Assembly: GCA_947476825.1 (NCBI GenBank)
Contig: CANJRV010000003.1
Span: 1 to 64,000 of the forward strand
Origin: Bacteroidota bacterium
GTDB lineage: Bacteria > Bacteroidota > Bacteroidia > Chitinophagales > Chitinophagaceae
Length of the DNA stretch: 64,000 bases
Reading direction: 5' to 3'
A program made the position numbers and the translations under genes. Under the pieces are notes generated by a model, which was not told where the DNA came from, searched no databases, and was given only the letters and a program-made list of their open reading frames with translations. This document shows positions 1 to 64,000 of this stretch, piece by piece; the first letter of the stretch is position 1; each line of letters opens with the position of its first letter.

Positions 1-137
1 ACCCTACTGTGTACAACAAATCAAAACTCCCTTCATGCAGCCCATAGAATATTTGCTCTCGTACTCCCCTACAGAAATAAGCCAATTCATTAGTATCTTT
101 TTTGCAAAAAAATTTGTATTAACATCTTGTTTTTGCA

Positions 138-491
138 ATGTGGGTTAAAGATGGTAAAATTCATTCCGAAAATCCAATGGTAGTTATTTTTGAAATCAAT
201 AACACCAAATTTATGGGATTAAATGGTGGACCGCTTTTCAAATTTAATGAGGCCGTTTCATTTGTCGTAGAATGTGCAACACAAGAAGAAATAGATCATT
301 ACTGGTAAAAATTATGTGCAGGTGGTTCTGAAAGTAGATGCGGATGGCTCAAAGATAAGTACGGTATTTCTTGGCAAATTATTCCAAATAATCTTGGCGA
401 ACTAATGAGTAATCCCGAAAAAGCACAGCGTGTAGGGCATGCCATTATGCAAATGAATAAACTCAATATGGATATGTTGAACAATGCTTAG
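138..491 (+). pseudogene. VOC-superfamily / PhnB-like (3-demethylubiquinone-9 3-methyltransferase-like) protein remnant, N-terminus missing and in-frame TAA
   Basis: Frame from 138 reads [116 protein letters not shown]. Family-like on both sides of TAA at 306-308; TAG at 489-491. Confidence 0.8.
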
Positions 492-761
492 TCTAACAAA
501 AATACAAAAAGAAAAAATCCAAATTCCAAATTTGAAAATTAGGTCTTATATCTTTCTTCAATAGAATTTACCTTTCTCATGTTATTGCTGTACAAGAATA
601 TTATTTTTCCATTTTTGATTTCGATTTGAGAAATTAGAAACTAATTTACATAACGGAATAAAAAAATTCTAATTCTCTAATTTTAGAAAAGTTATAATAA
701 TACAGTATATTTTTTTAGAAGACCCTATATTTGTGACTCACACGAATGGAAGACTACCACT

Positions 762-1271
762 TTGTATAGGAATAAAAAAATATTATCTTTTTCACTACTC
801 GGGTTATTTATCTTGATGCATCTTGCGTCTGTTTTGTGCAAGCTACAAATTCAATATCATAAATATTCTGTACAAAAAAATCTATCTACCGCAAATCATT
901 TGCAAAGTATTTCTTTTACCAAGAAACAATGGACTGATATGGTTAAAATAGGCAATCATGAAATACTCATTCATGGTAAATTATTTGATATTCATTCCAT
1001 TCATCAAAATGCAAATGATGTAGTACTTCAGGGACAATATGATGAACAGGAAGATAAATTAATAGAGAATGCAAAATTTGCAGACAAAAAAAATGATGTG
1101 CAAAAAAATGAAACTACACCTTACTTTTTTTGGGTAGTATTCGCCGATGAGCCGGTTCAATATACCTTTGAACGAACGATAGGTATCTTCAACAAAATAA
1201 AAACGAACAACTCATGTAGTATTCATTCCGGTTATTTGCAATTAGACTCACCACCTCCACAATTAGCCTAG
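762..1271 (+). CDS. hypothetical protein with N-terminal hydrophobic segment (start uncertain, TTG in track)
   Basis: 169 aa ORF, hydrophobic N-terminus, directly upstream of a TonB receptor; TATATTTG (TAnnTTTG type) at 726-733. Confidence 0.5.
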   Translation: MYRNKKILSFSLLGLFILMHLASVLCKLQIQYHKYSVQKNLSTANHLQSISFTKKQWTDMVKIGNHEILIHGKLFDIHSIHQNANDVVLQGQYDEQEDKLIENAKFADKKNDVQKNETTPYFFWVVFADEPVQYTFERTIGIFNKIKTNNSCSIHSGYLQLDSPPPQLA

Positions 1272-1507
1272 TTTTTTTACTTAGAAGAACGTATAGTAAG
1301 GCCATTATAACTTGGAGATGAAACAATAGTTTCCTCATTCCATCTGGGCATTTTAAAAATAAATGGATAGTCCTTCATGGACCTATGCTGTAATTATTTC
1401 CTATTCTTCATGCACAATGGAATCCTCTATTTCTTCTATTTAATTGTTTTCGAATTCATTCAAATTTTGCAAACACGCAAAACATTTACAATTTAAAAAA
1501 CTAACAA

Positions 1508-3724
1508 ATGAAAAAACTAATATTCACCATATCCTCCTTATTTATACTTACAAACACATACGCACAAACACAAGAACAAAAAGATTCTATCAAAAATGTT
1601 TCGTTACATGAAGTCGTTATTTCTGCTTATAAATTCGTAGAAAAAAAGAAAAATACTGTTCAAAAAATAGATATTATATCTTCCAAAGAATTACAAAGCA
1701 TGAATGCACAAACCACAGCTGATGCATTAATCAATACTGGTCAAATATTCGTTCAAAAAAGCCAACAAGGTGGTGGAAGTCCAGTTTTACGTGGCTTTGA
1801 AGCAAGTCGTATTCAATTGAATATCGATGGTATTCGCATGAATAACGCGATTTATAGAGCAGGCCATTTACAAAACATCATTACTGTAGATAACAATATG
1901 CTAGATCGTATGGAAGTGATGTATGGACCTGCCTCCACCATACATGGTAGTGATGCGTTGGGTGGTGTTATTTTATTAAAAACAAAAGATCCTAAATTAG
2001 CTAGAACTTCAAAATATGAAGTAACAGGTGCTAATGCTTTGGTTCGCTATTCAACAGCCAACCAAGAAAAAACAGCAGGTGTTGGCATTACATTTGGCAA
2101 TAATCAATTTGCCTCCTTAACCAATCTAACTTTTTCTCAATTCGAAGATTTAGTACAAGGAAAAAACGGTGTAGATTCTATCATGGATTTTTGGAAAAAG
2201 AAATTTATTGTACAACACATTAATGGTGTTGATACCATGATTCGTAATTCTGATCCGTATAAACAAGTAGCTACAGGCTACAAACAAATGGATTTATTAC
2301 AAAAGTTTACCATCATGCAAAATAAAAATATTAAGCATGGTTTTAATTTTCAATTGTCTACTTCTAGTGATGTACCACGATATGATAGACTAACGGAAAC
2401 CAGCGGTGGCATTGCTAAAAATGCAGAATGGTATTATGGTCCGCAAAACAGAACCTTAGCCGCTTACTCCTTAGATATTGTAAAAATGAAAGGCTTCTTC
2501 AGTGACCTTACAGGTACGTTGAGCCATCAATATATTGAAGAAAGTCGTCATAACAGAGGCTATAAAAAAGCTGCTACCAATCATCGTATGGAACATGTAA
2601 ATGTATTGGGTTATAATTTAGCATTACGTCATAAAGACGATAGGAATGAAATCACCATTGGTACAGATGCGCAATTCAATATGTTGAAATCTACTGCGAA
2701 CAAAACAGATATCAACACTGGAGCAGAAACAAAAATTGATACACGCTATCCAGATGGAAAAAACAACATGAATTTATATGGTTTCTTCTTTCAACACACT
2801 TTAAAATTAGATGAAGATAGAGTTATCATCAATGATGGTGTTCGTTTCAATTATACTTCTTTGCATTCTACATTAGTGGATACTGCGATTCAATTCAAAT
2901 TACCTATTACTGATTTGCAACAAAAAAATAAATCACTAACTGCAAACTTAGGTGTTGCTTATATGCCTGATGACAATTTACGTTTAACGGCTAATTTTTC
3001 TAGCGGATTCCGTTCTCCTAATTTCGATGATATGACTAAAATTTTTGAATCCGTAAGTGGGCAAAGTATTATCGTTCCGAATGTAGATTTGAAACCAGAA
3101 TATACCAACAATTTCGAAGCTGGTATTCACTATAATGATGGTGTAGTGGACATTGATGCTTATGGATTTTATACAAACTATACGAATGCTATTGTAACAG
3201 ATGCATTTACGTATAATGGCAAAGATTCTTTACTATATGATGGTGCTATGACTAAAGTGTATGCTAGCCAAAACAAAGCAAAAGCATTTATTTATGGTGG
3301 TGGTATACAAGCAATTTACAGACCAATGTTACATTTTTCTATCTATGCTAGTACCAACTATACTTACGGAAGATTCAATAATGACACCGTTCTTATGCCT
3401 TTAGATCATGTACCACCTATCACAGGTCGTATTGGTATTAAATACGAAACTACAAGATGGATGACGGAATTATACAGTTTGTATAATGGCAAAAAACGTT
3501 TGTTTGATTACAATCCAAATGGAGAAGATAATATTCAGTACAGCACACCGCTTGGAACACCAAGTTGGTATACTATTAATTTTAAAACAGCTGTGAATGT
3601 TTCTGATAATGTGAAAGTACAAGCTGGCGTTGAAAATATTTTAGATAAAAACTATCGCTATTTTGCTTCTGGGATGAGTGCTCCAGGACGTAATTTTGTA
3701 CTAGCTGTTCGTTACAATTATTAA
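1508..3724 (+). CDS. TonB-dependent outer-membrane receptor
   Basis: 738 aa; signal peptide, plug domain (VLRGFEASRIQLNIDGIRMNNAIYRAGHLQNIITVDNNMLDRMEVMYGPASTIHGSDALGGVILLKTK), C-terminal beta-barrel ending in an aromatic residue (AVRYNY). Confidence 0.95.
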   Translation: MKKLIFTISSLFILTNTYAQTQEQKDSIKNVSLHEVVISAYKFVEKKKNTVQKIDIISSKELQSMNAQTTADALINTGQIFVQKSQQGGGSPVLRGFEASRIQLNIDGIRMNNAIYRAGHLQNIITVDNNMLDRMEVMYGPASTIHGSDALGGVILLKTKDPKLARTSKYEVTGANALVRYSTANQEKTAGVGITFGNNQFASLTNLTFSQFEDLVQGKNGVDSIMDFWKKKFIVQHINGVDTMIRNSDPYKQVATGYKQMDLLQKFTIMQNKNIKHGFNFQLSTSSDVPRYDRLTETSGGIAKNAEWYYGPQNRTLAAYSLDIVKMKGFFSDLTGTLSHQYIEESRHNRGYKKAATNHRMEHVNVLGYNLALRHKDDRNEITIGTDAQFNMLKSTANKTDINTGAETKIDTRYPDGKNNMNLYGFFFQHTLKLDEDRVIINDGVRFNYTSLHSTLVDTAIQFKLPITDLQQKNKSLTANLGVAYMPDDNLRLTANFSSGFRSPNFDDMTKIFESVSGQSIIVPNVDLKPEYTNNFEAGIHYNDGVVDIDAYGFYTNYTNAIVTDAFTYNGKDSLLYDGAMTKVYASQNKAKAFIYGGGIQAIYRPMLHFSIYASTNYTYGRFNNDTVLMPLDHVPPITGRIGIKYETTRWMTELYSLYNGKKRLFDYNPNGEDNIQYSTPLGTPSWYTINFKTAVNVSDNVKVQAGVENILDKNYRYFASGMSAPGRNFVLAVRYNY

Positions 3725-3750
3725 TACTTTTTTGTTGTTTATTTAAAAAG

Positions 3751-3780
3751 GCTCTTTGCGCAAGCAAGGGGCTTTTTTTT
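3751..3780 (+). terminator. rho-independent terminator of the TonB receptor gene
   Basis: gctctttgc-gcaa-gcaaggggc: 9-bp stem with two G-U pairs, followed by eight T. Confidence 0.8.
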
Positions 3781-4325
3781 GTTTGAGGGGTTTGATAACA
3801 ACAGCATAGAAAGTTTACTCTTCATTGTATACGGAACCGATGTTTACAAAATAGTAAATAAAGACACGGGCTTGCATACACTCAAACTCATGCACTAAGT
3901 TTCCAGCGATTGATGTTACTTTCTATTCTTTGAAACTAGGTGGGAAGTGAATTTTTATTTGCATTGATTATTACTTTTAAAGAATTTGACTTTTACTTTG
4001 ATTACATTACTTGAGAATAATTTGCTTGTATGCAATGGGGTAATTTGTTAAGTACAATTATATGGTTTCTATTATTTGAATGAAGATAAAATACTAGAAT
4101 AGATTAATAATACAGGATGACGATTTAATATCTTGGTTGCATTATTTTTTATTCTATACCTTTATTCAATAATTGAAAAAATTGTTTTATTAAAAAACAA
4201 ATTGACAATTGAAAAGTGTTACAATTTTATTAATAGAAGTTTAGGCGAAAGACGAAAGAGTTAGAATTGAAAAAATGGACTTATTGGTATTAAATTATTT
4301 TTATTAACTATAAAAAAATCACACC

Positions 4326-4476
4326 ATGAAAAAATTATTTATTCTTTGCAGATATTACCGGTACACAGAGTCAACATATTTGGGATACAAGAAATTATGT
4401 GAACGGAAACTATATTTATACACTTACCACAACAAATGGTGAAAAGTATACCGGAAAGTTAAGTATCATCAAATAA
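4326..4476 (+). pseudogene. remnant of a T9SS type A secreted protein: start of a signal peptide joined out of frame to a sorting-domain tail
   Basis: atgaaaaaattatttattctttgc (MKKLFILC) at 4326; a different frame from 4348 reads ADITGTQSQHIWDTRNYVNGNYIYTLTTTNGEKYTGKLSIIK*, typical of the end of a T9SS type A CTD. Confidence 0.65.
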
Positions 4477-4515
4477 AAAAATTGAATTATCTATTAATCA
4501 TTTAAAAACCTTTTT

Positions 4516-6159
4516 ATGAACAAAAATATATTATGCCTATTGTTATTTTTTACAAGCAGTCTATTGCATGCACAACCTAATATTACACGTAGCATTTATT
4601 TTAAAGAAAAAAAATGTTTGGGATATGAGAATTATATGATTAGGGCTCTGCAACATAGTGGAGGTAGCATATTTGGGGTATCGGTATTTTCAAAAACCAC
4701 TACCAATGCGGATTCAAGATTATATAAATTGAATGCACAATTGGATACAGTGTGGCGAGTAAATTATGGTGGTAGTAATAACGATGATTTAAGATTTATT
4801 CATGAATTACCCAATGGACATTTATTATTATCAGGTAAAACCGAAAGTAAAGATGGCGATGTACCCTATGGTCATACTTATTCAGCAGGAGAAATTTGGT
4901 TATTGGAAGTAGATACCATGGGAATAATTATTAAAGGCAGAACTTTTGGCGGTAGTAATGGTAGCGATTTAGCAAATACCATGATAAGTAGCGATGGCAT
5001 GATATATATGTGTGGGAGCACCATCGCCAATGATTATGATTTTACCCATGTCAATTTTGGTACATTTGATAGTGATGCATGGATAGCCAAATTAGATACA
5101 GCATTTAATTTAATATGGGTAAAAGTATATACTGGAAATAGCGATGAAGGTGCTGCTGACATACAAGAAGTAAGCTCCAATCGGCTTATAGTAAGTATTA
5201 CTACAGAAGCCACGAATATAGAGATGGCAGGTTCACAGGCAAAAGGGCAGACTGATTTATTGGCTATTTTTATAGACACTAGTAGCAATGAAATATGGAA
5301 AAAAAGATATGGCGGAAAGGGGCGAGATGGTGGAAACTATATATGTATAGATACGCTTAGTAAATATATATATATGGTGGCTACAAGCGGTTCTGGTGAT
5401 GGGGATATTACTTACCATACAAACACATGGAGCAATTTACCTTTTGATACAATAAATTATAATACGGATGTTTGGATATTAAAAATAGATACTTTGGGAA
5501 CCATATTGGGTTCTAAAGTATATGGAAGTATAGCTGGTCCAAATGATGATACAATTCCGTTTGATGCCCAATTGTATGAAGGTAATATATGGGTAGCTTC
5601 TTGGGTACAAGGTGGCGATGGGGATTGCGATTCCAATAATGACGGATCATTAATGAATTCATGGATAGCAATAATTGATACTGGCAATGTAAATTTAATT
5701 GGAAAATATACTATTGCTGGTAATTATGCTGATTACTTGATGGATTTTTTTTATATAGATAATGTATTAACGGCCTTAGGAATTTCAACTAAGGATGTCG
5801 TTGCCTTTCAAGGGTTGAATACTTTTAGTTGTGATACTACCATGGATTTTGGTTTTATTTTAAAATTGGGAGATGCTCCATTAGGGATAAATGATATAAC
5901 AAAAAGTAACCATGCAGAAATATTTTCACTTTATCCCAATCCATCAGATAGTAAAGTGAATATACAATTGAATGAACTATATAAAACGGAAAAATATACA
6001 TTGAGTATTTATACTCTTGATGGCAAAAAAATATTTCGGAAAAAAGGAAATGCAGAAACCGAAAGTATCGATTGTAGTACTTGGGCAAAAGGAACTTATT
6101 ATGTAACTATGGAATTAAAAAATGGACTCAAACAAACGAAGCAATTTGAAAAGCAATAA
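4516..6159 (+). CDS. T9SS type A sorting domain-containing secreted protein
   Basis: 547 aa; signal peptide, repetitive beta-propeller-like body, C-terminal FSLYPNPSDSKVNIQL...KGTYYVTMELKNGLKQTKQFEKQ. Confidence 0.88.
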   Translation: MNKNILCLLLFFTSSLLHAQPNITRSIYFKEKKCLGYENYMIRALQHSGGSIFGVSVFSKTTTNADSRLYKLNAQLDTVWRVNYGGSNNDDLRFIHELPNGHLLLSGKTESKDGDVPYGHTYSAGEIWLLEVDTMGIIIKGRTFGGSNGSDLANTMISSDGMIYMCGSTIANDYDFTHVNFGTFDSDAWIAKLDTAFNLIWVKVYTGNSDEGAADIQEVSSNRLIVSITTEATNIEMAGSQAKGQTDLLAIFIDTSSNEIWKKRYGGKGRDGGNYICIDTLSKYIYMVATSGSGDGDITYHTNTWSNLPFDTINYNTDVWILKIDTLGTILGSKVYGSIAGPNDDTIPFDAQLYEGNIWVASWVQGGDGDCDSNNDGSLMNSWIAIIDTGNVNLIGKYTIAGNYADYLMDFFYIDNVLTALGISTKDVVAFQGLNTFSCDTTMDFGFILKLGDAPLGINDITKSNHAEIFSLYPNPSDSKVNIQLNELYKTEKYTLSIYTLDGKKIFRKKGNAETESIDCSTWAKGTYYVTMELKNGLKQTKQFEKQ

Positions 6160-6164
6160 ATATT

Positions 6165-6204
6165 GCCACGAACGCACTAATGTTTTTATTCGTGCATTCG
6201 TGGC
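6165..6204. repeat. intergenic inverted repeat (hairpin, possible bidirectional terminator)
   Basis: gccacgaacgcactaat / gttttt / attcgtgcattcgtggc: 15 of 17 arm positions complementary, between convergent genes. Confidence 0.8.
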
Positions 6205-6287
6205 TATGTAACTCGGATATTCAGCTGTTCAACTTTCACACAATAAAGCGAACCTTCATTAAAAAAAATTATGAGCTATCCTTACAC

Positions 6288-7928
6288 TTACTTCAATTGA
6301 ACACTTTTCAATTCAATCATATTCAAACTATTGGTCTTGAAATTTCGAACACGCTTGTTCAGAAAATGCATCACCTCATCATAAAACAAAGGCACACAAG
6401 GCGCTTCTTCAATTATGATTCTATCCATTTGTTGGTAAAGTGCAATTTTCTTTTGTTCATCCGCTTCTTCCAAACATTGTTCATACAAGCGATCATAGGT
6501 TTCATTCTTGAACCGAGTATAATTTGGCGGTGCTGTATTCTTACCATAAAACATCGTGAGGTAACTTTCTGCATCTGGGTAATCGGCAATCCATGTCCCC
6601 CAAAAAAAAGATGCTTTAGACAAACTCATTTGTTCACGCAATAAAGAAGGTTGCATAATTTCTACTTGAATGGGTAAACCAAGCGCATTCAATTGTGAAG
6701 CAATAAAATTGCAACGGTCCGAATAATTATCATTCGATAAAAGTGTAATCGTCGGTATTTGACCGAACTCCTTTTTCACTTCATCAATTAATTGTCTGGC
6801 TTTTTCTGGTTGAAAAGTATAGCCTTTTACAAGTGAACTATCGAAACCTGGCAAACCAATTGGAATAAAGCCAGCATTCGCCGCAACACCAATATTGTTG
6901 CGCAAATAAGTCACTAGTTTTTTTCTATCAAAACCATAATTGATGGCTTGTCTGATTTTTTTTTGTAATAAAGTCTTTTGTGGATTCAATGAATCTATTT
7001 GTAAAATTCCCAAATATTCGACATTCAAATAGGCGTGTTTTTGCAATGCAATTTTTCCTTGAAAATCTGGTTTCAGTGTGCCATTTTTAGTCAAAACTTG
7101 GTCCTTAAACGACACATCAATTCCATTCATAAAATCTAAATCCCCTTGCATAAATAATAAAAACTCAGTGGCTTTGCTATCGATAAAAGTCGCCTTGATT
7201 CCGTCTATATATGGCAAGGAATTTCCGGCCGAATCCTTCTCCCAATAATGTTCATTTTTTCGATAGGTAATAACAACCCCTTCTTCCCAATCTTGAAACA
7301 TGAAAGCCCCAGTACCACATGGATGCGCGCGAAAATCTTTACCCCATTTCTCTACCACTTCCTGCGGCACAATAGATGCATATTGCATACTAAGTATACC
7401 CAACATCGGATTAAAGGGTCGCAACATGTTTAATTGAAATGTAGAATCATCTATGGCAATAAACGGAGCAATGGTATCTACCCTATCATGAAATATCCAT
7501 GCCCCTGGAGAAGCCGTTTTTTCATCCAAAATACGAGCAAAACTATAGACCACATCTTTTGCTATCATGCGTCTTCCTTTGCCATTTGGGAATGCATCAT
7601 TATCATGAAAATAAACGTCTGACCGTAAATGAAAAGTATAGGTCTTTCTGTCGGCCGACAATTCCCACGACATTGCCAAAGACGGGCGAACTTGTCTATT
7701 TTCATCATACTCAATTAAACGATTATAGAGCGTATGCACATGCCACATGATATTCAAATTCTTCGCGAATGCAGGGTCTAAGGACTCGACACCTTGCACT
7801 TGATTCAGCCTAAATATTTTTTTATCGTTATGAAAAGAAGAACAAGCACATAGCGTATGTAGTACAATCCATATGAACAAAAGCGATTTATATTTTTGAA
7901 TACAGTTGTGCATCTGCTTTGGATCCAT
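6288..7928 (-). CDS. ABC transporter substrate-binding protein, family 5 (oligopeptide/dipeptide type) lipoprotein
   Basis: 546 aa; lipobox-like LHTLCAC, VESLDPAFAKNLNIMWHVHTLYNRLIEYDENRQVRPSLAMSWELSADRKTYTFHLRSDVYFHD typical of SBP_bac_5. Confidence 0.92.
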   Translation of the reverse strand: MDPKQMHNCIQKYKSLLFIWIVLHTLCACSSFHNDKKIFRLNQVQGVESLDPAFAKNLNIMWHVHTLYNRLIEYDENRQVRPSLAMSWELSADRKTYTFHLRSDVYFHDNDAFPNGKGRRMIAKDVVYSFARILDEKTASPGAWIFHDRVDTIAPFIAIDDSTFQLNMLRPFNPMLGILSMQYASIVPQEVVEKWGKDFRAHPCGTGAFMFQDWEEGVVITYRKNEHYWEKDSAGNSLPYIDGIKATFIDSKATEFLLFMQGDLDFMNGIDVSFKDQVLTKNGTLKPDFQGKIALQKHAYLNVEYLGILQIDSLNPQKTLLQKKIRQAINYGFDRKKLVTYLRNNIGVAANAGFIPIGLPGFDSSLVKGYTFQPEKARQLIDEVKKEFGQIPTITLLSNDNYSDRCNFIASQLNALGLPIQVEIMQPSLLREQMSLSKASFFWGTWIADYPDAESYLTMFYGKNTAPPNYTRFKNETYDRLYEQCLEEADEQKKIALYQQMDRIIIEEAPCVPLFYDEVMHFLNKRVRNFKTNSLNMIELKSVQLK

Positions 7929-7938
7929 AACCCTACAC

Positions 7939-8685
7939 TTAATTCATCTCGGCTAATAATTTCAAAAACATGGTCAACCCTTTTTGCATATCATCATCCA
8001 AATGATAACTAATATTTTCTGTATAATATGTTTTCAAATCATACAAGGGAAAAGGATTATTGGCAATGATGGTATCTAAATGTTGCAAACCCATTGCATT
8101 GGCTTCATTAAATTCTTCTATGAAACTGGCATCTATTTCCTTGTTGGCTACCCATGCAGCAAACACAAAAGGCAATTGGGTGTGCTCATTCCATGCCTCG
8201 GCAAGGTCATATATATAAGGGAATTTGTTATTGTTTTCTAACGCTCTATCTCCAATAATTAAGCCAGCGTTTTTATCTTTAATTTGGGTAATATAATTTT
8301 CATCCCCTTCAAACAATGATGGGCGCACATGCCAAAAATTTCGCAATAAAATACGCAATAAGGCTATACTAGTTCGAGATTGATAATCTAAATAAATTTG
8401 TTGAATGTCTTCAATAGGTACTTGGCTATATAAAGCTACCGACGCCACTTTACGGTGAGTTCCAATACAATATTTTCCAATGATTTGTGCATCTATTATG
8501 GATGAAATAGAAGCAACTGGCAACAAGGCAATATCTAATTTATTTTTTTGTAAAAGCGAAGAAAGATGGGATGGATAATCCAAAATCAAATCCATTTTGC
8601 CTTCCATCTTACCTTGTTCAAAACCAAATATCAAAGGTTTGGTATTTAAATAACTTACTGCTCCTACGCGAATCTTCTTTTGCAT
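7939..8685 (-). CDS. mqnA: menaquinone biosynthesis protein MqnA (chorismate dehydratase)
   Basis: 248 aa; RVGAVSYLNTKPLIFGFEQG, LPVASIS, YLDYQSRTSIALLRILLRNFW; TATATTTG on the - strand at 8702-8695. Confidence 0.9.
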   Translation of the reverse strand: MQKKIRVGAVSYLNTKPLIFGFEQGKMEGKMDLILDYPSHLSSLLQKNKLDIALLPVASISSIIDAQIIGKYCIGTHRKVASVALYSQVPIEDIQQIYLDYQSRTSIALLRILLRNFWHVRPSLFEGDENYITQIKDKNAGLIIGDRALENNNKFPYIYDLAEAWNEHTQLPFVFAAWVANKEIDASFIEEFNEANAMGLQHLDTIIANNPFPLYDLKTYYTENISYHLDDDMQKGLTMFLKLLAEMN

Positions 8686-8822
8686 AAACTTTTACAAATA
8701 TAAATGGAAGGAATGGGAATACCATTTTGAAATACAAAAAAACAGCTCGTGGTGGAAAACTATTCCTGTATTTCATCTCACCTTTCTATGCCTATATTTG
8801 TGCTTTACCAAAATATAAATTC

Positions 8823-9338
8823 ATGGCCCTAACGTTACTCAATGCTTTCAAAAAAAACCTTCCAAAACAAAGAAAATCATTAGTTCTTTTTTTAAAAAAA
8901 TTCGATAAAAAATTTGTTTACGGAATTCAAAAGCATATCGACAAAGCGAGTGATGAAACTTGGGCTGAAACAGATTGTTTGAGTTGTGCCAATTGTTGTA
9001 AGGTGATGACGCCAACCTTTACGAAATCAGATTTAAAAAGAATTTCCGCGCATTTCAATATGACGGAAAAAGAATTTTATGATACTTGGTTAGAAACAGA
9101 TAAGGACAATGGGGATAAGGTGAATAGAGTTCAACCTTGCCAGTTTCTTGACTTAGAAACGAACAAATGTAATATCTACGAAATACGTCCAGAAGACTGC
9201 GCTAAGTTTCCACATTTCAAACGCAAACCATTCGGTGATTTCAACCATATTCATACTCAAAATATAGAGTATTGTCCGGCTACATTTAAATTCATTAGCA
9301 AGCTCCAACAAAGTATAGAAGAAAAATATGAATGGTAA
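8823..9338 (+). CDS. YkgJ family cysteine cluster protein
   Basis: CLSCANCCKVMTPTF, QPCQFLDLETNKCNIYEIRPEDCAKFPH; track ORF opens at 8727 but TATATTTG at 8793-8800 lies inside that extension, so ATG 8823 is the likelier start. Confidence 0.85.
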   Translation: MALTLLNAFKKNLPKQRKSLVLFLKKFDKKFVYGIQKHIDKASDETWAETDCLSCANCCKVMTPTFTKSDLKRISAHFNMTEKEFYDTWLETDKDNGDKVNRVQPCQFLDLETNKCNIYEIRPEDCAKFPHFKRKPFGDFNHIHTQNIEYCPATFKFISKLQQSIEEKYEW

Positions 9339-9378
9339 TTCATTCGACATTGAATACTTGCAAATCCTTCTACCGATA

Positions 9379-10032
9379 TCAAGGTAAAGTTGTCAATATA
9401 GTTTGAATACAATTGCTCACAGACTTGGCATGCGTCACTATCATAAAGTGTCCACCGTTTTTAATAATATAATCTGGTTTACAATTACTAATCGGAAAAA
9501 TCAAATCTGCTGTGCCATGAATATGTGCTACTTGTGGCATTTTTTCTTTTTGTTTCCACGAAGAAATTTGATCTAAAGACCATTGCAAATAATTGTCAGT
9601 TGTTTTTGACATTCGATCAAACAAATATTCTTTGAGCTTAGATTCTTTAACCCCAAATAATTTGGATGCTAACAATTTATTGCGCAATAATTTACCCAAA
9701 TCTGGTATTTTTTGTACATGTAAAAACCCAGCAATTTTATAATACATAGGCAATTCGCTATCGTTTGAAATGCTGGATATTAAAATTATTTTTTTTACTT
9801 CCATGAGCTTTGCAATTTCAATACTCATGATACCACCAAAAGACAAACCTACTAAAATGACTTCTTGCGTTTGGTCAATATCTTTAGCCATTCGCTTGGC
9901 ATATTGTGCTAAAGTTTCATGTTGTATAGGTTCTATCCAATCTATAAAAAGAACCTCATAATGAATTGGGAAATTTAATTTATCAAAAGCTTGTTTGTCG
10001 GCACCTAAACCACTAATGCAATAAATAGGCAT
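9379..10032 (-). CDS. alpha/beta hydrolase
   Basis: 217 aa; nucleophile elbow GLSFGG, C-terminal NGGHFMIVTHA. Confidence 0.8.
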   Translation of the reverse strand: MPIYCISGLGADKQAFDKLNFPIHYEVLFIDWIEPIQHETLAQYAKRMAKDIDQTQEVILVGLSFGGIMSIEIAKLMEVKKIILISSISNDSELPMYYKIAGFLHVQKIPDLGKLLRNKLLASKLFGVKESKLKEYLFDRMSKTTDNYLQWSLDQISSWKQKEKMPQVAHIHGTADLIFPISNCKPDYIIKNGGHFMIVTHAKSVSNCIQTILTTLP

Positions 10033-10037
10033 ACCAA

Positions 10038-10274
10038 CTATAAAATTTGAACCATAATTTTTTCAGCCTCTTCTTTGCGTAAACTCAATTGATATCCTGC
10101 AACTTGAATGGCTATTGGATCACCGAGTGGAGCCGATAATTCTACGGAGATTTCTTCTTCGGGAATACATCCCATTTCTAATAATTTCACATACAAATCT
10201 GAATCTCCAAAGGACTTGATGATGGCTTTTTGTTTATAGGGAAGTTCTGTTAATTTGATTATTTTCATGTACAT
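10038..10274 (-). CDS. FeoA family protein
   Basis: 78 aa; LLEMGCIPEEEISVELSAPLGDPIAIQVAGYQLSLRKEEAEKIMV is the FeoA SH3-like pattern. Confidence 0.85.
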   Translation of the reverse strand: MYMKIIKLTELPYKQKAIIKSFGDSDLYVKLLEMGCIPEEEISVELSAPLGDPIAIQVAGYQLSLRKEEAEKIMVQIL

Positions 10275-10288
10275 CTAAGCGAAAGGAA

Positions 10289-10612
10289 TCAATGATTCAT
10301 CTCTAGTTTTTTCAATCGTTGTTCCACATTATCTATTCGTTTACTGTCTTCAGCTAACTTCATGGTCGACAAGTTGACTTGTTGCAGCATTAAGTTTGTT
10401 TTCGCTTGACTTCTTTCCAATTTATCTACTTTCTTCTCGAAGCGTTCATTAAAACTTCTTTGCTCTTCATTGAAAATTTCTTGTCTTTCAATAAATTTTT
10501 TCTGCTTCTCAAAAAACGATTCGTGTTTACTTGAGGATTCCGTCAATTTTTTTAAAGTCAACCCCATATCCAATAGGAGGTTGTAAATTACATCTAATTC
10601 TGTATTTTTCAT
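10289..10612 (-). CDS. coiled-coil hypothetical protein
   Basis: 107 aa, heptad-like charged sequence, lies between feoA-like and hutH-like genes on the same strand. Confidence 0.6.
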   Translation of the reverse strand: MKNTELDVIYNLLLDMGLTLKKLTESSSKHESFFEKQKKFIERQEIFNEEQRSFNERFEKKVDKLERSQAKTNLMLQQVNLSTMKLAEDSKRIDNVEQRLKKLEMNH

Positions 10613-10639
10613 ATAACATGTTTTTGTGCAACAAATATA

Positions 10640-12109
10640 CTATACAATACCATTATATTCCTGCATAAATTGAACGCTTTTTTGAATGTCATCATGTATA
10701 ATTCTATCGTGATGGATGAATGAAATTTGTTGACGATAGGCATGCAATAATTGTTCTATTATTGGAGATGATTTTTTATGTCCACGGAATTCAATGGCTT
10801 GTGTTGCATTCAATAATTCGATAGCCAATATAAGTTCTACATTGTTTACGATTTCATATAATTTAGTTGCTGCGTTGGCGCCCATACTCACATGGTCTTC
10901 TTGTCCATTGCTGCTCACAATGCTATCTACACTAGCTGGTGTACACAATTGTTTGTTTTTACTCACAATAGATGCGGCGGTATATTGAGCAATCATTAAC
11001 CCACTATCTAGTCCTGCGCTTTGAATTAAAAATGGTGGAAGTTGTCGTTGTCCACTAATTAATAAATACGTTCTTCTTTCCGAAATACTTCCCAATTCTG
11101 CAATGGCGATAGCCAAATAATCTAAATTAATGGCAAGAGGTTGACCATGAAAATTACCACCACTTAATATCAAATCTTCATCAGGGAAAATGAGTGGATT
11201 ATCTGTCACTGCATTTATTTCTTGTTCCACAATTTTTTCTACATGTGCTACTGCATCACGGGTTGCGCCATGCACTTGCGGAATACAACGAAAACTGTAA
11301 GGATCTTGTACTTGGGTTTTAGGTGCTGTTGCTAATTCACTTCCTTCCAGAATGCGCAACATATTTTTTGCCACTGCAATTTGCCCTTCATGCTTTCGTA
11401 TGGTATGTATTGAAGCGGTGAATGGTTCGAGCTTTGCATCAAATCCTTCAAATGAAATGGCTGCAATCAAGTCTGCCCATTGCAACAATTTTTTTATTTT
11501 CAATAAACACCAAACGGCATAACTACTCATAAACTGTGTACCGTTAAGTAATGCAAGTCCTTCCTTACTTTGTAATTTCAATGGCGAAAACGGTAAACTA
11601 TTTGCCTTCTGTTTAATACCATTGTTATACACTTCACCATGGTTTAGGAGTGGTAAACTTAAATGTGCTAAGGGTGCTAAATCGCCACTCGCCCCCAAGG
11701 AACCCAATTGATAAACAACTGGCAAAATATTTTGATTATAAAATGTAATCAAGCGTTTGGTTACTTCCAGACTAATGCCACTATTGCCATATGTAAAGTT
11801 CTTTATCTTCAATAACAGCATCAATTTTACAATGTCTTGTGGCACTTCATTACCTAATCCACAAGCATGCGACAAGACTAAATTGGTCTGTAACTGTTCT
11901 ATGTCCTCTGGTGATATTTTTACATTGCATAAAGAACCAAAACCAGTATTAATACCATAATACGTTTTGTCTTCTTCTTGCATTTTTTTATCCAAAAACA
12001 ATCTACATTTTACAATATTGTCCAAGCTAGTTTGGTGAAGCTCGAGTTGTTGCGATAATAAATTTTCAATATCTTCAATAGATAAATTATCAGTCGTTAG
12101 TTGATGCAT
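10640..12109 (-). CDS. hutH: histidine ammonia-lyase (aromatic amino acid ammonia-lyase family)
   Basis: 489 aa; MIO-forming ASG in GSLGASGDLAPLAHLSLPLL; YGINTGFG, NGTQ, FHGQPLA motifs. Confidence 0.92.
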   Translation of the reverse strand: MHQLTTDNLSIEDIENLLSQQLELHQTSLDNIVKCRLFLDKKMQEEDKTYYGINTGFGSLCNVKISPEDIEQLQTNLVLSHACGLGNEVPQDIVKLMLLLKIKNFTYGNSGISLEVTKRLITFYNQNILPVVYQLGSLGASGDLAPLAHLSLPLLNHGEVYNNGIKQKANSLPFSPLKLQSKEGLALLNGTQFMSSYAVWCLLKIKKLLQWADLIAAISFEGFDAKLEPFTASIHTIRKHEGQIAVAKNMLRILEGSELATAPKTQVQDPYSFRCIPQVHGATRDAVAHVEKIVEQEINAVTDNPLIFPDEDLILSGGNFHGQPLAINLDYLAIAIAELGSISERRTYLLISGQRQLPPFLIQSAGLDSGLMIAQYTAASIVSKNKQLCTPASVDSIVSSNGQEDHVSMGANAATKLYEIVNNVELILAIELLNATQAIEFRGHKKSSPIIEQLLHAYRQQISFIHHDRIIHDDIQKSVQFMQEYNGIV

Positions 12110-12116
12110 GTTACGG

Positions 12117-13280
12117 TTACAATTTTATTTTTTCCAATTCTTTCCATCCTACAATTTCTATATCACTTCTTTTTTGGTAAGGATGATCGCCCAAAAGTAA
12201 ATAGTTATTTCCTTTTGGCATTTTTTCTTGTGCATTAAATATATTTATGTTTTGCATAAAGCTACTGTCAAAAGTATTACTGTATTTCATTTCTAATCGA
12301 TGCAATTTTAATCCATCTTCAATCAACAAATCAATTTCTTTTCCATTGCTTTCTCGCCAATAATAGAACTCAGGCTTTTCTCCCTTATTATACATGGTTT
12401 TCATGAGTTCAAGTAGGAGTGCATTTTCAAAAAGTCCACCCTTCAAGTAATGCTCATGCAGTTGTTCTTTCTTTTTTAGATTTAATAGATTACAAGCTAA
12501 ACCAGTATCATAAAAATAGATTTTGGTTGATTTTATTAATCTTTTATTGAAATTATTATGATAGGGTCTGAGTTGAAATAAGATATAGCTACTTTCTAAA
12601 ATACTCAACCAATTTTTCACAGTAGGTGCACTAATGCCCACATCGTTTGCTAATGAATGCATGTTTAATACTTGCCCAATTCGTCCAGCACAAAGTTTGA
12701 GAAAAGTTCTAAATTTTCCCAAATCACCAATGTTAGCCAATTGCCGAACATCCCGTTCTACATAGGTTTCAATGTAGTCGGCATAATATTGCGTTTCCGC
12801 TAATTTTTTATCATACAGTCGAGGATACATCCCTTTAAACAAAAATTCCTCAGTAGTTTTAGGATACCATTTGGTATTTTGTAATTCTTGTAATGAAAAT
12901 GGTAATAATTTAAATAAAGCCACACGACCCGCTAGAGATTGTGATATATTATGTAGCAATAAAAAATTTTGTGACCCACTTAAAATGTATTGCCCCGATT
13001 TATTCGTTTCATCTACATGACTTTGTAAATAAGAAAATAAAGATGGAACTTGTTGCGCTTCATCAATGATTGTCTTACTTGGATATCTAGCTAAAAATCC
13101 CCTCGGGTCTTTCGCTGCAAATTCTCGATTATCAATCGACTCTAAAGAGACATATTCATATGTCGGAAAACTGTTTTTTAGAAAGGTACTCTTACCCGAT
13201 TGTCGTGGACCAGTAATCGCAACAATCGGATATTTCTTGATTAATTTATTGACGACTACAAATAATTGTCGTTGTATCAT
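12117..13280 (-). CDS. ATP-binding protein, AAA_14 / DUF4143 family
   Basis: Walker A GPRQSGKST, IIDEAQ, SGSQNF, C-terminal DUF4143-like DLLIEDG; TACATTTG (- strand 13293-13286) overlaps the 13301 track start, favouring Met at 13280 (MIQRQLF). Confidence 0.92.
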   Translation of the reverse strand: MIQRQLFVVVNKLIKKYPIVAITGPRQSGKSTFLKNSFPTYEYVSLESIDNREFAAKDPRGFLARYPSKTIIDEAQQVPSLFSYLQSHVDETNKSGQYILSGSQNFLLLHNISQSLAGRVALFKLLPFSLQELQNTKWYPKTTEEFLFKGMYPRLYDKKLAETQYYADYIETYVERDVRQLANIGDLGKFRTFLKLCAGRIGQVLNMHSLANDVGISAPTVKNWLSILESSYILFQLRPYHNNFNKRLIKSTKIYFYDTGLACNLLNLKKKEQLHEHYLKGGLFENALLLELMKTMYNKGEKPEFYYWRESNGKEIDLLIEDGLKLHRLEMKYSNTFDSSFMQNINIFNAQEKMPKGNNYLLLGDHPYQKRSDIEIVGWKELEKIKL

Positions 13281-13381
13281 GTATGCAAATGTAAAGTTCA
13301 ATTTTAGATTTACATACTTTTATAATAAAAATCATTCGCGAAGCAACATCAGTATTTTTTGAAATTGAATATTCTATTTAC

Positions 13382-14655
13382 TCAAAAACTAAACACTATT
13401 GGCAATCCAAAAATCACATTCACCGATTTCCCATTTTGTTGGCCAGGTTTCCATTTCGGCATTTTACGTACTACACGTATAGCTTCCTTTCCAAGTTCTT
13501 CACCTTTTTCTGGCATTTCTAGTACTTTTATATCCGTAATTTCTCCATTACTTTTCACTATAAACTTAATATAACTCTACCTTGTATATTGTTGTTCCCA
13601 GCGTTTATTGGGTATTTCAAATTATCCGATAAAAACTTCATCAATGCAGTTTCTCCTCCATTGAATTCTGGCATACTCTCCACATACTCATAAATCTCGA
13701 GTTTTGTTAATATCGTATCCGTCATTCCAGGCATTTCGGCCGCTACTGTATCCTTTGGATTCTTCTTCATTTCATTTATTGATTTGCTATTTGTTTGTGC
13801 AACACTTTGCATACACAAAAGGGTTACCAGTATTATTATTCCTGTTATCACAACAGTCGTTTTTTGCACGAATGCATTTTTAGTGGTTTTGTACAGCATG
13901 GCAATTCTTGTTTTTATGGGATGATTAAAAAAAGGATGAACTAATAAAGTAGGTGTTTGCGAATAAGAAATAACTTGTAGCAAATTGTTGATATAATCTT
14001 CATTTGCAATTTGCTCTGTCGTAAAAGCATCGGCTTCAAACTCATGTACCAATTCCATTTCTTTATGGTAGAAGTATACAAATGGATTCATCCAACAAAT
14101 AGCTTGCAATAAAGAAAAGTATATTTTATCACGGCTATGGTGCAGTTGCACATGTGCTAATTCATGTCGAATAATGGCAGGCAGTATTTCTTTTTTTCTA
14201 CAATTTTCTGGCATAAAGATACTTTTGAAAAAGGAAAAGGGAGATTCGATAGATTGGCTATAATATACATTCCCTTCGGCAGAAGTTTCTTTTTCTGCAT
14301 GTTCCTTTACTCGATAAATAATCACAAATCCTAATGCCATGCGTAATAAGCCCCAGAGCAAACCTACTGTGTATATACCCAAAATAATCTTCGCAAAATC
14401 AAGCTCTTTTTGTTGCAACGCCTTACCATAATTAGATATGTTTTGCAAGTCATGAATAAAATGAGTATTGAACTGTAAAGCCTGTAAAATAAATGTTTCA
14501 GGCAAAGAAATCAATGGTAATACGATGGCTAAAAGCGAAGTGATGATGAGGTATACTCTATTCCATCGATACGTTTTTTCGCTTTTTAGAAGGAGAGCAT
14601 AGAGCGCATAAAATATGCCTAGGAGTAAAATAGTTTTTAAAAAATAGAATATCAA
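13382..14655 (-). pseudogene. BlaR1-like M56 metallopeptidase with C-terminal TonB domain, disrupted by a 1-nt frameshift
   Basis: HELAHVQLHHSRD, DAF; ORF ends ...PEFNGGETALMKFLSDNLKYPINAGNNNIQGRVILSL* at 13558, while the adjacent frame continues IKFIVKSNGEITDIKVLEMPEKGEELGKEAIRVVRKMPKWKPGQQNGKSVNVIFGLPIVFSF* to 13382. Confidence 0.87.
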
Positions 14656-14786
14656 AGTTTCAATTTTGTAAGGTAAATAGTATTCAGAGTATTACGTATG
14701 TAGCAACTTTCAAGTTATAGTAAATGTGTCTTATGATTTAAAATCAGGTATACAAATGCATACATTCTAATTAAACTACAATTGGT

Positions 14787-15758
14787 TTACTCCCAACGTT
14801 TACCAAATCTAAAGTCTGCATAAATATTGTAGAAATTAGATATGTTATCGGTTGTGGTCATAATTGGAATTTTTTGCGTGTATAATTCAGCAGAAGCACC
14901 AATTTCAACACCTAAAAAAGTTTTGCGTGAAGTAGCATAATCAAAATAAAATCCAGAACGTATGGCAAGTCCAGGTTGCAATTTACTGGCACCGATACCT
15001 TTTGTAAAATCGCTGCCTCCTAAAATTGTTCCTTGGTTATTTAAGTCTAAAAAGTATACTTTATTTTGCTCTGTATACTTATCATATTTACGAACATATC
15101 CTGTTCCTTCTGGCAATAACAAATCTAAGTAATATGGTTTTAGAATGCCCAATGACAATGCGGCGGCGTACGACCAATGAATTACAACACTTTTTTTATC
15201 TAAGCGACCTGTAATCGGAACGGAGTTGCCATATCCAATTTTCAATTGATAGAAATTATTTATTTTGCCATACTTATACGAAACTGGCTTTGGTTCATTC
15301 GGGAAAACAATTGAAAAATTTTCATTGATGGTTTTGGATTCTTTCGGGCTCTTTTTTTCTGATATATCGAACCAAAGAAAATTAGTATGTGACTTTTCGG
15401 GATCTTCTATTTTCATAAAACCTCGTTGCACTAAGAAGGACCAACCATCGCTATTCAATCGGAAACCAAAAGCGATTTCTTGTGTAAGTGGTTGAATTTT
15501 TATTCTACGAGCGGCGCGTAAACGTTCATTTTTTTCTTCCAATGCGATCCTTCTTTTTTCCAACTCATTCTCATGCATTGCCTTTAATGAATCTCTTGTT
15601 CTGGTGGTTGCCGTACGAACAGAGTCTGTATATGCACGACGTACAGCATTCAATGAGTCCACTCTTGCCCTTGCTGCTATAGCCGATGAAGACTGGGCTA
15701 TCGTCTGTAAAGACAATCCCATTAGTAAGAAAATTAATATAGATAAAAAGGGTTTCAA
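14787..15758 (-). CDS. hypothetical secreted protein, likely outer-membrane beta-barrel
   Basis: 323 aa with signal peptide, coiled-coil segment, then alternating barrel-like strands. Confidence 0.7.
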   Translation of the reverse strand: MKPFLSILIFLLMGLSLQTIAQSSSAIAARARVDSLNAVRRAYTDSVRTATTRTRDSLKAMHENELEKRRIALEEKNERLRAARRIKIQPLTQEIAFGFRLNSDGWSFLVQRGFMKIEDPEKSHTNFLWFDISEKKSPKESKTINENFSIVFPNEPKPVSYKYGKINNFYQLKIGYGNSVPITGRLDKKSVVIHWSYAAALSLGILKPYYLDLLLPEGTGYVRKYDKYTEQNKVYFLDLNNQGTILGGSDFTKGIGASKLQPGLAIRSGFYFDYATSRKTFLGVEIGASAELYTQKIPIMTTTDNISNFYNIYADFRFGKRWE

Positions 15759-15801
15759 GGAATACCAAAACTAGTGTATTTTTACGAAAATTCACATAAA
15801 T

Positions 15802-16209
15802 ATGACAGCGGAAATAAGCTATGCCGGCGACTTAAGAACGGTTGCCACACATACACAAAGTGGAACAATTGTAGAAACTGATGCACCAAAGGACAATCAA
15901 GGTAGAGGCGAAAAATTTAGCCCGACCGATTTAGTAGCTAGTGCCTTAGGCTCTTGTATGCTAACCATCATGGGCATTGCAGCGCGCACACACGACATTG
16001 ATTTGATAGATACAAAATTAGAAATTGAAAAAATAATGGTTGCCGATCCATTGCGTAGAATAGGGGAAATCAAATTAGTTTTTCATTTCCCAATGGGTAA
16101 AAATTATTCAGATAAAGAAAAAACAATTTTGGAACGCAGTGCCCTGACTTGCCCTGTTTATTTGAGTTTGCATGCAGATGTACAAAAAACGGTTGTGTTT
16201 AATTGGTAG
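15802..16209 (+). CDS. OsmC family protein
   Basis: 135 aa; SPTDLVASALGSCMLTIMGIAA and C-terminal CPVYLSL. Confidence 0.92.
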   Translation: MTAEISYAGDLRTVATHTQSGTIVETDAPKDNQGRGEKFSPTDLVASALGSCMLTIMGIAARTHDIDLIDTKLEIEKIMVADPLRRIGEIKLVFHFPMGKNYSDKEKTILERSALTCPVYLSLHADVQKTVVFNW

Positions 16210-16251
16210 GAAGATGTCAATTACATCCAAAAAAGTAAGTGGAAATAAAAA

Positions 16252-17274
16252 TTAAAATTTGTAAGAAAATCCAATGCCGATTACTTCTTTGAATTGTGTA
16301 CGAGGTCCAATCGCTTCGGGAATTCCATCACCATTTTTATCAATCGATATTTTAATATCATCGTCATACAGCAAATGCGTGGTGATGGTTGCAGAAATAT
16401 ATTTATTTACTTTAAAACCGATAATGTTTTCCCAACTCACATCAACGTTTGATGGATTGTGCAGGTAATTTGAAAACAAATCTAACCTTGATAATAATGA
16501 AACGCTTTTATCTTTGAAGAAAGTGCTTTGATAAACTAATCTGATATATCCGCCAAACTCACTTTTCATTGTTTTGCCATGCGTGAGCAATACGCCTGCA
16601 GAGTCATATGTTGCTTTGTCAACGCCAAACGCGCCAGCATCTGCAAGCAAGGCATTATTAACTATAGTATTCTTAATCGTTAAGGGTGCTATGAAAGCTG
16701 AAAAATGGCCATTCGGTTTATAGTCCATGCCGAGCGCGCCAACCAAATAGGCAGGTGCTAATAAATCAGAAATTTTTGTTGAATCATCTGGATAATTATA
16801 ACCTGGTGTCATTTGTGTTATAAAATTTATCAATGCGGCATAATACCATTTTTTTGAAGCTGCTCTACCAAACTTAGAAGAAAAATCTATTTTATCATCC
16901 GTCTTAATTAGGCCTCCCTTTTTTCCTTGTTTCAGCAAACCATATCCAACATTCAGCATATTGTCACAAGAGGATTTTCCTTTTTTATAGTTTGCATAAA
17001 CGCTTATTAGTCCGTTTATTGACATGGAGTTTTCTCCGCCCGAAGACCAGTTACTAAAGGATGCTTGTGAAAAACCTAGCCCGATTACGCCACCTTTTTT
17101 CCAACCACTGGTTGTGTCAGAACGTGTTGAACGGAGATTTTTTTCTGCTTCTGTTGTTTGTCCAAAAGTGATTTGACTAAAGAGTGTTGCTATAAAAATC
17201 AGTATAACTTTTGCTTTCATCCTGTGTGCTATTTTTTTTGTTTTAAAAATTTTACCGCAAATAAACAAAAGCAA
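16252..17274 (-). CDS. DUF3078 domain-containing protein
   Basis: 340 aa; GWKKGGVIGLGFSQASFSNWSSGGENSMSINGL pattern of DUF3078. Confidence 0.85.
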   Translation of the reverse strand: MLLFICGKIFKTKKIAHRMKAKVILIFIATLFSQITFGQTTEAEKNLRSTRSDTTSGWKKGGVIGLGFSQASFSNWSSGGENSMSINGLISVYANYKKGKSSCDNMLNVGYGLLKQGKKGGLIKTDDKIDFSSKFGRAASKKWYYAALINFITQMTPGYNYPDDSTKISDLLAPAYLVGALGMDYKPNGHFSAFIAPLTIKNTIVNNALLADAGAFGVDKATYDSAGVLLTHGKTMKSEFGGYIRLVYQSTFFKDKSVSLLSRLDLFSNYLHNPSNVDVSWENIIGFKVNKYISATITTHLLYDDDIKISIDKNGDGIPEAIGPRTQFKEVIGIGFSYKF

Positions 17275-17424
17275 ATAATAAAATTACAAGCATTTTACTC
17301 ATTTTATTTATTGCTAACTGCATTCATAATTTTCAATTTGTCTACGATTAAAAGAATAATAAATATGGACAAGGCCATGACAAGTGATGTAAATACAATG
17401 ACTGCGAAGTATTTAATTTACTCC

Positions 17425-17503
17425 CCGCAGAGTCTCCGCCTCGGGACTTTGCGGTTTTGGAACTAAGAAAATTCACGCAGAGCCTGGAGGCGGAAACTCT
17501 GCG
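17425..17503. repeat. GC-rich compound palindromic element
   Basis: ccgcagagtc/gactttgcgg (17425-17434/17445-17454), cgcagag/ctctgcg (17476-17482/17497-17503), and cross-complementary tccgcctc/gaggcgga (17435-17442/17487-17494). Confidence 0.75.
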
Positions 17504-17688
17504 AAGAAAAAAAATCTTTCGAATTTCCAATCGACATTATTATATGAACCGTAAATGCAAGCAACACTATCATCAAAGATTTGCCTTATTTCATGTTCAC
17601 TAATTTTTACATCATTTTTAGTTTTGCAACCAAGTGTGATGAATATTATTCCTAAAAGTATGGTTGTCGCTTGTGATTTAAAAGTCAT
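17473..17688 (-). pseudogene. small lipoprotein N-terminus running into the GC-rich palindromic element
   Basis: MTFKSQATTILLGIIFITLGCKTKNDVKISEHEIRQIFDDSVACIYGSYNNVDWKFE followed by low-plausibility RFFFFAEFPPPGSA encoded by the repeat; lipobox FITLGC. Confidence 0.5.
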
Positions 17689-17716
17689 GATACTTTTTAA
17701 ACAAACACCCCTCCAC

Positions 17717-18859
17717 CTAATACTTACTCATCCCACTTACACTTGGGAAAATGCCATTGGCTAAATCATCTACGATAGGTGAGCTTTGTGAATTGCCGTT
17801 CATAAAGGATTTCCAAATGAGGCGGCCATCACGAACATCTACGCAATAGATATAGCGATCAAAGGAAGTGAAATACACATAAAAACCATAAACTACTGGT
17901 GAAGATTTAATCAAACTACCAGCTGGGTATTTCCAACGAAGCGCGCCAGTAACGTGGTCGATAGCATATAAATTAAAATCATAACTGCCTACCAAAACCG
18001 TATTGGATGTTTCATGTACCGTTGGTGATGAAGAAACTCTTTCTGCTGTTTGGTATTCCCAACGAAGCAAACCAGAGGTAGTATCAATACAATAAATTCC
18101 AAAATCATCACTACCTACTATACACATACCACCATACACCATTGGCGAAGATTGTACTTTATCTGTAGTGCTAAATTGCCATTTAGACGAACCATTTATT
18201 TCGTAAATAGCATATACAAAATTATCAGTACCACCATAATATACTACGCTATTACTCACACTTGGAGAAGATACTACTGGACCAAATGCAATCGGGTTAG
18301 ATTGCCAATTCAATAAACCGGTAGTAGCATTCACCGAAATACATCGGCCCGCTACACCTGCACCATTGTTTACATCTATACCTACAAATACAAATCCATT
18401 CACAACCGTAGGTGAAGTTTTACAAGGGACAGTTGGATCATAAGACCAAACTTGAACACCCGACAAATTCAAACAATATAATTTAGAAGAAGATAAATAG
18501 ATTTTGTCATTATTGATCGCAATGGATGTTGAACTTTCTGGAATGATACCAATATTTGTTTCAATTAAAGCTTTTCCAGTCAAAATATCTACGGCATAAA
18601 AATAGCCAGTCTTGGTAACAAAATAAATTTTTTCTTTGTACAATACTGGCGTCCCTTCGCAATTGCCTTTGGTTATCACTTCCCAATTTTTTACGCCTGT
18701 ATACACACCGTAACTGAGTAAAGTGCCATTGTCTGTTGTGATATAAACAGATTCTAATCTCACTTTTGGCAAAGGCAAATCCGTGCTTTTGGTTTTACTA
18801 CAAGATATCATTGTCGTTATCAAACAAAAAGCGGCAATAGAAAATAGAATATGTTTCAT
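17717..18859 (-). CDS. PQQ-binding-like beta-propeller repeat lipoprotein
   Basis: 380 aa; lipobox TTMISC; repeats such as SSPTVHETSNTVLVGSYDFNLYAIDHVTGALRWKYPAG. Confidence 0.9.
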   Translation of the reverse strand: MKHILFSIAAFCLITTMISCSKTKSTDLPLPKVRLESVYITTDNGTLLSYGVYTGVKNWEVITKGNCEGTPVLYKEKIYFVTKTGYFYAVDILTGKALIETNIGIIPESSTSIAINNDKIYLSSSKLYCLNLSGVQVWSYDPTVPCKTSPTVVNGFVFVGIDVNNGAGVAGRCISVNATTGLLNWQSNPIAFGPVVSSPSVSNSVVYYGGTDNFVYAIYEINGSSKWQFSTTDKVQSSPMVYGGMCIVGSDDFGIYCIDTTSGLLRWEYQTAERVSSSPTVHETSNTVLVGSYDFNLYAIDHVTGALRWKYPAGSLIKSSPVVYGFYVYFTSFDRYIYCVDVRDGRLIWKSFMNGNSQSSPIVDDLANGIFPSVSGMSKY

Positions 18860-19105
18860 GTGTTTATTTTAATTGTCCTTGGTTTACTACATCGGTATTT
18901 GGAATGCCATCTTTGGCGCACTACAATCTAGAGCAGTTTTGACTTGCATTTTAATACAGTACAAAAAGAACGAAACAAATATAAAAGAAAGATGTGACAT
19001 AATTTGCTTTGCGCAAACTATTTTATAGCTATAACTAAATCTAATCCACGTAAAATCGAAGCCAACAAAAACATATACCGCGAATCAGCACTTTCTTTGG
19101 TGACT

Positions 19106-19188
19106 GCATTGCGGCAACGATTGCAACGGAAATCCTTTTTGCTGCGGAGCAAGAAAAAAGATTGAAGTGGAAAGCGTGTACGCCGCCC
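19106..19188 (+). repeat. dispersed nested-palindrome element, copy A
   Basis: gcattgcggcaacgattgcaacggaaatcctttttgctgcggagcaagaaaaaagattgaagtggaaagcgtgtacgccgccc; aligns without gaps to 47488-47570. Confidence 0.85.
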
Positions 19189-19217
19189 TAATTATTTTTA
19201 AACTTTTTTGAATAGTT

Positions 19218-20657
19218 TTAAATATAGCCCAATATCTTCAACATGCTTTGGAAGCTTTGTTCTTTGGCGTATAACCAGTCTATTAATTTCCCATTTTTAT
19301 CATACTCCACTACCACATGTTTTGGCGAAGGAATCATGCAGTGTTTAATACCACCATAGCCAGCCAATTGATCTTGATAGGCGCCTGTATGAAAAAATCC
19401 GATATACAAAGGTTCTTTTGCTTCTGTAGCCGGAGTTGTACTTAATGGCAAATCATCTGGTTTACTTTTGGGCAAAAATACGGCATTGATATGTTCCTCT
19501 GACGTATAGAAATCATGGCTATCGCAGGTAAGTCCACCAAGATGTACCTCTTGGTATTCTTCATCCCATTTATTGATCGGTAACATCAAAAACTTTTCAC
19601 CAATGCCCCATGTATCTGGCAATGTAGTGATGAAAGAGCTATCTATCATATACCAAATCTCTCTGTCATTTTGTTTTTTCTCATCCAAAACGCTGTAAAT
19701 TATAGCGCCAGATTCGCCAACGGTAAATGAACCAAATTCGGTATAAATATTGGGTACTGCAACCTTGTTTTTCTTGCATACTTTCTTGATGGTCGCTACA
19801 ATTTCATTGGTCATGTAATTGTAGTCGTAATCAAAACCTAAGGAATGTTTAATAGGAAATCCACCACCAATATTCAAACTATCTAACTCGGGTGCAATCT
19901 TTTTTAACTGGCAATACAAATTCAAAACCTTATTGAGTTCACTCCAATAATAGATATCATCTTTGATGCCTTTATTCATAAAAAAATGCAACATCTTCAA
20001 TTGGAATCTTTCGTTGCCTTTTAATTTATCGACATAAAATTCTAAAATATCTCTGGTGCGAATACCCAAACGTGAGGTATAAAAATCGAAGGAAGCCTCT
20101 TCTTCTGCTGCGATGCGAATGCCTATCTTTACTGGATTCTTGACCCGAATAGACTTTTTATAATCGTCGAATTCATTTTTATTATCCAATACGGGAATCA
20201 CATTGGTAAATCCTGAATTGATGAGGTAGGCAATATTCTTGGTATAGGCTTTGGTTTTAAAACCATTGCAAATGATAAATTTATCTTTGGTAATTTTTTT
20301 GCGTTGATACAGATTTTTTATGATCTCCAAATCATACGCGAATGAAGTTTCTAAATGCACATTATGCTTCACCGTTTCTTCTACAATAAATGAAAAATGA
20401 GAGCTTTTGGTACAATAGCAATAAAAATATTCTCCATCATATTTCTGTTTCTTGATGGCATCATTAAACATCTTTTTCGCTTTGGCAATTTGCATGCCTA
20501 TTTTGGGCAAAAAAGTAATCTTTAGTGGTGTGCCATATTTATCGATCAACTTTTTTAAATCGACATCATTGAATTGCAAATAATTGTCTTTTACGTTAAA
20601 ACCTTCTTGCGGAAAATCAAACGTTTGTTTTACGAGGTCAGTGTATGTATTGCTCAT
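19218..20657 (-). CDS. speA: arginine decarboxylase (PLP fold-type III, SpeA-like)
   Basis: 479 aa; CTKSSH, LNIGGGFPIKHS, YTEFGSFTVGESG, HTGAYQDQLAGYGGIKHC. Confidence 0.85.
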   Translation of the reverse strand: MSNTYTDLVKQTFDFPQEGFNVKDNYLQFNDVDLKKLIDKYGTPLKITFLPKIGMQIAKAKKMFNDAIKKQKYDGEYFYCYCTKSSHFSFIVEETVKHNVHLETSFAYDLEIIKNLYQRKKITKDKFIICNGFKTKAYTKNIAYLINSGFTNVIPVLDNKNEFDDYKKSIRVKNPVKIGIRIAAEEEASFDFYTSRLGIRTRDILEFYVDKLKGNERFQLKMLHFFMNKGIKDDIYYWSELNKVLNLYCQLKKIAPELDSLNIGGGFPIKHSLGFDYDYNYMTNEIVATIKKVCKKNKVAVPNIYTEFGSFTVGESGAIIYSVLDEKKQNDREIWYMIDSSFITTLPDTWGIGEKFLMLPINKWDEEYQEVHLGGLTCDSHDFYTSEEHINAVFLPKSKPDDLPLSTTPATEAKEPLYIGFFHTGAYQDQLAGYGGIKHCMIPSPKHVVVEYDKNGKLIDWLYAKEQSFQSMLKILGYI

Positions 20658-20729
20658 TCCTACAGAAGTAAAATTGTTTTTTTATAGAGTACAAATGTAT
20701 ATCGGTTTTTATTTTTTTAGGTATCTATT

Positions 20730-21356
20730 TTAGGTATTCTGCAATTGATTTAGGCTCGGCCTACCGCCACAAAATAACAAGTCCAATATACTGGTATTGT
20801 GTATGAATCCTAAGCGCTCTTCAAATACCTGCACATAGTGTGGCAAGTGGGTATACGTTGCAAAATTCTTAGCCATAAATTTTTGTCGATTATCCTTTAT
20901 TTCTTCACTAGACTTTTCTGCATATTGAGCGGACAAAGAAAATGGTTTTTCAATTTTTAATAAGCAATTTACTATTTCTATACCACGTAAATTGACATCC
21001 ATTAAAAATGCAAATTTAGTTTCAAAAAAAGGCCGCAAATCGTCCTCAAAGTATTCAAAATAGGGCGATCTACGATAACATGCTTGCAAGGTTTTCCAAT
21101 GCAGAGCTTGCCAATTTTCGTGATTACAAACGCGTACATCTTTCATGATTTTTCGTTGGTTGCGCCCATGTTCCAACGGAATACTCAAGGTAATGGTTCC
21201 GTTTGGACCCACTATGTAACAACGATTGCGCAAGCTAGTCCGCACAAAATGTTCATATTGTTCGATAACACATTGTTCGGCAAGTAAATACTCTTGATAC
21301 CAAGCGATGCATGGAAAATATTCACTGTCGAAAAGTGTAGATATTATTGGACACAT
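20730..21356 (-). CDS. WbqC family protein
   Basis: 208 aa; YFPCIAWYQEYL, RNRCYIVGPNGTITLSIPLEHGRNQRKIMKDVRVCN...NWQALHWKTLQACYRRSPYFEYFEDDL. Confidence 0.87.
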   Translation of the reverse strand: MCPIISTLFDSEYFPCIAWYQEYLLAEQCVIEQYEHFVRTSLRNRCYIVGPNGTITLSIPLEHGRNQRKIMKDVRVCNHENWQALHWKTLQACYRRSPYFEYFEDDLRPFFETKFAFLMDVNLRGIEIVNCLLKIEKPFSLSAQYAEKSSEEIKDNRQKFMAKNFATYTHLPHYVQVFEERLGFIHNTSILDLLFCGGRPSLNQLQNT

Positions 21357-21370
21357 AGTATTTTTACAAA

Positions 21371-22438
21371 ATGGGGATAAAGGTAATCATTAGAATAATA
21401 GTTGTACTCTTACTTAATCCTTTCTTTTGCTCGGCACACAAACAAGATTCTATTCGAATTGTTCAACTATACAATACAGGACTAGCAGCCACTTCAACGG
21501 CTTACGTAGAAAATCCATTTTTTGATGTGGATGCGAAAACACTTTATTTTAGTGTAGATATGCAACGAAGCAATTCAGCCGATTCTTCTTTTCTGTTTAT
21601 AGAAATTAAAAAGAAAACGGTGATGCAATATAAATTGCGTCCCATCTGCAGCAAAAAAATCTCGCTTAATGAATACACAGCAAACCCAATTCGAGATAGT
21701 ATACCCTTAGAGGACAGTGTATTTGCATCGGGAAATTTTGAGCTCATCGCCAATTTTATGCAAGATTCTGCTACTGTATTGGATGTAAAAAAAGCTCGTT
21801 TCCAAGTATTACGAGACGCCAATCAGAAAGTAAAGGACGAATTTTTAGCTGTTGCAAGCGATATGGATAACCATATTGTAGACATGTCTAAAACATTCGT
21901 TGCCAAATACGACATCACACAATTACATAAAAATATCAATGCTCTGTCACCATTGGCTCGAGGTGCTGAAATCAAAGTAATACGTGCTATTGCAGAAAAT
22001 AACGATACTTCCTTTTTGCAACATTTTTTGTATAATTTTTGGTTCAACCGAAACGCTACAAATCCAGAAAAGGCTTGGCTAGAATATGTCGAGAAACTAA
22101 ATTATGTTGCAAAACAATATGGTTCGGTTAGCCAACTTGGATTTGAAACCGATAGAGGCAGAATCTATTTGGTATATGGCGAGCCCGACAAACTAGATCG
22201 TATGGCGAATGAAAAAGGTGCCTTGCCTTACGAGGTATGGTATTACAATAATGTCGAAAATCGTGGTATCGTTAAGTTTTTATTTTATCAACCGGGGATG
22301 TTGGGTTCACAAATGTTTTTATTGACTTCGTCAGAATCAGACGAAGGAATAGATCCCTATTGGAAAAGTAAATTATTGCGTGATCCAAATGACAGTGATA
22401 ATAAATTAACGCATCGCGTATTTGAATATTTTAAATAA
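21371..22438 (+). CDS. GWxTD domain-containing protein
   Basis: 355 aa; GRIYLVYGEPDKLDRM...PYEVWYYNNVENRGIVKFLFYQPG...LLRDPNDSDNKLTHRVFEYF. Confidence 0.88.
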   Translation: MGIKVIIRIIVVLLLNPFFCSAHKQDSIRIVQLYNTGLAATSTAYVENPFFDVDAKTLYFSVDMQRSNSADSSFLFIEIKKKTVMQYKLRPICSKKISLNEYTANPIRDSIPLEDSVFASGNFELIANFMQDSATVLDVKKARFQVLRDANQKVKDEFLAVASDMDNHIVDMSKTFVAKYDITQLHKNINALSPLARGAEIKVIRAIAENNDTSFLQHFLYNFWFNRNATNPEKAWLEYVEKLNYVAKQYGSVSQLGFETDRGRIYLVYGEPDKLDRMANEKGALPYEVWYYNNVENRGIVKFLFYQPGMLGSQMFLLTSSESDEGIDPYWKSKLLRDPNDSDNKLTHRVFEYFK

Positions 22439-22443
22439 ACAAC

Positions 22444-22902
22444 ATGAAAAAATTACAAATTTTCTGCTTAGTGGCAATGGCATTTATTCTATTACAATCT
22501 GGCGGTTGTAATAAAATAAAAGAGCTAGATTATAAGGGCATTAAAAGTACAAAATTGGAATCGATCAATTTTCACAATACAGCGATTCGGATTAACTTAG
22601 AATATTTCAATCCGAATAATTTCAGTATCGATGTGAAAGAAACCAACTTAAGTATTTTTCTGGATGATAAATTTGTGGCGCTAGCGGATCAACCCGAAAA
22701 AACAAAAATACCGAAGAATTCTCTGTTTGAATTTCCGATTGTTGCTCATTTTGATCCCTTAAAAATTATGGGACCTGCTTTGAAAAGTTTTTTGGCAAAA
22801 ACCACCAAACTCAGGCTACAAGGCACAGCCAAACTCGGCAAGGATGGTATCTTTATTAAAGTGCCAGTAGATATTGTAGAGGAGATTAATTTAAGAAATT
22901 GA
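22444..22902 (+). CDS. LEA type 2 family lipoprotein
   Basis: 152 aa; lipobox SGGC, IRINLEYFNPNNFSIDVKETNLSIFLDDKFVA. Confidence 0.82.
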   Translation: MKKLQIFCLVAMAFILLQSGGCNKIKELDYKGIKSTKLESINFHNTAIRINLEYFNPNNFSIDVKETNLSIFLDDKFVALADQPEKTKIPKNSLFEFPIVAHFDPLKIMGPALKSFLAKTTKLRLQGTAKLGKDGIFIKVPVDIVEEINLRN

Positions 22903-22951
22903 TGAGTGCTTAGCGTTACTTATTTATATTCCTAAGTATAAATGGCGTACA

Positions 22952-23047
22952 ATTACACCTTTTAGGAACATAAAAAGTGGAATATTACACCTTTTAGGAA
23001 CATATAATGTGTAATATTGCACATAATCGGAACATAAGGAATTATTT
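22952..23047 (+). promoter_or_regulatory. three direct repeats on an exact 32-bp period ending at the start codon of the AAA/DUF4143 gene
   Basis: 22952 attacaccttttaggaacataaaaagtggaat; 22984 attacaccttttaggaacatataatgtgtaat; 23016 attgcacataatcggaacataaggaattattt; then ATG at 23048. Confidence 0.8.
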
Positions 23048-24376
23048 ATGCAATTTAAAAGGGACATATTACCAGAGCTATTTAATTGGAAGAATGCAAA
23101 AGATCGAAAGCCGTTATTACTCAAAGGTGCAAGACAAGTTGGAAAAACTTCCTTATTGAAAGAATTTGGTAAAAACGCTTTTACAGAAGTTGCTTATTTT
23201 AATTTCGAAGAAAATCCAGGTCTCAAACAGTTTTTTGAAAATACCAAAGATGTAAAACGAATCATAGATAATTTATCGTTAGTGCACGGCAGTAGTATTC
23301 AAGCCCAAGACACATTAATTATTTTTGATGAAATTCAAGAATGTAATCCAGCCCTCAACACCTTAAAATACTTTTGTGAAAATGCTCCTGAATATGCGAT
23401 TGCAAGTGCAGGTTCATTATTGGGAATTACACTCGGAAAAGAAGCATCGTTTCCTGTTGGTAAGGTTGATTTTATCGACATTTATCCATTGACGTTTATT
23501 GAATTTTTGAATGGTTTCGAACCTAAGCTTGCAGAATATATGATGCATGCAAGGCATACTGAACCCATTCCAGATATCTTCTTTCAATCTCTTCTTGAAA
23601 AATTTAAAATGTATTTTATTTCAGGAGGAATGCCCGAGGCTGCAAGAAAACTAGTTGCAGAGAAAAGTGTTACGTCCACACAACATATTTTGAAAACCAT
23701 ATTGACTGGTTATGCATTAGACTTTTCAAAACATGCACCTTCAAAAGATATTGCTCGAATTGGATATGTCTGGAATTCTATACCTTCTCATTTGGCACGA
23801 GAAAATAAAAAATTTCTATATCAAACAGTGAAGCCAGGCGCCAAATCAAGAGAATATGAAGATGCTTTGTTATGGCTTATTCAAGCGGGTTTGATTTATA
23901 AAGTTAGTCGATGTGCTAAACCCAACTTACCCTTATCTGCTTATGATGACTTATCTGCTTTTAAATTATATTTATTTGATATTGGATTGTTGCGCAATTT
24001 GGCTCAATTAGATCATGAAGTCATTAACAATGGTAATACATTATTTACAGAGTTTAAAGGTTCTCTTAGTGAAAATTATATTCTGCAAAGTTTAGTTTCT
24101 CAATTTGATAGCATGCCCCGATATTGGACATCAGAAGGGAAAGCGGAAATAGATTTTATTCTTCAATATAAAAATACAATAATTCCGATTGAGGTAAAAT
24201 CAGACGAAAATATACGAAGCAAGAGCATGACTTTTTATCATCAAAAATATAACCCTAACATTCGAATTCGGTTTTCATTACGGAACTTTTCATTCAAAGA
24301 AGGCTTGCTCAATATTCCATTGTTTATGGCAGATCAAACCAAGAGGATATTGGAAAATGTATTAACAGAAATTTGA
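23048..24376 (+). CDS. ATP-binding protein, AAA_14 / DUF4143 family
   Basis: 442 aa; GARQVGKTS, IIFDEIQE, ASAGSLLG, C-terminal SEGKAEIDFILQYKNTIIPIEVKSDEN. Confidence 0.93.
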   Translation: MQFKRDILPELFNWKNAKDRKPLLLKGARQVGKTSLLKEFGKNAFTEVAYFNFEENPGLKQFFENTKDVKRIIDNLSLVHGSSIQAQDTLIIFDEIQECNPALNTLKYFCENAPEYAIASAGSLLGITLGKEASFPVGKVDFIDIYPLTFIEFLNGFEPKLAEYMMHARHTEPIPDIFFQSLLEKFKMYFISGGMPEAARKLVAEKSVTSTQHILKTILTGYALDFSKHAPSKDIARIGYVWNSIPSHLARENKKFLYQTVKPGAKSREYEDALLWLIQAGLIYKVSRCAKPNLPLSAYDDLSAFKLYLFDIGLLRNLAQLDHEVINNGNTLFTEFKGSLSENYILQSLVSQFDSMPRYWTSEGKAEIDFILQYKNTIIPIEVKSDENIRSKSMTFYHQKYNPNIRIRFSLRNFSFKEGLLNIPLFMADQTKRILENVLTEI

Positions 24377-24415
24377 ACGAAAACAAAAAAGTTGTAACAG
24401 TAATTTGCTTTATAA

Positions 24416-25762
24416 CTACTCTCTATCAAATTTTAATCGAAGACCCGATTCATCGCTACAAATTTGTCCTTCATGGTATACCCTATTTCCATTCACAAAA
24501 GTACTGTTGATGGAAGAATGAAAAGTGTGTCCTTCAAATGGACTCCAAGCACATTTATATAAAATATTTTCTTTGTTTACGGTATAGGATTTTTTCATAT
24601 CAATCAATACACAATCTGCATAATAGCCTTCGCGAATATAACCTCGTTCGGCAACTTGAAAACATTGGGCTGGGGCATGACAAGCTTTCTCTACTATTTT
24701 CTCCAAACTGATTCTTCCTTCTGCATACGCTTCTAATAAAATCAACAAACTATGTTGCACCAAAGGCACGCCAGCTGGGGCTTCTAGGTAGGGCTTTTGT
24801 TTTTCTTCCCAAGTATGTGGCGCATGATCTGTGGCAATAATATCCAAACGATCATCTAATAAAGCTTTCCATAATGCTTCCTTATTTTCCTTTTCTTTTA
24901 TGGCAGGATTGCATTTGATAAGATTACCATATTGCGCATAATCATCGGCAGTAAAATGCAAATGATGTACACAAACTTCTGCTGTAATTCTCTTTTCTTT
25001 TAACGGAAATAAATTGGTAAACAATTGCAACTCCTTTTCCGTACTGATGTGCAAAATATGTAAACGAGTGTTGTGCTTTTTTGCCAATTGAATAGCAGAA
25101 ATGGAAGATTCGTAACAGGCTTCTACATCACGGAGAATTGGATGAAATCGAGCATGATTTATATCTATATTTTCTGCTTTTAATCGTTCCAAGTTTTCAC
25201 GGATGATTCCTTCTTTTTCACAATGGGTTGCGATCAACACTTCGCTTTCTGCAAAGATTGTTTCGAGCGTAATAATATTATCAACCAACATATTACCTGT
25301 ACTAGAACCCATGAATATTTTTAAGCCGCAAATATTTTTCTTGTGTTTATTTATTTGCAAGGCATCTTGGATATTATCGTTGGAAACCCCTAAAAAAAAG
25401 GAATGATTCGCCAGGGAACCATGCGCTGCAATGGCAAATTTTTCTTCCAGCAATTGCAAATTCAAGGTAGGTGGAATCACATTTGGCATTTCCATAAAAC
25501 TAGTTACACCGCCTGCTACCGCTGCACGCGCCTCAGAAGCAATAGTTGCCTTATGGGTTAATCCTGGTTCTCTAAAATGCACTTGATCATCTATCAAACC
25601 GGGTATCAAATGCAGACCTTCTCCATCTATTTCGATAAAGCCGCCTGCTGGATTAATGGAGGTATCTATCTTTTCAAAGCGTCCATTTTTTATCCAAACA
25701 TCTTGTTGTTTGATACTGCCTTCATTGACAACTTGTACATTCTTTATTAGGTAATTTTTCAT
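24416..25762 (-). CDS. pyrC: dihydroorotase
   Basis: 448 aa; LIPGLIDDQVHFREPGLTHKATIASEARAAVAGGVTSFMEMPN, ATDHAPHTWEEK. Confidence 0.92.
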   Translation of the reverse strand: MKNYLIKNVQVVNEGSIKQQDVWIKNGRFEKIDTSINPAGGFIEIDGEGLHLIPGLIDDQVHFREPGLTHKATIASEARAAVAGGVTSFMEMPNVIPPTLNLQLLEEKFAIAAHGSLANHSFFLGVSNDNIQDALQINKHKKNICGLKIFMGSSTGNMLVDNIITLETIFAESEVLIATHCEKEGIIRENLERLKAENIDINHARFHPILRDVEACYESSISAIQLAKKHNTRLHILHISTEKELQLFTNLFPLKEKRITAEVCVHHLHFTADDYAQYGNLIKCNPAIKEKENKEALWKALLDDRLDIIATDHAPHTWEEKQKPYLEAPAGVPLVQHSLLILLEAYAEGRISLEKIVEKACHAPAQCFQVAERGYIREGYYADCVLIDMKKSYTVNKENILYKCAWSPFEGHTFHSSINSTFVNGNRVYHEGQICSDESGLRLKFDRE

Positions 25763-25776
25763 AGCTTGTTCTTTTG

Positions 25777-25800
25777 CAAATGTAATTTGAATTACATTTA
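25777..25800. promoter_or_regulatory. palindrome carrying a - strand TACATTTG box and a + strand TACATTTA box between divergent pyrC and the 25826 gene
   Basis: aaatgtaatt-tg-aattacattt (25778-25799), perfect 10-bp arms. Confidence 0.65.
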
Positions 25801-25825
25801 CGACTTATAAAAATAAGTAAACAAC

Positions 25826-27520
25826 ATGAAAAAAATATTTCTGCTTGTCGCCCTTTCGATTGTTGCTATCCACTCTCATGCACAATCTGGTTTTATGAAA
25901 AGGAATGCAGATGATGCTTTTCTCATTGATAGATTAGACGTGCTTAGTGGTCGACTTTCCGATTCTTTATATACTACTTTACAAGGAATGCCGCGGAAAG
26001 ATGTTGTGCAGTTCGTAGAAAAATATTTAAGTACACATGAGTATACTTTAAGCGAAAATGAAAAGTATGATTTAAAACTTATCCTTTCCAAAAATGGAGA
26101 ATGGACTATCAGTGGAGAAGGCGCTATTAACGCTAAAAAGCCCATCAGAGGTCAATTGTATGAAAAGAAACCAGACATGCTTAATATCCATAAAGATGAG
26201 TTTGACCTTATTATTAATCCAATTATTTATTATCAACAAACAGCAGAGAAGGGGAATTTAAAAGAAATATTATTTGTGAATACGAAAGGTATAGAAGTAC
26301 GTGGCAATATTGGAAAACGAATTGGTTTTTATTCTACCTTCACGGATAATCAAGAACGTGGACCTTTGAATCACCAGAATTATGTAGCACATTATAGTGC
26401 AGTTCCAGGTGGACCAACGTATTACAAAGATTTTAAAATTGGCAAACCAGGTATTGCGCAAGATTATTTAAACGCAACTGGTTATGTAGATTTGAATGTA
26501 TACAAAAATAAAATCACAGCCGCTTATGGTCAAGATCATTTTCAAATTGGTGATGGCTATCGAAGTTTATTCTTAAGTGATTTTGGCAGCAATTATACCT
26601 TTTTCAAATTGAATACTAGGTTTTGGAAATTCAATTACCAAAATTTATACATGGAACTTACGCCACAATTTAAACGTGGTGGAGACAAATTATTAAGTAA
26701 GAAATATGCGACTATGCATCACTTGAGTATCAATGTGACTAAAAAATTAAATGTTGGTGTTTTTGAAAGCATCACATTTGGACGACAAAATTTTTATGAT
26801 TTCTCCTACATGAATCCTGTTATTTTCTTACGAAGTATGGAGCAAAAAAATGGTAGTCCCGATAATGCCATGTTGGGTTTAAATTTTAAGGCAAGCACCC
26901 CTTTTCATTCTGTAGTTTACGGACAAGTAATATTAGATGAATTTAAACTAGCAGAAATAAAAGCACGCAATGGTTGGTGGGGAAATAAGTACGGTATTCA
27001 ATTAGGATGTAAGATTGCGGATCCATTCCGTATTAAAAATTTATTGGTTCAAGGAGAGATTAATATGGTAAGACCATTCACCTATACCTTCCGTGATTCG
27101 GTTGCCAATTACACGCATTATAATCAAGTGCTTGCTCATCCTTATGAAGCTAATTTTATTGAAGCGAACTTCATTGTGAGTTACAAACCATTCAAGAAAA
27201 CATATATCACTTTCAAAACCTTCTATAATCGTCATGGTAGAGATTCGGTAAATGCACCAAAAACCTACGGCGGTAATATTTTCACTTCGTATTCTAATCT
27301 AAAATCGAAATATGGCAATAGCCTATTACAAGGTTATGTTTCGAAGGTTATGTATGGCAATTTAAATTTGTCTTATGAATTAAGAAATAGTTTATTCTTA
27401 GATTTGGGATTGACGTATAGATCAGAAAGCTCAACATCCAAATCTAATCCTACCTTCAACAGTACACAAGTGTATACAGGTCTTCGTTTGAATGCGCTTC
27501 GTAGACAATATGATTATTAG
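25826..27520 (+). CDS. outer-membrane beta-barrel protein, possibly RemB/Wzi-like
   Basis: 564 aa; signal peptide, GNIGKRIGFYSTFTDNQERGP...GYVDLNVYKNKITAAYGQDHFQIGDGYRSLFLSDFGSNYTFFKL; family name tentative. Confidence 0.65.
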   Translation: MKKIFLLVALSIVAIHSHAQSGFMKRNADDAFLIDRLDVLSGRLSDSLYTTLQGMPRKDVVQFVEKYLSTHEYTLSENEKYDLKLILSKNGEWTISGEGAINAKKPIRGQLYEKKPDMLNIHKDEFDLIINPIIYYQQTAEKGNLKEILFVNTKGIEVRGNIGKRIGFYSTFTDNQERGPLNHQNYVAHYSAVPGGPTYYKDFKIGKPGIAQDYLNATGYVDLNVYKNKITAAYGQDHFQIGDGYRSLFLSDFGSNYTFFKLNTRFWKFNYQNLYMELTPQFKRGGDKLLSKKYATMHHLSINVTKKLNVGVFESITFGRQNFYDFSYMNPVIFLRSMEQKNGSPDNAMLGLNFKASTPFHSVVYGQVILDEFKLAEIKARNGWWGNKYGIQLGCKIADPFRIKNLLVQGEINMVRPFTYTFRDSVANYTHYNQVLAHPYEANFIEANFIVSYKPFKKTYITFKTFYNRHGRDSVNAPKTYGGNIFTSYSNLKSKYGNSLLQGYVSKVMYGNLNLSYELRNSLFLDLGLTYRSESSTSKSNPTFNSTQVYTGLRLNALRRQYDY

Positions 27521-27861
27521 AAAGAGGAATAAAAAAGTACACAACATTGCTCTATTGAATGGTGTCATCAACTAGCAACTTAAAATTTCGTTTGAGTAGA
27601 CCAACAGATAGAAAACAATTTATCTCAATAAGCCATAAGAATATTTTGCTGCCTAGCATAAAAAATGTTTCGTTCATCCTAAGTTTTCATGCTAGACATT
27701 TCATGCCATCGAAAACGTTTTCACAGTTTGTGTCAAACGAGGAATTCGAAGGTACAATGTTTCATCTTTATTCTAAATCTCAATAGAAAGAAAATGATGA
27801 GGATAGCAGAATGCCCCGCTTGAGCTAAACTGTGTGTTAGCGGTTCGGTTTTCCTTGTATT

Positions 27862-28494
27862 CTATTTTTCAGATATAGCAATGTACTTTTTTAATTCTGT
27901 TTGCTTTTCTGCTTGTTTTATTAAAAAGTCTGCTACGTCAGCTCTATTAATTCCGCCTATATTAATTCCTTTGAATAATTTATTTTCAATACGGTATTTC
28001 TCTGTCAATTCCTTGTCTAATAGCCTTCCTGGTCTCACAACTGTCCAATTCAGATCGGAATTAGTTATAATTTCTTCCATTTTAGTTTTGTCAGCATAAA
28101 CGTCTTTTAAAAAGTATTTTAAAAACATCTTTACAAGCCAAGAAACATAATTTTTACTTTCTCCAGCTCCAAATCCTGTAACAAAAATAAATGGAATATC
28201 TATTTTATGCTCCCTGTGTATTTCCACAATTAATTTTGCAAAATCTGAAAAAAGGGTAGTCGATTTCATATTCTTCCCAGTCCCCAATGTTATAATTAGA
28301 GCATCTGCGTTTTGGATTGCATTTAATACGTCAGCTTTGTTAGTCGCATCACCAAGTATCATTTTTATCGATTTTTTCTCTTGTATTTCAATTTCAGATC
28401 GAGAAATGGTCGTAATCGAATGATTTCTATTTAATCCTCTTTTTACTGTTTCTAGTCCAATTCCAGCCGAGGCTCCTATAATTGTTATATTCAT
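27862..28494 (-). CDS. NAD(P)H-binding protein (atypical SDR)
   Basis: 210 aa; ITIIGASAGIGLETV, ALIITLGTG, WTVVRPGRL. Confidence 0.88.
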   Translation of the reverse strand: MNITIIGASAGIGLETVKRGLNRNHSITTISRSEIEIQEKKSIKMILGDATNKADVLNAIQNADALIITLGTGKNMKSTTLFSDFAKLIVEIHREHKIDIPFIFVTGFGAGESKNYVSWLVKMFLKYFLKDVYADKTKMEEIITNSDLNWTVVRPGRLLDKELTEKYRIENKLFKGINIGGINRADVADFLIKQAEKQTELKKYIAISEK

Positions 28495-28541
28495 TTTGGT
28501 TTTGATCGATTTTGGTTTTGAGCTGACCGCTAACTTAGTTG

Positions 28542-28960
28542 TTAGAGGTGGTTTATTTCATTTAAGTAATCTGTTATGTTAAGTATTCTTGTTTCTTCAA
28601 TCTTATCAAGTACAAGTAAATCGTTATCATTGGTGATTAGATAATTGGCCTTTGAATCTATAGCTAGGGATAAAAGAAAGCTGTCATTTGGATCTCGACA
28701 TATTTCTACAGAAGTTGTGACTGTAAAAACCTCTGAATAATTCTCAAGGAGTCTCATAAAATCTATCACGTGTTGGAATGGGAAGTACTTTCTGAATTTA
28801 TCTCTTTGTGTAACTGAAATAACTCATTGATGGATTCATTGCTGAATAATAATATTAGACCTTCATACAGAAAGTAATTTTCTATAAAATTCTGTTTTCG
28901 ATTAATTAAAAAGTTTATCCAAATATTGGTATCTACAATTACCTTATTTCCTGCTTTCAT
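28542..28960 (-). pseudogene. PIN domain toxin split by a 1-nt frameshift
   Basis: KVIVDTNIWINFLINRK...SNESINELFQ in one frame, VTQRDKFRKYFPFQHVIDFMRLLENYSEVFTVTTSVEICRDPNDSFLLSLAIDSKANYLITNDNDLLVLDKIEETRILNITDYLNEINHL in the next; break near 28812-28818. Confidence 0.85.
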
Positions 28961-29165
28961 AACGTTCTGCCCTGACTTTCTTGACTTCTTCAGTTATTTC
29001 TTCCATATTAGGTATTTCACCTTCAGCTTTTTTTCGGAAGCCTTCAACGATTTCAAGAAATTTTTTGTTTGTCTTCTCTTTGATGGAAATCAAATTCAAA
29101 TCAGCAAGATCATTAATGAGCTTTTCCGCTTTTGGGTTCAATATTTCAATTTCTAGGATATTCAT
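28944..29165 (-). CDS. antitoxin partner of the PIN domain toxin
   Basis: 73 aa charged ORF upstream of and overlapping the toxin start by 17 nt. Confidence 0.7.
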   Translation of the reverse strand: MNILEIEILNPKAEKLINDLADLNLISIKEKTNKKFLEIVEGFRKKAEGEIPNMEEITEEVKKVRAERYESRK

Positions 29166-29240
29166 TTTGCTAAGATAACAAATAATAATTCGATCTATGA
29201 TTTTCTACGAAGAGAATTGGATAAGAAAATAAAATGCATA

Positions 29241-29570
29241 TTACTGTACTTGTTCTGTGAGCTCTGCTATGTTTATTCCCGAATGGCTTTCATCATAAAC
29301 GCATTCGCCATTTCTAATTAATAGCAATTGAGGCGATTCATGATGTACCTGAAAACGTTCCGCAATCAAATGCGAGATGTTTCGGAATTTTAATAAATCC
29401 AAATAATAAAAATCTACAGAATCTGGTGCTGGCCCACGTTCTATGCGTGCAAGCGCAACACTACTAATTGAACATCGTGTACTGTGTTTGAAAATAACGA
29501 TAGGCTTTGTGTGACTAGCAAGAGTGATATCATCCAATTGCTTTTCTTCAACCAAGGGCAACCAAGTCAT
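29241..29570 (-). CDS. YtxJ family (bacillithiol-system redox) protein
   Basis: 109 aa; IVIFKHSTRCSISSVALARIE...DFYYLDLLKFRNISHLIAERFQVHHESPQLLLIRNGECVYDESHSGI. Confidence 0.88.
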   Translation of the reverse strand: MTWLPLVEEKQLDDITLASHTKPIVIFKHSTRCSISSVALARIERGPAPDSVDFYYLDLLKFRNISHLIAERFQVHHESPQLLLIRNGECVYDESHSGINIAELTEQVQ

Positions 29571-29582
29571 ATTGGTTTTTAA

Positions 29583-29711
29583 TTAAAGGCCCAAAAGCTT
29601 TTGAATAGAAATATGTTGCGGACAACCATACTTTTTCTTGGTAGCGCAGGAAGAGAAAACGGTTGCGCAAATAACTGCCACTAGGAATATTTTATAAGTT
29701 TTTCTTTTCAT
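29583..29711 (-). CDS. 42-aa mini-lipoprotein (missed by the ORF track length cut-off)
   Basis: Reads MKRKTYKIFLVAVICATVFSSCATKKKYGCPQHISIQKLLGL*; lipobox FSSC, immediately upstream of ytxJ on the same strand. Confidence 0.7.
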   Translation of the reverse strand: MKRKTYKIFLVAVICATVFSSCATKKKYGCPQHISIQKLLGL

Positions 29712-29775
29712 TCTTTTAATTATTTATTAGATTATACCTTTGCAAATGTACATTTTTTAATAAAAAAAACTATTA

Positions 29776-31098
29776 ATGACCAATATATTAGTTTTCGGGG
29801 CTGGCAAATCATCCGCATATCTGATCAAGTATTTGTTAGAACAGGCCACAAAATATTTTTGGCAAGTAACTGTGGCGGATGCAGATATTAATTTAGCATT
29901 GAAACGTGTGGGTGATCATAATTTTGGAACGGCGTCTCAACTCAATATTCATGAAGAAGCTATTAGACGAAGAATGATTAGCAATGCGAGTATTGTTATT
30001 TCCTTATTACCACCCGACTTACATATCGTTGTTGCAAAGGATTGTATTTTACTCAAGAAACATTTAATTACTGCTTCTTATGTGTCACCCGAAATAAGAG
30101 TACTGCATGAAGAAGCAAGAGATGCTGGACTCATTTTCATGAATGAAATAGGTTTGGATCCTGGCATTGATCATATGAGTGCCATGAAAATAATTGATGA
30201 AGTAGAAAGATTAGGTGGTGATATCTATTCCTTTAAATCTTATTGTGGTGGATTGGTGGCACCGGCCTGCGATACAAATCCTTGGCATTATAAAATATCT
30301 TGGAACCCGAGAAATATTGTGCTTGCTGGTAAATCAGGTGCACACTTTCTTCGGGATGGTATAGAAAAAACAATAGACTATTCTGCCTTATTCCATGAAA
30401 TAGAAAAAGTAAAAGTTCCCGATTTTGGTTATTTATCTGCTTATGCAAATAGAGATAGTTTAGGCTACCAAAATTTATATGGATTGCAACATGTGAAAAC
30501 CATGCTACGAGCCACCTTTAGATATGAAGCATTTTGTGTAGGATGGGATAGTATTGTGCAACTTGGATTAACCAATGAAACTGACCAGCACCAAGCGTAT
30601 GTGATGACGTATAAAGATTGGTTCATGGCGGTGACTGCAAACATTAAAGGTTCAACACCGAAGGAACGTATTGAGCATGTCGCTAAAGATTCTAAACAAT
30701 CTCTGGAGTTATTAGAGTGGTTAGGCATTTATGAGAATGAAAAAATCAATCTGCCTTCGCCTTCGTCTAGCGCCGATATTTTATTAAAACGCATCGACGA
30801 AAAGTGGGCTATGTTACCCAATGATAGAGATATGATAGTGATGCACCATGAGTTTGAATATGGTCGTAAAAATATTGATGCAAAATTGTCGAGCACCCTT
30901 ATTGTAGAAGGTGAAGACAAAACCTATACCGCCATGGCAAAGACGGTTGGTTTACCAATGGCAATTTTTGCAAAAAATTTATTGACTGGCAAAGTCAAAA
31001 ATCAATATGGCGTCATGATACCGATCTCAAAACATATTTACAAGCCTATTCTGAAGGAACTGAGCACTTATGGTATAGAGTTTACGGAATTGGTGTAG
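29776..31098 (+). CDS. saccharopine dehydrogenase family protein
   Basis: 440 aa; ILVFGAGKSSAYLIKYLLEQ, MNEIGLDPGIDHMSAMKIIDEV; TACCTTTG box at 29735-29742. Confidence 0.9.
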   Translation: MTNILVFGAGKSSAYLIKYLLEQATKYFWQVTVADADINLALKRVGDHNFGTASQLNIHEEAIRRRMISNASIVISLLPPDLHIVVAKDCILLKKHLITASYVSPEIRVLHEEARDAGLIFMNEIGLDPGIDHMSAMKIIDEVERLGGDIYSFKSYCGGLVAPACDTNPWHYKISWNPRNIVLAGKSGAHFLRDGIEKTIDYSALFHEIEKVKVPDFGYLSAYANRDSLGYQNLYGLQHVKTMLRATFRYEAFCVGWDSIVQLGLTNETDQHQAYVMTYKDWFMAVTANIKGSTPKERIEHVAKDSKQSLELLEWLGIYENEKINLPSPSSSADILLKRIDEKWAMLPNDRDMIVMHHEFEYGRKNIDAKLSSTLIVEGEDKTYTAMAKTVGLPMAIFAKNLLTGKVKNQYGVMIPISKHIYKPILKELSTYGIEFTELV

Positions 31099-31247
31099 GG
31101 GGAATTGAGAAGCATTCGATTGAAGAATTGGTTAGGGTGATGAATAAAAATGAGACTGTAGTTTGAGGATTGGCAACAATCATTTATTATTTGCACTAAG
31201 GTAGATTTGTAAGAAAAGTAATTATTTAATTTCGAAAAAGAATCAAC

Positions 31248-34200
31248 ATGAAAAAAACAATCTTCTTTTTAATTCTTACTCTTTGTTGTATCAAAAACAC
31301 GATGGCACAAATATATACTGGCTCGCCAGCCATTGGTATACGGATTGATACGCTAAATTTCACTACGCCAACCCCTATCAATAATGGACCTAGTTTAATT
31401 ACTAATTTTTATCTAGACTGTGATAGCATACCCAATATGAAAATATATGATAACTATTACAATTATTATTCACCTTCCTTTCACCTTTATAGGGGTTCGA
31501 ATTTAAGTTTTCTTGATACTAATTTACAATGTGGATTTGTTGTATTTAATCAGTCTCTACCTCCAGTAAATTTCCTACGAACAGATAGCTTAAATGCTGG
31601 CTATTTATTAAATAATAATTCTCTAATTAATTGGATAACACCAAATCAATTAGTAATCGCTAGTCATTACATTTCATCAGTTTCTAATTTAGACTATACA
31701 ACAGGTTTTGTTAACAAATATATTCCTATCAGAAAAAAATATGGGACAGAGTATTTATATGGTTGGATATATTTAACTTCTGACTTCAGTTCGAATTCCA
31801 TTTATAGTAGCACTACCATTCATCAAATTACCAAATTCCCGAAATTAAAAGTTATCCATGACACCTTAGCTTGTATCTCAACCTATACCTTCTTAGATGG
31901 ATTTACAATGAATAATGTTTTTCAAGATACTGTTTATGATTTTGCACTGCCGTCGAGTATAACAAATTGCGATAGTTTAGTAAGGACAAGATTGCATGCT
32001 AATTTTCAAAATTATGCTAATAATTATGATACAGTCTGTTTTGGAACAGCCTATACATTTTTAGATGGCATTAATCAGGTAGTAACAACAAATCCAACTA
32101 TTCATTTTAATAAATTTACTGCACAAAATGGATGTGATAGTATAATTAAAACCATCTTATATGTTCGTGCAAAAGATAGTAGTGATACAACGATTTACCT
32201 ACACTGTTTATCTAATTATACCTATCCCGATTTGATAAGCGAACAAAATATTTTATTTGATACATTTCATGTAAGTCATTTTATAAACCAATTTGGCTGT
32301 GACAGTTTAATTACCACCAACCTTATTGTAACCTACGATACAACAATTGAAGTAGTTAATATATGCAAAGGAAGTAGTTATACATTTCTTGATGCAACAG
32401 TCGTAAGTAATATCCAAACAAATATTTTTCATGTGAATCATTTTGTTTCTATGTTCGGTTGTGATAGTTTAATAATAACTAATCTTCATGTGAAGCCAAC
32501 TTTTAGCCAAAACGAAACCATAAATTTATGTAGTGGAAGTAACTATACTTTTCATGATGGAGTAGTTTTAAATAATATCATTGCAGACACCTTTCATACA
32601 AGCCATTTGATTTCGTCATTCGGTTGCGATAGTGTAATTACAACTAATCTTCAAGTGAATCCAACTTATAATCAAAATGAAAGTAGTAGTATATGTAGTG
32701 GAAGTAATTATACTTTTCATGATGGAGTAGTTTTAAATAATATAATTGCAGACACCTTTCATACAAGCCATTTGCTTTCCTCATTCAGCTGCGATAGTGC
32801 AATTACAACTTATCTTCAAGTGAATCCAACTTACAATCAAAATGAAAGTAGTAGTATATGTAGTGGAAGTAATTATACTTTTCATGATGGAGTAGTTTTA
32901 AATAATATCATTGCAGACACCTTTCATACAAGCCATTTGATTTCTTCATTCGGTTGCGATAGTATGATTACAACTTATCTTCATGTTAATCCAACTTTTA
33001 GCCAAACAGAAAGTACTAGCTTGTGTAAAGGAAGTAATTATACTTTCCTTGATGGTGTAATATTTTCCAATATTCTTTCTGACACATCACACGTAAGCCA
33101 TTTAGTTTCGACATTTGGTTGTGATAGCACGATGACAACTAATCTTCATATTCAACCAACCTACAACCAAATAGAAAATATTAATTTATGTTTTGGCAAT
33201 AATTATACTTTCTATGATGGTGTTATTTTTTCAAACATTGTGTCAGACACATCACACGTAAGCCATTTAGTTTCGACATTTGGTTGTGATAGCACGATTA
33301 CAACTAATCTTCATATCAACCCAATATACAACCAAACAGAAAATATTAATTTATGCAGTGGTAATAATTACACTTTTTATGATGGAATCGTTTTTTCAAA
33401 TATCATGGCAGATACTTCACACGCTAGCCACTTAGTTTCTGTGTCAGGTTGTGATAGCACGATGACAACTAATCTTCATATCAACCCAGCATTCAATCAA
33501 ACTGAAAATATTAATTTATGCGTTGGCAATAATTATACTTTCCATGATGGAATTATATTTTCAAATATTATTTCAGATACTTCACACGTAAGCCATTTAG
33601 TTTCGATATCAGGTTGTGATAGTATTATTACAACTCATCTTCATATTCAACCAACCTATAACCAATCAGAAAATATTAATTTATGCATTGGCAATAATTA
33701 TACTTTCTATGATGGAATCGTTTTTTCAAATATCATGGCAGATACTTCACACGTAAGCCATTTAGTTTCGATATCAGGTTGTGATAGTATTATTACAACA
33801 ATTTTGACCATAGCAACAATAGATACTAGCGTTACCCAATTTGGAACTCAACTTACATCCAATGCGCAAAACATAAATTATCAATGGTTCGATTGTACTA
33901 ACCAATTCATTTTAATTGGTGATACAAACCAAATTTATGTAGCTTCCCAAAATGGGACTTACGCAGTTATTTTGAACAATGGTTCGTGCATTGATACTTC
34001 TTCTTGTTATCCAGTAAACAGCGTTTCTGTAAACGATTTTACCAAAGAAAATCAAATTCTGATTTACCCTAATCCAACAAATTCTATACTCAATATAGAA
34101 ATTAAAAATTTAAATATTAGCCATTCCAATATGGAAGCCACATTATGTAACACGCTTGGAGAGGTTCTTTTAAAAGAAAAAATAAAACCCAATGGCAAGG

Positions 34201-34283
34201 CGCAGTTTAGTGTTTCTACTTTAAGTAGTGGCGTATATTATATCCGATGCGAAGGATATTGTAGGAAGATTATTAAAGAGTAA
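31248..34283 (+). CDS. repeat-rich T9SS type A secreted surface protein
   Basis: 1011 aa; about eleven ~55-aa units of form C.GSNYTFHDGVVLNNIIADTFHTSHLISSFGCDS.ITTNL.VNP; C-terminal LIYPNPTNSILNIEI...SSGVYYIRCEGYCRKIIKE. Confidence 0.92.
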   Translation: MKKTIFFLILTLCCIKNTMAQIYTGSPAIGIRIDTLNFTTPTPINNGPSLITNFYLDCDSIPNMKIYDNYYNYYSPSFHLYRGSNLSFLDTNLQCGFVVFNQSLPPVNFLRTDSLNAGYLLNNNSLINWITPNQLVIASHYISSVSNLDYTTGFVNKYIPIRKKYGTEYLYGWIYLTSDFSSNSIYSSTTIHQITKFPKLKVIHDTLACISTYTFLDGFTMNNVFQDTVYDFALPSSITNCDSLVRTRLHANFQNYANNYDTVCFGTAYTFLDGINQVVTTNPTIHFNKFTAQNGCDSIIKTILYVRAKDSSDTTIYLHCLSNYTYPDLISEQNILFDTFHVSHFINQFGCDSLITTNLIVTYDTTIEVVNICKGSSYTFLDATVVSNIQTNIFHVNHFVSMFGCDSLIITNLHVKPTFSQNETINLCSGSNYTFHDGVVLNNIIADTFHTSHLISSFGCDSVITTNLQVNPTYNQNESSSICSGSNYTFHDGVVLNNIIADTFHTSHLLSSFSCDSAITTYLQVNPTYNQNESSSICSGSNYTFHDGVVLNNIIADTFHTSHLISSFGCDSMITTYLHVNPTFSQTESTSLCKGSNYTFLDGVIFSNILSDTSHVSHLVSTFGCDSTMTTNLHIQPTYNQIENINLCFGNNYTFYDGVIFSNIVSDTSHVSHLVSTFGCDSTITTNLHINPIYNQTENINLCSGNNYTFYDGIVFSNIMADTSHASHLVSVSGCDSTMTTNLHINPAFNQTENINLCVGNNYTFHDGIIFSNIISDTSHVSHLVSISGCDSIITTHLHIQPTYNQSENINLCIGNNYTFYDGIVFSNIMADTSHVSHLVSISGCDSIITTILTIATIDTSVTQFGTQLTSNAQNINYQWFDCTNQFILIGDTNQIYVASQNGTYAVILNNGSCIDTSSCYPVNSVSVNDFTKENQILIYPNPTNSILNIEIKNLNISHSNMEATLCNTLGEVLLKEKIKPNGKAQFSVSTLSSGVYYIRCEGYCRKIIKE

Positions 34284-34296
34284 TAGGTTTAATATT

Positions 34297-36240
34297 TCAT
34301 TCCGCATTCTTCACAATTTCCTCCACCACACTTGGGTCCAACAAAGTAGAAATATCCCCCAGATTCTCTGTATCCCCTTCTGCAATTTTACGTAAAATAC
34401 GCCGCATAATTTTTCCACTTCTGGTCTTGGGCAAGCCACTTACAAATTGAATCTTATCTGGTTTCGCAATGGCGCCAATCAAACGAGTAACCGTCGCTTG
34501 TATATCCTGCGCTGCATTTTTTTTATCTATCCCTTCGCCATGAAAAATAATATAGGCATAAATCCCTTGTCCTTTAATTTCATGCGGATAGCCAACTATC
34601 GCGCTTTCAATAACACCCGTATGACTATTGATGGCATTTTCTAATTCGGCTGTGCCAATGCGATGCCCACTCACATTCAACACATCATCTACACGACCTG
34701 TTATGCGGTAATTCCCTTCAGTGTCGCGCAGACAACCATCGCCCGTAAAATAAAGATTTGTATACATCGAAAAATAAGTAGTACGACATCTCTCATGATC
34801 GCCATAAGTAGTTCGTATCATAGAAGGCCAAGGAAATTTAATGGCTAAATTTCCACTCACTATTTCGCTTGGCAATGTCGCCAATGAAGCATCACTTCCT
34901 TCTATCACCTGTCCATTTTCTTGCACCAAAATGGGTTGTATACCCGGCATGGGCAAAGTGGCATAAGTTGGTTTTTGTGGTGTAATACCCGCAAGATTTG
35001 AAATGAGAATTCCACCAGTTTCTGTCTGCCACCAAGTATCTACTATCGGACATTTTTCTTTACCAATATTTGTATGATACCAATGCCATGCTTCTTCATT
35101 AATGGGTTCGCCAACGGTCCCCAATATCTTCAAAGAACTTAAATCTTTGTCGTTCAATGGATCGGTTCCAAAACTCATCAAGCTTCGAATAGCAGTAGGC
35201 GCAGTGTATAAAATATTGACTTTGTATTTATCTACTATATCCCAAAACCTGCCTGCATCAGGCCACGTAGGAATTCCTTCAAACATCAAACTAGTAGCCC
35301 CAGCAGAAAGTGGTCCATATACGATATAACTATGCCCCGTTATCCAACCAATATCTGCCGTGCAAAAATGAATATCACCAGCTTGATATTGAAACACGTT
35401 GATGAAAGTATAATTGGTATACACCATATAACCAGCCGAACTATGTACCACTCCTTTTGGCTTGCCTGTACTTCCCGAAGTATATAAAATAAATAAGGGA
35501 TCTTCCGCTTCCATGGCTACTGCTTCAAAAAAAGTGATGCCTTGCTCTATTACTTCATGCATTTCTTCATGCCACCAACTATCTCTTCCTTTCAGCATGC
35601 TAATGGGCATATTATTACGAGCCAACACAATCACTTTTTGCACCGAATCACATTGAACCAAAGCCTCATCCATCACATTCTTCAATGGAATTTCTTTGTT
35701 CCCTCTATAACCGCCATCGGCTGTAATCACTAGCTTACAAGAGGCATCATTGATTCTATCCGCAATACTTTGTGCTGAAAATCCACCGAAGACTACAGAG
35801 TGAATGGCACCTATTCGAGCACAAGCTAAAATGGCAATTGCCAACTCAGGAACCATAGGCATGTAAATGCAAATGCGATCGCCTTTTTGGATGCCCTTGT
35901 TTTTTAGTACGTGCGCAAACTGGCAAACTTGCGTTAATAATTCTTGGTAAGTCAATACACGATTGGCTTCATGCACATCATTACTTTCCCAAATCAAGGC
36001 AGAGGTATTCGGTTGCTTTTCAGCCCACCGGTCCAAACAATTTTCGGTAATATTTAATTGTCCGCCTTTAAACCATTCTATTTTCGGCTCTGTAAAATTC
36101 CAATCTAACACTTGATTAAATGGCTTTTTCCAACGAAAATAATTTGCAATCTCGCCCCAAAACTTTTCTGGATTTTCAATACTCTGTTTATATACTTCAT
36201 GGTATTGTTCAAGCGATTTTATTTGATAAGGAAAGGACAT
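34297..36240 (-). CDS. acs: acetate--CoA ligase (acetyl-CoA synthetase)
   Basis: 647 aa; YTSGSTGKPKGVVHSSAGY, DTWWQTETGG, GRVDDVLNVSGHRIGTAELE, KTRSGKIMRRILRKI. Confidence 0.96.
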   Translation of the reverse strand: MSFPYQIKSLEQYHEVYKQSIENPEKFWGEIANYFRWKKPFNQVLDWNFTEPKIEWFKGGQLNITENCLDRWAEKQPNTSALIWESNDVHEANRVLTYQELLTQVCQFAHVLKNKGIQKGDRICIYMPMVPELAIAILACARIGAIHSVVFGGFSAQSIADRINDASCKLVITADGGYRGNKEIPLKNVMDEALVQCDSVQKVIVLARNNMPISMLKGRDSWWHEEMHEVIEQGITFFEAVAMEAEDPLFILYTSGSTGKPKGVVHSSAGYMVYTNYTFINVFQYQAGDIHFCTADIGWITGHSYIVYGPLSAGATSLMFEGIPTWPDAGRFWDIVDKYKVNILYTAPTAIRSLMSFGTDPLNDKDLSSLKILGTVGEPINEEAWHWYHTNIGKEKCPIVDTWWQTETGGILISNLAGITPQKPTYATLPMPGIQPILVQENGQVIEGSDASLATLPSEIVSGNLAIKFPWPSMIRTTYGDHERCRTTYFSMYTNLYFTGDGCLRDTEGNYRITGRVDDVLNVSGHRIGTAELENAINSHTGVIESAIVGYPHEIKGQGIYAYIIFHGEGIDKKNAAQDIQATVTRLIGAIAKPDKIQFVSGLPKTRSGKIMRRILRKIAEGDTENLGDISTLLDPSVVEEIVKNAE

Positions 36241-36343
36241 CTTTTATATTTTTTAGAAGAGATAAATGTACAAGGATTTAAGAAAGGCACAGAACATTTT
36301 ATAGCACTCTTTAGAATGTAGCAAAAAATCTACTCTTATGCTC

Positions 36344-36430
36344 TAGCGCATTTTTTGAAAAAAAAATAATGCTACAGTCTAATGGTGTAGCGTATTTTTT
36401 GAAAAAAAAATTAATGCTACAGTATGGGCG
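36344..36430. repeat. two tandem copies (44-bp period) of an A/T-rich hairpin unit
   Basis: tagcgcattttttgaaaaaaaaataatgctacagt at 36344 and tagcgtattttttgaaaaaaaaattaatgctacagt at 36388. Confidence 0.8.
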
Positions 36431-36560
36431 GCATAGACGTCCTGATGATAAATGTCAGGATCTGTTACCGCTCAAAGCAGCGGAATCAAGACTTTCCATT
36501 CCAATCTTTTTGCTTGCTTCGCCGCAAAAAGGATTTCCATTTCAATCGTTGCCGCAATGC
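36426..36560 (-). repeat. dispersed nested-palindrome element, copy B (expanded 3' half)
   Basis: - strand reads gcattgcggcaacgattgaaatggaaatcctttttgcggcgaagcaagcaaaaagattggaatggaaagtc...tatgccgccc. Confidence 0.83.
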
Positions 36561-36689
36561 ATTCATCAAATAAACCCTTTGGTTGAAAAATTTTACTTTG
36601 AGTGAATGGAAGCATTCCTTAAAATAATTTCGTCCTTTATTTTGCATCCTGTCGTATTATTGATAGAATTTTAATAGAGGACAAAACCA

Positions 36690-37901
36690 ATGAAAATACT
36701 ACATACATCTGATTGGCATTTAGGCAGGACACTCTATTCTAAAAAAGAGCGTCAAGAAGAACATACTGCATTTTTAGAATGGTTGCTAAAGACAATACAA
36801 GAAAATTCAATTGACCTATTACTCATTGCAGGCGACATCTTTGACACAGCATCGCCAAACAGTACTTCTCAAAAAATGTATTACGACTTTCTAATACATG
36901 TTAGAAATTCGGGTTGCGAAAATGTAATTGTAGTAGGTGGCAACCACGACTCGCCAAGTTTTCTTAATGCACCCAAAGACATTTTAGCCGCACTTAATGT
37001 TTCTGTAATTGGTAATGCAAGTGAAAACATCAAGGATGAAATTATTGTCGTCAAAGACAACAACGAAAATCCTATTGTTATTGTTTGTGGCGTTCCTTTT
37101 TTACGAGAAAGAGATATTAGCCGTTTTGCCGAAGGAGAAAATTATACAGACCGTTCAAAACGAATTAATGAAAACATAAAAAAACACTATCAGGAAATTG
37201 CTGAACTTGCAGAAAATCAACGACAAGAATTAGGTGCTAATATTCCAATTATAGCAACTGGACATTTATCTGTTGCGGGTGGGCAAAGAAACGAAGACGA
37301 TGGTGTGCGAGAAACATATATCGGAAATATTGAAGCAGTTGGTAGCGACATTTTCCCTGAAGTATTCGACTATGTTGCACTTGGACACTATCATATTCCG
37401 TCTGTAATTAAAGATCATATTCGATATTGTGGCTCACCTATTCCAATGGGATTTGGCGAAGCAGGACAAACTAAATGTATTTATGTAATTGAATTTAATA
37501 ATGGAAAAAATATTGAAACAATAGAAATTCCAGTTTTTCAAAAATTAGAATCTGTTGTTGGCGATAAAAACTTTATAGAAAACCGATTGATAGAATTGAA
37601 GAATTCAAATTTGTCTGTGTGGGTAGAAATTATTTATAAAGGCAAAGAAATTTTTCCAGATTTTTCCGCGTGGGTTAATGAACAAACAGCTGATTCTAAA
37701 ATTGAAATATTAAAACAGCAAAACCGTCAACACCTAAATGAAGGTTTAACAACAAATGACACAACAGATTCTCTTGACGAACTTAATTCCTTTGATGTTT
37801 TTGAAAAGCTTCTTGATAAAACAGTTATTTCAGACGAACAAAAAGAAGAATTGAAAGAATCGTACAAAGAAATTGTTGACAGTTTAAACCTAAAAGATTA
37901 A
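36690..37901 (+). CDS. sbcD: exonuclease SbcCD subunit D
   Basis: 403 aa; HTSDWHLGRTLYSKKERQEEH, LIAGDIFDTASP, VGGNHDSP, ATGHLSVAGG, ALGHYHIP. Confidence 0.96.
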   Translation: MKILHTSDWHLGRTLYSKKERQEEHTAFLEWLLKTIQENSIDLLLIAGDIFDTASPNSTSQKMYYDFLIHVRNSGCENVIVVGGNHDSPSFLNAPKDILAALNVSVIGNASENIKDEIIVVKDNNENPIVIVCGVPFLRERDISRFAEGENYTDRSKRINENIKKHYQEIAELAENQRQELGANIPIIATGHLSVAGGQRNEDDGVRETYIGNIEAVGSDIFPEVFDYVALGHYHIPSVIKDHIRYCGSPIPMGFGEAGQTKCIYVIEFNNGKNIETIEIPVFQKLESVVGDKNFIENRLIELKNSNLSVWVEIIYKGKEIFPDFSAWVNEQTADSKIEILKQQNRQHLNEGLTTNDTTDSLDELNSFDVFEKLLDKTVISDEQKEELKESYKEIVDSLNLKD

Positions 37902-37907
37902 TGCCTA

Positions 37908-40900
37908 ATGAAGATATTAAATCTTAAATTCAAAAATATTAATTCGCTATCTGGCGAAAATGAGATTGATTTTACCAATCCATTATTTACAAACGATGGA
38001 CTTTTTGCGATTACTGGAAAAACAGGTGCAGGTAAGAGTTCTATACTTGATGCTATTTCATTAGCCTTTTATGGAAAAACTCCACGAGTAGATATTACTG
38101 GTAGCGAAAACGCTGTAATGACAAGGGGTGAAAAGGATTGCTATTCCGAAATTGTGTTTGAAGTAGCAGGTAAAAAATGGAAATCTTCTTGGAAACAAGA
38201 ACGTGCACGAACAGGAACCCTAAAACCAGTAAATAGAATAATTGCAGATTTTGACGATAAAATCATTGCGGACCAAGTGCGCTCTTGTGATACAGAAATC
38301 GTTAAAATCATTGGGCTATCATTTGAACAGTTTACAAAAGTAATAATGCTTGCACAAGGCAGTTTTGCGGCCTTTCTACAGGCAAAGCAAAATGAAAAAG
38401 GGGAACTTTTAGAACAAATCACAGGCACAGAAATTTACGCTGAAATATCAAAAAAAGTTTTTGAGCGAAACAGAACGGAGAAAGAAAAATTAGATAAAAT
38501 TTCAGTTGAACTAGAAGCAATAAAAATTCTTTCGGAAGAAGAAATTAAAATCTTGACTGATGAAATTGCAGTTATTGAAAAGGACAAAAAACAAATAGAT
38601 AATGAATTAGAAAAATTAGAAAAAGCTAAAAAATGGCTTTTTGATTTAGGGAATTTGCAAAAACAAATCAATGAAGCAAAGCAAAAACTACCTGAATTAG
38701 AAGAAAAGAAAAAAACAGCAAATGAAACCTTTAAAGAATCAGTAGGCGCTTTAAATACCGCAAAAGAGGAACAGTTAAAACAAAAGCCCATTTTTAAAAA
38801 AGTCAGAGAATTAGATACCAAAATTTCAGAGAAAAAACAATTTTTGCAACCAATCTTGAAAGCGATTTCTGACTTGGACAAAAGCAAAAATGAGCAATCT
38901 AACACTTTAGAAATTCAGAATAATGATTTAGAAAAATCAAAAAAATTGCTGCTTGAAAAACAGAAATGGGCAACTGAAAATAATAAATACGAAGACCTTG
39001 TTTCAAACTACATAGCCATTGAAAAAGAAAATCAGTTATTAGTTACCACTTCAATCGAAATCAAAAAACAAAACTTTGAAATCGCTGAATTGCAAAAGGA
39101 TTTAGACTCAAGAAAATCTGAGGCAAAAGAAGCAACCGATATTTATAAAGAAAAAGACAATAACTTAATAGAAAAAACTAATGAACTTAAAACCAAAAAA
39201 TCAGAGCTTGCAGAAATCTTAGGAGAGAAGAATATTTCTGAACTTCAAACAGTAAAAGAGAACATCACAAGTTTTGGCACCCAAATAAAAAGTCTCATTG
39301 AAGTTGAAAATGCAATTTTTACGAACCAAAAAGGAATTGAAGATTTTGATGAAAAAATAAAGCAATTTGAAGAGTCAAATCAAGAACTCTCAAAAAAGAT
39401 TGATACTGATAAAATAACGATAACCAATCTTGAAAACCAAATCCATCTGCTGGATGAGAACATAAAGCTAACCAAGACTATTCAAAGTCTAGATGAACAC
39501 CGAAATAATCTTATAGACGGAGAAGCATGTCCACTTTGTGGAGCACTAGAACATCCCTTTACTCTTGGAAACATTCCACAAATTGGAGAAAAAGAAAAGG
39601 AATTAGTTGTGTTAAAAAAACAATTTAAGGATACTGCAATTGCTATTCAACAAGCTGAAAATATTCTTGCGAAATTAGTTTCAGACAAAGACAATGCTTT
39701 AAAAAATAAAGAAAAAGAAGAAAAATCTTTGGCTGATAATGCAACAAAACAAAAGACAATATTGGCTGAGATAATAAGTATAAATTCCAGTTTTTCTATC
39801 CCCAAAGGAGAAAATAAAATTGAAATCCTTAATGAAATTTTGGTTCAAAAACGAAATGAACTTAAAGAAGTTAGCAACTTAATTGATAAAGCAACCAACA
39901 GTGAACAACACATTATACAACTTCGAGAAAATGAAATTCCTGCGTTGCTGGAAGAAAAACAGAATGCTGAAAAAACCAAAACGGATACTGAAACCATTTA
40001 TAAATTAGCTACCCAAAAATTTGAAGAAAAGCAAAAAATATCCATTGCATCACAAGAAAAATACAATAAAGAAAAAACAGAATTTTTGAATAAACTCAAA
40101 AAATACGCAGTTGAAAACATTGAAACATTGAAGAAATGCCTTGATAATTGGAACGATAATAAAAGACAAACAGAGGAATTAGAAAGCCAAATTAGAACTC
40201 TAAACAGCAACATCGCTTTAAATAAACAAGAGTTAGAAAACAAGACAAAATTGTTTGAGGATAAAAAAAATGAAAAGCAAGATATCGAAACTGCTAAACA
40301 AAAATTGTCAGACGAGCGTAAAGAAATTTTTTCTGAAAAATCAGTTGAAGAAGAAGAAAATCGCTTAAATAAATTACTTGAACAAAGCGAAGCCGAAAAG
40401 GAAAAAGCTGAAAAAGAAAATTCAGAAGCAAATTTAGAACTTGAAAAAAATAATGCGGTTATTGCAAAAGACGAGAAAGAACTTTTAGAAAAAAAAGGTC
40501 AGAAAATTACAGAAAAATCGATTGAAGAACTTCAAACAGAGTTTGACGAGAAGAGAATAAAATCTGACGAGTTTTCGCAAAAAATTGGTGCATACAACCA
40601 GTCATTAAAGTCTAATGATGATAATTTAACAACATGCAGTAATAAGCTAAGAGAAAAAGAAATACAACAAGCAATTTATAACAAGTGGGGTCAATTAAAC
40701 GAACTAATTGGTTCTGGGGACGGAAAAAAATACCGCAATTTTGCCCAAGCATTGACTTTTGAGCATTTAATAGGTTTGTCAAATAAACAACTACATAAAA
40801 TGTCTGAACGCTATATTCTCAAACGCACTGGCGACTCTTCTAATCCTTTTGAGTTATCTGTTATTGATAAATTCCAAAATAGCGAAGAGCGCACAGCACA

Positions 40901-41189
40901 AAATCTATCAGGTGGCGAAAAATTTATTGTATCACTTTCGCTTGCACTTGGGTTAGCAAACATGGCAAGTAAAAATATGCGCATTGATACAATGTTCATT
41001 GACGAAGGTTTTGGAACACTGGACTCCGACTATCTTGACGTAGCATTAAATGCTTTATCCAATTTACAAAGCGAAGGAAAGATAATTGGTGTAATTTCTC
41101 ACCTTACAGAACTCAAAGAACGAATTGCTACACATGTTGAAGTTGTTCCAAGTGGCAATGGACATTCAAAAATTCAAATAACAAATTGA
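37908..41189 (+). CDS. sbcC: exonuclease SbcCD subunit C (SMC-like ATPase)
   Basis: 1093 aa; Walker A ITGKTGAGKSSILDAI, CPLCG hook, LSGGEKFIVSLSLALGLA, TMFIDEGFGTLD. Confidence 0.96.
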   Translation: MKILNLKFKNINSLSGENEIDFTNPLFTNDGLFAITGKTGAGKSSILDAISLAFYGKTPRVDITGSENAVMTRGEKDCYSEIVFEVAGKKWKSSWKQERARTGTLKPVNRIIADFDDKIIADQVRSCDTEIVKIIGLSFEQFTKVIMLAQGSFAAFLQAKQNEKGELLEQITGTEIYAEISKKVFERNRTEKEKLDKISVELEAIKILSEEEIKILTDEIAVIEKDKKQIDNELEKLEKAKKWLFDLGNLQKQINEAKQKLPELEEKKKTANETFKESVGALNTAKEEQLKQKPIFKKVRELDTKISEKKQFLQPILKAISDLDKSKNEQSNTLEIQNNDLEKSKKLLLEKQKWATENNKYEDLVSNYIAIEKENQLLVTTSIEIKKQNFEIAELQKDLDSRKSEAKEATDIYKEKDNNLIEKTNELKTKKSELAEILGEKNISELQTVKENITSFGTQIKSLIEVENAIFTNQKGIEDFDEKIKQFEESNQELSKKIDTDKITITNLENQIHLLDENIKLTKTIQSLDEHRNNLIDGEACPLCGALEHPFTLGNIPQIGEKEKELVVLKKQFKDTAIAIQQAENILAKLVSDKDNALKNKEKEEKSLADNATKQKTILAEIISINSSFSIPKGENKIEILNEILVQKRNELKEVSNLIDKATNSEQHIIQLRENEIPALLEEKQNAEKTKTDTETIYKLATQKFEEKQKISIASQEKYNKEKTEFLNKLKKYAVENIETLKKCLDNWNDNKRQTEELESQIRTLNSNIALNKQELENKTKLFEDKKNEKQDIETAKQKLSDERKEIFSEKSVEEEENRLNKLLEQSEAEKEKAEKENSEANLELEKNNAVIAKDEKELLEKKGQKITEKSIEELQTEFDEKRIKSDEFSQKIGAYNQSLKSNDDNLTTCSNKLREKEIQQAIYNKWGQLNELIGSGDGKKYRNFAQALTFEHLIGLSNKQLHKMSERYILKRTGDSSNPFELSVIDKFQNSEERTAQNLSGGEKFIVSLSLALGLANMASKNMRIDTMFIDEGFGTLDSDYLDVALNALSNLQSEGKIIGVISHLTELKERIATHVEVVPSGNGHSKIQITN

Positions 41190-41296
41190 TAGTCCAAAAT
41201 AACTTAACAATAGAAAATAATAATCGAGCAATCGCATTGCTTTGGATTAGCAATATGGAGCTTCTATTCTAAGTAGCTGAAACAAAAAAATCCCTT

Positions 41297-44158
41297 CTAC
41301 TCAATCACAATCTTCCTAGTCATTTGTTGATTACCATTGATGAATTGTACATAATATAATCCTTTCGCAAAAGAGGAAGTAGGAATGATAATGTGAAGAC
41401 TTTTTAAATTATTATTTACTGTTTGTTGGCTTATCATTTTGCCATTCGCCTGATAAATGATATAGTGCAATTTACCAATCTCTAATCCTTCCAAATGCAC
41501 GTTCACAAATTCTCTTGCAGGCATTGGATATAAATTAGCTGCTAATACAGAAGAAGTAATTTGTGCATGTATTATGATGGAGTAGTTTGATTTTCCATTT
41601 TTATCAACTTGTTTAATTCTATAATAATTTACACCAACTACAGGTTCAACATCGGCGATGACATAATCATTTTTTACTTCGCTATCACCAGCACCTTCTA
41701 CACTATTTATTTTTTCAAAATGAATTCCATCCATACTTTTTTCTACATCAAAACGGTCACAATTTTTTTGCATTTCTGTTGACCAATGAATATCAATTTG
41801 TTTATTGTCGATTGCCAATGCATGTATATCACCCCATAAAATTGGAAGCACGGTTACGATATTGGAACTAAACAAACCTCTGCCATGTGTTGCTGCAACA
41901 AGACGATTATCCGCAGCTCTAACTTTAATCATATCTACGCGTACATTTGCTAATCCAGTATTGGTAGGTGCCCAAGCAGTGGAAGCACCGTTGATATTGT
42001 CTGTAGACCAAACGCCAAGTTCCGTTGCAATAAATAATTGATCATTATTTGACGGATTAAATACAGCCCATCGGATAGGCATATCAGGCAAAGTAGCATT
42101 ATCTAATGAAGTCCAAGTAGGTGTAGCTGCAGTTCCATTCGCCGTTATAACCACACTATTACTCACACCATAATTTGACATGGTTGCAACAATGCTATCA
42201 TCTAATCCACTGGTTGATTTCCATACATCTATACAAGATACACTACCACTTGCCCATGGCGAATTCAGACTAGTAATCGTTGGCGAAGAACCCACATTTG
42301 CATTTACAATTTTATACATACCTCCACCAGTAGTACCAACATAAACAGTATTCGAATTGTTTGGTGAAACCTTCACATGTCGCACCGCATCACCATTAAT
42401 GGCTATACTCAATATTGTTTTTGTTGGTGATGAAAATACATTCGTCCAACGTAAAAGTTCATTTGCTCCTCTTCCAGAATATAAAATATTAGAGCCATTT
42501 GCTAAGTCCATTGGATTCACAAATGAACCTGAATTATCACTGCTGAGGCTATTAAAATTTGCACCTCCATCTGTTGATGTGCTTACATTATTATAGACAT
42601 ACGTCACGATTTGTTTGTTGCTATTGGTTTGATCTACGAAACAATAACAGCCATCACCGCCATTTACATCTATCGTACTATTCATGCCAACTGTACTAAA
42701 TTGCTGAGATCCATTGTCTTGGGCACCAGCCAAAAAATAATTTGATCCAGCGGTATTAGCTGTTGCACAAGAATAAAATTGCGTCACATTATATCCTTTA
42801 TTTCCAGTTGCTCCTGTATTTTTTTCATCAAATGTTGGAGAGCTTACACTGGCATTTCCGGAACGAAAAATACCACCGTCATTACCTATGTAAAGCACAC
42901 TTGAATTACCTGGTTCGAATATTGCGACATGCTGATCGGAGTGTATATATTGAAAACCAAAGCCAGCATACCAATGGGATTGTTGCGTCCATGTGCCTCC
43001 GTTATTTGTCGATTTAAAGATATCTATTCCGCCTATCCAAACTTTATTTGCATTGTTTGGATCTACTGCCAAAGCAAAATCATACCAAGCCTGTGTTCTT
43101 GTAAAATCAGGCGTTACACCAGGATCAGCATCAGTAGGTAAAGTTTTTACAGTCCAGGTAACACCGCTATTTGCTGAATGTAAAAAAGAAGAAGCACCAT
43201 TACCAGTTCCTGATTGGCACACTGCATATACAGCACTTCCATTGCATGCAATATCTACTCGACGAACTGTACCTGCCTTGGTTAAAAAATCAGCAGAGCT
43301 AGTCCAAGTTAATCCATCGTTTGCGCTTGTATAAAATTGTCCAGTCGTTGTGGTGCCTTTTCCGGAAGAAGCATAAATAGTGCCTCCTGCGGAAGCTATT
43401 TCGATATCGCTATAAAAGTCCGTCCCTGAACTTACTTTCACGAAAGTAGATGCGGTAGTAACTGGTGCGGTTGTTCGCCAAATTCCTGTACTAGTTGCAA
43501 CCAATACGGTACCAACAGAGGTAACCACTAATTTTTGACAATAATAAAAATCGCTATTATTTGCAGTGCTCGTAATCGAATTCCATGTAGTACCGCCATT
43601 CGTTGACATCCATACGCCAAGTCCTCTTATAGCATCTCCATTGCCGCGACCTTCACCTGTTGCACAATACATTTTTTGTAAATTACTCGGATCATAATCC
43701 ATACTGCTGATTGCAAGATTATCCATGAAGTCATTGTTATTTGTCCATAACGGCGTGCTTGCTGTAATGTCTGTTGTTTTCCATAAACCACCGCCAACAG
43801 AACCTGCCCACACGGTTTTTTTTGTAGCATCATTAGGGTCTACCATGATGGTTCTAGTTCGACCACCAATATTATTTGGCCCTCGCTCTTGCCACGTAAT
43901 ACCGCTTATAGCACCACGGGTCTTCTTGGCTTGCATTGTTTTTAATTGTTGCAAGGCAATCAATAATCTTTCTCTTGGTACTATTCCTAAATGAACATCC
44001 TTCGTAATTTCATTCTCATACGCGATTGCTTCATCTGGTTTATCGAAACTTAATTTTTTAATTTCTTGGTTTGAAATAATGGAAAAAGATATTCCAAATA
44101 GGATAAAAATACTACTAATCAAAAGAGCGTTTTTTTTCATGTGGCTGAATTTTTCCAA
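41297..44158 (-). CDS. VPS10/sortilin-like (BNR repeat) T9SS type A secreted protein
   Basis: 953 aa; GGGLWKTTD, ATGEGRGNGDAIRGLGVWMSTNGGTTWN, WIGGIDIFKSTNNGGTW; C-terminal LYPMPAREFVNVHLE...SFAKGLYYVQFINGNQQMTRKIVIE. Confidence 0.92.
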   Translation of the reverse strand: MEKFSHMKKNALLISSIFILFGISFSIISNQEIKKLSFDKPDEAIAYENEITKDVHLGIVPRERLLIALQQLKTMQAKKTRGAISGITWQERGPNNIGGRTRTIMVDPNDATKKTVWAGSVGGGLWKTTDITASTPLWTNNNDFMDNLAISSMDYDPSNLQKMYCATGEGRGNGDAIRGLGVWMSTNGGTTWNSITSTANNSDFYYCQKLVVTSVGTVLVATSTGIWRTTAPVTTASTFVKVSSGTDFYSDIEIASAGGTIYASSGKGTTTTGQFYTSANDGLTWTSSADFLTKAGTVRRVDIACNGSAVYAVCQSGTGNGASSFLHSANSGVTWTVKTLPTDADPGVTPDFTRTQAWYDFALAVDPNNANKVWIGGIDIFKSTNNGGTWTQQSHWYAGFGFQYIHSDQHVAIFEPGNSSVLYIGNDGGIFRSGNASVSSPTFDEKNTGATGNKGYNVTQFYSCATANTAGSNYFLAGAQDNGSQQFSTVGMNSTIDVNGGDGCYCFVDQTNSNKQIVTYVYNNVSTSTDGGANFNSLSSDNSGSFVNPMDLANGSNILYSGRGANELLRWTNVFSSPTKTILSIAINGDAVRHVKVSPNNSNTVYVGTTGGGMYKIVNANVGSSPTITSLNSPWASGSVSCIDVWKSTSGLDDSIVATMSNYGVSNSVVITANGTAATPTWTSLDNATLPDMPIRWAVFNPSNNDQLFIATELGVWSTDNINGASTAWAPTNTGLANVRVDMIKVRAADNRLVAATHGRGLFSSNIVTVLPILWGDIHALAIDNKQIDIHWSTEMQKNCDRFDVEKSMDGIHFEKINSVEGAGDSEVKNDYVIADVEPVVGVNYYRIKQVDKNGKSNYSIIIHAQITSSVLAANLYPMPAREFVNVHLEGLEIGKLHYIIYQANGKMISQQTVNNNLKSLHIIIPTSSFAKGLYYVQFINGNQQMTRKIVIE

Positions 44159-44229
44159 AAATAATACAATGTGTGCGCAAAAAAAAGATGGGTTTAATTT
44201 TAATGACTATATTTATCCATTACAAGGAT

Positions 44230-44946
44230 ATGAATTTAGAATGGCTACAAGGAATAGTTACAAATAGGATAGATGAAGCCTATAATACAAAACGTATTTT
44301 TATTGAAGTACAAGGCATCGAACAATTTGATTTTAAACCTGGTCAATTTGTAACGTTGGATTTGCCTATTCATGAAAAAAAAAATAAACGCTGGCGTAGT
44401 TATTCCATTGCCTCAGCGCCGAATGGCGGCAATACATTTGAACTTATCATCGTTTTACTAGAAGGTGGATTGGGGAGTAATTTTCTTTGTAATGAAATAA
44501 ATATTGGCGACACAATTACATTTCGTGGACCTACTGGTGTATTTGTTTTACCTGAAACCATGGATCAGAATTATTATATGATCTGCACTGGCACTGGCAT
44601 TGCACCGTTTAGAAGTATGATACATCACATTCAACAACAACAAATTCCTACTAAAAATATTTACCTGATCTTTGGCACACGAACTCAACAAGATTTATTG
44701 TATTTTGATGAATTGAATGCGCTTCAAAATGAGATGCCTCAATTTCATTTCATCCCAACACTTTCTAGAGAAGAATGGAAAGGTGAACATGGATATGTAC
44801 ATGCCATTTATCAGCGCTTATGCAAAGATGATCCTGATGCACAATTTTTATTATGCGGTTGGAAAAAGATGATTGACGAAGCGCGTAGTAATCTACTGAC
44901 TTTGGGTTATGACAAAAAACAAATTCATTTTGAACTCTATGGTTAA
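44230..44946 (+). CDS. ferredoxin--NADP reductase-like FAD-binding oxidoreductase
   Basis: FKPGQFVTLDLP, RWRSYSIASAPN, GGLGSNFL, MICTGTGIAPFRSMI; track start 44173, ATG 44230 (MNLEWLQG) more plausible. Confidence 0.9.
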   Translation: MNLEWLQGIVTNRIDEAYNTKRIFIEVQGIEQFDFKPGQFVTLDLPIHEKKNKRWRSYSIASAPNGGNTFELIIVLLEGGLGSNFLCNEINIGDTITFRGPTGVFVLPETMDQNYYMICTGTGIAPFRSMIHHIQQQQIPTKNIYLIFGTRTQQDLLYFDELNALQNEMPQFHFIPTLSREEWKGEHGYVHAIYQRLCKDDPDAQFLLCGWKKMIDEARSNLLTLGYDKKQIHFELYG

Positions 44947-44972
44947 GTCCTATTTTACCTTTAATTTATCCC

Positions 44973-46397
44973 ATGAAAAAAATTATCTTCTTTCTATTGT
45001 TAGCATGTTCCTATTTTTCGAATGCACAAATCGCGGTGTATAAAAAAATTGCGCAACGACATGACGATTACGCAAATAATAATTGGCGTGGACAAGACTC
45101 TATTTTATTCGCGTATAATACAGATGCAGTACTTACCAATTTGACAGCCCTAAAAGGGGATTCAAATAATGGTTGGAATAATTATTATAAATATTCTTAT
45201 GTCTTAAATGCATTGGATAAAGTACTCGTACAAACCAGAGAAAATTGGAATGGTACAAGCTGGGTTAATAATACACGTTATACTTATACCTATGATGTGA
45301 ATGGCGACAATTCATTGATAGAATACCATACTTGGAATGGCAGCACATGGAATCCAGCTGGACAAATAACTTATACAGGTTATAATGCATCCCATAAATT
45401 TCAAGATGAAATTGCCTATGTAAACTCTGCAGGCAATTGGGTTCCCTTATCTAAAAACCACCATGAATATGTAAACAATGCCGACAAAATAAATGTGTTA
45501 GAAAAATATATTTGGAATAGCAGTACAGCTACTTGGACAAAAAACGAACGTTATTATTACAACTACAACCTAGATTCCATCAGCATTGCAACGCGTTCTT
45601 TACCAGATTCTAATCAAGCATGGGCAACAGTATCTCGTATCATGTACAATTATTCTACAACACCTTTTCTCCTGAATGAAACGATAAATCAAAAATGGGA
45701 TACTTCATTGGTTACACCAATTTGGGTGAATACTTCACGCATTGTAAATACCTATACAGCTTCTAACCTCATTCTAAAAAACTTGACTGAACTTTATGTA
45801 AATGGTGCATGGAATGCCAGTGCACGTAATACATATACTTATAATGCATCCGATAAATTGATAGAATATTATACGGAACTTGTCAATAATGGATGGCAAA
45901 ATAATTCAAGAAAAACCTATGCGTATACAAGCAATAATATCACAGAAGAATTGCAGTATATTGGCAATGGAAATTCTTGGGACTTAGATAAAAAAATAAA
46001 TTATGATTATGATGTGCAAGACAATAATATCTATAAAGAACAGAATCAATTTACCGGTGCTAACTATTTGCCATTAACTAGAGATTTCTATTATTACAAT
46101 ATGTTTGTTGTTGGAATTCCAAATGTTTCGGTTACTAAAAATTCGTTCGTATTGTATCCAAATCCTAGCAGCAATCAAATTCATATTCAATACACAGCAG
46201 AAAAAAATAAACATATTGCTGTACATATTATTGACCAGATAGGGAAAGAAAAAATCTTCATGACACAACCACTATTTACTGGTCAAAATGATATTAGCAT
46301 TCCTTGCGAAACACTTGCTGCTGGAACCTATTACGTACAAATTACTTCATTAGAAACTGGTTTATCTAAAACCGAAAAATTCCAAATGTTAAAATAA
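44973..46397 (+). CDS. T9SS type A sorting domain-containing protein with W-N-G/YxYxYD repeats
   Basis: 474 aa; signal peptide, repeats such as ENWNGTSWVNNTRYTYTYDVNGD; C-terminal FVLYPNPSSNQIHIQYTAE...AAGTYYVQITSLETGLSKTEKFQMLK. Confidence 0.88.
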   Translation: MKKIIFFLLLACSYFSNAQIAVYKKIAQRHDDYANNNWRGQDSILFAYNTDAVLTNLTALKGDSNNGWNNYYKYSYVLNALDKVLVQTRENWNGTSWVNNTRYTYTYDVNGDNSLIEYHTWNGSTWNPAGQITYTGYNASHKFQDEIAYVNSAGNWVPLSKNHHEYVNNADKINVLEKYIWNSSTATWTKNERYYYNYNLDSISIATRSLPDSNQAWATVSRIMYNYSTTPFLLNETINQKWDTSLVTPIWVNTSRIVNTYTASNLILKNLTELYVNGAWNASARNTYTYNASDKLIEYYTELVNNGWQNNSRKTYAYTSNNITEELQYIGNGNSWDLDKKINYDYDVQDNNIYKEQNQFTGANYLPLTRDFYYYNMFVVGIPNVSVTKNSFVLYPNPSSNQIHIQYTAEKNKHIAVHIIDQIGKEKIFMTQPLFTGQNDISIPCETLAAGTYYVQITSLETGLSKTEKFQMLK

Positions 46398-46444
46398 ATT
46401 TTGATTTGACATACTAAATCCGATACAGTGCGCGTTATGTCGCA

Positions 46445-47107
46445 ATGAAAAATTTCCTCTTCCTCTGCCTTAGTATTTGCTGTTTACAAAGCAACGCACG
46501 TGTCATTGAAAAAAAGACTCGTCATGAACTTGGATTTCATTTAGAGTCTTCTACTCCACAAAGTCATTTTTCTTTGCATGGTATTGGAATTCAATATAAA
46601 AAATGGACCAACCCTTATCATGCCTATCGATTAATGGGAAGTATCAGTGTAGATCATCAACGAAGCAATTTTTACCAAAAACAATACATTCAAAATGACA
46701 CTTCCTTTCAAGAGTTTATGCGCAATAAAAGCACTGCCTACAATGTGTCGGCTGGAAAAGAATATCGAAAAAATTTTTATAAGCATGTATACTTTTCTGC
46801 TTTTGCCGACTATCGTTTTTCTTATGCAACAGGTCAATCCAACCTTGGTATTGCCAAAACATATAATGCAATACATGACCAATTAAATACCACAACAAGT
46901 ATCAGCAATACTGGCAAGGATTATCATTCTATTCGCACTGGCATCTCGCCAGGCTTATCGGCCCAGTTAGTTTTCAACAGAATGATAATTGGTATGGAAA
47001 CAGCAAGTTATATTTTCTATTCTTATGAAAGTTCGAGTAAGGTATCTGATTTCGAATTGAATGTGAATAGTATGTTTCACCGAATTTATTTGTCTTATCG
47101 GTTTTGA
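46445..47107 (+). CDS. hypothetical protein, probable outer-membrane beta-barrel
   Basis: 220 aa; signal peptide, barrel-like strands, terminal aromatic (LSYRF). Confidence 0.7.
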   Translation: MKNFLFLCLSICCLQSNARVIEKKTRHELGFHLESSTPQSHFSLHGIGIQYKKWTNPYHAYRLMGSISVDHQRSNFYQKQYIQNDTSFQEFMRNKSTAYNVSAGKEYRKNFYKHVYFSAFADYRFSYATGQSNLGIAKTYNAIHDQLNTTTSISNTGKDYHSIRTGISPGLSAQLVFNRMIIGMETASYIFYSYESSSKVSDFELNVNSMFHRIYLSYRF

Positions 47108-47174
47108 GATTGTGTAAATAATTTTACTGCACTCCAATTACTGGCACGAGATGGAGGCTTCTACTTCTACGTAT

Positions 47175-47310
47175 GCTGGCGCGAGAATGAGGCGCGGCAT
47201 CTGTGCGATGGCTTCTCGTGCCTTAGTTCTTCACAGTAAATAGTATTAGCTGGCGCGAGAATGAGGCGCGGCATCTGTGTGAGGGCTTCTCGTGCCTTAG
47301 TTCTTCTCAG
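47175..47310. repeat. two GC-rich 62-bp direct repeats (74-bp period), each a hairpin
   Basis: 47175-47236 and 47249-47310 differ at 3 of 62 positions; each contains ggcgcgagaa...ttctcgtgcc. Confidence 0.9.
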
Positions 47311-47487
47311 AAAATAAACTAAAAATTTAGTTCTATACGAAATCCCTTTTGTTTAATAGTTTCATTTTGTTGCCTTCAACAACACATTATTCTATCCTAT
47401 GAAAATTTCCATTTTGAAAAACAATATTTCTTTCTAAAAATTTCTAAACTAAACCTGTTATGAAAGGAAAAGTACTTAGGTGCAGTT

Positions 47488-47570
47488 GTATTGCGGCAAC
47501 GATAGTAGTGAAAATCCTTTTTGCTTGCTTTGAAGCAAAAAGATTGGAACGGATAGCGTGCATGCCGCCC
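47488..47570 (+). repeat. dispersed nested-palindrome element, copy C
   Basis: gtattgcggcaacgatagtagtgaaaatcctttttgcttgctttgaagcaaaaagattggaacggatagcgtgcatgccgccc; inner palindrome ctttttgctt/aagcaaaaag. Confidence 0.87.
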
Positions 47571-47642
47571 AAATAATTCTCACAATAAATTAAATTCCTC
47601 GAAAAAAATCAGCCTTCACAAAATAGTTAAAACTTTCTTAAA

Positions 47643-47676
47643 TTTGAAATGCTTAGTACATGGTGCATTATTTTTG
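47643..47676 (+). promoter_or_regulatory. Bacteroidota-type promoter (TTTG ... TATTTTTG) for the VWA gene
   Basis: tttg at 47643-47646, 22-nt spacer, TATTTTTG (TAnnTTTG) at 47669-47676; only 4 nt before ATG 47681. Confidence 0.5.
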
Positions 47677-47680
47677 CCGC

Positions 47681-48682
47681 ATGTTACGATTTGAAAACAT
47701 AGAATACTTTTGGCTATTACTATTGGTAGTACTAGTCATTGTCTTGTTTATTTTTGCCATGCTGAATAAACAATCTCGTTTGAAAAAAATTGGAGATGAA
47801 TCTTTGGTACATGCATTAATACCTACTTTCAGCTCACCTCGCACTGTAATTCGTTTTATACTTTTAGGTTTAGCACTAATTATCGGAATAGTTGGTTTAG
47901 CTAATTTACAAGCAGGATCTCGTTCCGAAAAAATAGAACGAAAAGGAATAGATGTCATGATTGCATTAGACGTGAGTAAAAGTATGTTGGCAAAAGATGT
48001 CAGTCCGAATAGATTAGAAAAAGCCAAACAATTTATTTCTAAGTTATTTGAAAAATTACCTAATGATAGAATAGGGCTTATTTTATTTGCCGGTAGGGCT
48101 TATACCTCTGTTCCGTTAACGATAGATTACTCTGCTTTAAAAATGAATTTATTTTCTGCTAATCCATCTTTAGTACCAACACAAGGTACTGTAATAGGTG
48201 AGGCAATAAGTATGGCAAGACAAAGTTTTAATGCCAAAGAAACAAAGTACAAGAGTATTGTATTAATCAGTGATGGAGAAGACCACGATGAGAATGCACA
48301 AGATGAAGTGAAGAACGCGGTTGGAGAAGGAATAATGATTAATACCATTGGCATTGGTTCACCAGAAGGTGCTTCCATTTGGGATGAAGAATTGCAGGAG
48401 AATAAAAAAGATGAGGAAGGGAAAGAAGTAATCTCTAAATTAAATGAATCTGAATTGCAAACGATTGCAGCTGCGGGCCAAGGCGTTTATGTACGCTTAA
48501 ATAATACAGACGCCGCAACAGAGTCCATTGCAAAGCAAATCAATTCGACGGAGCAGAAGAATTTTGGAGACAGTATTTTTACGGATTACAATAGTTATTT
48601 TCAGTATTTCTTGGTTGTAACTTTACTGCTGATGCTCATCGAATTTCTTATTCCAGAACGTAAAAAACTGCAAACAATATGA
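47681..48682 (+). CDS. VWA domain-containing BatA/BatB-like membrane protein
   Basis: GIDVMIALDVSKSMLAKDVSPNRLEKAKQFI, TSVPLTIDYSALK, ISDGEDHDENA, C-terminal TM; track start 47660. Confidence 0.92.
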   Translation: MLRFENIEYFWLLLLVVLVIVLFIFAMLNKQSRLKKIGDESLVHALIPTFSSPRTVIRFILLGLALIIGIVGLANLQAGSRSEKIERKGIDVMIALDVSKSMLAKDVSPNRLEKAKQFISKLFEKLPNDRIGLILFAGRAYTSVPLTIDYSALKMNLFSANPSLVPTQGTVIGEAISMARQSFNAKETKYKSIVLISDGEDHDENAQDEVKNAVGEGIMINTIGIGSPEGASIWDEELQENKKDEEGKEVISKLNESELQTIAAAGQGVYVRLNNTDAATESIAKQINSTEQKNFGDSIFTDYNSYFQYFLVVTLLLMLIEFLIPERKKLQTI

Positions 48683-49413
48683 GAATTATCTTTTTTCTTT
48701 TAGCCGCTTTTGTTTGTACAAATTCTATTGCACAAACTGCCGACCAACATATTTATACTGGCAACAAATTGTATGCAAAGGGTCAGTATAAAGCCGCTGC
48801 AGCAGAATACCAGAAAGCATATCAAGATAAAAAAAATAGAGAAGCACAATACAATTTAGGGAATGCTTTTTACCAACAAAAGGATTATGAAAAAGCCAAT
48901 AAACAATATACAGAAACGGCCTCCAACTCTAAAGATAAAAATTTAAGAGCCGCTTCCAATCACAATATTGGTAACACGTACATGGAGCAAAAAAAGTGGG
49001 ATGAAGCCATTCAAAATTATAAACAATCTCTAAAGCAAAATCCAGACTCTAAAGAAACAAAATACAATCTTGCTTATGCGCAGGCAATGAAAAAAAAGCA
49101 AGAAAATGACGACAAGAATAAAAAAGATCAAAACAAAGACAAGGATAAGCAAGATCAAAATAAGAAAGACCAACAAGATAAGCAAGACAAGGACAAGCAA
49201 GACAAAGGCAAACAAGATCCGAAACAGGATGATAAACAAGATCCGAAAGAGCCAAAAGATAAAGAGCAAGACAAACCCCAATCGCAGCCAAGCAAACTCA
49301 CAAAAGATCAAGCTGATCAATTATTAAATGCCTTGAATCAAGAGGAAAAAAAGTTGCGTGAAAAGAAAGATAAAGAAAGAGGACAAGCAGTAAAGTTGGA
49401 AAAAGATTGGTAG
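48679..49413 (+). CDS. tetratricopeptide repeat protein, BatC-like, with K/D/Q low-complexity tail
   Basis: 244 aa; AQYNLGNAFYQQKDYEKANKQYTE, NIGNTYMEQKKWDEAIQNYKQSLKQNP; starts 4 nt inside the VWA gene (ATGA overlap). Confidence 0.88.
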   Translation: MRIIFFLLAAFVCTNSIAQTADQHIYTGNKLYAKGQYKAAAAEYQKAYQDKKNREAQYNLGNAFYQQKDYEKANKQYTETASNSKDKNLRAASNHNIGNTYMEQKKWDEAIQNYKQSLKQNPDSKETKYNLAYAQAMKKKQENDDKNKKDQNKDKDKQDQNKKDQQDKQDKDKQDKGKQDPKQDDKQDPKEPKDKEQDKPQSQPSKLTKDQADQLLNALNQEEKKLREKKDKERGQAVKLEKDW

Positions 49414-49500
49414 TACCGTAGCATTTATTATTTAATTAAAATAGACTATGGTATATTCTCATTCGTATTTGTTTTCTTAATTAAAAAATACGCTACGGTA
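49414..49500. repeat. intergenic inverted repeat (taccgtagc ... gctacggta)
   Basis: taccgtagcattt at 49414-49426 versus aaatacgctacggta at 49486-49500. Confidence 0.75.
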
Positions 49501-49550
49501 TACAACCAATATCACTTAGTTTTCTTAATTAAAAAAAATGCCAATAGCAA

Positions 49551-51080
49551 TTACAACTCTTCCATTTTATGTCCGCCTTTAAATATTTTACCTGAAATAA
49601 TGAGTTGAAAAAAATCATTAAAATCTGTAGACACTTTACAATAATAAACAGGAACAACAAATAGTATGGCACCAAGTATGCTTTTTCCTACAATATTTAA
49701 ACAGGAATTTAGAAACATGTGGTGCTTAATAAAAGAAAGATGAGGTATAAAAAACAAGATACCCATAGTGCTTGCAGAAATACAAAGAAGCGTAATATAG
49801 TGCTTGCTAAAACAATGAAAATGAAATTTGTTGTAGATAACAATGGACTTCAAAACATTGAAAACTGTCAATGAAATAGACACAGCCAAAGCAGCGCCAT
49901 TCATTCCCATTTTGGGAATAAGTAAGACGTTTAATACAATGGTCATCAACATCATGATCACTGATAAATAGATGATATATTTAAAATGTTTGGAGCTATT
50001 AATAATTTCCGTGTTCAGACCGAATGCCATATCCACCAAACGCCCTGTGGCTATGATATACAAAACATTTTCACCAATAGCATAAGAAGGGGGAAGTAAG
50101 GCAAAAATACCACTCGCATTACTGACTAATAATGTATACAAAAAACATCCTATCAAAAACAAATTAATACTGATTCCTTTGTTTAAATGATTCACTTTTT
50201 GCATATCGTTGTTTACAATGGCTTCGCGAATAATCGGGGTTGAAATAAAGGAAATGGCACGATAAGGTACCTGTATCATTTGTCCCAATACAAGTGGTCG
50301 CATATAAATACCCAAGACACCTAAACCTAAGTAAGCAGGTAAAATAATACCATCCAGAAAATTACTAATATTTAAACATACTGTAAGCCCTCCCCTACCA
50401 CCACCAAAATAAAATTGTTGCTTGAGATCATGGTTTTGGGTTAGGAATTTACTAGGGCTATACGCTTTAAATCCAAGTCCTTTAATGGCATAGACAACTA
50501 GAATAAAAAATGTAACCATATAGATTAATGCGAATCCATAGATGAACTGTTCTTTATTTAGTACTTGATAAATAAATCCGTAGATGAGTAGAATTAATAA
50601 AACCCGAACGACAATTTCGCGTAAAAACGTAGGCACGGCCACACGTAATTTAAGCATACTGTATATCTCAAAGTATTGGCTAAAGACTTGCGTTGCAACT
50701 AAAGGAATGATTAGAAAATAATATGGTACAAATAAAGCCGAATGCGCTTTATAATTCTCTATTATTTGGTGTCGAAATAAATAATAAAAAAAAGCAAATA
50801 GGATAATTCCGACGCTCATTGCTAACAATGCAAAAGCATTAAAGTAATTTACCGTTTCACTTTCCTTCCAAACACTAAAATATCGGAAAATTATTTGCGC
50901 CAAACCCAATGCTGGTATGGAGATGAAGATATAGGTTAAATTTTGCAACAACCCAATCAAACCTAAATATTCTTCAGAAACAAGATGCGGAAACACAAAA
51001 TTAAAAAATACAACGCCTATCAATACGCCTATATAATTAACTATACTTGTTTTCAGGCTTTGCCGCTTAATGATGCCCAT
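49551..51080 (-). CDS. polysaccharide biosynthesis flippase (Wzx/MATE-like)
   Basis: 509 aa polytopic membrane protein; N-terminal SLKTSIVNYIGVLIGVVFFNFVFPHLVSEEYLGLIGLLQNLTYI. Confidence 0.88.
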   Translation of the reverse strand: MGIIKRQSLKTSIVNYIGVLIGVVFFNFVFPHLVSEEYLGLIGLLQNLTYIFISIPALGLAQIIFRYFSVWKESETVNYFNAFALLAMSVGIILFAFFYYLFRHQIIENYKAHSALFVPYYFLIIPLVATQVFSQYFEIYSMLKLRVAVPTFLREIVVRVLLILLIYGFIYQVLNKEQFIYGFALIYMVTFFILVVYAIKGLGFKAYSPSKFLTQNHDLKQQFYFGGGRGGLTVCLNISNFLDGIILPAYLGLGVLGIYMRPLVLGQMIQVPYRAISFISTPIIREAIVNNDMQKVNHLNKGISINLFLIGCFLYTLLVSNASGIFALLPPSYAIGENVLYIIATGRLVDMAFGLNTEIINSSKHFKYIIYLSVIMMLMTIVLNVLLIPKMGMNGAALAVSISLTVFNVLKSIVIYNKFHFHCFSKHYITLLCISASTMGILFFIPHLSFIKHHMFLNSCLNIVGKSILGAILFVVPVYYCKVSTDFNDFFQLIISGKIFKGGHKMEEL

Positions 51081-51273
51081 TTAGGTACAAATCTAATTGT
51101 TTTTTATTTTTTTACAAGTTCAGTTATATTTTGACTACTTTTAAATGAATAATAGTGGACTAGGCATGTCATTGTATATGATGATAAAATATTTAAATTA
51201 TATTTGCCAGCTATGTATTTTGAAAATACTCTAAAAATTGACTTGCTCAAAAGATAACTACTCTGTTAATTAT

Positions 51274-52500
51274 ATGAAATGTAGATTTTGTAATAAAGAA
51301 ATTATAACCGAATTTATTGATTTAGTAAATTCACCTGCTTCTAATTCATTTTTAAACAAAGAGCAATTATACGAACCCGAAACATATTATCCATTAAAAG
51401 TATTTGTTTGCGATTCTTGTTTTTTAGTACAAGTAGATGAATACAAATCTTTTGATTCTATTTTTGATAACAACTATGCATATTTCTCCTCCTTTTCAAC
51501 AAGCTGGTTGAAACATTGTTCGAACTATGTAGAAAAAATGATTAATTTATTAAATTTAAATTCCAATTCACAAGTAGTTGAAATTGCATCAAATGATGGT
51601 TATTTGTTGCAATATTTTTTGCCACATCAAATAAAAGTATTAGGCATTGAGCCAACAAAGAATACTGCAGACGTAGCCATATTAAAGGGTATCCCTTGCA
51701 TCACTGAATTTTTTGGCGTTGAACTTGCAAATGAATTAGTTGAGAAAGGAAGAAAAGCTGATTTACTTATTGGCAATAATGTGTTAGCACATGTTCCAAA
51801 TATTAATGACTTTGTGAATGGATTAAAAATTCTTTTGAGTGAAAATGGTGTGATTACAATGGAATTTCCACACCTAATAGAATTAATAGAAAATAATCAA
51901 TTCGATACTATTTATCATGAACACTTTTCTTACTTCTCTCTATTTACAGTTAATCAAATTTTTGATGCGCAAGGACTTGATATTTTTGATGTAGAAATAC
52001 TTAAGACCCATGGAGGTTCATTGCGGATATTTGCAAAACATACAAACCAAGCAAATATCATTTCAGAAAATGTTGCGAATTTGTTAGAACAAGAAATTTC
52101 AAAAGGTGTAGATAAAATTGATTATTACAAAGGATTTCAAGAAAAAGCATTACAAATTAAATTAGATGTAGTTGGTTTCTTAATTGAGCAAAAGAAGTTG
52201 AATAAAAAAGTTGTAGCGTATGGTGCAGCTGCTAAAGGAAATACATTACTTAACTATTGTGGAATAAAAAATGATTTAGTTCAATTTGTTGTTGATGCTA
52301 ATCCCAATAAGCAAAACAAGTATTTACCAGCAAGTCATATTCCGGTATTTTCCGAGAAGAGAATCATTCTAGAACAACCAGATTTTATTTTAATTTTACC
52401 ATGGAACTTGCGAAATGAAATCATGCATCAATTAAATTATATTAGAGAATGGGGCGGGAAATTTGTCGTGCCAATTCCATACTTAGAAATTATTGATTAA
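51274..52500 (+). CDS. class I SAM-dependent methyltransferase with N-terminal zinc-binding region (sugar C-methyltransferase type)
   Basis: MKCRFCNKEI...FVCDSCFLVQ, VVEIASNDGYLLQYF, HEHFSYFSLFTV, YGAAAKGNTLLNYCGI; track start 51238. Confidence 0.9.
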   Translation: MKCRFCNKEIITEFIDLVNSPASNSFLNKEQLYEPETYYPLKVFVCDSCFLVQVDEYKSFDSIFDNNYAYFSSFSTSWLKHCSNYVEKMINLLNLNSNSQVVEIASNDGYLLQYFLPHQIKVLGIEPTKNTADVAILKGIPCITEFFGVELANELVEKGRKADLLIGNNVLAHVPNINDFVNGLKILLSENGVITMEFPHLIELIENNQFDTIYHEHFSYFSLFTVNQIFDAQGLDIFDVEILKTHGGSLRIFAKHTNQANIISENVANLLEQEISKGVDKIDYYKGFQEKALQIKLDVVGFLIEQKKLNKKVVAYGAAAKGNTLLNYCGIKNDLVQFVVDANPNKQNKYLPASHIPVFSEKRIILEQPDFILILPWNLRNEIMHQLNYIREWGGKFVVPIPYLEIID

Positions 52501-53342
52501 TGAAGATACTTGTTACAGGTTGTACAGGATTTATTGGAAATTACGTGATAAACGAATTATTGCGTTGTGGTGTAGAAGTAATTGCCTCTTCATTCTCAAA
52601 AGAAAAAGCTGAATCCGCAACTTGGTTTAACGATGTAACTTATATTCAATATGATCTTCATCAAGTAGAAGAAAATCTATTTAATAAATTTAACCAACCA
52701 GATGCATTAATTCATCTTGCTTGGTATGGATTACCAAATTATAACAAATTAATCCATTTTGAATCTGAACTACCAGCTCAATACCATTTTCTTAAAACAC
52801 TTATTTTAGAAGGATTACAACAAATCAATATCACTGGCACTTGCTTTGAATATGGCATGAAAGAAAACAAACTTTCAGAAAATGAACTTAGCAATCCATC
52901 CAATGCTTATGCGTTAGCCAAAGATACACTGAGAAAATTTTTAGAAGAATTACAAAATGAATATTCATTCACTTTGAAATGGATGCGCTTATTTTATATG
53001 TATGGTAATGGACAAAATGAAAAATCGATTCTTTCTCAACTTCAACGTGCTATTCGTTTAAAAGAACCATTTTTTAATATGAGTCAAGGCGAGCAAATCC
53101 GTGACTATTTACCTGTTGAAAAAGTAGCAGAATATATTGTTGAAGTCGCATTACAAAATAAAACAACAGGAATAATAAATATTTCAAGCAATAAACCAAT
53201 TAAAATTATTGACTTTGTCCAAAATTATTTAAAAGAAAACAACGTTACTATTTCATTAAATTTGGGCTTTTATCCATACCCTGATTACGAACCTTTTATA
53301 TTTTGGGGAGACAATACAAAACTATTAAACTTACATAGCTAA
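52500..53342 (+). CDS. NAD-dependent epimerase/dehydratase
   Basis: 280 aa; ILVTGCTGFIGNYVINELL, SNAYALAKDTLRKFL. Confidence 0.92.
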   Translation: MKILVTGCTGFIGNYVINELLRCGVEVIASSFSKEKAESATWFNDVTYIQYDLHQVEENLFNKFNQPDALIHLAWYGLPNYNKLIHFESELPAQYHFLKTLILEGLQQINITGTCFEYGMKENKLSENELSNPSNAYALAKDTLRKFLEELQNEYSFTLKWMRLFYMYGNGQNEKSILSQLQRAIRLKEPFFNMSQGEQIRDYLPVEKVAEYIVEVALQNKTTGIINISSNKPIKIIDFVQNYLKENNVTISLNLGFYPYPDYEPFIFWGDNTKLLNLHS

Positions 53343-54070
53343 TGAATTCGCAAGAAAAATTTAACCAAGAACGCATAAAACGAATTGCAGAATACGCAAA
53401 TAATGAACCTTTAAAAAAGGCAGCTTCAGAATTTAATGTTGAATCAAATAAAGCACTTTATTCATATAACTTTAGTTGGATGGGGCGACCAATAATTCAA
53501 TATCCTCAAGATATGATTGCTATGCAAGAACTACTTTGGGACATAAAACCAGATTTACTCATTGAAACTGGAATAGCTCATGGAGGTTCTTTAATTTATT
53601 ATGCTTCTATTATGGAACTCATTGGAAAAGGAAAGGTTTTAGGTATTGATATTGATATACGTGAACACAATAAATTAGCGATAGAAGCGCATCCAATGTA
53701 TAAAAGAATTGATATGATTGAAGGTTCTTCAATTGACTTATCAATTATTGAACAAGTAAAATCACATGTTAATGATGATATGACAATTATGGTTAGTTTA
53801 GACAGTAATCATACTCATGACCATGTTTTAGAAGAACTTAAATTATATAGCCCATTTGTAACTTTAGGTAGTTATTGTGTAGTTTTTGATACTATTGTTG
53901 AAGATATGCCAAAGGGTATGTATGATAGATCTTGGGACACCGGAAATAACCCTAAAACCGCTGTTTGGGAATTTTTAAAACAATGCAATGATTTTGAAAT
54001 TGATAATTCAATTGATAATAAATTATTGATAAGTGTAGCTCCAGAAGGATACCTAAAAAGAATACACTAA
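53342..54070 (+). CDS. cephalosporin hydroxylase / CmcI-like (rhamnosyl O-methyltransferase) family protein
   Basis: 242 aa; IIQYPQDMIAMQELLWDIKPDLLIETGIAHGGSLIYYASI...VLGIDIDIREHN...SLDSNHTHDHVLEEL. Confidence 0.9.
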   Translation: MNSQEKFNQERIKRIAEYANNEPLKKAASEFNVESNKALYSYNFSWMGRPIIQYPQDMIAMQELLWDIKPDLLIETGIAHGGSLIYYASIMELIGKGKVLGIDIDIREHNKLAIEAHPMYKRIDMIEGSSIDLSIIEQVKSHVNDDMTIMVSLDSNHTHDHVLEELKLYSPFVTLGSYCVVFDTIVEDMPKGMYDRSWDTGNNPKTAVWEFLKQCNDFEIDNSIDNKLLISVAPEGYLKRIH

Positions 54071-54927
54071 TGAATTCTGTACCTCTAGTTTCAATTGGTG
54101 TTCCAACTTTCAATAGACCAAAACAATTACACAAAACAATTCAGTATTTAATAAAGCAAGACTATAAAAATATTGAAATTATTATTTCAGATAATTGTTC
54201 AACAGATATTTCAGTAAATGAAATTTTAGAAAAATATAAAAATGAAGATAATCGAATTACATATTACATTCAAAAAAGTAATATTGAAATAGAACCCAAT
54301 TTCAATTTTGTATATCACAAAGCAAAAGGAAAATATTTCATGTGGGTTTCAGATGATGATGAATTTGATCATAATTATATTGCTGAATGTGTTACTTTTT
54401 TAGAACAACATCAAGAATATGTTCTTTGTTCAGGTATATCTAAATATTACAACCAATCTAAATTCCTTTTTGAAGAAAAGACTATTCATTTAGAAAGTAA
54501 TATCCCATTATTTCGACTTCTGCATTATTTCCGTAAGGTTTATAAGAACGGCATATTTTATGGAGTTTATAGAAATAATTTAGGGTTTCAGAACCCAATT
54601 CAAAAACACTTAGGGGGGGATTGGAATCACATTGCTAGAACAGCTTTACTTGGTAAAATTAATGTATTAGATACAATTAAAGTTAAAAGATCAGATGAAG
54701 GTGGAAGTTCAAGTAGAGAAAAAATGACAACAAGATGGAAACTTAATCAAGTTCGAAAAATTTTCTTTGAAACTTATGTTGCATATCAAGTAGTCAAATA
54801 TTTATTTAATGAGCCTGTGATTTTAAAGAAGTACCCAATTGCAATTAGATTACCAATTCAATTGTACCTTTTTGTAATGCTTAATTTAAAATTTCTCATA
54901 CATTCCATTCGAATAAGATTGAGCTAA
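54070..54927 (+). CDS. glycosyltransferase family 2
   Basis: 285 aa; VSIGVPTFNRPKQLHKTIQYLIKQDYKNIEIIISDNCSTD, MWVSDDDEFD. Confidence 0.92.
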   Translation: MNSVPLVSIGVPTFNRPKQLHKTIQYLIKQDYKNIEIIISDNCSTDISVNEILEKYKNEDNRITYYIQKSNIEIEPNFNFVYHKAKGKYFMWVSDDDEFDHNYIAECVTFLEQHQEYVLCSGISKYYNQSKFLFEEKTIHLESNIPLFRLLHYFRKVYKNGIFYGVYRNNLGFQNPIQKHLGGDWNHIARTALLGKINVLDTIKVKRSDEGGSSSREKMTTRWKLNQVRKIFFETYVAYQVVKYLFNEPVILKKYPIAIRLPIQLYLFVMLNLKFLIHSIRIRLS

Positions 54928-54931
54928 TTCT

Positions 54932-56113
54932 TTATAATTCATTACCATGTGCGTCAATAAAATTAGCATGAATATGATGTTTAGCTACTTCTAATTTGAT
55001 TTCATTAATATAGTTTATATTCATAACAACGACTAAACATTCAGTCTTTTCTAATGTTTCTAAAATGTCTGGAGAAACAATTTTATGTGCTGAAATAGGC
55101 GAAAATTTATTTTGCTTTTCTTTATTAATATCTATACAATAATCAATGTTCTTTCGATTTTTATCAATAGTATTAGAAAATATCACACCTTTAGTAGCCA
55201 TTCCCCATACTATTATCTTGTATTTTTGATTTTTATAATTTTGAAGAACTCGCTTTATGCTATCTTGACTATTTTTAATTGACTCAATAAATTCTTTAAT
55301 AGCATTACAATCTATAGTCTCATTATTTGCTCTTGAAATTTCATTTTTTGATGAATTGAAAATTCCTTCCACCCACAAATACTGTCCACCAAAACTTTTA
55401 GTTATTTTATTTAAAACAGACCATTCATTATCAAAGACAGCTTCCAATGATTTTTCGGAAAAATAATTACAATGTTCATAACATAAATCCCAGAAAGTCT
55501 TATTCTTAACTATCCAGCCAAAATCAGGCACTTCAATAAATACTGGTACATCTCTAAACTTTTTTATTGGCTCTTGAATAATTTGTAAAAATTCCTTCGG
55601 AAATTCAATGTGTTCAAATACGTGCCGAGAAATAATCAAATTTGGAGCATCAATTACTTGTTCAGCTCTAAAAAAATCTTGAATAAAAGTAAGGTTATGT
55701 AATGGCTTCAAATCTCCTTCATAACTAGGATCAATTCCTACTCCTTTTATCGATGGAAATAAAGAACAAAGTAAATTCAAAAAAGTACCCTTTCCGCAAC
55801 CAATATCATATACTACTGCACCTTCAAGATTATAATTTGTGAATAAATAATGGCATATTGCGATATAATATTCATGAAATATTGTCGAAGGAACAGCATT
55901 ATCATAGTTTTGATCATATTGCAATATTGCTTCATTGAAACTTGCATTAAACGAAAAATTACATTTATTACAATGAGCCAAATCTATCACCCCAGTTATA
56001 CAGTGAATAGCATCACTTTCACTTTCATATACTTTATTTTGCATACTTGGTGCGTGTATTTGTAATAAATTCTCAATATCGGTACTCTTACATATAGGAC
56101 AGTTTGTCTTCAT
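54932..56113 (-). CDS. class I SAM-dependent methyltransferase, same architecture as 51274-52500
   Basis: 393 aa; MKTNCPICKS...AHCNKCNFSFN, VVYDIGCGKGTFLNLL, ISRHVFEHI, IVWGMATKGVIFSNTI. Confidence 0.88.
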   Translation of the reverse strand: MKTNCPICKSTDIENLLQIHAPSMQNKVYESESDAIHCITGVIDLAHCNKCNFSFNASFNEAILQYDQNYDNAVPSTIFHEYYIAICHYLFTNYNLEGAVVYDIGCGKGTFLNLLCSLFPSIKGVGIDPSYEGDLKPLHNLTFIQDFFRAEQVIDAPNLIISRHVFEHIEFPKEFLQIIQEPIKKFRDVPVFIEVPDFGWIVKNKTFWDLCYEHCNYFSEKSLEAVFDNEWSVLNKITKSFGGQYLWVEGIFNSSKNEISRANNETIDCNAIKEFIESIKNSQDSIKRVLQNYKNQKYKIIVWGMATKGVIFSNTIDKNRKNIDYCIDINKEKQNKFSPISAHKIVSPDILETLEKTECLVVVMNINYINEIKLEVAKHHIHANFIDAHGNEL

Positions 56114-56316
56114 TAATAAAATTTATATTTTACAAATATAGATGCTTATCTTTTATCTATATAAATTTAAATATCAACTCACATAGTCTAATAAACAGCC
56201 ACTTAACGATCAAATATAATCTCATTCAGTTTTATAAATATGCTATGCAATTTTGTTGAGGTTCGGTATGGGACAATCTGCAAACCATTTTTATAAATCC
56301 CTTCTGTGAAATATTA

Positions 56317-56344
56317 CTCTGCTTTAAGCATTGCTTAAAGAGAG
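56317..56344. repeat. intergenic hairpin
   Basis: ctct-g-ctttaagc-att-gcttaaag-agag; 12 paired bases with one bulged G, no following T-tract. Confidence 0.7.
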
Positions 56345-56552
56345 CATAACAGTATTTCCTTGCTGCCTTTTTAACAAACCAATTTTCTTACTATATGTAT
56401 ACTTTAGTTTCAAATATTTGCGTTACTATTTTTTTATTTTAAAAAACTTGTATTAAATTAATTTCAATTTAATAGATTCACAGCTTGATATTATTCTTTA
56501 TTTGATGAATTTTCCAATTTAATTCAAAGTATAAATTAGAAACCATAGCTTT

Positions 56553-59444
56553 ATGATGAAAATCTCTTTGGGAATTTGTGCCATCTTTCTTTCATTTTCT
56601 TTCATATTATATGCACAAAAACCTGAATATTCTTATTCAAATTATTCAACATCAGATGGATTACCTAGCAACAATGTATACTCTATAACAACAGATAATG
56701 ATGGATTTTTATGGATGGGTACAGATGTAGGTGTGATTAAATTTGATGGCAGAAAGTTTAAAATATTTTCAGTTGAAGATGGCATACCAAGTAACGATGT
56801 GTATCAATTATTTTGTGATAAACAAAACCGGATTTGGATTAGTTCTTTTAAAAGTGATGTTGTCTATATAAAAAACAATGAGGTTTTTTCTAAAAAAAAT
56901 GACCCAGTAATTGCATCATTACATGAAACAAATTCATACCCTAGATACTATGAAGATTCTAAAGATAATCTATGGATAATTAGTTTACCTGGAGGATTAT
57001 ATAAATTCAATTCTAAAGATAAAATAGATAAAATAACATTTGATTTCCCAGTTACAGAAAGCGGAAATATAACAGAATTTAACAACAAAATTTATGTAGT
57101 TTCTTTTAATTATACATTGTGCTATAATACGATTACGAATAAAAGTTCTAAAATTATCCATCCCAAACCTATGAGAATTGATGGCCTTAGAATTCTTAAT
57201 AATAAATGTTATTATATTAATGCGGAAAATAATATTTCAATTTCCGATACAGCTTTTCTTTCCGATGGTCACTTCGTGAATAAATCTGTTAATTGGAATT
57301 TACCAATTATTGATTCTGAATTTTGGGTAACAAGTAATTCTGGATTAAAACTTTTCAATCTTAACAATATTAATAAACCAAAAACTATTCTGAGTACGTT
57401 TTATGTTTCAACAGTCCATCAGGACCAACAAAAAAATATTTGGGTATCTACAATTGGAAATGGGATTCTAAAATTATTTCCTAAGTCAATTTCAATTCAA
57501 AATGCTTCCAAAACTTACATCAAAGAACCATATTTCTCTATACTTGTAGATAAAAATACTATTTACATTGGAAATTTAAAAGGCGACATTATAGCAATAA
57601 ATAAAAACAATTCGAAACTAAATTACAAATTTTCAGTTGATGAATATGGTTTAACGAAGTCAAGAATTTTGAAAATGATTATTTATAAAGATATTCTATA
57701 TTTTGCAACCGATAGGGGGATATATTCACACAATCTCATTAATAGAAAAACAAAAAAAATATTATTTTTTCAATTTGCATTCAAAAATATATTTATAGAA
57801 AACGGAATATTATTAGCACTTTCAAATTCTGGTTTTATCACAAAAAACATTAGTACTAATCAAAAAGAAGATACTATCATTTCTAAAAAAAGATTCTACT
57901 CTTATATTAAATATAATAAATTAAATGTCACTGGAAGTCAAGATTCGATTTACTATTTGGATAGTGTCATTAAACCTTACCCACTTAATATTCCTTTTAA
58001 TTACCGAGCAGTGGATCTCTTAGTTAAGGACTCATTACTTATTGCAACTACCGCAGAAAAGGGAATTTTTTTCATCCGCGATCATGATATAATAAAAAAT
58101 ATAGATGCTTCAAATGGATTTAGTACTAATACTTGTTACAAATCCGTTCTATACAAAGATGCTCTTTTTACCGCTTCGAAAAAAGGGATTAATATTTATG
58201 ATTTTAAAACAGATTCTATTTTTCATATTTTCGAATCTGATGGATTGCCATCCAATACTGTGTACGATTTGTGTATTCAGAATGATACAATCTATGCTGC
58301 AACCGAAAATGGTTTATCTATCATTCCCATCCAATCCATTTCACATTTTAAATCATTTCCACTATTCATAAAACCCATATATCTTAATAAAGATACCCTT
58401 TGGGATATTCCTAAAAATCTTTTTGCAAGAACAGATGCAACTGTTGAACTTGTATTAAATGGGTTATCATTTGACACTAAATCAAATGTGAATTATTTTT
58501 ATAGAATAAAAGAAATAGATACGACCTATAAATCAACTATTGATCAAAATATTGCTTTCCAATTTCCCCATATTGGCCAATATACATTTGAAGCATATAG
58601 TGAAAATAGCGAAGGAACTAAAAGCAATAAGATTATTTTTACGATTCAAGTCATTCCCTATTTTTACCAATCATGGTGGTTCAAATTATGCATTGCACTA
58701 ATTATTTTTTTATTACTTGTGACTGTATACAAAAAATTAATTGTTCGCGCGAAACAGAAAGAAATTAAAAAAACGGAGACCGAGAATAAAATCAGAAACC
58801 TCGAAATTGCCGCTTGGAGATCTGCTATAAATCCTCATTTTTTATTTAATTCTTTAAATACCATGCAAGGATTATTCAGTACTAGTGATTTTGAAAAAGC
58901 GAATACCTATGTAGCCGAATTTTCAAACATGCTTCGTAAAACAATAGATCAAAGTACAAGAATCCTAGTCCAGATAGAAGTTGAAATTGGTTATCTTAAA
59001 AATTTTTTAGAGCTTGAAAAAATTAAACGCGACGATAATTTACAATACAACATCAGCCTTTCTAATCAACCCCTTGAAGATTATTATATTCCTTCCTTAA
59101 TGGTACAGCCAATAGTTGAAAATGCATTAAAACATGGAATTCAAGATCGAATGGATGGTATGATTTGGATACAATTTGAAATGAAAGAGAATCGAATTTT
59201 TTGTACCATTACCGATAATGGCAAAGGACTTGGTGAGGAAAATAAGAGAGCAAACCAAGATTCGAAGGGTCATTTATTAATTGAAAATAAAATACGCATT
59301 GTTGAAAAATTAATCCATCATAAAATTGGATTTTCCTTCGGTAACAAATATTCAGCTCAAAATAATATTATTGGCGCAGAAGCAATTTTCTCATTTCCTA
59401 TTCTTACATTTGACTATGATGATACCAGCAATTATCGTGGATGA
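56553..59444 (+). CDS. two-component regulator propeller domain sensor histidine kinase (LytS-type HisKA_7TM-less kinase)
   Basis: 963 aa; GLPSNNVYSITTDNDGFLWMGTDVGVIKFDG, TM near residue 720, INPHFLFNSLNTMQGLF, ENALKHGI, ITDNGKGLG. Confidence 0.93.
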   Translation: MMKISLGICAIFLSFSFILYAQKPEYSYSNYSTSDGLPSNNVYSITTDNDGFLWMGTDVGVIKFDGRKFKIFSVEDGIPSNDVYQLFCDKQNRIWISSFKSDVVYIKNNEVFSKKNDPVIASLHETNSYPRYYEDSKDNLWIISLPGGLYKFNSKDKIDKITFDFPVTESGNITEFNNKIYVVSFNYTLCYNTITNKSSKIIHPKPMRIDGLRILNNKCYYINAENNISISDTAFLSDGHFVNKSVNWNLPIIDSEFWVTSNSGLKLFNLNNINKPKTILSTFYVSTVHQDQQKNIWVSTIGNGILKLFPKSISIQNASKTYIKEPYFSILVDKNTIYIGNLKGDIIAINKNNSKLNYKFSVDEYGLTKSRILKMIIYKDILYFATDRGIYSHNLINRKTKKILFFQFAFKNIFIENGILLALSNSGFITKNISTNQKEDTIISKKRFYSYIKYNKLNVTGSQDSIYYLDSVIKPYPLNIPFNYRAVDLLVKDSLLIATTAEKGIFFIRDHDIIKNIDASNGFSTNTCYKSVLYKDALFTASKKGINIYDFKTDSIFHIFESDGLPSNTVYDLCIQNDTIYAATENGLSIIPIQSISHFKSFPLFIKPIYLNKDTLWDIPKNLFARTDATVELVLNGLSFDTKSNVNYFYRIKEIDTTYKSTIDQNIAFQFPHIGQYTFEAYSENSEGTKSNKIIFTIQVIPYFYQSWWFKLCIALIIFLLLVTVYKKLIVRAKQKEIKKTETENKIRNLEIAAWRSAINPHFLFNSLNTMQGLFSTSDFEKANTYVAEFSNMLRKTIDQSTRILVQIEVEIGYLKNFLELEKIKRDDNLQYNISLSNQPLEDYYIPSLMVQPIVENALKHGIQDRMDGMIWIQFEMKENRIFCTITDNGKGLGEENKRANQDSKGHLLIENKIRIVEKLIHHKIGFSFGNKYSAQNNIIGAEAIFSFPILTFDYDDTSNYRG

Positions 59445-60147
59445 CGATCGTATCAATATAAAATTTCTGTCTAATCTTATCATGACCTACTGTCCTGAAA
59501 TCAGCATAGTAGAAACGGCAACTAATGTAGAGGATGGCATCAAAGCCCTTGTCCTCCATAAACCGCAGTTACTTTTTTTAGATATTGAAATTCATAGCAA
59601 AACTGGTTTTGATATTCTGAACTTATTTGAAGATGATTCTATACAAGTAATATTCATTACAGCCCATGAAAAATATGCCATCAAAGCAATTCAATATGAG
59701 GTTGTAGATTATGTACTGAAACCGATTAAGATTGAAGACTTATTGGCAGCTGTTAAACGATGTAAAGTAAGACTTCAATCCCTACAGGAACCAAGACAAA
59801 AATACCATACAGCCCAAGATATTCAGCAAGTTTTGAGTATTCATCATAAAGAATCCATAGAATTGATTCGGTACAACGAAATTATCTATTTACAATCCTT
59901 CAATAATCACACCGAAATATTTTCAATTCAAGGTAAAAAAATTGTCACAAAAAGAGCTCTCAAAGAAATTTACACCGCTTTACCAAGTACTCTTTTTATT
60001 CGAGTTCATAACAGTTTTATTATAAATATTATGCATGTCTCCAAATATATTCGGACCAAAAATGGTACCCTGTTAATGAGCAGTGGTATTGAAATTCCGA
60101 TATCTTCTTCAAAGAAAAAAGAAGTAATGGATTACTTTAATTTTTAA
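59416..60147 (+). CDS. LytTR DNA-binding domain response regulator
   Basis: MMIPAIIVDDDRINIKFL, LLFLDIEIHSKTGFDIL, VDYVLKPI, LytTR YNEIIYLQSFNNHTEIFSIQGKKIVTKRALKEI; track start 59326, overlaps the kinase end by ~29 nt. Confidence 0.92.
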   Translation: MMIPAIIVDDDRINIKFLSNLIMTYCPEISIVETATNVEDGIKALVLHKPQLLFLDIEIHSKTGFDILNLFEDDSIQVIFITAHEKYAIKAIQYEVVDYVLKPIKIEDLLAAVKRCKVRLQSLQEPRQKYHTAQDIQQVLSIHHKESIELIRYNEIIYLQSFNNHTEIFSIQGKKIVTKRALKEIYTALPSTLFIRVHNSFIINIMHVSKYIRTKNGTLLMSSGIEIPISSSKKKEVMDYFNF

Positions 60148-60170
60148 GAAATAAAGTAAAATAATATACA

Positions 60171-60198
60171 ATTCATATTGTTGATGCACAATATGAAT
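60171..60198. promoter_or_regulatory. perfect 11-bp inverted repeat upstream of the type B T9SS gene
   Basis: attcatattgt-tgatgc-acaatatgaat. Confidence 0.6.
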
Positions 60199-60269
60199 AA
60201 TTAATAATTGACTAGTATTAATTTCTTTCTTACCTATTAACTCATTATTTTGCATATAAATTATTTGAT

Positions 60270-62429
60270 ATGAAATATTATATATTAGCCTATCTACTTA
60301 TGTCCTCATTTTTTACTGTAGCACAAGTAAACCTAAATTTAGGTTTAGTCCTTTGTTTACCATTCAATGGCAATACACTTGATGCAAGTGGAAATGGAAA
60401 TAATGCCACTAATTTCGGTGCTACATTAACAGCAGACCAATGGGGTAATCCAAATAGTGCTTATTTATTTAATGGTACAAGTAATTATATGGAAGTAGCG
60501 AATAGTGCAAGTTTACAAATGTCTTCAATTACATTATGCGCAAGAGTCAAACCCAATTCTTTCTATTCTGGGTTATGTTACAATAATTCTATTTTTGATA
60601 GAGGAAATGGTGGATTTAATCCGGGCAGCTTCTCCTTAATTTATACTCCTTCATTAAATCAAAATTTCAATACCTATTGTATAATACCAGATTCTATACA
60701 TGAAAACTACAGAATAAATGTCAACTCAGCAGCAAACAATTCATTGTTTTGTATTACACCAATTAACGCAATTCCATATATCAACACCAATCAATGGGAT
60801 TGTGTAATTGGAATTTTTGATAGTGTCAATTCAACAGGTTCCATTTATGTGAATGGAGTATTTAGATATTCATATTCTTACAACCAAGGTGTTGGTGGTA
60901 ATAATAGTAATAATACATACATTGGAGGTACTACAAATACAACTTATCCATATTATGTAAATGGTGTTCTCGATGAACTCCGAATTTATAATCGCGCATT
61001 AAACTTACAAGAAATCGATTCTTTATGTAACTTAAATCAAAGTGCTGCCAATTTAAATATTAATGCTTCTTCAACCACTGTTTGCTTAGGTCAGCCTGTA
61101 ACCCTTACCGCAACTGGCTTAATCTCCTATAATTGGTCTGGTGGTATTTCAAATGGTGTCCCATTCACACCAAATTCTACTGCTACTTATATCGTAACAG
61201 GTCAAGCAGCAAATGGCAATACCTATTCCGATTCTATTGTAGTAATTGTGAATCCATTACCAAGTGTTAGTTGCTCTTCTATTCCTTCCAATGGCATTTT
61301 ATGTGATGGTCAAGCACTTGTTCTTTCAGGTCAAGGAGCATCCACTTATACCTGGTCAAATGGGGTTATAAATAATATATCTTTCTCACCTATGAACTCT
61401 AACGTTTATACGGTAACTGGCACAGATGCCAATGGTTGTAGCTCTACCAGTACAATAAGCATAACCATCAATCCAAAACCCGCAGTAACAGCAATAGCAA
61501 ACCCAGCGACTGTTTGTATTGGTAAACCCACTCTACTAACCGCCACCGGTGCAAGTACCTATACTTGGTCTAGCGGTGTCAGCAATAGTGTTCCTTTTAT
61601 TCCACCTGCTACCAATTCCTATACTGTTGTAGGAACAGATGGCAACGGTTGCACAGCTACATCTTCCATAGTTGTTGACGTAGTACAATTCCTAAATATT
61701 AGTGTATTACCAAGTTCTCCATTTTTCTGTAAAGGAGATAGTGTATGGCTTACAGCTACAGGTGCAAATTATTATTCATGGTCGCCATCGAATGGATTAA
61801 GTAATTCAAATTCTGCCAATGTTTGGGCTTATCCAAATACTTCTACTACCTATTACGTTACTGGGACAGATGCAAGTGGTTGCACTGGAACCACAAATGT
61901 ACCTATTCATGTAGTCGATCAAGTTCATTTAACCGTTTCAAAAACTAACGATATAGAATGTGGCAATCCTACAGTCGAATTATCTGCTACAGGTGCAAAT
62001 GGTTATAGTTGGAGCCCCGCTTCAGTACTTAGCAATCCAACCAATGCAAACACACAAGCAACGATTAATCAAACAACAACCTTCATCGTAACAGGAACAG
62101 TCGGAAGCTGTTCTGCTACAGATTCAATTACAGTAGATTATTTTAATAACGACGAAAAATATATTTTTATTCCTTCCGCATTTTCTCCCAATAATGATGG
62201 TAAAAATGACTGCTTACGTATTATGCAGAATGCTAATTTTAAACAATATTATTTTTGTATTTATAATCGTTTGGGTGAACGTGTATTTGAATCAGACAAT
62301 CCAACAGATTGTTGGAATGGAGAAGTCAGAAACCAAGCAGCAGCCATGGATACCTATTACTATTATTTGAAAGCAGAAACTGCATGCGGAAAGATTTTCA
62401 AAAAAGGCGATATAATCTTGGTTAGATAA
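60270..62429 (+). CDS. LamG-like secreted protein with gliding-motility-associated C-terminal (T9SS type B sorting) domain
   Basis: 719 aa; LVLCLPFNGNTLDASGNGNNAT, ELRIYNRAL; Ig-like SYTVVGTDGNGCTATS repeats; IPSAFSPNNDGKNDCLRI...YNRLGERVFESDNPTDCWNGEV...KKGDIILVR. Confidence 0.93.
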   Translation: MKYYILAYLLMSSFFTVAQVNLNLGLVLCLPFNGNTLDASGNGNNATNFGATLTADQWGNPNSAYLFNGTSNYMEVANSASLQMSSITLCARVKPNSFYSGLCYNNSIFDRGNGGFNPGSFSLIYTPSLNQNFNTYCIIPDSIHENYRINVNSAANNSLFCITPINAIPYINTNQWDCVIGIFDSVNSTGSIYVNGVFRYSYSYNQGVGGNNSNNTYIGGTTNTTYPYYVNGVLDELRIYNRALNLQEIDSLCNLNQSAANLNINASSTTVCLGQPVTLTATGLISYNWSGGISNGVPFTPNSTATYIVTGQAANGNTYSDSIVVIVNPLPSVSCSSIPSNGILCDGQALVLSGQGASTYTWSNGVINNISFSPMNSNVYTVTGTDANGCSSTSTISITINPKPAVTAIANPATVCIGKPTLLTATGASTYTWSSGVSNSVPFIPPATNSYTVVGTDGNGCTATSSIVVDVVQFLNISVLPSSPFFCKGDSVWLTATGANYYSWSPSNGLSNSNSANVWAYPNTSTTYYVTGTDASGCTGTTNVPIHVVDQVHLTVSKTNDIECGNPTVELSATGANGYSWSPASVLSNPTNANTQATINQTTTFIVTGTVGSCSATDSITVDYFNNDEKYIFIPSAFSPNNDGKNDCLRIMQNANFKQYYFCIYNRLGERVFESDNPTDCWNGEVRNQAAAMDTYYYYLKAETACGKIFKKGDIILVR

Positions 62430-62466
62430 TATTACAGATTCTTGCATTCTATAGTATATTTAGTCC

Positions 62467-63594
62467 GTGAATTCAGACAGTAAAAACATCCATATTTTAG
62501 CACTTGTACCTTATAAAATTTTTCCTGCTATAATGGGAGGTCAAAAGGGAATTGCCTTATTTTATAAATACCTTGCTACTAAATGTACCTTGACTTGTGT
62601 AAGCACAAAAAAAAATGAAGCACATGAAAATTATCCCGTTATTACTGCCCTCTCCAATTCTCGTTTTCGTTATATAAATCCTCTTTTTTATTTCCATTAT
62701 ACAAAAATTATAGCCGACAAAAAACCGACACATTTACTTTTTGAACATCCCTATTTTGCATGGCTGATTGTTTTGTTGCGATTTTTAACCGTACAAAAAA
62801 TCATTGTTCATTCCCATAATATCGAAAGTATTCGTTTTAAAAGTATAGGGAAATGGTGGTGGAAAATTCTGTGGTACTATGAAAGAGCAGCATATCGAAA
62901 TGCACATTTCGTTTGGTTTAAAACACAAGAAGATAAAAGATATGCCATTACTCATTTTGGTATCCGAAATGAACATTGTTTGGTTTTACCTTATGGCATA
63001 GAAGCAGACCATTTGCCAACTTCAGCAGAGCTACTATCCGCTCGAACTCAATTAGAAGAAGCCCATCATATTCAAAAAGATGCGTTGATTTTATTGTTCA
63101 ATGGTACTCTAAATTATTCGCCAAACTTAGACGCACTGAAAAATATTTTAACTAAAATAAATCCCATTTTATTAGCTAGTGATTTGCGTTACAAAATAAT
63201 TATTTGTGGTAAAAATCTTCCAGTTGACATGAATGAATTAAAAGATGAAGCAGATAAAAATATTATCTATTGTGGTTTTGTAGATGATATAGATGTGTAT
63301 TTCAAAGGGTGTTCTATTTTTCTGAATCCAGTTGAAGATGGAGGTGGTATCAAAACAAAATTAGTAGAAGCATTAGGTTTTGGCAAGCCTTGTATTTCTT
63401 CTACCAATGGTGCAATTGGCGTACCCATTGAATATACTAATGGTCGACTTAAAATTATTGAAGATAAAAATTGGATAGCATATTATAATGCTATTCTACA
63501 AGTGCAAAAAGAAAAATTCGAAAATGACAATTCCCAATTTTATACTCATTTTTCCTGGGATAAAATAGCTGAGAAAGCGATTGATAATTTATAA
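62467..63594 (+). CDS. glycosyltransferase family 4 (GTG start)
   Basis: 375 aa; IIVHSHNIESIRFKSIG, LLFNGTLNYSPNLDALKNI, GFVDDIDVYFKGCSIFLNPVEDGGGIKTKLVEALGFGKPCISS. Confidence 0.92.
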   Translation: MNSDSKNIHILALVPYKIFPAIMGGQKGIALFYKYLATKCTLTCVSTKKNEAHENYPVITALSNSRFRYINPLFYFHYTKIIADKKPTHLLFEHPYFAWLIVLLRFLTVQKIIVHSHNIESIRFKSIGKWWWKILWYYERAAYRNAHFVWFKTQEDKRYAITHFGIRNEHCLVLPYGIEADHLPTSAELLSARTQLEEAHHIQKDALILLFNGTLNYSPNLDALKNILTKINPILLASDLRYKIIICGKNLPVDMNELKDEADKNIIYCGFVDDIDVYFKGCSIFLNPVEDGGGIKTKLVEALGFGKPCISSTNGAIGVPIEYTNGRLKIIEDKNWIAYYNAILQVQKEKFENDNSQFYTHFSWDKIAEKAIDNL

Positions 63595-63645
63595 ATGCTA
63601 TTCTGCTTCCCTTCAAAACTATCAGTTGATTATAAAATTAATTTC

Positions 63646-64000
63646 TTATTTACCATGTTGTGCAGCATGATAAGCCATTTTAAACAATTTTTCATTTACC
63701 AAGCCTGCCTTTTCACGAGCTGCATTTTCATTCAAATTAAGCTCAATTAATCCTAGATAATATCGATATGCTGTAGCTACTTCTTGTAAAGCATTATTCA
63801 GTAAGGTGTCTTTTTGCAATTGCACATCATTAAAATCTTTTATATTGATGCGTAAGTTTTTAGCTTGTTGCAAAAAAGAAATAGGCATCACCTCTTCTGC
63901 ACTAAAGCAAGAACTATCTTCTTCAATCAAATAACAAATATCTATAGCACAAGTAGTAAAAATTAAATTTGCATGTTGGATATCAATACAATAAGGTTGC
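63646..64000 (-). CDS. hypothetical protein, 5' end beyond the window
   Basis: Track calls 63646-63930, but the frame stays open to the window edge (QPYCIDIQHANLIFTTCAIDICYLIEEDSSCFSAEE...AAQHGK*). Confidence 0.7.
   Translation of the reverse strand, partial: QPYCIDIQHANLIFTTCAIDICYLIEEDSSCFSAEEVMPISFLQQAKNLRINIKDFNDVQLQKDTLLNNALQEVATAYRYYLGLIELNLNENAAREKAGLVNEKLFKMAYHAAQHGK

Follow-up and report, generated by a model that had tools for sequence, protein, structure and literature searches.

A Flavo-1 hairpin as the probable cargo of a short non-autonomous transposable element in Bacteroidota

What kind of element is the 83-bp segment at positions 19106-19188 (copy A) of the 64,000-nucleotide stretch of bacteroidotal DNA analyzed here (the window), which has two relatives within the same stretch? 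The first-pass annotation aligned it without gaps to 47488-47570 (copy B), with 63 of the 83 positions identical, and an ungapped scan of the window returns exactly this count. In the same scan, a minus-strand segment at ~36480-36560 (copy C) is identical to copy A at 68/83 positions, against a noise level of at most 40 for unrelated positions on the plus strand, 48 for one minus-strand position and 43 for the best of 50 shuffled queries. The relatedness of the minus-strand copy is genuine, and the greater length of the span assigned to it, 36426-36560, is due to a ~50-bp hairpin module inserted between the second arm and the right outer arm. All three copies are flanked by ORFs on both sides, and none lies inside a gene, in agreement with the intergenic location initially noticed. 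The outer and inner inverted repeats that had been described can both be located in copy A (Table 1), and the arms indeed resemble direct repeats, yet the long arms pair with each other across internal loops of the G.A type.

No named family had been recognized in these repeats, and a match to a catalogued Rfam family had been listed in advance among the outcomes that would speak against the proposed structured mobile or RNA element. Such a match exists: in an Rfam 15 scan of the window, copies A and B score above the gathering score (GA) of 42 bits for RF01705 (Flavo-1 RNA), and copy C falls just below this cut-off (Table 1). Flavo-1 was predicted computationally in 2010 by comparative genomics (Weinberg et al. 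2010, PMC2864571) and counts as one of the most abundant ‘sRNA’ families (PMC9029176). The genome-wide search for copies that had been suggested yields 148 Flavo-1 matches, 143 of them over the cut-off, in the genome from which the window comes (G000; 3.3 Mb, 184 contigs). The counts in the congeners are at least 87 in the sister species G001 (a filtered count), 59 in G002, 30 in G006, 8 in G003 and 1 in G007. Across the sampled genomes of the class, 135 out of 389 contain a match and 254 have none. Both G000 and G001 are draft assemblies; the more distant G224, considered below, is a complete genome.

Table 1. Coordinates of the Flavo-1 copies and associated features in the window.
Feature	Position	Strand	Basis
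Copy A, Flavo-1 (RF01705) core hairpin	19109..19185	+	52.1 bits; DNA fold z -0.47
Copy A, left outer stem GCGGC	19111..19115	+	sequence
Copy A, right outer stem GCCGC	19182..19186	+	sequence
Copy A, inner arms	19131-19142 / 19153-19163	+	sequence
Copy B, Flavo-1 core hairpin	47491..47567	+	62.1 bits; DNA fold z -4.4
Left TIR, partly decayed, of the MITE carrying copy B	47442..47463	+	17/22 match to GGCTAAACTAAAAATGTAATGA
Copy C, Flavo-1 core	36480..36557	-	41.9 bits (GA 42); 73.5 bits with model R1
Nested hairpin module of ~50 bp (TTCCGCTGCTTTGAGCGG... TCCTGAC...CAGGA) in copy C	36440..36491	-	present/absent between G000/G001 orthologues
Tandem pair of ~37-bp palindromes CTGTAGCATTA...AATACGCTACA, adjoining copy C on its downstream side	36341..36423	-	sequence

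The conserved unit does not end with the Flavo-1 core. When the copies from G000 and G001 are aligned together with their flanks, the conservation extends to 22-bp terminal inverted repeats (TIRs), GGCTAAACTAAAAATGTAATGA, so that the 83-bp unit is only the core of a ~160-bp element. The TIR pattern GGCTAWACTAAAAATGTAATGA, with up to 3 mismatches, has 35 matches in the genome compared with 0 for the reversed control, and with up to 2 mismatches, it is found only in G000 and G001 among 14 congeners. The sizes of the elements cluster at 156–162 bp, with inserts in several longer ones. Empty sites and target duplications, both of which had been proposed as signs of mobility to look for, are found. 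In three partly overlapping sets, the flanks of the elements carry a target site duplication (TSD) of 8 bp: for 41 elements, flank identity at k=8 is 0.53 compared with 0.36 in shuffled pairs (z 6.6), and other lengths stay close to background; for 18 elements, after removal of orthologous duplicates and tightening of the ends, z is 4.6 (0/2000 shuffles); and for 28 loci located by the TIR alone across the two genomes, z is 6.5 at k=8 (0/2000) and below 1.5 at all other lengths. Perfect 8/8 duplications include TTTCATTT, AATGGTAA and GGTTAGAG. The single clean empty site is TGCTTAGT in G000, with one 8-bp target, as opposed to TGTTTAAT-element-TGTTTTAT in G001, where the insertion starts at C1:218877 and adjoins the Flavo-1 copy of locus L010; it is absent from the L010 locus of G000. 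The element combines several features of a MITE, namely shared TIRs, a TSD of fixed length and insertion polymorphism with an empty site (one clean case). A presence/absence difference in Flavobacterium (L077) was set aside because it adjoins a RAYT repeat array, which makes its boundaries ambiguous.

The two species are ~94% identical, and contig C6 of G001 is collinear with the window, with long matches at 91–97% identity. Because 26 of the 27 resolved Flavo-1 sites of G000 are common to G001, most of the insertions are older than the species split, which accounts for the finding of just one clean polymorphic insertion. Copy A itself is old: its site is orthologous in G001, with a length difference of 0, and its flanking TIRs are decayed, as are the ends of all three window copies. 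Other differences between the window and G001 include a ~1.8-kb segment (27461-29231) that replaces a short G001 interval bearing a Flavo-1 copy; ~100-bp indels at 17319-17420 and 22906-22948, which are not Flavo-1 matches; and internal repeats of several hundred bases at 32259-33800, within the ORF 31248-34283 (1011 aa), which produce many overlapping matches to one G001 stretch.

Taken together, these features make it very probable that a non-autonomous transposable element of ~160 bp has this segment as its core and that, in G000 and G001, the Flavo-1 hairpin is the cargo of a MITE. The combination of TIRs and TSDs points to transposition of the DDE type in this lineage: the 22-bp inverted ends GGCTAAACTAAAAATGTAATGA enclose the Rfam Flavo-1 hairpin as the interior, and a putative DDE-type transposase would act on these ends in trans and make cuts staggered by 8 bp in the target, thereby multiplying the hairpin as cargo. 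No autonomous element with GGCTAAACTAAAAATG ends was found, as none of the TIR matches examined bears a transposase. The ISL3 and IS1595 transposases of the genus were considered as possible parents of the MITE and rejected, given that their ends differ.

The distinction between ends and interior is reinforced by a second MITE family that has the same TIR but a different interior, CCCTTCTCC...GGAGAAGGG, which implies that the ends are the mobile part and the interior is cargo. Taken alone, this family remains below significance in the 8-bp test (8 elements, z 1.6). At its loci (L227, L232, L281, L284, L287-L290), the interior is palindromic, GCTCCCTTCTCC...GGAGAAGGG...GGGGATGAGGTC. The Flavo-1 elements, in turn, host further palindromes. 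Orthologues in G000 and G001 differ in whether the element contains the ~50-bp hairpin module and in the tandem ~37-bp palindromes that directly follow GCCGCCC. Of 17 such modules, 16 are no more than 220 bp from a Flavo-1 core match, and 49 of the 55 palindrome units CTGTAGCATTA...AATACGCTACAG in the G000/G001 tiles come directly after a Flavo-1 element, on the downstream side of its GCCGCCC end. In G224 (L299, L323-L330), the apical loop of the Flavo-1 hairpins often contains yet another palindrome, of the CTGAG...CTCGAAG type, resulting in nested repeats.

Outside these two species, the hairpin occurs without the MITE. The copies of this hairpin in G002 and G006 lack the MITE ends and have short conserved tails, TTGTATT...AAATAAA; the many copies in G224 are mostly hairpins of 85–115 bp; and in G025, the flanks of Flavo-1 are conserved yet different. 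In low-power searches at fixed offsets, no TSD was detected for 26 stand-alone copies of G002/G006 or for 23 copies of G224. When the search is performed at fixed offsets without the TIR anchor, the signal is absent in G025 and in the main family as well, although the TIR-anchored test of the latter is positive, so the fixed-offset version is insensitive to indels at the ends. In one lineage, Flavo-1 is carried by a MITE; in others, it is a dispersed palindrome that stands alone. The many copies in congeners that lack these ends and a detectable TSD indicate that the hairpin exists independently of the MITE, and since the forms in other lineages lack the ends, the hairpin core would most simply predate the MITE that carries it here.

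A RAYT transposase was considered as the partner of Flavo-1. On this account, Flavo-1 would be a REP-type repeat of the Bacteroidetes RAYTs (TnpAY1 subclass 2.6, RAYT group 5), mobilized as ssDNA, in line with the first-pass suggestion of a RAYT-like transposase acting in trans. Flavo-1 is palindromic, intergenic and present in many copies, its stand-alone form has no detected TSD, two of the five RAYT-like genes in the genome have a Flavo-1 copy nearby, and atypical repeats have been reported around TnpAY1 of subclass 2.6 in Bacteroidetes (PMC6006769). The tetranucleotide GT[AG]G is absent 5' at the foot of the hairpin, where the stand-alone ends read TTGTATT-hairpin-AAATAAA, but this alone would not exclude subclass 2.6, the repeats of which also lack GT[AG]G (PMC6006769). 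However, among the RAYT loci of relatives, Flavo-1 is present in the flanks (up to 5 kb) of only 2 out of 80; by our estimate, the proximity of RAYTs to Flavo-1 in Flavo-1-rich genomes is about that expected from copy density; and most of the inspected RAYT loci, with the one beside Flavo-1 among them, have inverted hairpin repeats of their own on either side, which differ from Flavo-1. The RAYT/REP link is accordingly rejected as highly improbable. Apart from Flavo-1, subclass 2.6-like RAYT genes of Bacteroidota are commonly located between inverted double-hairpin repeats, e.g. CTCTGCGAAGTCTCCAGACTTCGCAG (L043, L044, L046-L127, L401, L405, L408, L412, L414), which resemble the atypical REPs described in this subclass.

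The stand-alone hairpin might spread by a different, TSD-free route, perhaps with the folded, purine-loop strand acting as ssDNA. It is conceivable, if rather doubtful, that it represents a class of mobile palindromic DNA of its own, in which one strand would be recognized as ssDNA via the paired GNA/GNA purine loops and inserted by a non-RAYT enzyme without target duplication, with repeated capture by conventional transposons and nested palindromes.

The fold itself is strongly constrained. In 16 diverse copies, the 17 pairs of the fold-back are formed in 97.7% of the cells, compared with 41–51% in slid controls, and 14 of the 17 pairs have changed on both sides; there is little or no variation in the A.G mismatch or in the unpaired G and A of the two GNA/GNA internal loops. 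As DNA, copy B folds stably relative to shuffled sequences and copy A does not (Table 1). Compensation and the near-invariant loops are what would be expected if Flavo-1 were a structured RNA, either an sRNA or a UTR element, that is transcribed at many loci and conserved for an RNA function, and some copies in Flavobacterium psychrophilum do lie within 5' transcribed regions (PMC9723704). Strong covariation in the core would also fit selection on an RNA and counts against the MITE reading, as do the lack of an autonomous element among the TIR matches examined, the sharing of most copies with G001, the decayed ends of the window copies and the draft state of both assemblies. Judged from the aligned copies, however, covariation shows selection on a folded strand, whether RNA or DNA; what it proves is a selected fold-back and not an RNA. 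Other evidence is at odds with an RNA function: the orientations of Flavo-1 with respect to neighboring genes in G000, by simple ORF calling, are ++ 8, -- 10, +- 7 and -+ 2, so that in tandem gene contexts, 8 sense and 10 antisense copies reveal no strand preference; in the F. psychrophilum transcriptome, the matches are sense or antisense of transcribed regions indifferently, and many are outside such regions (PMC9723704); and the copy number ranges from 1 to 148 among congeners. The lack of strand preference, the TIRs and TSDs in this lineage and the widely varying copy number jointly favor mobile DNA over RNA genes as the reading of the ~148 copies, and a primary role as a structured RNA is unlikely. 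Flavo-1 is probably not primarily an RNA gene, although some of the copies may be transcribed. The initial idea of a structured mobile element is supported by the 148 matches, the 14/17 compensated pairs, the empty site, the TIRs and the 8-bp TSDs.

A selected DNA fold could also reflect domestication by the host, whereby the Flavo-1 hairpins would serve as DNA sites (e.g. nucleoid, gyrase or terminator-like) under selection, with the capture by the MITE being incidental. The retention of most copies at orthologous sites in two species that are ~94% identical, the location of just 2 of the 27 G000 copies between divergent genes and the preservation of the G/A loops in the arms across families are compatible with such a role. 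Nevertheless, the absence of a significant fold in copy A, the wide swings in copy number, the lack of a match in 254 of the 389 sampled genomes of the class and the fact that no site-specific partner is known render domestication improbable. Mobile DNA, with the MITE as the carrier in this lineage, remains the preferred reading. Given that Flavo-1 is used in annotation, these annotations would read differently if transposons carry a large share of the copies and the others are dispersed palindromic repeats; the question raised is which enzyme recognizes the GNA-loop hairpin.

Among known systems, REPs and REPINs with their RAYTs (TnpAY1 subclass 2.6, PMC6006769) resemble Flavo-1 in being intergenic, imperfect palindromes with high copy numbers, and the stand-alone form shares with them the lack of a detected TSD. 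Flavo-1 differs from these systems in its sequence, which is unlike that of the RAYT-flanking repeats, in showing no association with RAYT genes and in the 8-bp TSDs of this lineage. The Rfam family RF01705 has the same sequence and structure model as the repeats described here, with 143 of the 148 genome matches over the threshold; it is an RNA entry, whereas here the hairpin lies inside a transposable element with TIRs and TSDs and is read as DNA repeat cargo. An earlier link between Flavo-1 and mobile elements was not found in the open-access literature, the scope of the search leaving out most subscription journals. Bacterial MITEs, such as RUP, ERIC and Correia/NEMIS, are short and non-coding, with TIRs, a target duplication and many intergenic copies, and the Flavo-1 element is similar in all these respects. 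Unlike these families, it has an 8-bp duplication and no assigned parent transposase, its cargo is also a stand-alone dispersed hairpin in relatives, and in this lineage, two unrelated interiors are found between the same ends.
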